32,247 nucleotides of DNA, taken from Bacillota bacterium (lineage in GTDB: Bacteria > Bacillota > Limnochordia > Darwinibacteriales > Darwinibacteriaceae). The stretch spans positions 1-32,247 of the forward strand of contig JAAYOK010000233.1 of the NCBI GenBank assembly GCA_012520355.1. Reading direction: 5' to 3'. The position numbers and the translations under genes were made by a program. Below the pieces are notes generated by a model that saw only the letters and a list, made by a program, of their open reading frames with translations, searched no databases and had not been told where the DNA came from. Below, piece by piece: positions 1 through 32,247 of the stretch (position 1 is its first letter; each line of letters opens with the position of its first letter).

Positions 1-18
1 CAGAGAGGAGGAAAGACC

Positions 19-207
19 ATGGCAGTTCCAAAGAGAAGACATTCAAAAGCAAGAGTTAATTCGCGTAGAGCCAATTGGCGTCGCGTTGAAGCAACTGGTC
101 CCAATATTTGCCCAAATTGTCGTGAGCCTAAATTGCCCCATCGAGTATGCCTCAATTGTGGCATGTACAAAGGACGTCAAGTTGTGACAATCAAAGAAGC
201 AAAATAG
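19..207 (+). CDS. rpmF: 50S ribosomal protein L32
   Basis: This 62-residue protein is ribosomal protein L32, a small zinc-ribbon component of the large subunit. It opens with the family signature MAVPKRRHSKAR, a basic RNA-binding tail, followed by a zinc ribbon of two CxxC pairs (C31/C34 and C44/C47). All four cysteines are present, so this is the zinc-binding form. The ATG follows a strong GAGGAGG site at 6-12. Its position directly before the fapR/plsX fatty-acid genes is the common bacterial arrangement (rpmF-plsX-fab). A terminator just downstream separates it from the FapR promoter. Its own promoter lies outside the window. Identification is secure. Confidence 0.97.
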   Translation: MAVPKRRHSKARVNSRRANWRRVEATGPNICPNCREPKLPHRVCLNCGMYKGRQVVTIKEAK

Positions 208-216
208 CTTAGAGAA

Positions 217-245
217 GGTGTTCCTGACCAGGGACATCTTTTTTT
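217..245 (+). terminator. Intrinsic terminator after rpmF
   Basis: A 9-bp stem (217-225 with 230-238, two G-U pairs) closes a GACC loop and is followed directly by seven T residues (239-245). It ends the rpmF transcript and insulates the downstream FapR-controlled promoter. Confidence 0.85.
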
Positions 246-255
246 CATATTTTTC

Positions 256-284
256 TTTACATCTCCCAGGAGATAGTCTATACT
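256..284 (+). promoter_or_regulatory. SigA-type promoter of the fapR-fab operon
   Basis: A TTTACA -35 box (256-261) and a TATACT -10 box (279-284) are separated by exactly 17 bases. Predicted transcription start is near 291, just upstream of the FapR operator at 296-312. The terminator at 217-245 precedes it, so this promoter probably drives fapR through rnc. Confidence 0.75.
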
Positions 285-295
285 CTTGGTAAGAC

Positions 296-312
296 TTATA
301 ACCTGGTAATAA
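296..312 (+). promoter_or_regulatory. FapR operator
   Basis: The 17-base near-palindrome TTATAACCTGGTAATAA matches the published FapR consensus (TTAGTACCTGGTACTAA type) at 14 of 17 positions, with arms TTAT-ACC and GGT-ATAA. It lies a few bases downstream of the predicted start site, where bound FapR would block initiation or escape. Because fapR is the first gene, this implies autorepression relieved by malonyl-CoA. The match is seen directly; binding is inferred from the family. Confidence 0.85.
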
Positions 313-337
313 CACTTGGCGATAAGGAGGTCTGGCG

Positions 338-919
338 GTGGAACCAAGACAAAGTAGGCAAGAGAGGCGTAGTGCTTTACAGGATCTCTTGCAGAAAGAT
401 CCCTTTTTGACAGATTGGCAATTGGCCGATGAACTGAAAGTAAGTGTAGCCACGATTCGTCTCGATCGCATGGCCTTAGACATCCCGGAACTGAGGGAAC
501 GGGCACGAATGATCGCGGCTAGTACCTATTCTGAGGTGAAAGCTCTGCAAGGTGAAGAGGTCATCGGCGAGCTCATCGAGTTGAGTTTGGGCCAGGATGG
601 TACGTCAGTGCTCAATGTTACGGATCAGATGGTCTTCGCCCGCAACCAAATTCTGCGGGGACACTTTCTCTTTGCCCAAGGCAACTCCCTCGCGGTAGCC
701 CTCGTTGACTCAGACGTGGTCTTAACCAAGAGTGCAGATGTGCGGTTTTATCAACCAGTACACCTCAGTGAGCGGGTTGTGGCTAAAGCCAATGTGACCT
801 CCACTCAAGGAAATCGCTATTATGTGAGTGTGAATAGTTTTGTCCACGATGAGGTGGTATTTCGCGGCGAGTTTGTTGTCGTCGATGTGAGAGATAAGGG
901 AGGAGTGCAGCATGACTAG
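338..919 (+). CDS. fapR: Transcription factor FapR, malonyl-CoA-responsive repressor
   Basis: FapR is the global repressor of fatty-acid and phospholipid synthesis genes in Bacillota; malonyl-CoA binding releases it from DNA. The 193-residue protein has a DeoR-like helix-turn-helix at about 25-45 (TDWQLADELKVSVATIRLDR), a linker helix, and a hot-dog fold from about 70 to 185. Residues equivalent to the ligand contacts of B. subtilis FapR appear conserved: F100, R107-G108 and N116 in the segment FARNQILRGHFLFAQGNS. The GTG start at 338 follows TAAGGAGG (323-330). It overlaps plsX by 8 bases, implying translational coupling. A FapR operator sits upstream at 296-312. Length and sequence agree closely with B. 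subtilis FapR. Confidence 0.95.
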   Translation: MEPRQSRQERRSALQDLLQKDPFLTDWQLADELKVSVATIRLDRMALDIPELRERARMIAASTYSEVKALQGEEVIGELIELSLGQDGTSVLNVTDQMVFARNQILRGHFLFAQGNSLAVALVDSDVVLTKSADVRFYQPVHLSERVVAKANVTSTQGNRYYVSVNSFVHDEVVFRGEFVVVDVRDKGGVQHD

Positions 920-1901
920 AATTGCGGTAGATGCCTTTGGTGGGGATTATGCCCCTGAGCAGATTGTGGAAGGTGCCCTGCAGGCAGCCCATGAGGACGG
1001 CATTGATCTTATCCTAACCGGTGATCAGACCCGCTTACAATCCCTCATTCAGGGCAAACCGGGTAGTGAGCGGATCGAAATTGTTCATGCCCCTGACGTG
1101 ATCGGTATGGATGAAGCGGCAGAGGCCGTTCGCTCCAAACCAGAATCCTCCCTGGTTAAGGCTGCTAGGCTCGTGCGGGAAGGTCAGGCAGGGGCCTTGG
1201 TCTCCGCAGGAAGTACTGGTGCCACCATGGCCGCCTCGGTTCTCACCATTCGCCGCATCAAGGGAGTGGAACGACCAGCCATTACCAGCTTAATGCCTAC
1301 TCGAACCGGCGTTACCCTAATGGTGGATGTTGGGGCCAATGTGGATTGTAAACCCAATCAACTTCTGCAGTTCGCCCAGATGGGATCCATTTACGCAGAA
1401 CATGTCCTTAAAGTGCGCAATCCAAAAGTTGGTTTGTTAAATGTAGGTCATGAACCCACAAAGGGTAACCACTTGGCCAAAGAGGTATACTCCTTATTGC
1501 AAGAGGAGACCAGTGGGGTTAACTTTATCGGCAATATCGAGGGACGGGATATCTCCCGGGGTGATTGCGATGTCATTGTCTGCGATGGATTTGTGGGAAA
1601 TGTTGTCTTGAAGTTTGCCGAAGGATTAGCCGATGCCCTCTTTGGCATGATGAAAGAAGAATTCACCAGCTCGATTCCTTCAACCCTTGGTGCCCTTCTT
1701 CTCAAACCGGGTCTTAAGCGGATCAAAAAGAAGGTGGACTACACAGAATATGGCGGAGCACCACTTCTAGGAGTCAATGGAATTGTCATTATTGCCCACG
1801 GTGGCTCTAATGCCAAAGCGATTCAAAACGCGATCCGTGTAGCGAAGCGAGGTGTTGAACAGAATATTGTTCAAGGGATTGCAGAGAGGATGGCAAGATA
1901 G
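912..1901 (+). CDS. plsX: Phosphate acyltransferase PlsX
   Basis: PlsX converts acyl-ACP and orthophosphate to acyl-phosphate, the donor used by PlsY for glycerol-3-phosphate acylation, so it links fatty-acid elongation to membrane lipid synthesis. It is a peripheral membrane enzyme. The 329 residues are the normal family length. The N-terminus IAVDAFGGDYAPEQIVEGA is the family signature, and the internal segments VSAGSTGATMA and VGANVDCKP are typical. The ATG at 912 overlaps the end of fapR (stop at 917-919) and is preceded by AAGGGAGGAG. It also overlaps fabH by one base. Regulation is presumably through the FapR operator upstream of the operon. Confidence 0.96.
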   Translation: MTRIAVDAFGGDYAPEQIVEGALQAAHEDGIDLILTGDQTRLQSLIQGKPGSERIEIVHAPDVIGMDEAAEAVRSKPESSLVKAARLVREGQAGALVSAGSTGATMAASVLTIRRIKGVERPAITSLMPTRTGVTLMVDVGANVDCKPNQLLQFAQMGSIYAEHVLKVRNPKVGLLNVGHEPTKGNHLAKEVYSLLQEETSGVNFIGNIEGRDISRGDCDVIVCDGFVGNVVLKFAEGLADALFGMMKEEFTSSIPSTLGALLLKPGLKRIKKKVDYTEYGGAPLLGVNGIVIIAHGGSNAKAIQNAIRVAKRGVEQNIVQGIAERMAR

Positions 1902-2926
1902 TGACAAGTAGGAATCAATCAACCAAGAGCATCGGGATTTTGGGCACAGGCTCGGCTGTACCGGAGCGGGTTTTGACCAATGCCGACCTTGAGGCGATGG
2001 TTGATACATCGGATGAATGGATTGTTTCGAGAACAGGCATTAGGGAGCGTAGAATTGCCGATGAAGGAGTGGGCGCCTCCCATTTGGCTTACAGGGCCGC
2101 CTTAAAAGCCTTAGCAAGGGCGGGTACTAAGGCAGAAGAGTTGGATCTTATTATTTGTGCCACGGTGACTCCAGATATGGCTTTTCCGGCGACAGCCTGT
2201 CTCGTTCAGGAGCTTTTAGGCGTGAAGAACATCCCCGCTTTTGATTTGTCTGCTGGTTGTAGCGGTTTTGGCTATGCCCTAACCGTAGCCGAGAGTATGC
2301 TCAAAAGCGGAACCTATCAAAAGGCACTGGTTGTGGGTGTGGATATCCTGAGCCGAATTACAGATTATGAAGATCGCTCCACCTCGGTGCTCTTTGGTGA
2401 TGGGGCCGGTGCAGCCATCTTAGGCGAAGTACCCCCTGGTTTTGGGTTCTTGGCTACCGAAATCGGTGCCGATGGAGCGAGCGGCGGGGTACTCAGTTTG
2501 CCCGCCGGAGGATCCCTGCAACCTGCTTCCTTAGAAAGCGTCCAGGGAAGGCAACACTATATCAAGATGCAAGGTAGTGATGTCTTTAAGTTTGCTGTTC
2601 GGATCATCGAAGAAGCGGCGAACCGGGTTGTGGCTGAAGCTGGTTTGAACATGGACGATATTACTTGGCTCGTTCCCCATCAGGCCAATATCCGGATTAT
2701 TCGGTCCTCAGCCAATCGCTTGGGGGTTCCAGAGGAACGCTTTTTTGTCAATGTGGATCGGTATGGTAACACCTCTGCGGCTAGTATTGGTCTAGCCCTG
2801 GATGAGTTGGCCGAAAGGGGTGACCTGAAGTCGGGCGATTCTGTGGTATTGGTTGGTTTTGGTGCTGGTTTGACTTGGTCGGCACTTGTCCTTAAGTGGT
2901 TTGAGGGAGGTCGAAGCGGTGAGTAA
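1901..2926 (+). CDS. fabH: 3-oxoacyl-ACP synthase III
   Basis: FabH starts fatty-acid synthesis by condensing a short acyl-CoA with malonyl-ACP. The 341-residue protein carries the thiolase-fold Cys-His-Asn triad: C120 in LSAGCSGFGYAL, H260 in VPHQANIRI and N290 in YGNTSAAS. The segment DTSDEWIVSRTGIRERRIA near residues 35-53 is a FabH signature. The GTG start at 1901 overlaps the plsX stop by one base, and fabD overlaps its end by eight. Substrate preference (acetyl-CoA versus branched acyl-CoA) cannot be read from the sequence. It is a single FabH within the window. Confidence 0.96.
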   Translation: MTSRNQSTKSIGILGTGSAVPERVLTNADLEAMVDTSDEWIVSRTGIRERRIADEGVGASHLAYRAALKALARAGTKAEELDLIICATVTPDMAFPATACLVQELLGVKNIPAFDLSAGCSGFGYALTVAESMLKSGTYQKALVVGVDILSRITDYEDRSTSVLFGDGAGAAILGEVPPGFGFLATEIGADGASGGVLSLPAGGSLQPASLESVQGRQHYIKMQGSDVFKFAVRIIEEAANRVVAEAGLNMDDITWLVPHQANIRIIRSSANRLGVPEERFFVNVDRYGNTSAASIGLALDELAERGDLKSGDSVVLVGFGAGLTWSALVLKWFEGGRSGE

Positions 2927-3821
2927 GAGCGGTGGAACCTGTGTGGTTGCCTTCCCAGGGCAAGGTATCCAAAAACCGGGTATGGCCAGAGACATCGTGG
3001 GAACATCCGCTTGGCATCTCTTTGAGGAAGCGAGTGCGATCCTAGGTTACGACCTTGGGAAGCTTTGTTTGGAGGGACCGGCAGAGCGTTTAGATCAAAC
3101 GTCTCATGCCCAGGTAGCCATTTTCGTGACCTGCCTGGCCCATTGGGAACTAGCAAGACATGAACTAAAGCCGAGGTACTTCCTGGGACATAGTCTCGGT
3201 GAGATTACAGCTTTGGGAGCCGCTGGAGCTTTTTCCTTTGCAGAGGGGGTCCACCTGACTAAAATTCGGGGAGAGTGTATGGCGAAGGCCCCTGAAGGGG
3301 GTATGGCCGCTGTCTTAGGTCTCCAAATTGAAGCGCTCTATGAGCTGTGTCAACAGGTTCGAAGCAAGGGCCCAGTCATTCAAGTAGCAAACGAGAATTC
3401 CCCCAGCCAAACTGTGGTCAGCGGTACGAGGGAAGGCCTCGAGCAACTAACCGCTTTGGCCTTAAGCCAAGGGGCTAAACGAGTGATTCCCCTGAATGTG
3501 GCAGGTCCTTTCCACTCGAGTTTGATGGAAGAGGTGGCGGCAGAATTTGCAGGCGCGATTCAAGGCCTGGAAATCAAGCCATGCCAAACGCCAGTTCTCA
3601 GTAATGATGGGGAGACAATTCTCTCTGGCCCGGAGCAAATTCGAGAGAAGCTCGTTGGGCAGCTGACCGGCCCCGTTCGCTTCGTTAGGCAGATCGAAAA
3701 GCTCTCTTTACTTGGCATCAAAGACTTTGTGGAAGTGGGCCCAGCGAGCATTTTGCTACCCTTGGCTCGGCGCATCGATCCAAATTTGCAGTTTGCACTT
3801 GTCACAGGTGGAGGTATATAG
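2919..3821 (+). CDS. fabD: Malonyl-CoA:ACP transacylase
   Basis: FabD loads malonyl groups from CoA onto ACP. I start it at GTG 2919, giving 300 residues. An upstream in-frame TTG at 2886 lacks a ribosome binding site, whereas GAGGGAGG sits 8 bases before 2919. The N-terminal FPGQG motif (12-16), nucleophile S92 in GHSLGE and H199 in GPFHSSLM are all present and match the spacing in E. coli FabD. The start overlaps the fabH end by 8 bases. Because malonyl-CoA is both the FabD substrate and the FapR effector, its presence in the FapR operon forms a feedback loop. Confidence 0.95.
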   Translation: MSKSGGTCVVAFPGQGIQKPGMARDIVGTSAWHLFEEASAILGYDLGKLCLEGPAERLDQTSHAQVAIFVTCLAHWELARHELKPRYFLGHSLGEITALGAAGAFSFAEGVHLTKIRGECMAKAPEGGMAAVLGLQIEALYELCQQVRSKGPVIQVANENSPSQTVVSGTREGLEQLTALALSQGAKRVIPLNVAGPFHSSLMEEVAAEFAGAIQGLEIKPCQTPVLSNDGETILSGPEQIREKLVGQLTGPVRFVRQIEKLSLLGIKDFVEVGPASILLPLARRIDPNLQFALVTGGGI

Positions 3822-3825
3822 TAGC

Positions 3826-4548
3826 ATGAATATGCTTGGTAAGATTGTCTTAGTTACAGGAGCAACCAGGGGTATCGGTGAAGCCATTGCCCAGCGGTTA
3901 AAAGGGGCAGGGGCCCAACTGATTGTCACCGGACGGGATCCAGAACGTCTCCGTGCTTGGGAGAGTCAAGGGGCTTTAGCCAAGGCGGCGGATGTAACCG
4001 ACGCTACCCAAGTGGATGAACTGGTGGAAGAAATTGTCACCCGCTTTGGTGGCCTTGATGTGGTTGTAAATAATGCCGGTATCACCCAAGACAGACTTTT
4101 GATGCGCATGGGCGACGATGATTGGCAAAAGGTGATTGATACCAATTTAACTGGCGTCTTTCATGTTTGCCGAGCCGCCATCAGGCCCATGCTCAAAAAG
4201 CGACAGGGGAAGATAGTGAATATCTCGTCTGTGATTGGGGTTACAGGCAACGCAGGGCAAACAAATTACGCAGCATCCAAGGCTGGTGTAATCGGTTTTA
4301 GCAAAGCCCTAGCCAAAGAGGTTGCCAGTAGGAACATCCTAGTCAATGTGGTGGCCCCAGGCTACATTGAGACTGACATGACCCAGGTCTTGACAGCTGA
4401 GCAAAAAAGCGAAATTATGCGCCTCATTCCCTTGGGTAGAACTGGCCAAAGGGAAGATGTGGCTTCTCTAGTACACTTTTTGGTATCCCCTGAGAATGGG
4501 TATATTACCGGTCAGACCATCCATTGTGATGGTGGCTTAGTAATATAA
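3826..4548 (+). CDS. fabG: 3-oxoacyl-ACP reductase
   Basis: FabG is the NADPH-dependent short-chain dehydrogenase that performs the first reduction in each elongation cycle. With the ATG at 3826 it has 240 residues, near the usual 245. It shows the TGATRGIG cofactor loop (11-18), NNAG (82-85), and the catalytic set N107, S135, Y148 and K152 (YAASK). GGTGGAGG at 3807-3814 serves as the binding site although the spacing is slightly long (about 11 bases); ATG 3832 is an alternative start. The reading frame is open upstream into fabD, but those residues are not family-like. Sits four bases after fabD. Confidence 0.95.
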   Translation: MNMLGKIVLVTGATRGIGEAIAQRLKGAGAQLIVTGRDPERLRAWESQGALAKAADVTDATQVDELVEEIVTRFGGLDVVVNNAGITQDRLLMRMGDDDWQKVIDTNLTGVFHVCRAAIRPMLKKRQGKIVNISSVIGVTGNAGQTNYAASKAGVIGFSKALAKEVASRNILVNVVAPGYIETDMTQVLTAEQKSEIMRLIPLGRTGQREDVASLVHFLVSPENGYITGQTIHCDGGLVI

Positions 4549-4598
4549 ATAGATTTCAACCCACAGTAGTTAGGATAGCTTAGAAGGAGGTGACATGT

Positions 4599-4844
4599 AT
4601 GGGAGACTTTGATGAGAAAATTTTCGAGAAGGTCAAAACCATCGTCGTGGAGCAATTGGGCATCACTTATGGTGAAGTGACTCCAGAGGCTTCTTTTGTC
4701 GAGGACTTGGGAGCCGATTCCTTGGATGTAGTGGAACTGGTGATGGCCTTAGAGGAAGAGTTTGACCTCCAGATTAGCGATGAGGAAGCTGCTAAGATCG
4801 CCACTGTACGTGATGCAGTGGAATTTATTACAGAGCAATTGTAG
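4599..4844 (+). CDS. acpP: Acyl carrier protein
   Basis: ACP carries growing acyl chains on a phosphopantetheine arm. The 81-residue acidic protein has the attachment serine S41 in the motif [20 protein letters not shown], flanked by the usual four-helix bundle sequence. A near-perfect AAGGAGG (4584-4590) precedes the ATG by 8 bases, consistent with high translation. A perfect stem-loop begins 8 bases after the stop codon and may raise acpP mRNA stability relative to fabF, which would suit the known excess of ACP over the synthases (inference). Confidence 0.97.
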
Positions 4845-4851
4845 AACTCGA

Positions 4852-4879
4852 GGTCCCAAAGTGGGTTCACTTTGGGACC
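4852..4879 (+). promoter_or_regulatory. Perfect 12-bp RNA hairpin between acpP and fabF
   Basis: GGTCCCAAAGTG and CACTTTGGGACC form a perfect 12-bp stem around a GGTT tetraloop. No run of T follows (the next bases are ACATTTATT), so it does not look like a standard intrinsic terminator. It ends 22 bases before the fabF start and does not cover the fabF ribosome binding site at 4889-4895. It may be a stabiliser, a processing site or a leaky attenuator. Confidence 0.7.
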
Positions 4880-4901
4880 ACATTTATTAGGAGGACCGTT
4901 A

Positions 4902-6137
4902 ATGAACCGCGTAGTGGTTACCGGAATAGGACTCATAACTCCCCTCGGGGATAAGGAAGAATTATGGAAAGCACTTTTAGCAGGTGTTTCGGGAGTAAAG
5001 CGGATCACGCGCTACGATGTCTCTGATTTCCCTGTGCAAATCGGTGCAGAAGTTCGTGATTTCGATCCCACAGATTATATGGATCGCAAGGAAGCCCGGC
5101 GCATGGATCGTTTCGCCCAGTTTGCCGTTGCTGCGGCTCAGATGAGTTTGGCTGATGCCAAGCTAAATCTACCCTTTGCTCAGCCTGAGCGTGTCGGTGT
5201 TATGGTCGGGTCTGGCATTGGGGGAATTGAGACTGTTCAACAGCAAACGAAAGTCTTTTGGGAAAAAGGCGTGAGTCGTGTAAGTCCCTTTTTTGTCCCC
5301 ATGATGATCCCCGATATGGCCAGTGGGCAAGTTGCGATTCAAACGGGGGCTAAGGGGATTAACTCCTGTACCGTTACGGCTTGTGCCACAGGGACCCACT
5401 CCATTGGCGATGCCTTTCGCGTGATTGCTCGGGGCCAGGCTGATGTGATGTTAACTGGGGGGAGCGAGGCTGCCCTGTGTCCTTTGGGGCTCGCTGGCTT
5501 TATGTCGGCTAAAGCACTCTCCATTCGCAATGACGAACCCGAACGAGCATCCCGTCCCTTTGATAGGGGTCGCGACGGCTTCGTCATGGGGGAGGGAGCA
5601 GGGGTCTTGGTCTTAGAAAGCCTAGATCACGCTTTGGCAAGGAAAGCACGGATCTACGGAGAAATCGTGGGCTATGGAGCGAGCGGCGATGCTTACCATA
5701 TTACCAGTCCAGCACCTGAAGGCGAAGGGGCCCAGCGGGCCATGACAGAGGCTCTAGCCGATGGAGGTCTGCAAGTGACCGATGTCGATTACATTAACGC
5801 CCATGGTACGTCCACCGTGTACAATGATCTTTATGAGACCATAGCAATTAAGCGAGTGTTTGGCCAACACGCCTCTAAACTCGCCATAAGTTCTACGAAA
5901 TCCTTGACGGGGCATTTATTGGGTGCAGCTGGTGCAGTTGAAGCAGCAGTTTGTCTTCTAACTCTACAGGAGCAAATTGTCCCCGGGACCTATAATTACG
6001 AAGAAGCTGATCCAGAGTGTGATTTGGATTACGTCCCCAATCAACCTCGTAGGATGGATCTGGACGTTGTGTTATCCAATTCCTTTGGTTTTGGTGGGCA
6101 TAACGCCACGCTAGCATTAAAGAGGTGGGAAAATTAG
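4902..6137 (+). CDS. fabF: 3-oxoacyl-ACP synthase II
   Basis: FabF elongates acyl-ACP chains by decarboxylative condensation with malonyl-ACP. With the ATG at 4902, preceded by AGGAGGA, it has 411 residues, the standard length. The Cys-His-His centre is C161 in [13 protein letters not shown]301 in NAHGTST and H338 in [11 protein letters not shown], with the conserved K333. A small deviation is VYND after HGTST where PLND is common. The adjacent rnc gene begins on the base after the stop codon, so the two are cotranslated. The frame is open upstream to 4872 through the hairpin, but no start there has a binding site. Confidence 0.96.
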
Positions 6138-6827
6138 ATGTCTGTTATTGGTAACGAGCGACTTATGAGGCTCCAAGAAAAGCTGGGGTATCATTTTAAC
6201 AACCTAGAACATTTAAGGCTTGCCCTGACCCATCGTTCCATCGGTCACCGGCCGGAAGAGAACAATGAGCGATTGGAGTTCTTGGGTGATGCTGTCTTGC
6301 AGCTTACGGTCAGCTCCTACCTCTATCATAAGTTTCCGAAGCTACCAGAGGGAGAATTAGCCAAAATCCGTTCGCTCTTGGTACGTGAATCTACGTTGGC
6401 GGAGGTAGCTCGAGATTTGGAGTTGAATCGCTGCCTAATCGTGGGCAAAGGGGAAAAACGAGCCCAAGCCCAGGAACGGGACTCGCTGCTTTGTGATGTC
6501 TTGGAAGCTGTCTACGGTGCTGTTTTCCTCGATGGGGGCTATAATGAAGCCCGCCGTGTGATCATTGAACATCTTCCCCAGTGGGATGCGGAACAGATGC
6601 CCTTGCTCGATGCAAAATCAACCTTGCAGGAGCACTTTCAGCAAGTCGCAAAAAAACCACCAGTTTACCATCTTGTTCAGGAGGAAGGCCCTGATCATGA
6701 CAAGAGTTTCGTGGTGGAGGTTCGATTTGAAGAAAAGTGTCTTGGTCAAGGTAGGGGTCATACAAAAAAGGAAGCGGAACAGGAGGCAGCCCGCCAAGCC
6801 ATCAGCAAGTTGGGTCTGCAAGACTGA
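6138..6827 (+). CDS. rnc: Ribonuclease III
   Basis: RNase III cleaves double-stranded RNA, including rRNA precursors. The 229 residues contain the catalytic domain with the signature NERLEFLGDAVL (E44, E47, D51) and the second acidic pair D120/E123 in LLCDVLEAVYGAVFLDGG. A double-stranded RNA-binding domain follows from about 158 to 226 (DAKSTLQEHFQQ to EAARQAISKLG). The ATG directly abuts the fabF stop. In many Bacillota rnc is followed by smc, but here two unrelated genes intervene. The stop codon lies only three bases from the stop of the convergent regulator gene, with no terminator seen. Confidence 0.96.
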   Translation: MSVIGNERLMRLQEKLGYHFNNLEHLRLALTHRSIGHRPEENNERLEFLGDAVLQLTVSSYLYHKFPKLPEGELAKIRSLLVRESTLAEVARDLELNRCLIVGKGEKRAQAQERDSLLCDVLEAVYGAVFLDGGYNEARRVIIEHLPQWDAEQMPLLDAKSTLQEHFQQVAKKPPVYHLVQEEGPDHDKSFVVEVRFEEKCLGQGRGHTKKEAEQEAARQAISKLGLQD

Positions 6828-6830
6828 AGC

Positions 6831-7433
6831 TTAGAACTGGCGTTCTTGGTGGATAATTTGTCCCACACCGGCAAGATCGGGATCATAAGGCTTCAGTGAG
6901 ACCGGATCTAGAATCTGCTGATCCAGGGCTTTTCCAATCACGAACTCGCTCTTGCCCTGTAACAGGACCCAAGAACCTGGGGGGTAACTTGTTCCCTTGG
7001 AGACAATGACCAGATCGCCTTTCATAAACCTAGGGTTATAGCGATTTGTGTTGATACGAACAGCGAATAAACCTCGTGGATGGGGTTGGCTATGTAGAAA
7101 AAGCCACTCCTTCCCGGGGTTTTTCTTTTGCGGATTCCAGTCGAGCAGAGGTAAAGACACAAGATAGTAGGTGATCCCTTCCATATCTACGCTGATCGAT
7201 GTTGGGTACGGAGTTTGGCTGCCGAGAACTCGGCGTCTAAACTCTTTGATACCCCCGACATTACCTTTTTCAAGCCAGTAGTATACAGACTTGCTATCAG
7301 CGAACTTGAGCTCTTTGGCGATCTGCTTCACTGTAATACTGGGATCCTGTTTGATCAATGCTGCGATTTGGTCTATGTAGTTTGAATCAGGCAAGTTCCG
7401 TCCCATCCTCACGTTGGTATCTATCTGGAACAT
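6831..7433 (-). CDS. HTH regulator with degenerate LexA/S24-like C-terminal domain
   Basis: I read this 200-residue protein as a DNA-binding regulator. Residues about 18-70 form a predicted helix-turn-helix (ITVKQIAKELKFADSKSVYYWL). Residues about 112-195 resemble the LexA/CI peptidase fold: FAVRI, then PRFMKGDLVIVS, PPGSWVLLQ, VIGKAL and GVGQIIHQ. Aligned by eye to E. coli LexA, the catalytic serine region (GMSM) becomes NTNRY (128-132), so no serine is present, while K168 sits where the lysine of the dyad would be. It is therefore unlikely to self-cleave. The start is uncertain: ATG 7433 has AAGGA too close, and ATG 7406 is an alternative. It diverges from the sigma factor gene, and two palindromes lie between them. 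Partner or inducer is unknown. Confidence 0.6.
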   Translation of the reverse strand: MFQIDTNVRMGRNLPDSNYIDQIAALIKQDPSITVKQIAKELKFADSKSVYYWLEKGNVGGIKEFRRRVLGSQTPYPTSISVDMEGITYYLVSLPLLDWNPQKKNPGKEWLFLHSQPHPRGLFAVRINTNRYNPRFMKGDLVIVSKGTSYPPGSWVLLQGKSEFVIGKALDQQILDPVSLKPYDPDLAGVGQIIHQERQF

Positions 7434-7456
7434 TCCTTGCCCAGAAAGAAAAAACC

Positions 7457-7478
7457 TTTACATAGTCTATGGTGTAAA
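7457..7478. repeat. Palindrome 1 in the regulator-sigma intergenic region
   Basis: The core CATAGTCTATG (7461-7471) is an 11-base inverted repeat inside a longer imperfect dyad bounded by TTTACA and TGTAAA. It shares the half-site CTATGGT with palindrome 2. It is a candidate operator for the adjacent regulator, close to that regulator's own start. Confidence 0.5.
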
Positions 7479-7509
7479 AAGGGGTTGGCTGGCGAAAGGG
7501 CCTGATTCG

Positions 7510-7526
7510 GACCATAAACTATGGTC
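7510..7526. repeat. Palindrome 2 in the regulator-sigma intergenic region
   Basis: GACCATA-AAC-TATGGTC is a perfect inverted repeat with 7-base arms. Its centre (7518) is 52 bases from that of palindrome 1 (7466), close to five helical turns, which would place both on one face of the DNA. The rest of 7434-7625 shows no confident -35/-10 pair; TTTCCA 7540-7545 with TGTAAT 7563-7568 (17-base spacing) is a weak candidate for the sigma gene. Confidence 0.55.
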
Positions 7527-7625
7527 ATCTGGAGTGCAGTTTCCATCCTAGAGGTATAGAGCTGTAATCCAAGCATATACATGGACTAGATGGCCTGGAC
7601 CAAAGAAGGGAAGGAAGGTGCTTTT

Positions 7626-8321
7626 ATGGGGGACAATCAGAGCATCGATCTGCAGCTGATCAGAAGGCTACGGGAAGGTGACGAGGAAGCTCGGGACAGC
7701 CTTGTTGTAAAGTATATACCCATGGTCAAATACATCATCCGCAACTACTACTCAGCCTTCCTTGACTTCGAGGACCTGTTACAGGAAGGACTCATTGGAC
7801 TTTTAAGTGCCATCGAGGAGTATAAGCCGGATGAATATGATGTGAAATTCAGCTCCTTTGCCTACATCTGCATTATTCGCCGAGTCTATAATGTCATTAA
7901 ACTAACAACGGGAAATAAACATCGTCTCTTAAATGAGGCTACATCTCTACAAACGCCTGTCGTTGCAGATGAATCCCGCTCCTTACTCGATCTAGTGGCT
8001 GCGGCTATTCCAGAGTTTGATCCAGAAGCTGTGTACGAAGACAAGTATGTGAGCGAAGTGATTGGTAAAGTACTGCAAAACCATCTCTCCATTTTGGAAT
8101 ACGCCGTCATCGTGCGTCTCCTACGGGGTTATACAGCCAGGGAAATTCAGGAAGAGATGGGGATTAGCCTAAAGGTCATCGATAATGCCCGCACCAGGGT
8201 GAAAAGCAAACTGCGGAGACTCCTTGACGAACATGGCTCCTTATTGAGCCCAGGGGTTCCCACCAATGTTCGCAAGCGGGAGGATCTCTATCTCCACCTA
8301 CCTGTTGGCCGGGGCTCCTGA
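7626..8321 (+). CDS. SigH-like RNA polymerase sigma factor (sigma-70 family)
   Basis: A 231-residue sigma factor that would direct RNA polymerase to alternative promoters. Region 2 spans about 20-105, with the core-binding segment FEDLLQEGLIGLLSAIEEY and the region 2.3/2.4 segment KFSSFAYICIIRRVYNVIK. Region 4 spans about 150-203, with the helix-turn-helix GYTAREIQEEMGISLKVIDNA. Region 3 is reduced to a linker. The pattern, including KHRLLNEATSL and a RSLLDLV stretch, resembles B. subtilis SigH. I start at ATG 7626, which follows AAGGAAGGTG; ATG 7590 in frame lacks a binding site. A tail of about 25 residues follows region 4. The location is not the usual sigH locus near secE/nusG/rplK, so this may be a paralogue. 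Its targets are unknown. Confidence 0.8.
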   Translation: MGDNQSIDLQLIRRLREGDEEARDSLVVKYIPMVKYIIRNYYSAFLDFEDLLQEGLIGLLSAIEEYKPDEYDVKFSSFAYICIIRRVYNVIKLTTGNKHRLLNEATSLQTPVVADESRSLLDLVAAAIPEFDPEAVYEDKYVSEVIGKVLQNHLSILEYAVIVRLLRGYTAREIQEEMGISLKVIDNARTRVKSKLRRLLDEHGSLLSPGVPTNVRKREDLYLHLPVGRGS

Positions 8322-8324
8322 CGG

Positions 8325-8353
8325 TTCTTTTTTCCTCCGGGATGTGGTACAAT
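8325..8353 (+). promoter_or_regulatory. Probable smc promoter with extended -10
   Basis: TGG-TACAAT (8345-8353) is an extended -10 element. The -35 position 17 bases upstream is a weak TTCTTT (8325-8330). The predicted start near 8360 leaves a short leader before the smc ribosome binding site. Confidence 0.45.
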
Positions 8354-8386
8354 AAGCAGGATGAGTACGATTCTTGGAGGAGTTTT

Positions 8387-11300
8387 ATGCGTCTTAAGCG
8401 CTTGGAAATACAAGGATTTAAGTCTTTTGCGCGCCCTGTCTGCCTCGATTTTGGTCCGGGGATTACCGCCATTGTAGGACCGAATGGTAGTGGCAAGAGC
8501 AATATCTCTGACGCCTTACGCTGGGTGATGGGTGAACAAAGCGCAAAAAGCCTTCGTGGTCAGAAGATGGAGGATGTGATTTTCGCCGGTTCGGAAGGCA
8601 AAAAAGCGCTGGGTATGGCAGAAGTTCAGTTGACACTGGATAACTCCACAGGTTTTTTTCCCTTAGACTATGCTGAAGTAACAGTAAGCAGGCGTGTCTA
8701 TCGTTCGGGTGAAAGTGAGTTTTACATAAATAAGCAAAATTGTCGTTTGCGGGATATTCACGATCTCTTTACAGACACAGGTTTAGGCCGCGAGGGCTAT
8801 TCCATCATTGGACAAGGTCAAATCGATTCTGTCTTGAGTGTGCGTTCTGAGGATCGCCGTGTTTTGCTGGAAGAAACGGCAGGTATCGTGAAGTATAGGC
8901 AGCGCAAAGAGCAAGCGCTACGGAAATTGGATGAAACCAGCGTCGACTTGCTCCGAGTGACCGATATTCTCCATGAGCTGCAAAGCCAACTTGGTCCCTT
9001 GAGTGAACAGGCGGAGCAAGCCAAGCTCTACCTGGGCCTAGCAGATCGTTTGCAAGGGGCTGAACTGGACTATTACTCCTTGAGTTGGCGAGGGATTGAT
9101 GCTAAGTTTGTTCAGAGTGAAGAGATGCTAAAGAAGCTCAGGGATGAGTACGAGGCTCATCAAGAGGGTTTGGCTCAAACCGCGGCCAAGCAAGAACATC
9201 TGACCGAAGCCATGGCGAAGCTCGAAGCCAACATTGAGGAGCATCAGGCTGAACTAAATAGGCTCAATGAGGAATATAATCAAGGCTTGCATCGCATTGA
9301 GCTTTATGAAGAGCGAATCCGAAACCACGAGGCCCGTAGTGAACAACTGACGGGTTTGTTGCGCGCCAAAGAGGAGGAACTCAAGCTTTTTGCCCATGAA
9401 GACGGTGGACTGGCCCAGGAGATAGAAACTCTCCAGGAGCAGATTCGAGTTCAGGAGGATGCAATCCGCCAACATCAACTACATCTGGAAGAGTTGCAGC
9501 AAAGCCAGCGCCATGCCCAGAGTAAAGTCAATCAACTCAAGGATGACTTCTTTGAGTTCATGCGTGAACTCGCTGATAAGCGCAATTTCCAGCGGGGTTT
9601 CGCGGAGCGAAAACAGAACTTACTAGCCCAGATTGCCGCAAGCGAAAAAGAACTCACAAGCTTAGCGGACTCCCGCCTAGTGAGTGACGAGGTGATACGA
9701 ACATATCAGTTGCGCTACAAGGAGCTCGGAGAACGCCTGGAGCAGCAAGAAGCCCAGGAGGTTGAGATTCTAGAGAAACTCGAAGCCATGAAACCATCTC
9801 TAGTCGAGGTTCAACAGGAACTACGGAGAAAAGAAGGGGAGCTCGCCCAAGTTCGCTCCAGGCTCAAGACCTTGCAGGAACTAGAAGAAGGGTACGAAGG
9901 TTACGCTTTCGGTGTCAGGCGGATTATGCAACATGCTGAGATGTCGCGGTTGGTTTTGGGCACGGTGGCTGATGTGGTGACTGTACCTCAGGGATTGGAA
10001 ACAGCCTACGAAGTGGCCTTGGGATCTAGTCTGCAAAACCTTTTGACCACTGGCGAAGAGGATGCAAAGAGGATTATTCACTGGCTCCGCAAGGTGCAAG
10101 GTGGTAGGGTCACCATCCTTCCCTTAGATGCAGTGCGAGGGGTGGAGTTTTCCCGAGAAAGCAAACGTCTTTTGGAGCAAGAGGGAGTCCTCGGTACAGG
10201 CCTGGATCTTTTGACCTTTGGGGAGCAATATCGGCCTGCTATCGCTTCTCTTCTAGGCCGAGTGGTGATCACCGAAGATCTCGATGTAGCCTTGGCTTTA
10301 AAACGCAGACTAAGGCAGTTCTCGCGGATTGTGACCCGTGATGGTTCTGTCGTTTTTCCCAGTGGGGCCATGACGGGTGGTAGTATCAATAGTCGAACAT
10401 CAGGGCTTTTGGCCCGTAAAGGACAGCTCCTACAATTAGAGGAAGAAGCCGTACAGCTTGGCGCAGAGGTCAAGGCCAAAGCAGAACAGGTCGCACGTCT
10501 GACCGAGTCCATTGCCCAATCAGAAGAAGAGTTGTCTGGCTTGAGAAACGCTGGGGTTGAAACCCGATTTGCGGCCCAAAAGGTGGAGCAGGACCTGCAT
10601 CATGCCCTAGAGCAGCAAGAGAACAGGCGGCGTTTGATCCAGGAACTGGAAGGAAAGAGGCAGGATGTGGAGGTCCTCCTGGAAAACCTGGCAGCAGAAG
10701 GGGAAGTGGCTGCTGCTGGAGTCTTGGCCTTGGAGCAAGAAGAAGTTTTGCGCCGGGAACAGATCCGTGAGCAAGAAACGGCCTTAGCTGAACTGGCCGA
10801 GGCTTTGGAAGAAAGCTCCTTGAAGCAGACGGAAAAGCACGTAGAATTGGCTGAACTGAAAGGGAGTCTGGAGAATCAGAGAATTCTCCTGGCAAACCTG
10901 GAGCAAAAGAAGCTATCTGCCCGAAGAGAGCAAAAGGCCGCCCAAGAAGAGCTTCAGAGTCTGGCTTTGGCCCGGAGCGAAAATGAAGAGCAGATTGTGA
11001 GAACCCAGGCAGCCAACGAAAGCAATCGGAGGCAAAAAGGCGAAGTGCAAAGGATTTTGGATGAGGAGAAACAAGTACGCCTGGAACTTCAAAAGGAGCT
11101 GGCAGCCCTGGGGGCAGAACGAATCCAGGTGGAAAAGGAACAGCTCAAACGGGAACGTGCACTATATAAAAGCGAAGTGGAACAGGAACAGTTAGAGCGT
11201 GAAAGGGAACAGATTCTCTCGGTGCTTGCAGAGCAAAACGTGACCTTAGAGAGCATTCTACAAAGGGATGTCACAGCCAAGGAAAGCACCCTAAAGCGTA

Positions 11301-11926
11301 CCATCGCAGAACTGCGGAATGAAATCAAAGAACTGGGTTTGGTGAACCCAGGCGCAACACAAGAATACGAGCGTGTCTTGGAACGCTGCTCCTTCTTGGA
11401 AATCCAACTTCAGGATCTAAACGAAGCCCGAGAAGGGTTACAAGATGTGATTAACGAAATGGATAAACTCTGCCGGACGAAACTTTGGGATGTCTTCCGG
11501 AAGGTACAGGTAGAGTTTGAGACGATCTTTAGTCAACTCTTCTTGGGAGGTCGGGCAGAACTGGTCCTAACGGACCCTGAGTCGATTCTCACTACTGGCA
11601 TCGACATTATGGCCAGACCCCCCGGTAAGAAACTCCAAAACCTCCTCTTGCTTTCAGGTGGCGAGCGGGCTTTAACCGCGATTGCCCTTCTCTTTGCGAT
11701 TCGGAAGGTGCAGCCAACTCCCTTTTGGGTTCTTGATGAGATTGATGCAGCCTTGGATGAGAGCAATTTAGGGCGTTTTGTGGAGTTGATGGAGGAGTTT
11801 GCCGAAGAGACGCAGTTTCTGGTGGTCACCCACCGGCCCCGGACGATGGAAGCCGCAGATACCCTCTATGGGGTCACCATGGGCGACGATGGGTTTTCTC
11901 AGATTATATCAGTGGCATTGAACTAA
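8387..11926 (+). CDS. smc: Chromosome partition protein SMC
   Basis: SMC is the ATPase of the bacterial condensin (with ScpA and ScpB) that loads near the origin and compacts chromosomes. The 1179 residues show the full architecture: Walker A GPNGSGKS (31-38), a long Glu/Gln-rich coiled coil, a hinge at about 505-665 (VLGTVADVVTVPQG, GSSLQNLLTTGEEDAK, MTGGSINSR), the returning coiled coil, the ABC signature LSGGERAL (about 1089-1096) and Walker B WVLDEIDAALD with E1118. The ATG at 8387 follows TTGGAGGAG; an in-frame ATG at 8342 adds non-family residues that overlap the probable promoter. It is followed by ftsY, a common order. Length is typical. Confidence 0.97.
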   Translation: MRLKRLEIQGFKSFARPVCLDFGPGITAIVGPNGSGKSNISDALRWVMGEQSAKSLRGQKMEDVIFAGSEGKKALGMAEVQLTLDNSTGFFPLDYAEVTVSRRVYRSGESEFYINKQNCRLRDIHDLFTDTGLGREGYSIIGQGQIDSVLSVRSEDRRVLLEETAGIVKYRQRKEQALRKLDETSVDLLRVTDILHELQSQLGPLSEQAEQAKLYLGLADRLQGAELDYYSLSWRGIDAKFVQSEEMLKKLRDEYEAHQEGLAQTAAKQEHLTEAMAKLEANIEEHQAELNRLNEEYNQGLHRIELYEERIRNHEARSEQLTGLLRAKEEELKLFAHEDGGLAQEIETLQEQIRVQEDAIRQHQLHLEELQQSQRHAQSKVNQLKDDFFEFMRELADKRNFQRGFAERKQNLLAQIAASEKELTSLADSRLVSDEVIRTYQLRYKELGERLEQQEAQEVEILEKLEAMKPSLVEVQQELRRKEGELAQVRSRLKTLQELEEGYEGYAFGVRRIMQHAEMSRLVLGTVADVVTVPQGLETAYEVALGSSLQNLLTTGEEDAKRIIHWLRKVQGGRVTILPLDAVRGVEFSRESKRLLEQEGVLGTGLDLLTFGEQYRPAIASLLGRVVITEDLDVALALKRRLRQFSRIVTRDGSVVFPSGAMTGGSINSRTSGLLARKGQLLQLEEEAVQLGAEVKAKAEQVARLTESIAQSEEELSGLRNAGVETRFAAQKVEQDLHHALEQQENRRRLIQELEGKRQDVEVLLENLAAEGEVAAAGVLALEQEEVLRREQIREQETALAELAEALEESSLKQTEKHVELAELKGSLENQRILLANLEQKKLSARREQKAAQEELQSLALARSENEEQIVRTQAANESNRRQKGEVQRILDEEKQVRLELQKELAALGAERIQVEKEQLKRERALYKSEVEQEQLEREREQILSVLAEQNVTLESILQRDVTAKESTLKRTIAELRNEIKELGLVNPGATQEYERVLERCSFLEIQLQDLNEAREGLQDVINEMDKLCRTKLWDVFRKVQVEFETIFSQLFLGGRAELVLTDPESILTTGIDIMARPPGKKLQNLLLLSGGERALTAIALLFAIRKVQPTPFWVLDEIDAALDESNLGRFVELMEEFAEETQFLVVTHRPRTMEAADTLYGVTMGDDGFSQIISVALN

Positions 11927-11939
11927 GGAGGCTAGAATC

Positions 11940-13061
11940 TTGTTTTGGAAAAAACTATTTGGTGGTAAAAAAGAGTCGGAACAAGTCAAGGAAAAGGTAG
12001 AACTGGAACAAGAAGTAAAGGAGGATCCAGAGGAGGAGCCCGGGGAAGAACCTAGGGACGAACCCAAAGGGAGACTACAGAAAGCCCCTAAGGAGGAACT
12101 ACCGGAAGATCCTAAGGAGAAAGAACGGGGCTTTTTCAAGCGCTTAGTAAGCGGCCTGGAAAAAACAAAACAAGGCTTTGTGGACAAAGTCGAGGGAATT
12201 ATGACGGGGCGCAAAGTGGATGAGGAACTCTTTGAGGAGCTCGAGGAGGCCCTAATTCAAGCCGATTGTGGTGTGGAGACTTCTGTCTACTTGGTTGACC
12301 AGTTAAGGGAACGCTCTCGGGCTGAGAAGATCACAGAATCAGAGAAACTTAAAGAGGTCCTGGTGGAAGAGATCGTTGCTATCTTACAGAAAAACGCCGC
12401 CCCCTTGCAGACACCCCAGGAGACTCCCTACGTCATTATGGTGGTTGGGGTGAATGGTGCAGGGAAGACCACAACCATTGGTAAGCTCGCTTACCGTTTT
12501 AAACAAGAAGGAGCCCGGGTGCTCTTGGCCGCGGGGGATACCTTTAGGGCCGGGGCCATTGAGCAACTGGAAGTCTGGGCAAATCGGGTAGGAGTTGACC
12601 TGATCAAACACAAAGAGGGATCCGATCCTGCAGCTGTGGCCTATGATGCGGTCAATGCAGCCAAGGCCAGAAAAACCGATGTCTTAATTCTCGATACCGC
12701 AGGCCGCTTGCAGACCAAGGTTAACTTAATGGCGGAGCTTGGCAAGGTTCATCGAGTGGTTCAGCGAGAACTAGGGCGTGACCTAGATGAGATTCTCTTG
12801 GTTGTAGATGCTACCACGGGGCAAAACGCCATCTCTCAGGCCAAGACCTTTGGTGAAGCTGTACCCATCACAGGGATCGCCTTAACGAAATTAGATGGTA
12901 CCGCCAAGGGCGGCATCGTCTTGGCTATAGCCAATGAACTGGATTTGGCTGTGAAACTGGTTGGCGTTGGGGAACAGTACGAAGACTTACAGGACTTTGA
13001 CCCTAATACCTTTGCCAATGCGCTTTTTGGCCGTCAAGAGAAAACACTTGACAAGGCCTGA
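11940..13061 (+). CDS. ftsY: Signal recognition particle receptor FtsY
   Basis: FtsY is the membrane-associated GTPase that receives Ffh-bound ribosomes for co-translational insertion. The TTG start at 11940 lies 8 bases after AAGGAGG (11925-11931) and gives MFWKKLFGGKK, an amphipathic N-terminus. Residues about 12-62 form a Glu/Pro/Lys-rich acidic A region. The N domain follows at about 65-155 and the G domain to the end, with G1 GVNGAGKT (170-177), DTFRAGA, DTAGR and TKLDGTAKGG. The 373 residues are longer than minimal FtsY because of the acidic region. The last codons contain the -35 box of the ylxM-ffh promoter. Confidence 0.96.
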   Translation: MFWKKLFGGKKESEQVKEKVELEQEVKEDPEEEPGEEPRDEPKGRLQKAPKEELPEDPKEKERGFFKRLVSGLEKTKQGFVDKVEGIMTGRKVDEELFEELEEALIQADCGVETSVYLVDQLRERSRAEKITESEKLKEVLVEEIVAILQKNAAPLQTPQETPYVIMVVGVNGAGKTTTIGKLAYRFKQEGARVLLAAGDTFRAGAIEQLEVWANRVGVDLIKHKEGSDPAAVAYDAVNAAKARKTDVLILDTAGRLQTKVNLMAELGKVHRVVQRELGRDLDEILLVVDATTGQNAISQAKTFGEAVPITGIALTKLDGTAKGGIVLAIANELDLAVKLVGVGEQYEDLQDFDPNTFANALFGRQEKTLDKA

Positions 13062-13076
13062 TTCCCTGATTATACT
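13048..13076 (+). promoter_or_regulatory. Consensus SigA promoter inside the ftsY 3' end
   Basis: A perfect TTGACA (13048-13053) and TATACT (13071-13076) are spaced by 17 bases. The -35 box lies in the last ftsY codons and the -10 box just after its stop. The predicted start near 13083 would transcribe ylxM-ffh and probably the ribosomal genes up to the terminator at 17056. Confidence 0.8.
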
Positions 13077-13120
13077 TAGTGGGTGTAAAGGAATAGGGCT
13101 TAACAGCAATAGGAGACAAT

Positions 13121-13474
13121 ATGGAAAACACACTTCGCATGGCTTTGCTTTTTGACTTCTATGGTCCCTTACTAACAGAGCGCCAGGCCCATGTCTTCCA
13201 AATGTACTTTCACGAAGACTTGTCTTTAGGCGAAGTTGGTGAGGAGCTCGATGTATCTCGACAGGCCATCTATGATATTTTGAAGCGTTCAGGCACCCTC
13301 CTTGAGGACTTCGAGAGCAAGCTGGGCTTGGTGGCAAAGCATCAGGAACGACAGCGCCTCTACGATGAGGCCTTAGCCCTCATCGAATTATGTCGTACCG
13401 CGGATTTAAAGGATCGCGACCAGTATTTGACTGAGCTCGCAGAAACGATCAAACAGGCGCAAAGACAAGGTTAG
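13121..13474 (+). CDS. ylxM: YlxM/P13 family SRP-associated HTH protein
   Basis: A 117-residue member of the UPF0122 family, which sits beside ffh in many Gram-positive bacteria and modulates the signal recognition particle in streptococci. It has a sigma-region-4-like helix-turn-helix at about 18-58 (LTERQAHVFQMYFHEDLS, VSRQAIYDILKR) and a basic/acidic helical tail. The ATG follows AGGAGAC (13111-13117) at a normal spacing. It is the first gene after the consensus promoter and lies 11 bases before ffh. The helix-turn-helix resembles a sigma factor, but with no region 2 it is not one. Confidence 0.9.
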   Translation: MENTLRMALLFDFYGPLLTERQAHVFQMYFHEDLSLGEVGEELDVSRQAIYDILKRSGTLLEDFESKLGLVAKHQERQRLYDEALALIELCRTADLKDRDQYLTELAETIKQAQRQG

Positions 13475-13485
13475 GAGGGACGTAC

Positions 13486-14835
13486 ATGGCTTTTCAAAAC
13501 TTATCATCCCGCCTGCAGGAAACAATGCGCAAACTGAGGGGTAAGGGGAGACTCAGCGAGAAAGACGTCGATGAGGTAATGCGGGACATTCGTCTTGCTC
13601 TCTTGGAAGCAGACGTCAACTACAAGGTAGTAAAAGACTTTATCGCCCATGTGAAGGAGCGGGCTACAGGGCATGATGTCCTGAGTAGCCTCACACCCGG
13701 CCAGCAAGTGATTCGCATCGTCAACGAGGAGTTAACCACTTTGATGGGCGGAACCCAGGCTAAGTTGACTTTGGCCGCCAAACCACCCAGTGTCATTATG
13801 ATGGTGGGCTTGCAGGGTGCTGGAAAGACCACCACCACAGGTAAGCTTGCTCGGATGCTCAGAGCCCAAGGGCACCGTCCCTTATTGGTGGCTTGTGACA
13901 TTTACCGTCCCGCAGCCATTAAGCAGCTTCAAACCCTTGGTGAGCAACTGGAATTACCGGTCTTTAGTATGGGGGAGCAAAACCCCGTTGATATCTCCAA
14001 GGCCGCTTATGCACATGCCCAAAGTCATAATAATGATGTTGTCTTAATTGATACGGCTGGACGCCTCCATGTGGATGCGGAGCTCATGGAAGAACTTGTG
14101 AACATTAAAGAAGCGGTGAATCCATCAGAAATCTTATTGGTTGTAGATGCTATGACGGGTCAAGACGCTGTGAATGTGGCTCAGAGCTTTAATGAGCAGT
14201 TGGAGCTCGGCGGAGTAATCTTAACCAAGCTCGACGGCGATGCTAGGGGTGGGGCCGCACTATCTGTTAAGACAGTGACGGGCAAACCCATCAAGTATAT
14301 TGGTGTCAGTGAGAAAATGGATGGCTTAGAACCATTCCATCCTGATCGAATGGCCTCCCGGATTTTGGGTATGGGTGATATGCTAACACTGATTGAAAAG
14401 GCAGCCTCTGCAGTGGATGAGGAAAAAGCAGAGAAAATGGCTGCCAAACTCAGAGAAGCAGAGTTCACGTTGGAGGATTTCCAAGAACAACTCAGCCAGA
14501 TGAAGGAAATGGGTCCCATTGATCAACTGATTGGCATGATTCCCGGCTTAAGTGGTGCGAAACAGCTCCAAAATCTCGAAGTAGATGAATCCCATTTCAA
14601 GAGAATTGAAGCGATTATTCAATCCATGACCCCCGAAGAGCGGCGCAGGCCAGAGATTATTGGAGGATCAAGGCGTAAGCGCATTGCTGCTGGATCAGGA
14701 ACCCGCATTCAAGATGTGAACCGCTTGCTCAAGCAATTTAGTCAGACCAAACAAATGCTAAAACAGTTTTCTGGCAACCCTAAGGGTAGACCGAAGGGGC
14801 GCAGAAAGAAGGGAATGTTTTCCCTGTTTCAATAG
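13486..14835 (+). CDS. ffh: Signal recognition particle protein Ffh
   Basis: Ffh binds signal sequences and 4.5S/6S SRP RNA and docks on FtsY. The 449 residues comprise the N domain (1-90), the G domain with G1 GLQGAGKT (108-115), DIYRPAA, DTAGRLH and TKLDGDARGG, and a methionine-rich M domain from about 305. The M domain contains the RNA-binding segment RRKRIAAGSGT and ends in a basic tail (KGRPKGRRKKG). TAGGAGGGA precedes the ATG. Both SRP GTPases, Ffh and FtsY, lie in this window. No SRP RNA gene was recognised here. Confidence 0.97.
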   Translation: MAFQNLSSRLQETMRKLRGKGRLSEKDVDEVMRDIRLALLEADVNYKVVKDFIAHVKERATGHDVLSSLTPGQQVIRIVNEELTTLMGGTQAKLTLAAKPPSVIMMVGLQGAGKTTTTGKLARMLRAQGHRPLLVACDIYRPAAIKQLQTLGEQLELPVFSMGEQNPVDISKAAYAHAQSHNNDVVLIDTAGRLHVDAELMEELVNIKEAVNPSEILLVVDAMTGQDAVNVAQSFNEQLELGGVILTKLDGDARGGAALSVKTVTGKPIKYIGVSEKMDGLEPFHPDRMASRILGMGDMLTLIEKAASAVDEEKAEKMAAKLREAEFTLEDFQEQLSQMKEMGPIDQLIGMIPGLSGAKQLQNLEVDESHFKRIEAIIQSMTPEERRRPEIIGGSRRKRIAAGSGTRIQDVNRLLKQFSQTKQMLKQFSGNPKGRPKGRRKKGMFSLFQ

Positions 14836-14880
14836 AGTTTTTTCGTTTTCATGAGTAATCTTGGCAGGAGGTGAGAATAG

Positions 14881-15153
14881 ATGGCAGTGAAAATTCGTCT
14901 TAAGAGAATGGGAGCTAAGAAAAGACCCTTCTACAGACTGGTTGTAGCAGATTCCAGAGCCGCACGTGATGGTGCTTTCATTGATACCCTAGGTTTCTAC
15001 AATCCTATCGCGGATCCCGTGGAACTGAAGATCGATGAGGAAAAGGCACTTGATTGGCTCCAAAAAGGTGCGCAACCATCCGATACAGCAAAATCGCTGT
15101 TAAAGAAGAGCGGAGTTATGGACAAATTTGCCGCATCCCGTAAACAAGGATAG
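14881..15153 (+). CDS. rpsP: 30S ribosomal protein S16
   Basis: A 90-residue S16, a small-subunit protein needed for 30S assembly. The opening [19 protein letters not shown] and the segment [21 protein letters not shown] are family-defining. A strong GGAGGTGA precedes the ATG. It heads the usual rpsP-khpA-rimM-trmD-rplS group. No terminator or clear promoter lies in the 45 bases after ffh, so it is probably cotranscribed with ffh. Confidence 0.97.
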
Positions 15154-15164
15154 GGGGTGTTTGT

Positions 15165-15401
15165 GTGAAGAGCCTAGTAGAATTTATTGGGAAGTCTCTA
15201 GCAGATAACCCAGATCAAGTTGTGGTAGAAGCTCAGGATAAGGGGCACGAAACAGTCTACACCATGTATGTGGCACCTGAAGATATGGGGCGCCTGATCG
15301 GGAAGGGTGGCCGGATTGCCAAGGCTATTCGTACCGTGGTGAAGGCTTCCGCGATCAAATCAGGAGTTCAAGTCCACGTGGAGATCGATGAACGAGCTTA
15401 A
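15165..15401 (+). CDS. khpA: KH-domain RNA-binding protein KhpA (YlqC)
   Basis: A 78-residue single KH domain protein with the GKGG loop (46-49) followed by RIAKAIRTVVKA, typical of the KhpA/YlqC family. In streptococci and relatives KhpA pairs with KhpB (Jag) as an RNA chaperone affecting cell elongation. The GTG at 15165 follows AGGGGGTG. Its end overlaps rimM by 14 bases, so the two are probably translationally coupled. The partner khpB is not in this window. Confidence 0.93.
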   Translation: MKSLVEFIGKSLADNPDQVVVEAQDKGHETVYTMYVAPEDMGRLIGKGGRIAKAIRTVVKASAIKSGVQVHVEIDERA

Positions 15402-15924
15402 GTGGATTGTCGTTGGCGAAGTTGTATCTACACAGGGTAATCAAGGTGAAATCAAGGTAATCCCACATACAGAGTTTCCGGAACGGTTTTATACCATGGA
15501 AAAGCTACACCTGTTTCGAGGGGATGACCGAGAGCCTTCTGGCACCTATGCTGTAGAAGGTTGCCGCGAGCACAAAGGAGCTCTGATTCTGAAACTTGTG
15601 GATGTTGATAGCATTTCTGAAGCAGAAAAGCTGCGCAAGATGTTAATCAAAGTCCCCGTGGATGAATTGATGCCCTTACCGCCTGGTCGTCATTATATTT
15701 TCCAGATTATTGGGCTAGAAGCCCGGACAAGTTCAGGCCAGAAACTCGGAGTGATTACCGATGTTTTACAAACCGGTGCGAACGATGTCTATGTGATTAA
15801 GCCTGATGTTGGAGTGACCAAGCTCAAGGAGATCTTAATTCCAGTTGTGCCCCATGTGGTACTAGAGATTAGGCCTGACGATGGGTATGTTCTGATTGAA
15901 TTACTCGAAGGCTTGCTGGACTGA
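15388..15924 (+). CDS. rimM: Ribosome maturation factor RimM
   Basis: RimM assists 30S maturation by acting on S19 and the 16S rRNA 3' domain. The 178 residues show an N-terminal beta-barrel (VVGEVVSTQGNQGEIKVIPHTEFPERF cut into its G-x-x-G core) and a C-terminal PRC-barrel domain (about 100-175, with GVITDVLQTGANDVYVIK). The ATG lies inside the khpA end in another frame. A weak GTGGAG precedes it, as expected for a coupled start. It is followed by trmD, the normal partner. Confidence 0.94.
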   Translation: MNELKWIVVGEVVSTQGNQGEIKVIPHTEFPERFYTMEKLHLFRGDDREPSGTYAVEGCREHKGALILKLVDVDSISEAEKLRKMLIKVPVDELMPLPPGRHYIFQIIGLEARTSSGQKLGVITDVLQTGANDVYVIKPDVGVTKLKEILIPVVPHVVLEIRPDDGYVLIELLEGLLD

Positions 15925-15939
15925 ATCTGGAGGTACAAC

Positions 15940-16704
15940 ATGCATTTTGACATCCTCACGTTGTTTCCGGAGATGTTTTCCGGCCCATTAACGACAAGCA
16001 TTTTGGGTAAGGCCCAGGAAAGCGGACTCGTTTCGGTCGATATCTGGAATATTCGCGATTATGCCCTAGATAAACACAGAATTGTTGATGATACACCCTA
16101 TGGGGGTGGCGCAGGTATGGTGTTGAAGGCTGATGTCTTGGTACGTGCCATTGAATCTGTACGAGGAGACTCGAAAACGCCTGTCATCTACTTGTCTCCC
16201 CAGGGAAAGGTGTTCGATCAACAAATGGCCGCTGAGATCGGGGAATTGCCCCGGGTGATTCTTTTGAGCGGACATTATGAAGAAATTGACGAACGGGTTC
16301 GGAGCCATTGGGTGGATCTTGAACTATCCATTGGTGATTATGTGCTAACAGGTGGCGAGTTGCCAGCCATGGTAGTGGTGGATGCTGTTACGCGGCTACT
16401 CCCAGGTGTCCTCGGTGATGAGAGATCCCACTTGCAGGACTCCTTCCAAGATGGTTTACTCGATCATCCGCACTATACCCGACCTGCTTCATTTCGGGGT
16501 CTTGAGGTACCTGAAGTACTCTTGAGCGGTCATCATGACCATATCCGCCGCTTCCGGCTCAAAGAGTCACTACGCCGTACCATGCTCCGAAGGCCTGATT
16601 TGTTAGAAAAAAAGTCTTTAACCAAGGAAGAACGTCAGCTTCTTAAGGAGCTGGCTACAGAATACTCCGCTGAGGGGAGGGTAAATACCAATGAATCTGA
16701 TTGA
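15940..16704 (+). CDS. trmD: tRNA (guanine-N1-)-methyltransferase TrmD
   Basis: TrmD makes m1G37 in tRNAs, preventing +1 frameshifting. The 254-residue SPOUT enzyme shows the trefoil-knot segments [12 protein letters not shown] (109-120), [13 protein letters not shown] (131-143) and RLLPGVLG (152-159). The SAM/tRNA catalytic region [15 protein letters not shown] (168-182) carries the conserved aspartates. CTGGAGG precedes the ATG. It overlaps the start of rplS by 14 bases, again suggesting coupled translation. Confidence 0.96.
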
Positions 16705-17035
16705 TGTTATTACACAAGATCAACTTCGCTCTGATCATCCCCAGTTTAATGCTGGTGATACAGTGCGTGTTCACGTCCGTGTTGTAGAAGGCTCCAACGA
16801 GAGAATCCAAATCTTTGAGGGCGTTGTTTTACGGCGGATGGGTGGAGGAATTCAAGAGAACTTCACAGTGCGCAAGATGTCCCAGGGTGTGGGCGTAGAA
16901 AGAACCTGGCCCGTAAATTCACCCCGTATTGAGAAAATTGAGGTCATTCGCCACGGTAAAGTGCGTCGCGCACGTCTATACTATCTCAGAGAACGTTCTG
17001 GCAGAGCTGCCCGTATTAAGGAACGTCGTCGGTAG
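16691..17035 (+). CDS. rplS: 50S ribosomal protein L19
   Basis: A 114-residue L19, located at the subunit interface. The segments [43 protein letters not shown] and [17 protein letters not shown] are family signatures; the length matches the usual 115. The ATG lies inside the trmD end and follows GAGGGGAGGG. A terminator at 17056-17082 ends the transcript here. Confidence 0.97.
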
Positions 17036-17055
17036 TGTGAGGCAGGTGACCCTAA

Positions 17056-17082
17056 GGGGAGTGGTACACACTCCTCTTTTTT
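17056..17082 (+). terminator. Intrinsic terminator after rplS
   Basis: GGGGAGTG (17056-17063) pairs with CACTCCTC (17069-17076, one G-U pair) around a GTACA loop, followed by six T. It ends the ylxM-to-rplS transcript. No clear promoter is seen in the 27 bases before lepB, so partial read-through may feed lepB. Confidence 0.85.
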
Positions 17083-17109
17083 ACATCTGCGTGAAGTGGA
17101 GGAACAGGC

Positions 17110-17673
17110 ATGGCAAAATCCGAAATCAGAGAGTATATTGAAGCATTAATCATCTCAGTGGCCTTAGCCGGGTTCATTATTCTCTTTGTGGCCCAGTCAT
17201 TTCTGGTGGAAGGCAGTTCCATGGAACCATCCTTTCATCACAGACAGAGGTTGTTCGTGGAGAAGATATCGTATCGCTTGAGTGAGCCCAAACGTGGTCA
17301 AGTTGTGGTTTTCCGCTATCCTGGGGATGAACGCCGTAAGTTTATCAAACGGATCATTGGCCTTCCCGGTGATGAGATTGCCATCCAAAATGGCTTTTTA
17401 TATGTCAATGGCTTGCGTTTAGAGGAAGACTACATTAACGGCCCCACCTATGGAACCTATAGTGCACCTACCTATGGACCGGTCTTGGTACCGGAAGGTC
17501 ATTACTTTGTTTTAGGTGATAATCGGCGCAACAGTGATGATAGTAGGTATCCCGACGTTGGTTTTGTACCCAAGAAGAATTTGATCGGTAAGGCGCTTTG
17601 CGTCTATTGGCCACTGAATCAAATCAGGGCGGTTAGCATACCACCTGTTTTTGAAAGGATTGAAAAACGATAA
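17110..17673 (+). CDS. lepB: Signal peptidase I
   Basis: Type I signal peptidase removes signal peptides from exported proteins. The 187-residue Gram-positive-type enzyme has one N-terminal membrane segment (about 11-31), then the serine motif GSSMEPSF with catalytic S37, the lysine motif FIKRIIGLPGD with catalytic K80, and the late box GDNRRNSDDSR. GTGGAGG precedes the ATG. Its stop TAA overlaps the rbgA start by one base. Its neighbours are ribosome-assembly and RNA-processing genes, a frequent arrangement in this group rather than a functional partnership. Confidence 0.95.
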   Translation: MAKSEIREYIEALIISVALAGFIILFVAQSFLVEGSSMEPSFHHRQRLFVEKISYRLSEPKRGQVVVFRYPGDERRKFIKRIIGLPGDEIAIQNGFLYVNGLRLEEDYINGPTYGTYSAPTYGPVLVPEGHYFVLGDNRRNSDDSRYPDVGFVPKKNLIGKALCVYWPLNQIRAVSIPPVFERIEKR

Positions 17674-18479
17674 TGACCATTCAATGGTATCCCGGGCATA
17701 TGACCCGTGCCAAAAGGATGATCAAGGAAGAACTCAAGCTTGTAGACGGTCTATTAGAAGTAGTGGATGCGCGGGTGCCTGAAAGCAGTCGCAATCCTGA
17801 AATCAAAGAACTGACGAACAAGCCTCGTCTCATCGTTTTGAGCAAGACCGATCTGGCCGATCCGCTGCAAACCCAAAAATGGCTGGAGTATTGGAAAGGC
17901 CAAGACGAGAATATTGTGGAGACAGACCTCCTAAAGGGGCAAGGTTTGGGGGAGATTCGAGCTTCGGTGGCTCGGACATTTCCCAACCTAAAGCGCACCC
18001 CCCGTCTTTTGGTGGTGGGGATTCCCAATGTGGGTAAGTCCACGCTCATTAATGGTCTCACCAAGCGAAGGGCTGCTGGGGTCGGGGCCCGACCTGGCGT
18101 CACCAAGGGCAAGCAGTGGCTTTCTGCACCTGGAATGCAACTTTTGGATAGCCCTGGTATCCTGTGGCCCAAGTTCGAAGATCAAGAGGTGGCTCAGCGT
18201 CTGGCGCTGGTGGCCTCCATACGTGATGAGATTTTGGATCTGGTGGAACTGGTCTGGTATCTCATGCAGTTTCTCGCTGAGCACTATCCCACTGCCTTGT
18301 CTGCACGTTTCGGGGAGTTTGACGAAGGAGAGCATCCTTTAGAGGCTATTGGTCGCAGGCGGGGCTGTTTACTTAAGGGTGGCGTTGTGGATTTCAATCA
18401 AGCGGCCAGTACGGTCCTTAAGGACTTTCGCACTGGCAAACTGGGCCGGATCACACTCGATCTCTATTCAAAGGAGTGA
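17673..18479 (+). CDS. rbgA: Ribosome biogenesis GTPase RbgA (YlqF)
   Basis: RbgA is a circularly permuted GTPase required for late 50S assembly. The 268 residues start with the family motif [13 protein letters not shown]. The GTPase motifs occur in permuted order: G4 at about 57-60 as SKTD instead of the usual NKxD, then G1 GIPNVGKS, the G2-like [12 protein letters not shown], and G3 DSPG. A C-terminal RNA-binding helical domain follows. The Asn-to-Ser change in G4 is conservative but unusual and could relax guanine specificity. The gene overlaps lepB by one base and precedes rnhB, as in B. subtilis (ylqF-rnhB). Confidence 0.95.
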
Positions 18480-18485
18480 ATACAG

Positions 18486-19079
18486 ATGAGGACGATAGAA
18501 ACCCATCTCCAGGCGATTTTTGGGCAAAGAGTCGTCGGTGTGGACGAGGCAGGACGTGGGCCTTTAGCCGGTCCGGTTGTGGCTGCCGCGGTCCAGATCT
18601 TACCAGATCGCTTTTCGTCGGAAATTCGTGACTCGAAACGCCTATCCCCTAAGAAACGGGAGCTTGCTTACGAAGAATTATTGCGTACCTGCCAGGTAGG
18701 GGTGGGTCTAGCTACTGTGGAGGAAATTGATCAACTTAATATTCTCCAGGCCACGTTTTTGGCCATGCGCAGGGCCTTGGACAATCTACCTGAACCGCCT
18801 CAGTTTTGCTTAGTGGACGGAAATTTAGAGATTCCAGATTTACCCTGGCCGCAGCGGGCCATCGTCGGTGGTGATGATTTGTCCATTTCCATCGCTGCTG
18901 CCAGTATTGTGGCCAAAGTGGAGCGGGATAGAATCATGGTTGCCTATGATGAAATCTATCCTTCATACAATTTTGGACAGAATAAGGGATATGCTACAAA
19001 AGACCATCGCCAGCGGATCGAAACCTATGGTCGTTGCCCTTTGCATCGGGGTTCCTTTCGGTGTGCAGGTGATCTATGA
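18486..19079 (+). CDS. rnhB: Ribonuclease HII
   Basis: RNase HII removes ribonucleotides and RNA from RNA-DNA hybrids. The 197-residue protein has the catalytic D20-E21 in [15 protein letters not shown]111 in LVDGN, and D130 in the [17 protein letters not shown] segment. AAGGAGTG lies before the ATG. The stop overlaps the yraN start (ATGA). Type 2 (HII) rather than HIII is indicated by the DEAGRG motif and short length. Confidence 0.95.
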
Positions 19080-19417
19080 GCATGAATCTCGGTGAGAGGT
19101 TGGCCCGGGAATACTTAGTTGCACAGGGCCTGGAGTTTATTACTGCCAATTTTCGCCTGCGACTGGGCGAAATTGATTTGATCATGCGTGATGGTGAGTT
19201 TCTAGTTTTTGTAGAGGTAAAATATCGTACCTCGGATCGATATGGTACGAGCGTGGAGCAGGTAACCCCAGCCAAGAGACGAAAGATCAAATTGGTGGCC
19301 CAAGCCTACCTACAGCGGTATCCCGCTTTAGGGGCCTTTGTGCGCTTTGATGTGTTGGGGATCAGTCCTGCTGAGACTGGTTATAGATTTAACTGGGTGA
19401 AGGGAGCTTTTGAATGA
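19076..19417 (+). CDS. yraN: UPF0102 family protein YraN
   Basis: A 113-residue protein of the UPF0102/YraN family, which has a restriction-endonuclease-like fold and often follows rnhB. The hallmark residues are present: GERLAREYL near the N-terminus, then the LGEIDLIMRDG and FVEVKYR segments, equivalent to the E/D...ExK nuclease core. Cellular function is not established. It overlaps rnhB and dacF through ATGA junctions, so the three are translationally linked. Confidence 0.9.
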   Translation: MSMNLGERLAREYLVAQGLEFITANFRLRLGEIDLIMRDGEFLVFVEVKYRTSDRYGTSVEQVTPAKRRKIKLVAQAYLQRYPALGAFVRFDVLGISPAETGYRFNWVKGAFE

Positions 19418-20574
19418 GACGCAAATGTATTGGCCTTATACTTTTTATGCTTATTTTAACCACGTTTTCCTACACAACCCTTGCTCAACAGACACTGCCT
19501 TTTGAGTTACAGGCAAGCTCCGCTGTGCTTTTGGACTATGAGTCGGGGCAGATCTTGTTTTCCCAAAATGGCAAGGATGAGCATGTACCAGCAAGCCTTG
19601 TGAAGATTATGACCATGTATGTAGCTATGGATGAGATCAAGGGGGGGCGCATGAGCGCCCAGGATACAACCAGGGTGAGTGAACGGGCTTGGCGAATGAC
19701 GGGCTCAAAGATGTTCTTAGAGCCGGGCGAAGTTGTAACCATTGACCAACTCCTCAGTGGAATCGCCGTTGTCTCTGGCAATGATGCCTGCGTTGCGTTA
19801 GCGGAAGCTATCTCTGGAAGTGAAGATGTGTTCGTGGGGCGGATGAATGATAAGGCTCGCCAGCTCGGATTGAACCTGAGCTTTGTGGATGTCCACGGGC
19901 TGTCCCCAGACAACAAGATTACGGCGGAAGATATTGCTATCTTAGTCTATTATTATTTAAAGGACCATCCTGGCGTGATTGACTATCACAAACAGCAGTC
20001 ATTTTCCTATCAACCTCGATCAAGTTCAAACCCCATTGTGCAAAGCAATCGAAATGGACTTTTGCGGTCCTTTGAAGGAGCCGATGGACTGAAGACAGGA
20101 CATCTGCAAGTAGCGGGCTTCAATTTAGTGGGGACGGCGGTACAAAACAACAGACGAATGATCGGCGTAGTCTTAGGCGCGTCCAGCGAGTCGAGGCGAG
20201 AGCAGGAAATGACCACTCTGCTTAATTATGGTTATCGCAATTTTGACCTCGTAAACATCTCCCGCCTTCTCCAAGACAAGACAACGAAGGTCTTTAAAGG
20301 GAGACAGACCGAGGTGGGTTTGGCTGTGGCTACTCCCATCATCTCCGTGCCCAAGGGCAACGAGAAGAGCGTTAGCGTAGGAATTCAGACGAAGGAAGTG
20401 GAGGCGCCTGTGCAAGCAGGGAGCCAAGTTGGTGTGCTCAGTATCTATGTCGAAGGCGAGCTGAACAAGGAAGTTCCCCTCCTTGCAGCCCAAGATGTTG
20501 CCCGCGGTAGCTGGTATCAAGTCTTATGGCAGAGTATCAAACGCTTTTTCCAAGATCTGATCCGTACAAAATAA
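19414..20574 (+). CDS. D-alanyl-D-alanine carboxypeptidase (DacF/PBP5 family)
   Basis: A penicillin-binding carboxypeptidase that trims the terminal D-alanine of peptidoglycan stem peptides. The 386 residues begin with a signal peptide (about 1-25). Active-site motifs are S61-x-x-K64 in ASLVKIM, S121-G-N in VVSGNDACVALAE and K227-T-G in DGLKTGHL. A C-terminal beta-domain (about 280-360) and a terminal amphipathic helix (WQSIKRFFQDLIRTK) that probably anchors it to the outer membrane face follow. I do not assign dacA, dacB or dacF specifically: the spoIIA genes that neighbour dacF in Bacillus are not here. The start overlaps yraN, and a terminator follows. Confidence 0.9.
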   Translation: MRRKCIGLILFMLILTTFSYTTLAQQTLPFELQASSAVLLDYESGQILFSQNGKDEHVPASLVKIMTMYVAMDEIKGGRMSAQDTTRVSERAWRMTGSKMFLEPGEVVTIDQLLSGIAVVSGNDACVALAEAISGSEDVFVGRMNDKARQLGLNLSFVDVHGLSPDNKITAEDIAILVYYYLKDHPGVIDYHKQQSFSYQPRSSSNPIVQSNRNGLLRSFEGADGLKTGHLQVAGFNLVGTAVQNNRRMIGVVLGASSESRREQEMTTLLNYGYRNFDLVNISRLLQDKTTKVFKGRQTEVGLAVATPIISVPKGNEKSVSVGIQTKEVEAPVQAGSQVGVLSIYVEGELNKEVPLLAAQDVARGSWYQVLWQSIKRFFQDLIRTK

Positions 20575-20587
20575 TTTGCGAGCTACG

Positions 20588-20621
20588 AAAAAAGCCTCGC
20601 TATGAACGCGAGTCTTTTTTT
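20588..20621 (+). terminator. Intrinsic terminator after the D-Ala-D-Ala carboxypeptidase gene
   Basis: CTCGC pairs with GCGAG around a TATGAAC loop, the stem is extended by A-T pairs across one C-T mismatch, and seven T follow (20615-20621). It ends the lepB-to-carboxypeptidase unit. The next 94 bases to 20715 contain only a ribosome binding site and no clear promoter. Confidence 0.8.
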
Positions 20622-20715
20622 ATGCAGAAGAATTTCCGGGAATACAAGGAATTGCCGTTTTTTCGTAGAAAATAGTAGCGAAAACGATGGAATAAGTAAT
20701 GAGAGGGTGAGCTTT

Positions 20716-21207
20716 ATGCAGCCACTTGTCTTGGACGATTTGTACAAGAAAATATTAGCATATTTGCAACAAGAGGGTAGGATGACTTTTGTGACCTTGG
20801 CCGCCTATTTGGGGGTTTCCGAAGGTACCATACGTAAGCGTGTAAAGCGTTTAGAAGACAATGGTGTCATGAAAACGATGGGAGTGACCGACCCTTTACA
20901 AATGGGCCTCGATACTGTTGCCTTTATCTGGTTTAAGGTAGACCGTCACTACATGGACTCAGTCATTGCGTCCCTTAGTGCGCTGGATGTATTACGTTAC
21001 CTCGTGGTAACAACCGGTGGGCATGATCTGGTAGCCATGGTTGTCTTGCCAAATCGAACAAAATTGGTGGCTTTGCTCAATGACGAGTTTGCTAACATTG
21101 AAGGTATCATTAGTACTGAGACCTCCATTGTTCTGCAAATTCATAAGCAAATCTATGATTGGGCTCCCTTCGGCCATTATATCGAAAAGGATGGTGTGCA
21201 GGGATGA
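20716..21207 (+). CDS. Lrp/AsnC family regulator, first of a tandem pair
   Basis: A 163-residue Lrp/AsnC-type transcriptional regulator. The N-terminal helix-turn-helix covers about 8-55 (MTFVTLAAYLGVSEGTIRKR), followed by the RAM ligand-binding domain at about 65-145, with TTGGHDLVAMVV in place of the family's TG-x-x-D loop. I start it at ATG 20716, preceded by GAGAGGGTGAG; the frame is open to 20602 but that lies inside the terminator. The next gene, clearly a paralogue, overlaps it by four bases (ATGA), so the two may act as a heteromer. Effector and targets are not evident; neither neighbouring operon is an amino-acid pathway. Confidence 0.85.
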   Translation: MQPLVLDDLYKKILAYLQQEGRMTFVTLAAYLGVSEGTIRKRVKRLEDNGVMKTMGVTDPLQMGLDTVAFIWFKVDRHYMDSVIASLSALDVLRYLVVTTGGHDLVAMVVLPNRTKLVALLNDEFANIEGIISTETSIVLQIHKQIYDWAPFGHYIEKDGVQG

Positions 21208-21680
21208 CAGGATTTGTCTTAGATCAATTTGATCGGGATATTATTCGCCTGCTTCAGCAGGATGGACGTATGCCTTTTCTGGCCATTGCCCACGAACTGG
21301 GTTTGGCAGAAGGAACGGTGAGGCGCCGGGTAGGCAAACTTATGGATGAGGGTCTACTCCGGATCGTCGGCATTGCCAGTCCTTTTAAGGTGGGTTTGCA
21401 GACTGTGGCCATTGTGGGCCTCAAAGTAGACCGGGGGAAACTCCAACCTATTGCTGAAGAGCTCAGCTCTATGACTGAAGTTCGTTACGTTGCCTTATCA
21501 ACGGGAAACTATGATCTAGTGATCGAGGTTGTGGTGGCCAGCAATGATGAGCTTCTTACCTTCTTGGTGGATCGCTTGCGGGAAATCCCAGGCATCAATA
21601 ATACTGGAACCTCCGTTGTACTGAAAGTGGCCAAGGAAGATCTCGCCTGGGATTCTGATCAGATGAATACATCGCTATAG
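21204..21680 (+). CDS. Lrp/AsnC family regulator, second of a tandem pair
   Basis: A 158-residue paralogue of the preceding regulator, with the same layout: helix-turn-helix at about 8-55 (MPFLAIAHELGLAEGTVRRRV) and a RAM domain at about 62-145 with LSTGNYDLVIEVV. This loop is closer to the Lrp consensus than in the first copy. The ATG at 21204 overlaps the upstream stop. Its 3' end overlaps the 3' end of convergent comM by 22 bases. The pair looks like an old tandem duplication, since the two proteins are similar in plan but diverged in most positions. Confidence 0.85.
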   Translation: MTGFVLDQFDRDIIRLLQQDGRMPFLAIAHELGLAEGTVRRRVGKLMDEGLLRIVGIASPFKVGLQTVAIVGLKVDRGKLQPIAEELSSMTEVRYVALSTGNYDLVIEVVVASNDELLTFLVDRLREIPGINNTGTSVVLKVAKEDLAWDSDQMNTSL

Positions 21681-23098
21681 CTTTCAAATCGGTATTGGAG
21701 AGCTTCACCCATGTGCACAGGGCTAACTATGCTCTCTCCTTCGAGGCTGGCAATGGTGCTTGCGAGCCTCTTTGTGTTCTCAAAGCCCCGCACCGAAAGC
21801 CCGAGCCTTTTTTGGGCTTGGTGCAGAAAATCCAGCGCCTCTGGGCTGATACTCCCAGCGTTTGCCTTTTGTCCCTTGGTTCCATTGGTCTTCCTCTGGG
21901 GCCAGGGGATTGTTTTTTGACGGAGTTCCGCCTCTGAGAGGGGGCTGAGGTAGGTAAACATTTCAAATCGGTCCAATAGAGGCCCCCTCAGCTTTCTGCG
22001 ATACCTACTTAGGTCTCTGCCTGTGCAAGTACAAGTCCGAATTGAACTTCCCAGATAACCGCAGGGACAGGGGTTTGCTGTCGCTATCAACCAATAATCG
22101 GCTGGATAGGTTAAGACATGCTCTGCTCGGGAGATTTGGACCTCTTTTCGGTCCAGTGTCTCCCGGAGGCCTTGGAGAGCCGCCTGATTGAACTCTGGAA
22201 ATTCATCCAGGAGTAAGATGCCACAATGGGCTAAGGTGATTTCCCCAGGCCTTCCGTTCTTCCCTCCAATTAGCGCGGCCTGAGAAATGCTATGGTGAGG
22301 AACGCGCAAGGGACGTTCAACCAAGGGAGTAGCCTTACTCGTTAGGAGGCCCGCCACTTCATGGATCGTATTGATGATGAGAATCTCGGCCTGGGTGGGC
22401 GGGGGCAAGAGGTGGCGGGCATTGGTTGCCAAAAGTGTCTTGCCGACACCAGGAGGACCTAAAAGCATAATGTGATGCCGACCATGGGCAGCTAGTTCCA
22501 GGGCTCGTTTGGCCTGGGCTTGCCCCTTAATTTCCGGGGGCGAACAGACGGAAGGAACTCGAGCTTGAGGAGGGGATGCCTTAGGAGGCTCCCGCCTGCC
22601 TAATAAGACCTCTAATAGGTCATGGAGAGAAGAAACGAGCAAATAACGCGTATCAGCCACCAAGGCAATCTCTCCCTGATTATCCAGGGGAAGTACAAGT
22701 TGGCAATTCCGGCTTCTGGCCAAGTCTGCTAAGCTCAAAACCCCATTGACTCGCTTCAATTTGCCACTTAAAGATAGTTCCCCCACGAAAATTGTTTGTT
22801 CAAAAGACCGCGGCGAGAGTACCCCTTGGTGAGCGAGGATGCCTAGGGCAATGGGTAGATCAAAAAGAGAACCATCTTTCCGATAATGGGCAGGCGCTAA
22901 GTTGACGATCACCTTCTGAGAGGGGAACTTAAAGCCCGAGTTCCGGAGGGCGGACCGGACTCTCTCCCGGCTCTCCCGCACAGTCTTACTGGGTAAGCCA
23001 ACTATTTCGAACCCTGGCAGACCCGGCCGTACATCTACTTCCACATCAATGGGAAGTCCCTCTATTCCTGCTACTACCCCACTTTGAACCACAATCAT
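21659..23098 (-). CDS. comM: YifB/ComM family Mg-chelatase-like AAA+ ATPase
   Basis: ComM is an AAA+ helicase that promotes branch migration during natural transformation in Gram-negative species; in Bacillota the role is presumed similar. The 479 residues (ATG at 23098, after AAGGGGGT) contain an N-terminal ChlI-like domain (1-165, with GLPSKTVRESRERVRSA), Walker A GPPGVGKT (214-221), Walker B ILLLDEFPEF with DE at 298-299, and a cysteine cluster NPCPCGYLG...CTCT. A C-terminal Mg-chelatase helical domain follows. It is slightly shorter than the usual 500 residues. It is divergent from the zinc-ribbon/dprA genes and overlaps the second Lrp gene at its end. Confidence 0.92.
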   Translation of the reverse strand: MIVVQSGVVAGIEGLPIDVEVDVRPGLPGFEIVGLPSKTVRESRERVRSALRNSGFKFPSQKVIVNLAPAHYRKDGSLFDLPIALGILAHQGVLSPRSFEQTIFVGELSLSGKLKRVNGVLSLADLARSRNCQLVLPLDNQGEIALVADTRYLLVSSLHDLLEVLLGRREPPKASPPQARVPSVCSPPEIKGQAQAKRALELAAHGRHHIMLLGPPGVGKTLLATNARHLLPPPTQAEILIINTIHEVAGLLTSKATPLVERPLRVPHHSISQAALIGGKNGRPGEITLAHCGILLLDEFPEFNQAALQGLRETLDRKEVQISRAEHVLTYPADYWLIATANPCPCGYLGSSIRTCTCTGRDLSRYRRKLRGPLLDRFEMFTYLSPLSEAELRQKTIPWPQRKTNGTKGQKANAGSISPEALDFLHQAQKRLGLSVRGFENTKRLASTIASLEGESIVSPVHMGEALQYRFESYSDVFI

Positions 23099-23110
23099 TG
23101 CAATACCCCC

Positions 23111-23140
23111 TTGACACAATAATCAGAATATTGATATATT
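23111..23140 (+). promoter_or_regulatory. Forward promoter for the zinc-ribbon/dprA genes
   Basis: TTGACA (23111-23116) and TATATT (23135-23140) with an 18-base spacer face the zinc-ribbon gene. The predicted start near 23147 gives a leader of about 75 bases. Confidence 0.55.
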
Positions 23141-23154
23141 TGACATAGCTCCAA
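23125..23154 (-). promoter_or_regulatory. Candidate reverse promoter for comM
   Basis: On the minus strand TTGGAG (complement of 23149-23154) and TATTCT (complement of 23125-23130) are 18 bases apart, leading into comM. It physically overlaps the forward promoter, so the two would compete for polymerase. Confidence 0.4.
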
Positions 23155-23220
23155 AATTTCCTCCTCAACATAGGACAAACCCTTCCACGGCATGCTAAGA
23201 AAAAAGTGAGGAGGGCGTTC

Positions 23221-23457
23221 ATGCCTTTTGATGTAGGTTCTACAAGGATCTTCCACTGCCCGGCCTGTGATGTGGACACTCCACATACCATTAAGACAAG
23301 TCGGGGCGATATGTACGGCATCGTGTGCACCAATTGCCACGGTGGAGCCATTGTCAGTGCCCTCGATCTGCGGATTTACCAATTACGATGGGAGGAAGAA
23401 CTGCAGGCCATCTTGGATAGTTTAGTGGAACATCCGCTTCAAGATGATGACAGATAG
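23221..23457 (+). CDS. Small zinc-ribbon protein of unknown function
   Basis: I do not recognise a family for this 78-residue protein. It has a clear zinc ribbon: C13-x-x-C16 and C36-x-x-C39 separated by 19 residues (FHCPACDVDTPHTIK, GIVCTNCHG). An amphipathic, Leu/Glu-rich C-terminal helix (about 48-72) follows. The ATG at 23221 lies after GAGGAGGG; a GTG at 23206 in frame is less likely. It is 11 bases upstream of dprA and divergent from comM, so it may be cotranscribed with dprA. Zinc ribbons of this type bind nucleic acid or protein, but no function can be assigned. Confidence 0.75.
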   Translation: MPFDVGSTRIFHCPACDVDTPHTIKTSRGDMYGIVCTNCHGGAIVSALDLRIYQLRWEEELQAILDSLVEHPLQDDDR

Positions 23458-23468
23458 GAGGTCTGTAG

Positions 23469-24491
23469 ATGTCATGGACTCAGCGGCAGTATTTGATTGC
23501 CTTCAATATGATGCCTGGAATTGGTGGGCGGCGTCTCTTGGCGATCAAAGAACATTTTGGGGGCCTAGACAGGGCTTGGCATGCTTCCCAGGATAAGTTG
23601 CTGGAGGTGCCAGGGATTGGACCAAAAACGGCTGACCTGTTTGGTTCCCTTCGTTCCTCGATTTCGCCAGCTAAAGAAGAAAAGTGGGCTGAGGCGCTCG
23701 GAGCAAGGATTCTTACCTTACACGATGATTCATATCCCCAGTACCTCAAGAGGTTAGCGGTCCCTCCCCCTGTCCTTTACGTGCGTGGACAATTACCCCT
23801 TGAGCCAGGAATCGCTGTAGTTGGCACCCGAAAACCTTCTCGCATCGGTATCGCACAGGCGAAACAGTTTAGCTCTTACTTAGCTGCCAAGGCGGTTCCC
23901 GTCATTAGTGGACTAGCCCGGGGTATCGATTATGCAAGTCATGCCGAGACGCTTGAGTCCGGGGGAGTTACAATCGCGGTCCTAGGTAGTAACTTGGCTA
24001 AACTATATCCACCTGAACATCGCGTGTTAGCCCAGGCAATTGGGGAAAAGGGTGCCCTAGTTACAGAGTTCTCCAGTCGCTGCCCGACTGTGCCTGGCAA
24101 TTTTCCTAGGCGTAATCGGATTATTGCAGGTCTTTCAAAAGGAGTCTTGGTGGTACAGGCCGGAAGGAACTCCGGAGCGCTCCACACGGCCGATTGGGCC
24201 TTGGATTTGGGAATTGATGTTTGGGCGATTCCAGGTGAGATTAGCGATCCATTGCGACACGGAACCCATGGGCTTATCAAGCAAGGAGCGGCGTTGGTCA
24301 CTGACCCCGAGGAATTACTCTCAAAAGATACATCCCGGGCAAAGGTTGGGTCAAGCGCAAATCCCTCCCTAGCCGAACTCTATGATGCTGGTTATGGTCC
24401 TAATGAAATTGCTGCTACACTTGCTCGGTCCATTAAGGAAGTACTGGCGGAAATCTCCCTCTTGCAGGTGGAAAGAGGCTTACGAATGTAA
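23469..24491 (+). CDS. dprA: DNA-processing protein DprA
   Basis: DprA protects incoming single-stranded DNA and loads RecA during transformation. The 340 residues contain an N-terminal helix-hairpin-helix (about 15-65, PGIGGRRLL and VPGIGPKTA), the Rossmann-like core from about 80 to 285 with VVGTRKPSRIG, ISGLARGIDYASH and FPRRNRIIAGLSKGVLVVQAG, and a C-terminal winged-helix region (about 300-340). AGGAGG precedes the ATG. Upstream are a zinc-ribbon gene and divergent comM; downstream are a smg-like gene and topA, which recalls the smf-smg-topA-type order of proteobacteria. Confidence 0.95.
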   Translation: MSWTQRQYLIAFNMMPGIGGRRLLAIKEHFGGLDRAWHASQDKLLEVPGIGPKTADLFGSLRSSISPAKEEKWAEALGARILTLHDDSYPQYLKRLAVPPPVLYVRGQLPLEPGIAVVGTRKPSRIGIAQAKQFSSYLAAKAVPVISGLARGIDYASHAETLESGGVTIAVLGSNLAKLYPPEHRVLAQAIGEKGALVTEFSSRCPTVPGNFPRRNRIIAGLSKGVLVVQAGRNSGALHTADWALDLGIDVWAIPGEISDPLRHGTHGLIKQGAALVTDPEELLSKDTSRAKVGSSANPSLAELYDAGYGPNEIAATLARSIKEVLAEISLLQVERGLRM

Positions 24492-24511
24492 AGAAGGTTT
24501 GGTGGCCTGAC

Positions 24512-24540
24512 TTGCATAATATCTGCAAAGCCTCTATAAT
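24512..24540 (+). promoter_or_regulatory. SigA-type promoter of the smg-topA-hslU gene group
   Basis: TTGCAT (24512-24517) and a perfect TATAAT (24535-24540) are spaced by 17 bases. The predicted start near 24547 is about 27 bases before the GTG of the smg-like gene. No other good promoter is seen up to the terminator at 31373. Confidence 0.75.
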
Positions 24541-24573
24541 GGGGTTAATTCTGGCAAGAAATGAGAGATACAT

Positions 24574-24999
24574 GTGAGTGAAAATAGATTGAAACGGGTG
24601 GCCATGGCCCTCAAGGTGTTGAATCCTGATGACGATTTCGCAGAAATCTTGACCAATCTTGGCTTATCGGCCCAAGACTTGATGAGTTTTCTCGAATCCC
24701 TGGCTTTGGACTTTCAAGTCTCGATTTTGACCTTGGAAGAAGTGGACAAAACAAAGGTGCGAGTCTTCAGCCATTGGGAACGGGCTTACCTTTCCCAAGA
24801 GGCCAGGGAGTTTCTCCTCTCCGCGGTGCATACGAAAACCATTGTTCCTGCGGAAATGGAGCATGCTTTGGCCATCCTTTTTGCCACAGCGCCAGAAATG
24901 GTGGACGTGGAGGATATTTGTGGGATTTTAGCGAACATTGTAGTAGACCCTAATCGAACAGCTGTTTTTGGGTTCATTGATCAGAACATTATTCATTGA
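24574..24999 (+). CDS. DUF494/Smg-like protein
   Basis: A 141-residue protein whose pattern matches the Smg (DUF494) family by eye. The N-terminal helical half has ILTNLGLSAQDLMSFLESLA. The C-terminal half has VRVFSHWERAYLSQEAREFLLSAV followed by ATAPEMVDVEDICGILANIV, parallel to E. coli Smg (RIYTPEECERL, RGFLLFL, ELEDLKWVILMVLFN). Function is unknown in any species. The position between dprA and topA supports the call, because E. coli smg also lies next to smf (dprA) and a topA-like gene. The GTG at 24574 is a tentative start; only a weak GAGAG precedes it. Confidence 0.65.
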   Translation: MSENRLKRVAMALKVLNPDDDFAEILTNLGLSAQDLMSFLESLALDFQVSILTLEEVDKTKVRVFSHWERAYLSQEAREFLLSAVHTKTIVPAEMEHALAILFATAPEMVDVEDICGILANIVVDPNRTAVFGFIDQNIIH

Positions 25000-25026
25000 T
25001 TTGTTTGATTGCACGGAGGTGCTTGT

Positions 25027-27117
25027 TTGAGTACATTGATTATTGTTGAATCGCCCGCTAAAGCCCAAACAATTAAGGGGTTTTTGGGAAAAAACTATAC
25101 TGTCAAGGCTTCTCTTGGACATGTTCGAGATCTGCCACGCAGTAAATTCGGGATCGATGTGGAACAAAATTTCACTCCCCACTACATCACAATTAGGGGA
25201 AAAGGTCCGGTCTTGAAAGAACTGCGGGATGCGGCCAAGAAAGCCGATCGAGTTTTGCTGGCCACAGACCCGGATCGCGAAGGTGAAGCCATTGCTTGGC
25301 ATCTGGCCACAGCTCTGAAAATTGACGAAGACAAATGCAGAATTGACTTTCGGGAAATTACGAAAGATGCCATTAAACAGGCGGTGAAAAAACCCCGCAG
25401 CATTGCCCAAGCTGTAGTTGATGCCCAACAAGCAAGGCGTGTTGTGGATCGAATTGTAGGTTACCAGCTTTCACCCTTGCTCTGGGCTAAGGTCAAACCA
25501 GGCTTAAGTGCGGGTCGCGTTCAGTCGGTAGCTGTCAAGCTCATCGTAGACCGGGAGCGAGAAATCGAAGCCTTTGTGGAAGAGGAGTACTGGAGTGTAA
25601 CGGCCAATTTGCACACCGCTGAAAAGGAATCCTTTGAAGCCAAACTTCATACCAAGGGGGGAAAGAAACTTCCCTTGCCCAATGAAGAAGCTGCCAAAGA
25701 GGTAGAAAAGAGTGTTTCCGGCCAGAGTTGGGTTGTGGACAAGGTTCAGCGAAGAGAACGTCGTCGCCATCCGGCACCGCCTTTTATCACCAGTACGCTG
25801 CAGCAAGAGGCCGCCCGGAAACTGGGTTTTGCAGCCAAGAAGACGATGCGCCTAGCGCAGCAGCTCTACGAAGGTTTACCCATGGGTAAACAGGGTACTT
25901 TGGGTTTGATTACCTATATGCGGACCGACGCTACTCGCGTTTCCGATGAAGCCGTGGTGGAAGTTCGAGAGTTTATCAAAACCACACATGGCTCCTCTTA
26001 TATTCCTGGGAAACCGCGCCAGCATGCCTCGAAAAAAGGGGCCCAAGAGGCGCATGAAGCAATTCGCCCCACTTCAACGCTGCGTACTCCCGCGGATGTC
26101 AAACAGTATCTTTCGCGTGATCAATTTCGCCTCTACACCCTAATCTGGGAACGATTTGTGGCTAGTCAAATGAGCTCAGCCGTCTTCGATGCCATGACCG
26201 TGGATATCAAGGTTCAAGACTATATCTTCCGTGCCACGGGATCCCAACTGAAGTTTGCCGGTTTCCTCAAGATTTATCAGGAAGGGACAGACTCAGCCAC
26301 TCAAAACGATGAGAGCAAAGATCGTCTCTTGCCAGATTTGGAGGTGGGAGAAGAAGTCCGGCTCCATAAACTCGATCTGAACCAGCACTTTACACAGCCA
26401 CCAGCTCGCTTCACCGAGGCCATGCTCGTTAAGACGTTAGAAGAGGAAGGGATCGGTAGGCCCAGTACCTACGCTCCCATTATCGATACGATTACGGCCC
26501 GAGGTTATGTGTTGCGGGAAGAAAAGCGCTTTCATCCTACAGAGTTGGGTATCGTAGTCACAGATCTCTTGGCCGAGAGTTTCCCTCGCTTGCTCGATGT
26601 GAAATTCACCGCGGGTCTCGAGGAGGAGCTTGATGGAATTGAGGAAGGCGATCTAGTCTGGCAAGAGGTGATCGGTCGATTTTATGAGCCCTTTGCCTCA
26701 GATCTCGAAACCGCTTACGAAGAACTGGAACGGATCGAGATTCAAGACGAAGTTAGTGATGTTATCTGTGAGAAATGCGGCAGAAACATGGTTTACAAGC
26801 TTGGTAGGTATGGCAAGTTTTTGGCCTGCCCAGGATATCCTGACTGTAAGAATACCAAGCCAATCCTGGATGAGATTGGTATAGAATGCACCATCTGCAA
26901 GAACGAGGGCAGAGATGGGGGGCAACTTGTGCGCAGACGCTCGAAACGGGGTCGCTTCTTTTATGGTTGTAGCAATTATCCCGATTGTACCTATACTTCT
27001 TGGCAACGTCCTGTAGCGGAACTGTGTCCACATTGCGGCAAGAATCTGACCATCGCCAAAGAAGGGGCAGAACCAAAATGCAGCAATAAGGAATGCCCTG
27101 GAGGTGATGGAAAGTGA
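25027..27117 (+). CDS. topA: DNA topoisomerase I
   Basis: Type IA topoisomerase that relaxes negative supercoils. I choose TTG 25027, 6 bases after CGGAGGTG, giving 696 residues beginning MSTLIIVESPAKAQTI. The Toprim domain has VESPAKA and ATDPDREGEAIAWH (DxDxE acid cluster). The catalytic tyrosine is Y297 in ITYMRTDATRVS; most homologues have YMRTDST here. The C-terminus carries three zinc-finger modules with paired cysteines (CEKCGR, CTICKNEG, CPHCGK), each completed by later cysteines. The stop overlaps the trmFO GTG. An alternative start at 25009 would ignore the binding site. Confidence 0.96.
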   Translation: MSTLIIVESPAKAQTIKGFLGKNYTVKASLGHVRDLPRSKFGIDVEQNFTPHYITIRGKGPVLKELRDAAKKADRVLLATDPDREGEAIAWHLATALKIDEDKCRIDFREITKDAIKQAVKKPRSIAQAVVDAQQARRVVDRIVGYQLSPLLWAKVKPGLSAGRVQSVAVKLIVDREREIEAFVEEEYWSVTANLHTAEKESFEAKLHTKGGKKLPLPNEEAAKEVEKSVSGQSWVVDKVQRRERRRHPAPPFITSTLQQEAARKLGFAAKKTMRLAQQLYEGLPMGKQGTLGLITYMRTDATRVSDEAVVEVREFIKTTHGSSYIPGKPRQHASKKGAQEAHEAIRPTSTLRTPADVKQYLSRDQFRLYTLIWERFVASQMSSAVFDAMTVDIKVQDYIFRATGSQLKFAGFLKIYQEGTDSATQNDESKDRLLPDLEVGEEVRLHKLDLNQHFTQPPARFTEAMLVKTLEEEGIGRPSTYAPIIDTITARGYVLREEKRFHPTELGIVVTDLLAESFPRLLDVKFTAGLEEELDGIEEGDLVWQEVIGRFYEPFASDLETAYEELERIEIQDEVSDVICEKCGRNMVYKLGRYGKFLACPGYPDCKNTKPILDEIGIECTICKNEGRDGGQLVRRRSKRGRFFYGCSNYPDCTYTSWQRPVAELCPHCGKNLTIAKEGAEPKCSNKECPGGDGK

Positions 27118-28424
27118 CCTATGTATCGGTGATAGGTGCAGGGTTAGCAGGTAGTGAGGCCGCCTGGCAACTGGCCCAGCGGGGTGTGGAGGTCCGGCTC
27201 TTTGAAATGAGACCAGAGGTACAGACGCCAGCCCACGAGACCGGTGATTTTGCCGAACTGGTCTGTTCCAACTCCCTGGGATCTATGTTGGAGAGTGCCG
27301 CGGGAGGGGTATTGAAGAAGGAACTGGAATGGATGGACTCTTTGATTCTCCAAGCGGCTCAGAAAACCATGGTTCCAGCCGGTGGAGCCTTGGCGGTTGA
27401 CCGACAATTGTTTGCTCAGGAGGTCACCCGGCGCCTGCAGGAACATCCTAAGATCACCACGATTTACGAGGAATGTAAGGAGATTCCCAGTGGTGTGGTG
27501 GTGATTGCCACTGGTCCACTTACATCTCCAGCATTAACCAGCAAACTGCAAGATCTAACCAAGCGCGATAATCTCTATTTCTTTGATGCTGCAGCCCCCA
27601 TCGTGCTTGGGGAGAGCATAGATTATGACCAAGGATTTTGGGCTGCCCGCTATGATAAGGGAACGGCGGACTACTTCAACTGTCCTTTGAATAAGGAAGA
27701 ATATGAAGACTTTGTGGCAGCCCTCATTCAGGCAGAGGTTGCTCCACTCCATGAGAGTGATATCGCCACCGAAGATTTGGCCGTTTTCGAAGGGTGTATG
27801 CCCTTGGAAGTCATGGCCAAACGGGGGGCCGACGCTTTGCGTTATGGACCCTTCCGTCCGGTGGGACTCGCCGGACCTGACGGCAAGCGTCCCTATGCTG
27901 TCTTGCAATTACGCCAGGAAAACACGGAAGCGACTCTTTTTAACCTGGTTGGTTGCCAGACACGGCTGAAGTGGGGTGAACAGAAAGAGGTTTTTCGGCG
28001 CATTCCTGCTCTGCAAAATGCAGAGTTTGTCCGTTATGGAGTGATGCATCGAAACACCTTTATCAACTCGCCCCAAGTCTTGACTGCCGGCTTTCAGGTC
28101 AAAGAGGACCCCAGACTCTTCATTGCAGGCCAGATTACTGGGGTGGAAGGATATGTGGAAAGTGCGGCCTCGGGCCTTTTGGCAGGAGTTAACGCTGCCC
28201 GCTTTGTTCAGGGGCAAGAGGCTCTCACCTTGCCCAGGGAGACCATGCTTGGGAGCCTCGCTCATTATATTGCCACTGCGGATCCCAAGTACTTTCAGCC
28301 CATGAATGCCAATTTCGGTATCTTGCCTCCCCTGGATCCTCCCGTAAGGGGCAAAAAAGAGCGTAAACTCGCTTATGCCCAGCGTGCCCTGGGTAGCCTC
28401 CAGTCGTTTTGGACGGAGATGTGA
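27114..28424 (+). CDS. trmFO: Methylenetetrahydrofolate-tRNA-(uracil-5-)-methyltransferase TrmFO
   Basis: TrmFO is the FAD- and folate-dependent enzyme that forms m5U54 in the T-loop of tRNAs in most Bacillota. The 436 residues start with the FAD-binding motif VIGAGLAGSEAAWQ. C51 in LVCSNSLGS and C228 in FEGCMPLEVMAKRG are the two functional cysteines known in B. subtilis TrmFO. The C-terminal segment ITGVEGYVESAASGLLAG is typical of the GidA/TrmFO group. It is the short TrmFO form, not MnmG (about 620 residues). The GTG start overlaps the topA stop and follows GGAGGTGATGG. Confidence 0.96.
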   Translation: MTYVSVIGAGLAGSEAAWQLAQRGVEVRLFEMRPEVQTPAHETGDFAELVCSNSLGSMLESAAGGVLKKELEWMDSLILQAAQKTMVPAGGALAVDRQLFAQEVTRRLQEHPKITTIYEECKEIPSGVVVIATGPLTSPALTSKLQDLTKRDNLYFFDAAAPIVLGESIDYDQGFWAARYDKGTADYFNCPLNKEEYEDFVAALIQAEVAPLHESDIATEDLAVFEGCMPLEVMAKRGADALRYGPFRPVGLAGPDGKRPYAVLQLRQENTEATLFNLVGCQTRLKWGEQKEVFRRIPALQNAEFVRYGVMHRNTFINSPQVLTAGFQVKEDPRLFIAGQITGVEGYVESAASGLLAGVNAARFVQGQEALTLPRETMLGSLAHYIATADPKYFQPMNANFGILPPLDPPVRGKKERKLAYAQRALGSLQSFWTEM

Positions 28425-28434
28425 GGTGGTAGCC

Positions 28435-29340
28435 ATGGTGAACCTTAAGGCTTATCTTGAGTTTTTGCGGATCGAGCGCAATCTCTCCCCGGCCACAGTT
28501 CTCGCCTATGAACAGGACGTACAAGATTTTTTGGACTTTGCCAGAGGGCAGTGTGACCTCTTGGGTAAACCTAGGTCCGCTACAGCTCTTGATAAATACT
28601 TACTTCGGGACTATCTAGCGTACCTGACCCGGGAAGGTTACGCCCGCTCCACCATAGCGCGGCGCCTTGCGAGTATCAGGGGTCTCAGTCAATTCTTGTT
28701 CCGAGAAGGCCTGATAGACCACGATTTTGCCCTTACACTCAAAACATCGCGGCAAGCAAAGACTATTCCTGAAGTGTTGAGTATGGATGAAATCGCTAAG
28801 TTTTTGGAAACCAATATGCCTGGCAAATCTCCTGCTCTCCAAAGCCGGAACCAGGCTATGTTTGAGATCCTCTATGGAACGGGAATACGGGTCGCGGAGT
28901 TAGTGGGACTCGACCTTTCCGATCTTGATACCCAAAATAGATATCTGAGGGTGTGGGGTAAGGGAAGCAAGGAACGGATTGTTCCCCTCGGTGATTACGC
29001 TCTGGAACGAGTGGGTGATTATCTTCGGGACTATCGCCCCGAGTTGTTAAAGGGCAAGGAGGAGGAAGCTATCTTTCTCAACGCTCGAGGAACCCGGCTT
29101 ACCCCAAGGGGAGTGCAGTATGTTCTTGATGAATGGAGTCGACTTCTGGAGATCCATAAGAATATCTCACCCCACGTCTTTCGCCATACCTTTGCCACCC
29201 ATCTCTTGGATCGTGGAGCAGATTTGCGCAGCATTCAAGAGCTTTTGGGGCATGCGAGCTTATCAACGACCCAGGTGTACACCAAGGTCACCATGGGACA
29301 TCTACGATCTGTTTATAATCAATCTCATCCGCGAGCCTAA
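28435..29340 (+). CDS. xerC: Tyrosine recombinase XerC (CodV)
   Basis: XerC acts with XerD to resolve chromosome dimers at dif. The 301 residues contain the N-terminal SAM-like core-binding domain (about 1-90) and the catalytic domain with R152 (GTGIRVAEL), K176 (GKGSKER), H247 and R250 ([10 protein letters not shown]), H273 (LLGHASL) and nucleophile Y282 (VYTKV). All six catalytic residues are intact. The ATG 28435 follows GAGGTGG. The position between trmFO and hslV corresponds to codV of the B. subtilis gid-codV-clpQ-clpY-codY operon, so this is the housekeeping enzyme and not a phage integrase. Confidence 0.94.
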
Positions 29341-29356
29341 GAAGGGAGATGTCTCC

Positions 29357-29893
29357 ATGAATATTCGTTCCACAACCATTATTGCGGTGCGTAAGGATCA
29401 TCAAGTGGCTTTAGCCGGGGACGGCCAGGTCACGTTAGGTGAAAAGACAGTGATCAAACATGGTGCAACGAAAGTGAGGACCTTGTCCGGAGGCGAAATC
29501 TTAGCTGGTTTTGCGGGTTCGGCCGCGGATGCCATTACGCTTTTTGAAATGTTCGAGCGGAAACTCAAGGATCACTCCAACCAACTTGTGCGAGCTGCAG
29601 TGGAGATGGGCCAGGATTGGCGTTCTGATCGATATTTGCGTAAACTCGAGGCCTTGCTCTTAGTGGCCGATCGAGAGACAACACTGGTCATTTCTGGTTC
29701 AGGAGATATTATTGAGCCTGATGAGGGGGTTTTGGCCATTGGCTCTGGCGGTTCTTATGCCATGGCCGCGGGGTTGGCCTTACTTCGCCACTCACAGTTA
29801 ACTGCTCGTGAAATCGCCTTCGAAGCTCTGCGAATTACGTCCGAAATTTGCGTCTTTACGAATGATCGTATTTCCATGATAGAATTGTCATAG
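29357..29893 (+). CDS. hslV: ATP-dependent protease peptidase subunit HslV (ClpQ)
   Basis: HslV is the proteasome-like peptidase of the HslUV complex. The 178 residues starting at ATG 29357 (after AAGGGAG) begin [12 protein letters not shown], so a five-residue propeptide would be removed to expose T6 as the N-terminal nucleophile, similar to the short N-terminal extension of B. subtilis Clp[22 protein letters not shown] and [17 protein letters not shown] are family segments. It is 18 bases before hslU. The frame is open far into xerC, but those residues do not belong to the protein. Confidence 0.95.
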
Positions 29894-29911
29894 GGTTTAA
29901 GGGGCGATAAT

Positions 29912-31294
29912 ATGGTACTGACACCAAAAGAGATCGTGGCAGAGCTCGATCGCTATATTGTGGGCCAAGACGATGCTAAACGTGCTGTGGCCATAGCCAT
30001 GCGCAACCGCTATCGCAGGCAGCAACTGCCTGTTGAGTTGCGGGAGGAGATTTTGCCAAAGAACATTCTCATGATCGGCCCAACCGGCGTGGGTAAGACG
30101 GAAATCGCTCGGCGGCTCGCTCGTTTAGTCCATGCTCCCTTCGTAAAAATTGAGGCCACGAAGTTCACTGAAGTTGGCTATGTGGGACGTGACGTGGACT
30201 CCATGATCCGAGAGCTCGCGGATGTTGCCATGCGAATGGTGAAGGCCGAACGCATGAAAGATGTGGAAGAAAAAGCCGAGGAATTGGTGGAAGATCGCTT
30301 AGTTGAGCTTCTTGTTCCGGGACCAACCACATCACAGCAAGTAAATCCCATGGATTTCCTGTGGGGTTTGACTCAGCCAGGGGGAGGTCCGCAACAGGAA
30401 TCCGTAGACGATCACGAGTTAAGAAAGGAACGGGAGCAAGTTAGGAGACTCCTTCGCCTAGGTGAGCTCGAAGATCGCAAGGTGGACGTGATCGTTGAAA
30501 AGTCCCCTGCTCCTTCCTGGGACCCAATGTCTGGGATGGGCATAGACGATATCGGAGCGAACTTCCGAGAGATGCTCGGTGACCTTTTGCCGAAGAAGAC
30601 CCAGAAGCGGACGGTCACCGTGAGGGAAGCCCGGGGTATTTTACTCCAAGAGGAAGCGGCCAAACTTCTCGACATGGAGGCTATTTCCGCGGAAGCTGTG
30701 GCTTTAGCTGAAGAGTCAGGTATTGTCTTTCTCGACGAAATTGATAAAATCGCTGGTTCGGAAAAGCAAGCGGGCCCCGATGTGTCTCGGGAGGGTGTCC
30801 AGCGAGACATTCTGCCGATTATTGAGGGAAGCACAGTGATGACCAAGATTGGTCCGGTTCGAACCGATTATGTCCTGTTTATTGCAGCTGGTGCCTTTCA
30901 TGTATCCCAACCGGCTGATCTCATACCCGAACTTCAGGGGCGTTTTCCCATTCGAGTGAACCTAGAGAGCCTCCGGGCGAAGGATTTTGCTCGCATCCTA
31001 ACCGAACCCCATAATTCTCTGGTCAAGCAGTATATGGCCCTCCTGGGGACAGAGGGGATTGAACTTGACTTCACCACCGATGGGGTTTTGGCCATGGCCA
31101 AAATAGCCGAAGAAGTGAATCGAGGAACAGAGAACATCGGCGCCAGACGGCTGCACACCATCATGGAGCGCCTGTTAGACGATGTGAGTTTTGAGATGCC
31201 AGCAGGAGCGAAAATCCGGATTGACGAGGCTTTTGTCCACGCAAAATTAGGGGAATTGGCACAGAATAGGGATTTATCCCGCTATATCTTGTAA
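29912..31294 (+). CDS. hslU: ATP-dependent protease ATPase subunit HslU (ClpY)
   Basis: HslU is the AAA+ unfoldase partner of HslV. The 460 residues have Walker A GPTGVGKT (56-63), the [21 protein letters not shown] segment (cut here to its GYVGRD pore motif), a variable intermediate I domain (about 105-240), Walker [13 protein letters not shown] near 270-281, and the sensor region [10 protein letters not shown]. The C-terminus RDLSRYIL matches the conserved tail that docks into HslV. In B. subtilis codY follows; here a terminator and then flgB follow. Confidence 0.96.
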
Positions 31295-31372
31295 AGTCTT
31301 GAGTATTTTTGTGAAAGTTGCTCTTGGCTGAAGGAACCAGGCCTGTTAGTGCGAATATAGTTAAAGGGACAT

Positions 31373-31402
31373 GGGGAAGGGTTATTTTACCCTCCCCTTT
31401 TT
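31373..31402 (+). terminator. Intrinsic terminator after hslU
   Basis: GGGGAAGGGT (31373-31382) pairs with ACCCTCCCC (31389-31397) with one bulged A around a TATTTT loop, followed by five T. The 78 bases between hslU and this stem hold no gene that I can support. It separates the topA-hslU group from the flagellar genes. Confidence 0.85.
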
Positions 31403-31426
31403 GTATTCAAAACCAGAAATAGGAGG

Positions 31427-31449
31427 ACTTCGTTTTGTTATGTCGAAGT
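31427..31449 (+). repeat. Inverted repeat in the flgB leader
   Basis: ACTTCG (31427-31432) and CGAAGT (31444-31449) are perfect 6-base arms around an 11-base loop. The repeat directly follows an AGGAGG at 31421-31426, and a possible TTG start codon falls inside the loop. It could form a small hairpin next to a ribosome binding site. Confidence 0.4.
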
Positions 31450-31509
31450 GCTTTTAAATCAGTAAGTGGTAGTACAAACCTGCTAGCAGGGGGGAGCCAG
31501 AATGTTTAG
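31435..31509 (+). CDS. Possible 24-residue leader peptide before flgB
   Basis: A TTG at 31435 lies exactly 8 bases after a perfect AGGAGG and opens a 24-codon frame (MLCRSAFKSVSGSTNLLAGG, then SQNV and a stop). It ends 8 bases inside flgB in a different frame, so translation could be coupled to flgB. A shorter frame, ATG 31440 to TAA 31457 (five codons), overlaps it. No homologue is recognised. It may be a leader peptide, or the AGGAGG may be coincidental. Confidence 0.25.
   Translation: MLCRSAFKSVSGSTNLLAGGSQNV
31479..31490. repeat. Perfect palindrome beside the flgB ribosome binding site
   Basis: CCTGCTAGCAGG is a perfect 12-base palindrome ending one base before the GGGGAG of the flgB ribosome binding site. 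It could be a small operator; a tight hairpin is unlikely to be stable because the centre is needed as loop. Confidence 0.35.
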
Positions 31510-31900
31510 GGTTGTAGATAAGTTGGGAACGGGTCTCGGTAAAGCATCGTTGCGTCATAATGTGATCAGTAACAACCTGGCGAATTACAATACCCCAGGC
31601 TTTAAACGGTCTGATGTACAGATGGACACAAGATTCGCCCGAGAAATGTTGAGGGTGCAAAACCCAAGATTGTCCCAGACACATGCCAGGCATCTGCCAG
31701 GTACAGTCAGGCCAAGCGCCTCGCCTTATTCCGTCGTCCAGGATTACTCTACAACGATGCGTAATGATGGAAACAATGTGGATCCTGACCGAGAACAGGT
31801 CTTGCTCATGGAGAATCAGTTGTATTATGAGTCTATAACCGACGCGGTAAGTCGTAAACTCGGACAGCTCCGTACAGTGATCGGGGAAGGGAGGAGGTAG
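31502..31900 (+). CDS. flgB: Flagellar basal-body rod protein FlgB
   Basis: FlgB is a proximal rod protein of the flagellar basal body, exported through the flagellar type III system. The 132 residues contain the rod-protein N-terminal motif HNVISNNLANYNTPGFKRSDV and the C-terminal helix (EQVLLMENQLYYESITDAVSRKLGQLRTVI), which form the D0 coiled coil. AGGGGGGAG precedes the ATG. It is the first gene of a flagellar operon and lies 3 bases before flgC. No SigD-type promoter was recognised upstream. Confidence 0.95.
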   Translation: MFRVVDKLGTGLGKASLRHNVISNNLANYNTPGFKRSDVQMDTRFAREMLRVQNPRLSQTHARHLPGTVRPSASPYSVVQDYSTTMRNDGNNVDPDREQVLLMENQLYYESITDAVSRKLGQLRTVIGEGRR

Positions 31901-31903
31901 GCT

Positions 31904-32247
31904 ATGAGTGTTTTTAAAGCGATGCGTATTTCGGCTTCAGGTTTAACAGCAGAGCGTTTACGTATGGATACCATTGCCAACAACTTAGCGAATGCCAACA
32001 CTACGCGCTCGGTAGAAGGAGGACCATATCGTCGTCAGGTGCCGGTTTTTGCTCCTATTCTAGATCAATCGATGCACGGTACCCCTCAGCCATTTCAGAC
32101 CGGTGCCAAGGGTCAGGGTGTTCAAGTGATCGGTGTAGTGAGTGATCCTTCGCCGCCGCGCCTGGTCTTTGATCCCCAGCATCCTGATGCGAATGCAGAT
32201 GGCTATGTGGAAATGCCCAATGTTCACGTTGTGAAAGAGATGGTTGA
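31904..32247 (+). CDS. flgC: Flagellar basal-body rod protein FlgC (partial)
   Basis: The first 114 codons of FlgC, the partner proximal rod protein, are present and run off the window. The ATG at 31904 follows GAGGAGG (31891-31897). The start MSVFKAMRISASGLTAERLR, the DTIANNLANANTTRS rod motif, and the segment GGPYRRQVPVF are typical of FlgC. The later NVHVVKEMVD corresponds to the family's NVNVVEEMVD, which lies near the C-terminal helix. About 30 residues are missing. In Bacillota fliE usually follows. Confidence 0.93.
   Translation, partial: MSVFKAMRISASGLTAERLRMDTIANNLANANTTRSVEGGPYRRQVPVFAPILDQSMHGTPQPFQTGAKGQGVQVIGVVSDPSPPRLVFDPQHPDANADGYVEMPNVHVVKEMV

Follow-up and report, generated by a model that had tools for sequence, protein, structure and literature searches.

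Why is the space between rnc and smc shared by two divergent genes, one for a LexA-like regulator and one for a sigma factor? In the window analysed here, a stretch of 32,247 nt from a Bacillota bacterium (contig JAAYOK010000233.1), an S24/LexA-like regulator gene on the minus strand and a SigH-like sigma gene on the plus strand occupy this position, with open reading frames where the sequence-only reading had placed them (Table 1; listed lengths 200 aa and 243 aa, respectively). That reading took the pair for a self-contained switch inserted between its neighbours. The host assembly is fragmented (2.56 Mb in 333 contigs, 88.8% complete), and the host, which has spoIVA and SASP genes, is assigned to a spore-forming lineage since spoIVA was present in 19 out of 19 genomes tested and SASP genes in 8 out of 8. 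Accounts of the sporulation cascade usually name five sigma factors (H, F, E, G, and K). As judged from sequence comparison, the pair consists of a SigH relative and a LexA-shaped DNA-binding protein without the self-cutting site, and it is old and widely conserved; the best reading is that of a sigma factor of the SigH family, linked to sporulation and undescribed, that comes with a dedicated regulator. No description of the locus was found in the open literature searched (most subscription journals lie outside that coverage), in line with the earlier statement that no described system of such composition was known at this locus, and the pair is apparently unstudied. Families of the genome collection are given below by anonymous codes (f1, f23, etc.), f1 being the window's own family.

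The two proteins of the rnc-smc locus

The regulator had been called S24-like. Its C-terminus scored only 20.3 bits against Peptidase_S24, under the Pfam cut-off of 23.3, but the structure predicted for it (mean pLDDT 88), in which four helices at the N-terminus are followed by a beta domain at the C-terminus, is clearly LexA/CI-like and bears the label out: in the prediction, residues 79-187 align with LexA 3k2z at Z 11.7 (rmsd 2.8 A, 108 residues aligned), and the C-terminal domain matches LexA and lambda CI at Z 9-12. The N-terminal helix-turn-helix (HTH) carries the motif ADxKSVYYWLxKxNxxGIxEFKxxVL. The regulator thus shares with the LexA and lambda CI (S24) repressors an HTH joined to an S24 fold, two phased operators, and a divergent control region. 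It differs from them in the active site, as the Ser-Lys catalytic dyad of autocleaving S24 repressors is absent in 16 of the 17 regulators aligned; the serine column (the serine of GDSM in UmuD) holds N, D, T, Q, or R in these members, and the lysine column holds K, R, or H. Given established S24 chemistry, the loss of the catalytic serine makes LexA-like autocleavage unlikely for nearly every member, and a trigger of the LexA type is unlikely in most of them. Translation of the regulator likely starts at TTG 7394, since homology sets in near that position and ATG 7433 lies within the gene's predicted -10 element. The gene converges with rnc, 3 bp apart.

The sigma protein had been called SigH-like, and this holds at the family level: its best match is SigH (Spo0H, the sporulation/transition-phase factor; TIGR02859 and NF006148), with 123 bits against TIGR02859, below the equivalog cut-off of 294.8. 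Membership in the sigma-70 family is indicated by region 2 (PF04542, 6.9e-13); region 4 is weak in Pfam and is covered by TIGR02937 (71.9 bits, cut-off 42.9). Size, domain order, and a related region 4.2 (KxxDNAxxRVKxKL) are common to SigH and this protein. Unlike SigH, it falls far under the equivalog cut-offs, has an altered region 2.4 (RRVYNVIK vs RQIITAIK in SigH), and ends in a conserved extra tail, GSLLSPxVPxxVRKRxDLY, which is absent from the SigH of that genome. In the tree the orthologues group as a single clade relative to SigH (including that of G000, where canonical SigH is a separate gene elsewhere) and to other paralogues, with SH-aLRT support of 100. A further difference from SigH is the fixed position of the gene at rnc-smc, ancestrally beside spoVS. 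It is an additional sigma gene, neither SigE nor SigK. Homology begins at ATG 7626, the likely start. The listed start of smc at 8342 is probably too early as well, with ATG 8387 (MRLKRLEIQGFKSF) the likely one.

Table 1. Features of the rnc-smc locus in the window (positions in nt)
Feature	Position	Strand	Remarks
rnc (RNase III), left flank	6138..6827	+	Pfam PF14622/PF00035
Regulator, LexA/S24 fold	6831..7394 (listed ORF 6831-7433)	-	187 aa from the likely TTG start
Regulator promoter, SigH-type	7432..7459	-	predicted; AAAGGTTTT-N15-GAAT
Operator site 1	7458..7474	.	centre 7466; touches the -35 of the regulator promoter; near-invariant AACCTTTACATAANNYATGG, 29/29 loci
Operator site 2	7510..7526	.	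centre 7518; perfect GACCATA-AAC-TATGGTC; 29/29 loci
Sigma promoter, sigma-E-type	7554..7581	+	predicted; GTATAGA-N13-CATATACA; seen in f1, f3, f4, f8, f14, f69
Shine-Dalgarno of the sigma gene	7609..7618	+	GGAAGGAAGG
Sigma factor, SigH-paralogous	7626..8321 (listed ORF 7590-8321)	+	231 aa
smc, right flank	8342..11926	+	homology suggests start 8387

Distribution and ancestry of the pair

A profile of each protein was run against 71 Limnochordia genomes of at least 80% completeness. The sigma gene was found in 61 of them, in single copy each, and every case inspected lies at rnc-smc. The regulator was found in 43 genomes; all 43 copies sit at this locus and none was found elsewhere, and 42 of the 43 genomes have the sigma gene too, so that neither gene occurs alone at random among relatives. 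In a phylum sample of 299 genomes, the sigma gene was present in 39 out of 287 genomes outside the class, and the 24 such loci inspected all flank rnc and/or smc, except one at a contig end. The surrounding gene order is acpP-fabF-rnc-...-sigma-smc-ftsY. These data go against the word "inserted" in the earlier reading, since the pair is class-wide and older, hence ancestral. We consider it extremely improbable that the two genes are a recently inserted or mobile pair, such as a phage-repressor remnant plus a sigma factor: the divergence of a LexA/CI-like regulator from its neighbour does recall a phage immunity region, and the position between rnc and smc looks insertion-like, but the pair is single-copy and syntenic across families, the sigma proteins make up one clade, and synteny across the class rules out a mobile or recent origin. 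A reading as a defence system was also rejected, PADLOC having returned two weak matches only, apparently cross-matches.

The sigma gene can stand without the regulator, as in families f4, f10, f12, f14, and f15, and likewise in a single f3 genome. Families f2, f5, f9, and part of f13 are without both genes, and the sigma gene is therefore not essential for life there. A third gene belongs to the picture. Directly upstream of the sigma gene lies spoVS in 19 of the 24 inspected loci outside the class and in several families of the class; the order rnc-(regulator, divergent)-(orfX)-spoVS-sigma-smc is found in f6, f7, f11, f16, f23, and others, and the same spoVS-sigma order minus the regulator in f12, f13, and part of f15, as well as at most of the loci beyond the class. 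The f10 locus is without spoVS, regulator, and sigma-E-type promoter. In the window's family spoVS sits elsewhere in the genome behind its own SigH-type promoter (AGGATTTT-N13-TAAT), and the window accordingly displays a derived, spoVS-less form of the locus. Of the self-contained switch, then, one half stands, namely a dedicated and co-inherited unit with two conserved operators; the other half, a self-contained unit of two genes, falls, because spoVS is part of the operon in most distant relatives and the sigma gene lacks the regulator in several families.

spoVS is a sporulation gene under sigma-H control in Bacillus (PMC8510167) and is sigma-H-controlled in C. difficile as well (PMC7438776). 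The relatives described here are similar in that spoVS heads the sigma operon, with a sigma-H promoter in f6 and f23; the window's family departs from this with its separate spoVS. To our knowledge no such sigma gene and regulator are found beside spoVS in Bacillus. In one genome (G070; locus L248, contig G070:C365) the order rnc-regulator-spoVS-smc is found on one contig with the sigma gene gone, a case of sigma loss, and this arrangement suggests that the regulator may serve spoVS as well.

The orfX gene (about 215 aa) adjoins spoVS (L075:724-1377, L063:5729-6361, L066:5491-6171, and others; alignment A3). Its product carries the motif EIHVLA..R.PKQ.VRDIES...IDHR.ISVAQ and has no Pfam or NCBIfam match. 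The predicted fold has two domains, of which the N-terminal one resembles ring-building domains (PrgK/EscJ; PrgK domain 2, Z 10.2) and the C-terminal one the LiCMS/LeuA regulatory domain (Z 9.8). These predicted matches are middling, and we assign no function from them.

Operators, promoters and the direction of control

Both palindromes that had been noticed in the shared control region are present (CATAGTCTATG at 7461-7471 and GACCATAAACTATGGTC at 7510-7526), and they recur in relatives, where site 2 follows the pattern CCATAANTTATGG. In the window alone the better of the two, with 7-bp arms, is reached by 6.8% of shuffles and is not beyond chance; we take the palindromes as real because they are conserved in 29 out of 29 f1/f3 loci with a centre spacing of 50-53 bp. 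The half-sites hold up to 2 bits of information and the stretch between the sites little. The spacing is 43 bp in f11 and 31-32 bp in f23, so that the three values approximate 5 (f1/f3), 4 (f11), and 3 (f23) turns of B-DNA, and sites spaced by turns would fit cooperative binding on the same face of the helix. The operator pattern is rare in the 11 genomes scanned. In G000 it was found at the rnc-smc locus and at one site inside a coding gene, and the other matches inspected fall mostly within unrelated coding genes. Apart from such chance-level matches the operator is confined to the locus, with no SOS-type regulon in these 11 genomes, which sets the regulator apart from LexA; the scan rules out a global repressor. 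The regulator is probably a local, cooperative, and autoregulating factor, as its sites indicate.

The predicted promoter of the regulator fits the SigH consensus RNAGGAWWW/RNNGAATWW (PMC8510167) with AGGT replacing AGGA, a variant that occurs in a C. difficile SigH promoter (PMC7438776). Its GTAAAGG is invariant in the 29 f1/f3 loci, and GAAT stands at a fixed +26 in 18 of 23 f1 loci. Searched as RNAGGAWWW-N11/12-RNNGAATWW, the sigma-H pattern was found for the regulator (AGGT variant) and for spoVS in f6 and f23; the spoVS operon promoter of f6 matches sigma-H at 13-15 of 15 positions and that of f23 is near-perfect. A genome search with the -35/-10 pattern of the regulator promoter gave near-background matches only, and a regulon on this basis was rejected.

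The sigma gene itself has a different predicted promoter in the window. In this sigma-E-type candidate, KMATA-N-CATATA, the two elements begin 20 bp from each other; sigma-E promoters of B. subtilis have the same geometry, with a -35 of 8 bp followed by 12 bp (PMC517825). The strict pattern is found at the same spacing in 21 of 23 f1 loci and 7 of 8 f3 loci, and all six families with the element are without an intervening spoVS, while no spoVS-first family has it (Fisher test by family about 0.002, post hoc, the motif having been defined post hoc from f1 and f3). In several spoVS-less loci the candidate promoter upstream of the sigma gene has the sigma-E-type geometry known from the SigE/SigK mother-cell cascade. 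The element KMATA..N13..CATATA recurs in 6 families but differs from that of spoIVA in these genomes (TTATATT...AATATAG), which is related and not identical. With 0 mismatches it occurs genome-wide at the rnc-smc locus only, and when 1 mismatch is allowed no other site rises above background, so that it looks unlike a typical sigma-E regulon promoter. A sigma-G origin was rejected, as the SASP genes of these genomes bear a different element, ACATTAAG.

An overlapping SigH-type reading of the sigma promoter, AGGTATA-N11-CAAGCATAT, is possible in f1, and this raises the alternative of a second SigH, vegetative or transition-phase, that reads its own promoter by positive autoregulation (AGGAATA-N11-NNNGCATAT). 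Some f1 genomes have a perfect SigH-like -35 (ACAGGAATA), the change in region 2.4 could shift the -10 preference from GAAT to GCAT, and the promoter is unique in the genome. We regard this as unlikely, since the AGG of the -35 is not kept in g6, f3, f4, f14, and f69 and MATA-N-CATATA is.

The earlier reading also made the regulator a repressor of the sigma gene, a role that is conjectural given the layout: between operator site 2 and the sigma promoter downstream of it there are about 35 bp and no overlap, and six genomes from the genus of the window show a larger, variable distance of 47-85 bp. Repression of both genes, relieved by stress in LexA/CI style and with a sigma regulon unrelated to sporulation timing, would agree with the divergent layout, the LexA/CI fold, the same-face operators, and the direct contact of site 1 with the regulator promoter. 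It is rather unlikely in our estimate, given a catalytic serine lost from nearly all members, a sigma promoter left uncovered by site 2, a sigma gene that does without the regulator in the five families and the single f3 genome named above, and a link to spoVS that points to sporulation. The opposite direction, in which the regulator would activate the spoVS/sigma promoter from site 2 and control itself from site 1, is quite unlikely too. CI-type proteins can activate transcription, an ability that would serve such a role here. The centre of site 2 is 33-34 bp from the sigma-H -35 in 5 out of 5 f23 loci; in f1/f3 its distance to the -35 is 30-40 bp at 21 of 29 loci. This puts site 2 near -70, an activator-like position, and the centre of site 1 falls near -44 relative to the regulator promoter. 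Against activation, the spacing between site 2 and the sigma promoter varies between 23 and 85 bp, with no helical phasing across f1, and neither the sigma-H nor the sigma-E-type promoters seem weak enough to need help.

A candidate branch of the sporulation circuitry

We give a probability of roughly 0.5 to the reading that the locus is a vertically inherited and hitherto undescribed branch of the circuitry that governs sporulation in deep-branching Bacillota, in which a regulator tunes a late sigma factor. The link to sporulation is drawn from the tie of the sigma gene to spoVS, from the sporulation-type promoters, and from the spore-forming lineage of the host. Comparison establishes what the genes are, their synteny, the two operators, and the promoter motifs. 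We infer from sequence which polymerase reads each promoter, that binding is cooperative, in which direction and compartment control is exerted, and what kind of regulon and signal is involved, and the course of events would be as follows. SigH RNA polymerase would transcribe the regulator at the onset of sporulation, and regulator dimers would occupy both operator sites cooperatively in the manner of lambda CI. The bound regulator would limit its own promoter, whose -35 element is touched by site 1, and site 2, centred near -70, would let it set how strongly the sigma gene is expressed. Transcription of the sigma gene in the lineage of the window would start from the sigma-E-type promoter in the mother cell, and the sigma factor would then act as a late, small-regulon branch of the cascade; where spoVS has stayed in place, the spoVS-sigma operon would in some lineages be driven by a sigma-H promoter instead. 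The activity of the regulator would probably be set by a bound ligand or partner and not by RecA-triggered cleavage. A bolder version, which we hold tentatively and with some doubt, is that of an unrecognised sporulation sigma factor older than the Limnochordia, possibly acting in the mother cell after sigma-E, with SpoVS as the ancestral partner and under the control of a cooperative, non-cleaving regulator derived from LexA.

Each part is of a familiar type, the sigma factor belonging to the SigH family and the regulator having a LexA fold, and their combination suggests an unstudied branch of sporulation control. If true, a conserved SigH paralogue tied to spoVS, under promoters of sporulation type and with a dedicated regulator, would add a branch to the cascade across many Bacillota lineages. 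SpoVS is widespread and poorly understood, and the locus would give a concrete handle on its role. A protease-less LexA-fold regulator with two operators at 3, 4, or 5 turns would also be a natural experiment on CI-like cooperativity.

Some further conserved elements were observed in these genomes. The leader of the sigma gene (7580-7605 in the window) is strongly conserved in most of f1 as CATGGACTAG...GCCTGGAC, with TGGAC twice, and in g5 and g6 it is an inverted repeat, TACATGCT...AGCATGTA; it is possibly a further binding site or an mRNA element. Upstream of spoIVA (L255-L273) there is a very conserved CTGTTATATTTC...GTAATATAGTATACTGTCC, a candidate sigma-E promoter specific to the lineage. 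The sigma-G element of Bacillus is CATNNTA, and the SASP element of this lineage differs from it: several SASP genes (L292-L314) share an upstream GG(A/T/C)ACATTAAGC, a candidate sigma-G promoter of the lineage.

Follow-up and report, generated by a model that had tools for sequence, protein, structure and literature searches.

Two related palindromes lie between the divergent genes for a helix-turn-helix regulator (reg) and a SigH-like sigma factor in this Bacillota bacterium. Judged from sequence comparisons, they probably represent a paired operator of reg, to which dimers of the encoded protein Reg would bind cooperatively and autoregulate their own gene, probably by repression. All 30 closely studied reg loci, which come from two families, retain the pair with its position and spacing, and the spacer has diverged. 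These observations largely support the cooperative binding or looping by one regulator that an earlier note on this DNA had suggested.

The window, i.e. the whole stretch of 32,247 nucleotides that was analysed, is contig C81 of a draft genome (2.56 Mb in 333 contigs, 88.8% complete). The gene order at the locus is fabG-acpP-fabF-rnc, reg (minus strand), the SigH-like sigma gene (plus strand) and smc, where fabG, acpP, fabF and rnc were named by reading their translations. The open reading frames of reg and of the sigma gene extend over 6831–7433 (minus) and 7590–8321 (plus), and both palindromes sit within the 156 bp that separate them. The sigma gene presumably starts at ATG 7626 and not at 7590, and would therefore span 7626–8321. 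NCBIfam SigH models score below their cut-offs for this gene (best 128.4 bits against 208). A SigH-like paralogue of the 7590–8321 frame with 37% identity is found at G000:C27:3887-4480, beside which the frame next to smc represents a second SigH-family gene. The 36 near genomes carry sporulation genes: a SigE match above the family cut-off is present in 30 and Spo0A is above its cut-off in 32. Four of these genomes (G022, G025, G027 and G029) gave weak matches to the rnc-smc sigma gene, with E values of about 1e-26 to 1e-29; their SigE matches are weak too, and Spo0A is over the cut-off in three of the four.

The palindrome that the earlier note had centred at 7466 was found as CATAGTCTATG at 7461–7471. 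It belongs to site 1 (CATAGTCTATGGT, 7461–7473), which immediately precedes the −35-like box of the reg promoter and has its centre at about −43 from the predicted start. Site 2, at 7510–7526, is the palindrome centred at 7518, GACCATA-AAC-TATGGTC, with perfect arms of 7 bp, and lies at about −95 from the predicted reg start. The coordinates agree with the proposed centre spacing of 52 bp, about five helical turns. The relatedness of the palindromes is evident as well, since the 13-mers CATAGTCTATGGT and CATAAACTATGGT (7513–7525) agree in 11 of 13 positions (85%) in direct register. Single copies are unremarkable: allowing up to two mismatches, the 13-mer pattern has 11 matches in the window where 4.9 are expected, and as many as 11 were attained in 2 of 100 shuffles. 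In the window alone, an over-strict setting of the pair pattern gave no match in the real sequence and none in each of 20 shuffles. Hence, the pair owes its more-than-chance status to the comparative evidence across reg-bearing loci.

A reg gene was present in 44 of the 100 genomes searched (own genome counted). The best 30 of these 44 loci, including the window, were studied closely and represent 13 genera in two families. The order rnc, reg, sigma gene is constant in all 30; smc follows in 29 (L030 ends before smc), and fabF adjoins rnc in 21. Both sites are present in each of the 30 loci, with the consensus AAAACCTTTACATAAANYATGG for site 1 and CATAAANTATGG for site 2. Site 1 was placed via a CCTTT[AG]C anchor and the best second dyad was sought at offsets of 47–56. 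This second dyad scores 9/9 in 26 loci and 8/9 in four, and was located at 50–53 bp in every case. The individual spacings are 50 bp (two loci), 51 bp (12), 52 bp (10) and 53 bp (six), with a mean of 51.7 and a standard deviation of 0.9. A regular expression for the pair matches 26 of the 30 reg-locus intergenic regions, compared with a mean of 0.005 of 30 and a maximum of 1 in 200 dinucleotide shuffles; this control covers the regular-expression count only. Mean identity between genera is 0.83 at site 1 and 0.78 at site 2, whereas two spacer segments of 12 bp have values of 0.30 and 0.28 and the region past site 2 has 0.25. Since the spacing varies within 3 bp and the spacer sequence is free, the arrangement bears the signature of protein sites on one helix face. 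Paired dyads at a fixed helical spacing beside the regulator's own promoter are thus conserved with the regulator in two families. The earlier note had stated that absence of the motif from relatives with conserved flanking genes would speak against its proposal; in both families the motif is conserved along with these genes.

For comparison, 19 loci without reg were fetched, of which 10 were counted (L080–L086, L088, L089 and L091). These loci keep rnc, the sigma gene and smc with a gap of 110–424 bp between rnc and the sigma gene, and a protein search detected no reg there or elsewhere. Neither the sequence ACCTTTA[CT] nor a dyad of the form CAT[AG]N4[ACT]TG was found in any of the ten. Present among them are CATATA (L080, L081 and L088) and an AATATAT run (L082–L086 and L089). 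The other nine loci (L087, L090, L092–L098) were left out because of intervening genes, room for an undetected reg or a contig end. The dyad scan took in four of this excluded group (L087, L090, L093 and L094) and found no dyad by the pattern; one TAAAGGT occurs in the rnc end of L087 and one CATATA in L093. The dyad pair thus travels with reg, and the sigma gene can be kept without it. However, the dyads belong to the reg promoter, so that their joint loss with reg is expected whatever protein binds them.

The −35-like box of the reg promoter, AAAGGTTTT (plus-strand AAAACCTTT), occupies 7451–7459 on the minus strand, and a SigH-type −10 element, AAGGAATGT (7430–7438, minus strand), follows after 12 bp. 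The SigH consensus is given as RNAGGAWWW for the −35 and RNNGAATWW for the −10 element in PMC8510167. The window promoter AAAGGTTTT-N12-AAGGAATGT matches RNAGGAWWW-N11-12-RNNGAATWW in 8 of 9 positions per element. Site 1 directly adjoins the −35-like box in all 30 loci, where the box reads AAAGGTTTT (23 loci), AAAGGTATT (six) or AAAGGGTTT (one). The earlier note had mentioned neither this contact nor that the pair forms part of the reg promoter. SigH-dependent sporulation promoters resemble the window in the −35/−10 layout, and GAAT is found at the −10 offset of the window in 17 of the 30 reg loci. They differ at −35, where they have AGGA and the reg loci AGGT (AGGG once). GAAT at this offset is confined to the family of the window (17 of 22 loci, compared with none of eight in the other family). 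It is missing from 13 of the 30 loci, five from the window's family and eight from the other, and seven of the 13 have TAAT one base nearer. The −35-like box is thus shared by these loci in general, and a SigH assignment fits the family of the window well and loci outside it less well. If this promoter is correct, the ATG at 7433 falls inside the −10 element and translation of reg most likely starts further in at TTG codon 14 (7394), so that the gene would span 6831–7394 on the minus strand. The position of codon 14 is occupied by TTG or GTG in many relatives too, and its distance to site 1 is 62–89 bases in 29 of 30 loci and 117 in one.

On the other side of the pair, a probable sigma gene promoter, GTATAG-N14-CATATACAT, is located at 7554–7582 (plus strand). 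It resembles the consensus of sporulation SigE/SigK promoters. A CATAT box is present in 29 of the 30 stretches (absent from L026); of these 29, 21 also have, by eye, an upstream ATA element. Site 2 and the CATAT box are 41–110 bp apart over the 29 loci and 56–65 bp in 20 of them. Since this spacing is looser, fixed contacts at the sigma promoter are disfavoured.

A separate observation concerns a SigK-like sporulation sigma gene, which is interrupted by an element in the six family-f1 genomes that were compared (L099–L104). In L099 (G000:C321:2500-7870), the halves of the gene are located at 496–957 and 4880–5224. The element contains a serine recombinase with Resolvase and Recombinase domains and a HAD/beta-phosphoglucomutase-like gene. 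A GH65 sugar phosphorylase-type gene is also found in four of the six (L099–L102), and is missing from L103 and L104. Similar half SigK matches occur in other f1 genomes, and the gene of G015 is undivided. The insertion resembles a skin-type (sigK-intervening) element that carries metabolic cargo.

A more distant set comprises 15 loci, in which reg is 24–46% identical over the matched part. CCTTTA is present upstream of reg in 13 of them (L055 and L056 lack it), and by eye the dyad takes the form TTTAC-N9-GTMAA, exactly in six of the 13 and with one base off in seven; in L052 and L053 its arms are perfect over 6 bases. A second dyad of the site-2 kind was not found at 35–64 bp in the 13 distant CCTTTA loci, where the best candidates reached 5–7 of 9 at 37–55 bp, and the five-turn pair was not seen beyond the two families. 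The conservation that the earlier note had proposed to check applies to the whole motif in two families (30 of 30), whereas the 13 more distant loci show the −35-adjacent dyad only. By eye, the two near families differ from the distant loci in the inner dyad bases and also in the residues surrounding the recognition helix. Five loci of family f11 (L044, L045, L049, L050 and L054) all have a weak CAGAAANCAAGT-like element at 43 bp from site 1, which may be another operator arrangement at about four turns. L055 and L056 (family f7) share the stretch GAAAATATTGTACCATACTTGCTTGG upstream of reg, which contains an ACCATA half-site. A spoVS-like gene is located between reg and the sigma gene in many distant loci; spoVS genes are described as SigH-dependent in Bacillus thuringiensis and B. 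subtilis in PMC8510167. Between reg or rnc and spoVS, a further gene recurs in L043, L049, L051, L055–L057 and L090, and its translation has, by eye, a motif like E-I/V-H-V/A-L-A.

Reg combines a helix-turn-helix with a C-terminal domain of the LexA/CI-type fold. The helix-turn-helix region is rich in invariant residues, e.g. SVYYWL in 30 of 30 sequences, and the mean majority fraction is 0.79 for this part (residues 18–70) compared with 0.54 for residues 80–198. In the structural model, the helix-turn-helix part is of moderate confidence (10-residue means of 56–77) and the C-terminal domain has 10-residue mean pLDDT values of 80–94. Comparison of this model with known structures identified the fold: the best match of the C-terminal domain is LexA of Thermotoga maritima (Z 11.6, rmsd 2.9, 109 residues), where the VIA-align Z of 11.6 refers to Reg residues 92–200, and lambda CI (8gmu) follows with Z 10.6; Foldseek gave an E value of 1.1e-5 to 3k2z. 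The position of the catalytic serine, assigned by its spacing to the conserved P134 (Ser three residues before Pro) and not by superposition, is occupied in the 30 Reg proteins by R (11), E (7), D (5), Q (3), S (2), A (1) and N (1), i.e. the serine is lost in most of them. The candidate catalytic lysine at position 168, assigned by eye, is R in 15, K in 14 and A in one. Pfam PF00717 (S24) scores 20.3 bits with Reg, below the gathering score of 23.3, and matches two of 10 Reg members at E 0.01. When solved structures were searched by sequence, no credible match emerged. By its modelled fold and the lost serine, Reg probably works like a LexA/CI-fold repressor that does not cleave itself. An origin of reg from a prophage was also considered and rejected, because Reg had no match among 50,697 phage records and none of 29 pattern matches in viral contigs was confirmed. 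PHROGs gave weak matches for one of two proteins.

A search for the motif elsewhere in the genome, which had been proposed as a check, revealed no second recurrent place for the pair among 36 genomes, of which 30 have reg and six lack reg and any such locus. Of the 30 genomes with reg, 26 show the pair pattern at the reg locus; 13 other matches are scattered, compared with five in a reversed control. Site 1 together with the −35 box, allowing up to two mismatches, gave 74 matches in the 36 genomes. Of these, 29 are at the reg locus (one is a site 2) and 45 elsewhere, compared with 33 in the control, and one of the 45 is within one mismatch. The single-site pattern has 24 other matches (two being the window's own site or an exact copy) versus 16 in the reversed control, and in the own genome two further exact single-site matches versus none in the control. 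A many-site regulon was rejected, since none of the three patterns yields a second recurrent locus, although a few extra Reg target sites may exist beyond the reg locus. A single recurrent locus is expected of a local autoregulator.

For the autorepression that we favour, we propose the following course. A Reg dimer would bind site 1 beside the −35 box of its own promoter and a second dimer would bind site 2, five turns further upstream. Both dimers would face the same side of the DNA and their C-terminal domains could touch via a short loop or bend, which would sharpen binding. In CI, the LexA/CI-type fold mediates dimerisation and co-operativity. Occupancy of site 1 would block sigma region 4 at the −35 box. 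Hence, reg would be made while a SigH-family sigma factor is active and would then shut itself off. Since the sites lie between divergent promoters, Reg may perhaps tune the sigma gene as well. It is possible, though doubtful, that protease-dead Reg and the second SigH-family sigma factor form a dedicated feedback switch, retained across much of a bacterial class with sporulation genes as a divergent gene pair flanked by rnc and smc and often accompanied by spoVS. In this switch, the sigma factor would read the reg promoter and Reg, bound cooperatively to the five-turn pair, would feed back on both genes.

The main rival reading reverses the sign: Reg would activate its own promoter from a class II position at site 1, with site 2 helping, and thus form a self-sustaining switch. 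The sites at about −43 and −95 from the predicted start are near −41.5 and −92.5, which are positions typical of activators. Moreover, the promoter could need help, since AGG in the −35 box is followed by T or G in all 30 loci, where the consensus has A, and the −10 element departs in 13 of 30. However, the dyad arm nearer the −35 box continues into it (CCTTTACATA), favouring occlusion, and LexA/CI-fold regulators are most often repressors, so that activation appears unlikely. A different, unlinked transcription factor might also bind the sites and control reg, because sequence data cannot name the binder and the joint loss of dyads and reg does not discriminate. Such a wider regulator should have other conserved sites, but none recurs in the 36 genomes; furthermore, the differences in operator and recognition helix between near and distant loci are compatible with co-evolution of Reg and its operator. 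We regard an unlinked factor as improbable. A repeat search pairs both copies as inverted and 92% complementary, which would allow an RNA hairpin in an mRNA leader (13-bp arms, 37 bases between). This cross-complementarity is automatic, however, since each copy is itself palindromic. In addition, both copies lie upstream of both predicted promoters and would be in neither transcript, and a spacing of 50–53 bp with a diverged spacer is needless for a hairpin loop. The hairpin is hardly credible and was rejected on the grounds of the self-complementary copies and their position.

The proposed autoregulation by Reg dimers on the paired operator has parallels in known systems. Lambda CI is similar to Reg in its C-terminal fold and in the paired dyads upstream of its own gene, and co-operativity across integral turns is expected of CI-like proteins. 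In contrast to CI, Reg has not kept the catalytic serine, is encoded chromosomally beside rnc and smc, and has sites spaced by five turns instead of adjacent operators. LexA shares the helix-turn-helix and C-terminal fold, but in Reg the serine position is R, E, D, Q, A or N in 28 of 30 sequences and Lys occupies the candidate lysine position in 14 of 30. The Reg operators do not fit the SOS-box consensus. The proposed Reg system resembles RcoLS20 of plasmid pLS20 in autoregulation, divergent promoters, paired cooperative operators and a DNA loop. As described in PMC4207663, RcoLS20 differs in that it is tetrameric and controls conjugation, that one of its operators overlaps the divergent promoters, and that its motif of 8 bp occurs at multiple sites. 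Autoregulators with paired operators are thus a known kind, and the present case is ordinary in kind and apparently undescribed: our literature search found no paper on a LexA-fold regulator that is protease-dead and neighbours a SigH-family sigma gene next to smc.

If the proposal is correct, a regulator, its operator and its promoter would be gained for a mostly uncultured group that is known here mainly from metagenome assemblies. Because the spacing varies naturally from 50 to 53 bp and some loci naturally lack reg, reporters allow a direct test of helical phasing and of autoregulation. The SigH-family sigma gene beside smc, so far uncharacterised, would be tied to a specific feedback regulator, and Reg would be a case in which the LexA/CI fold was retained for regulation after loss of the self-cleavage serine.
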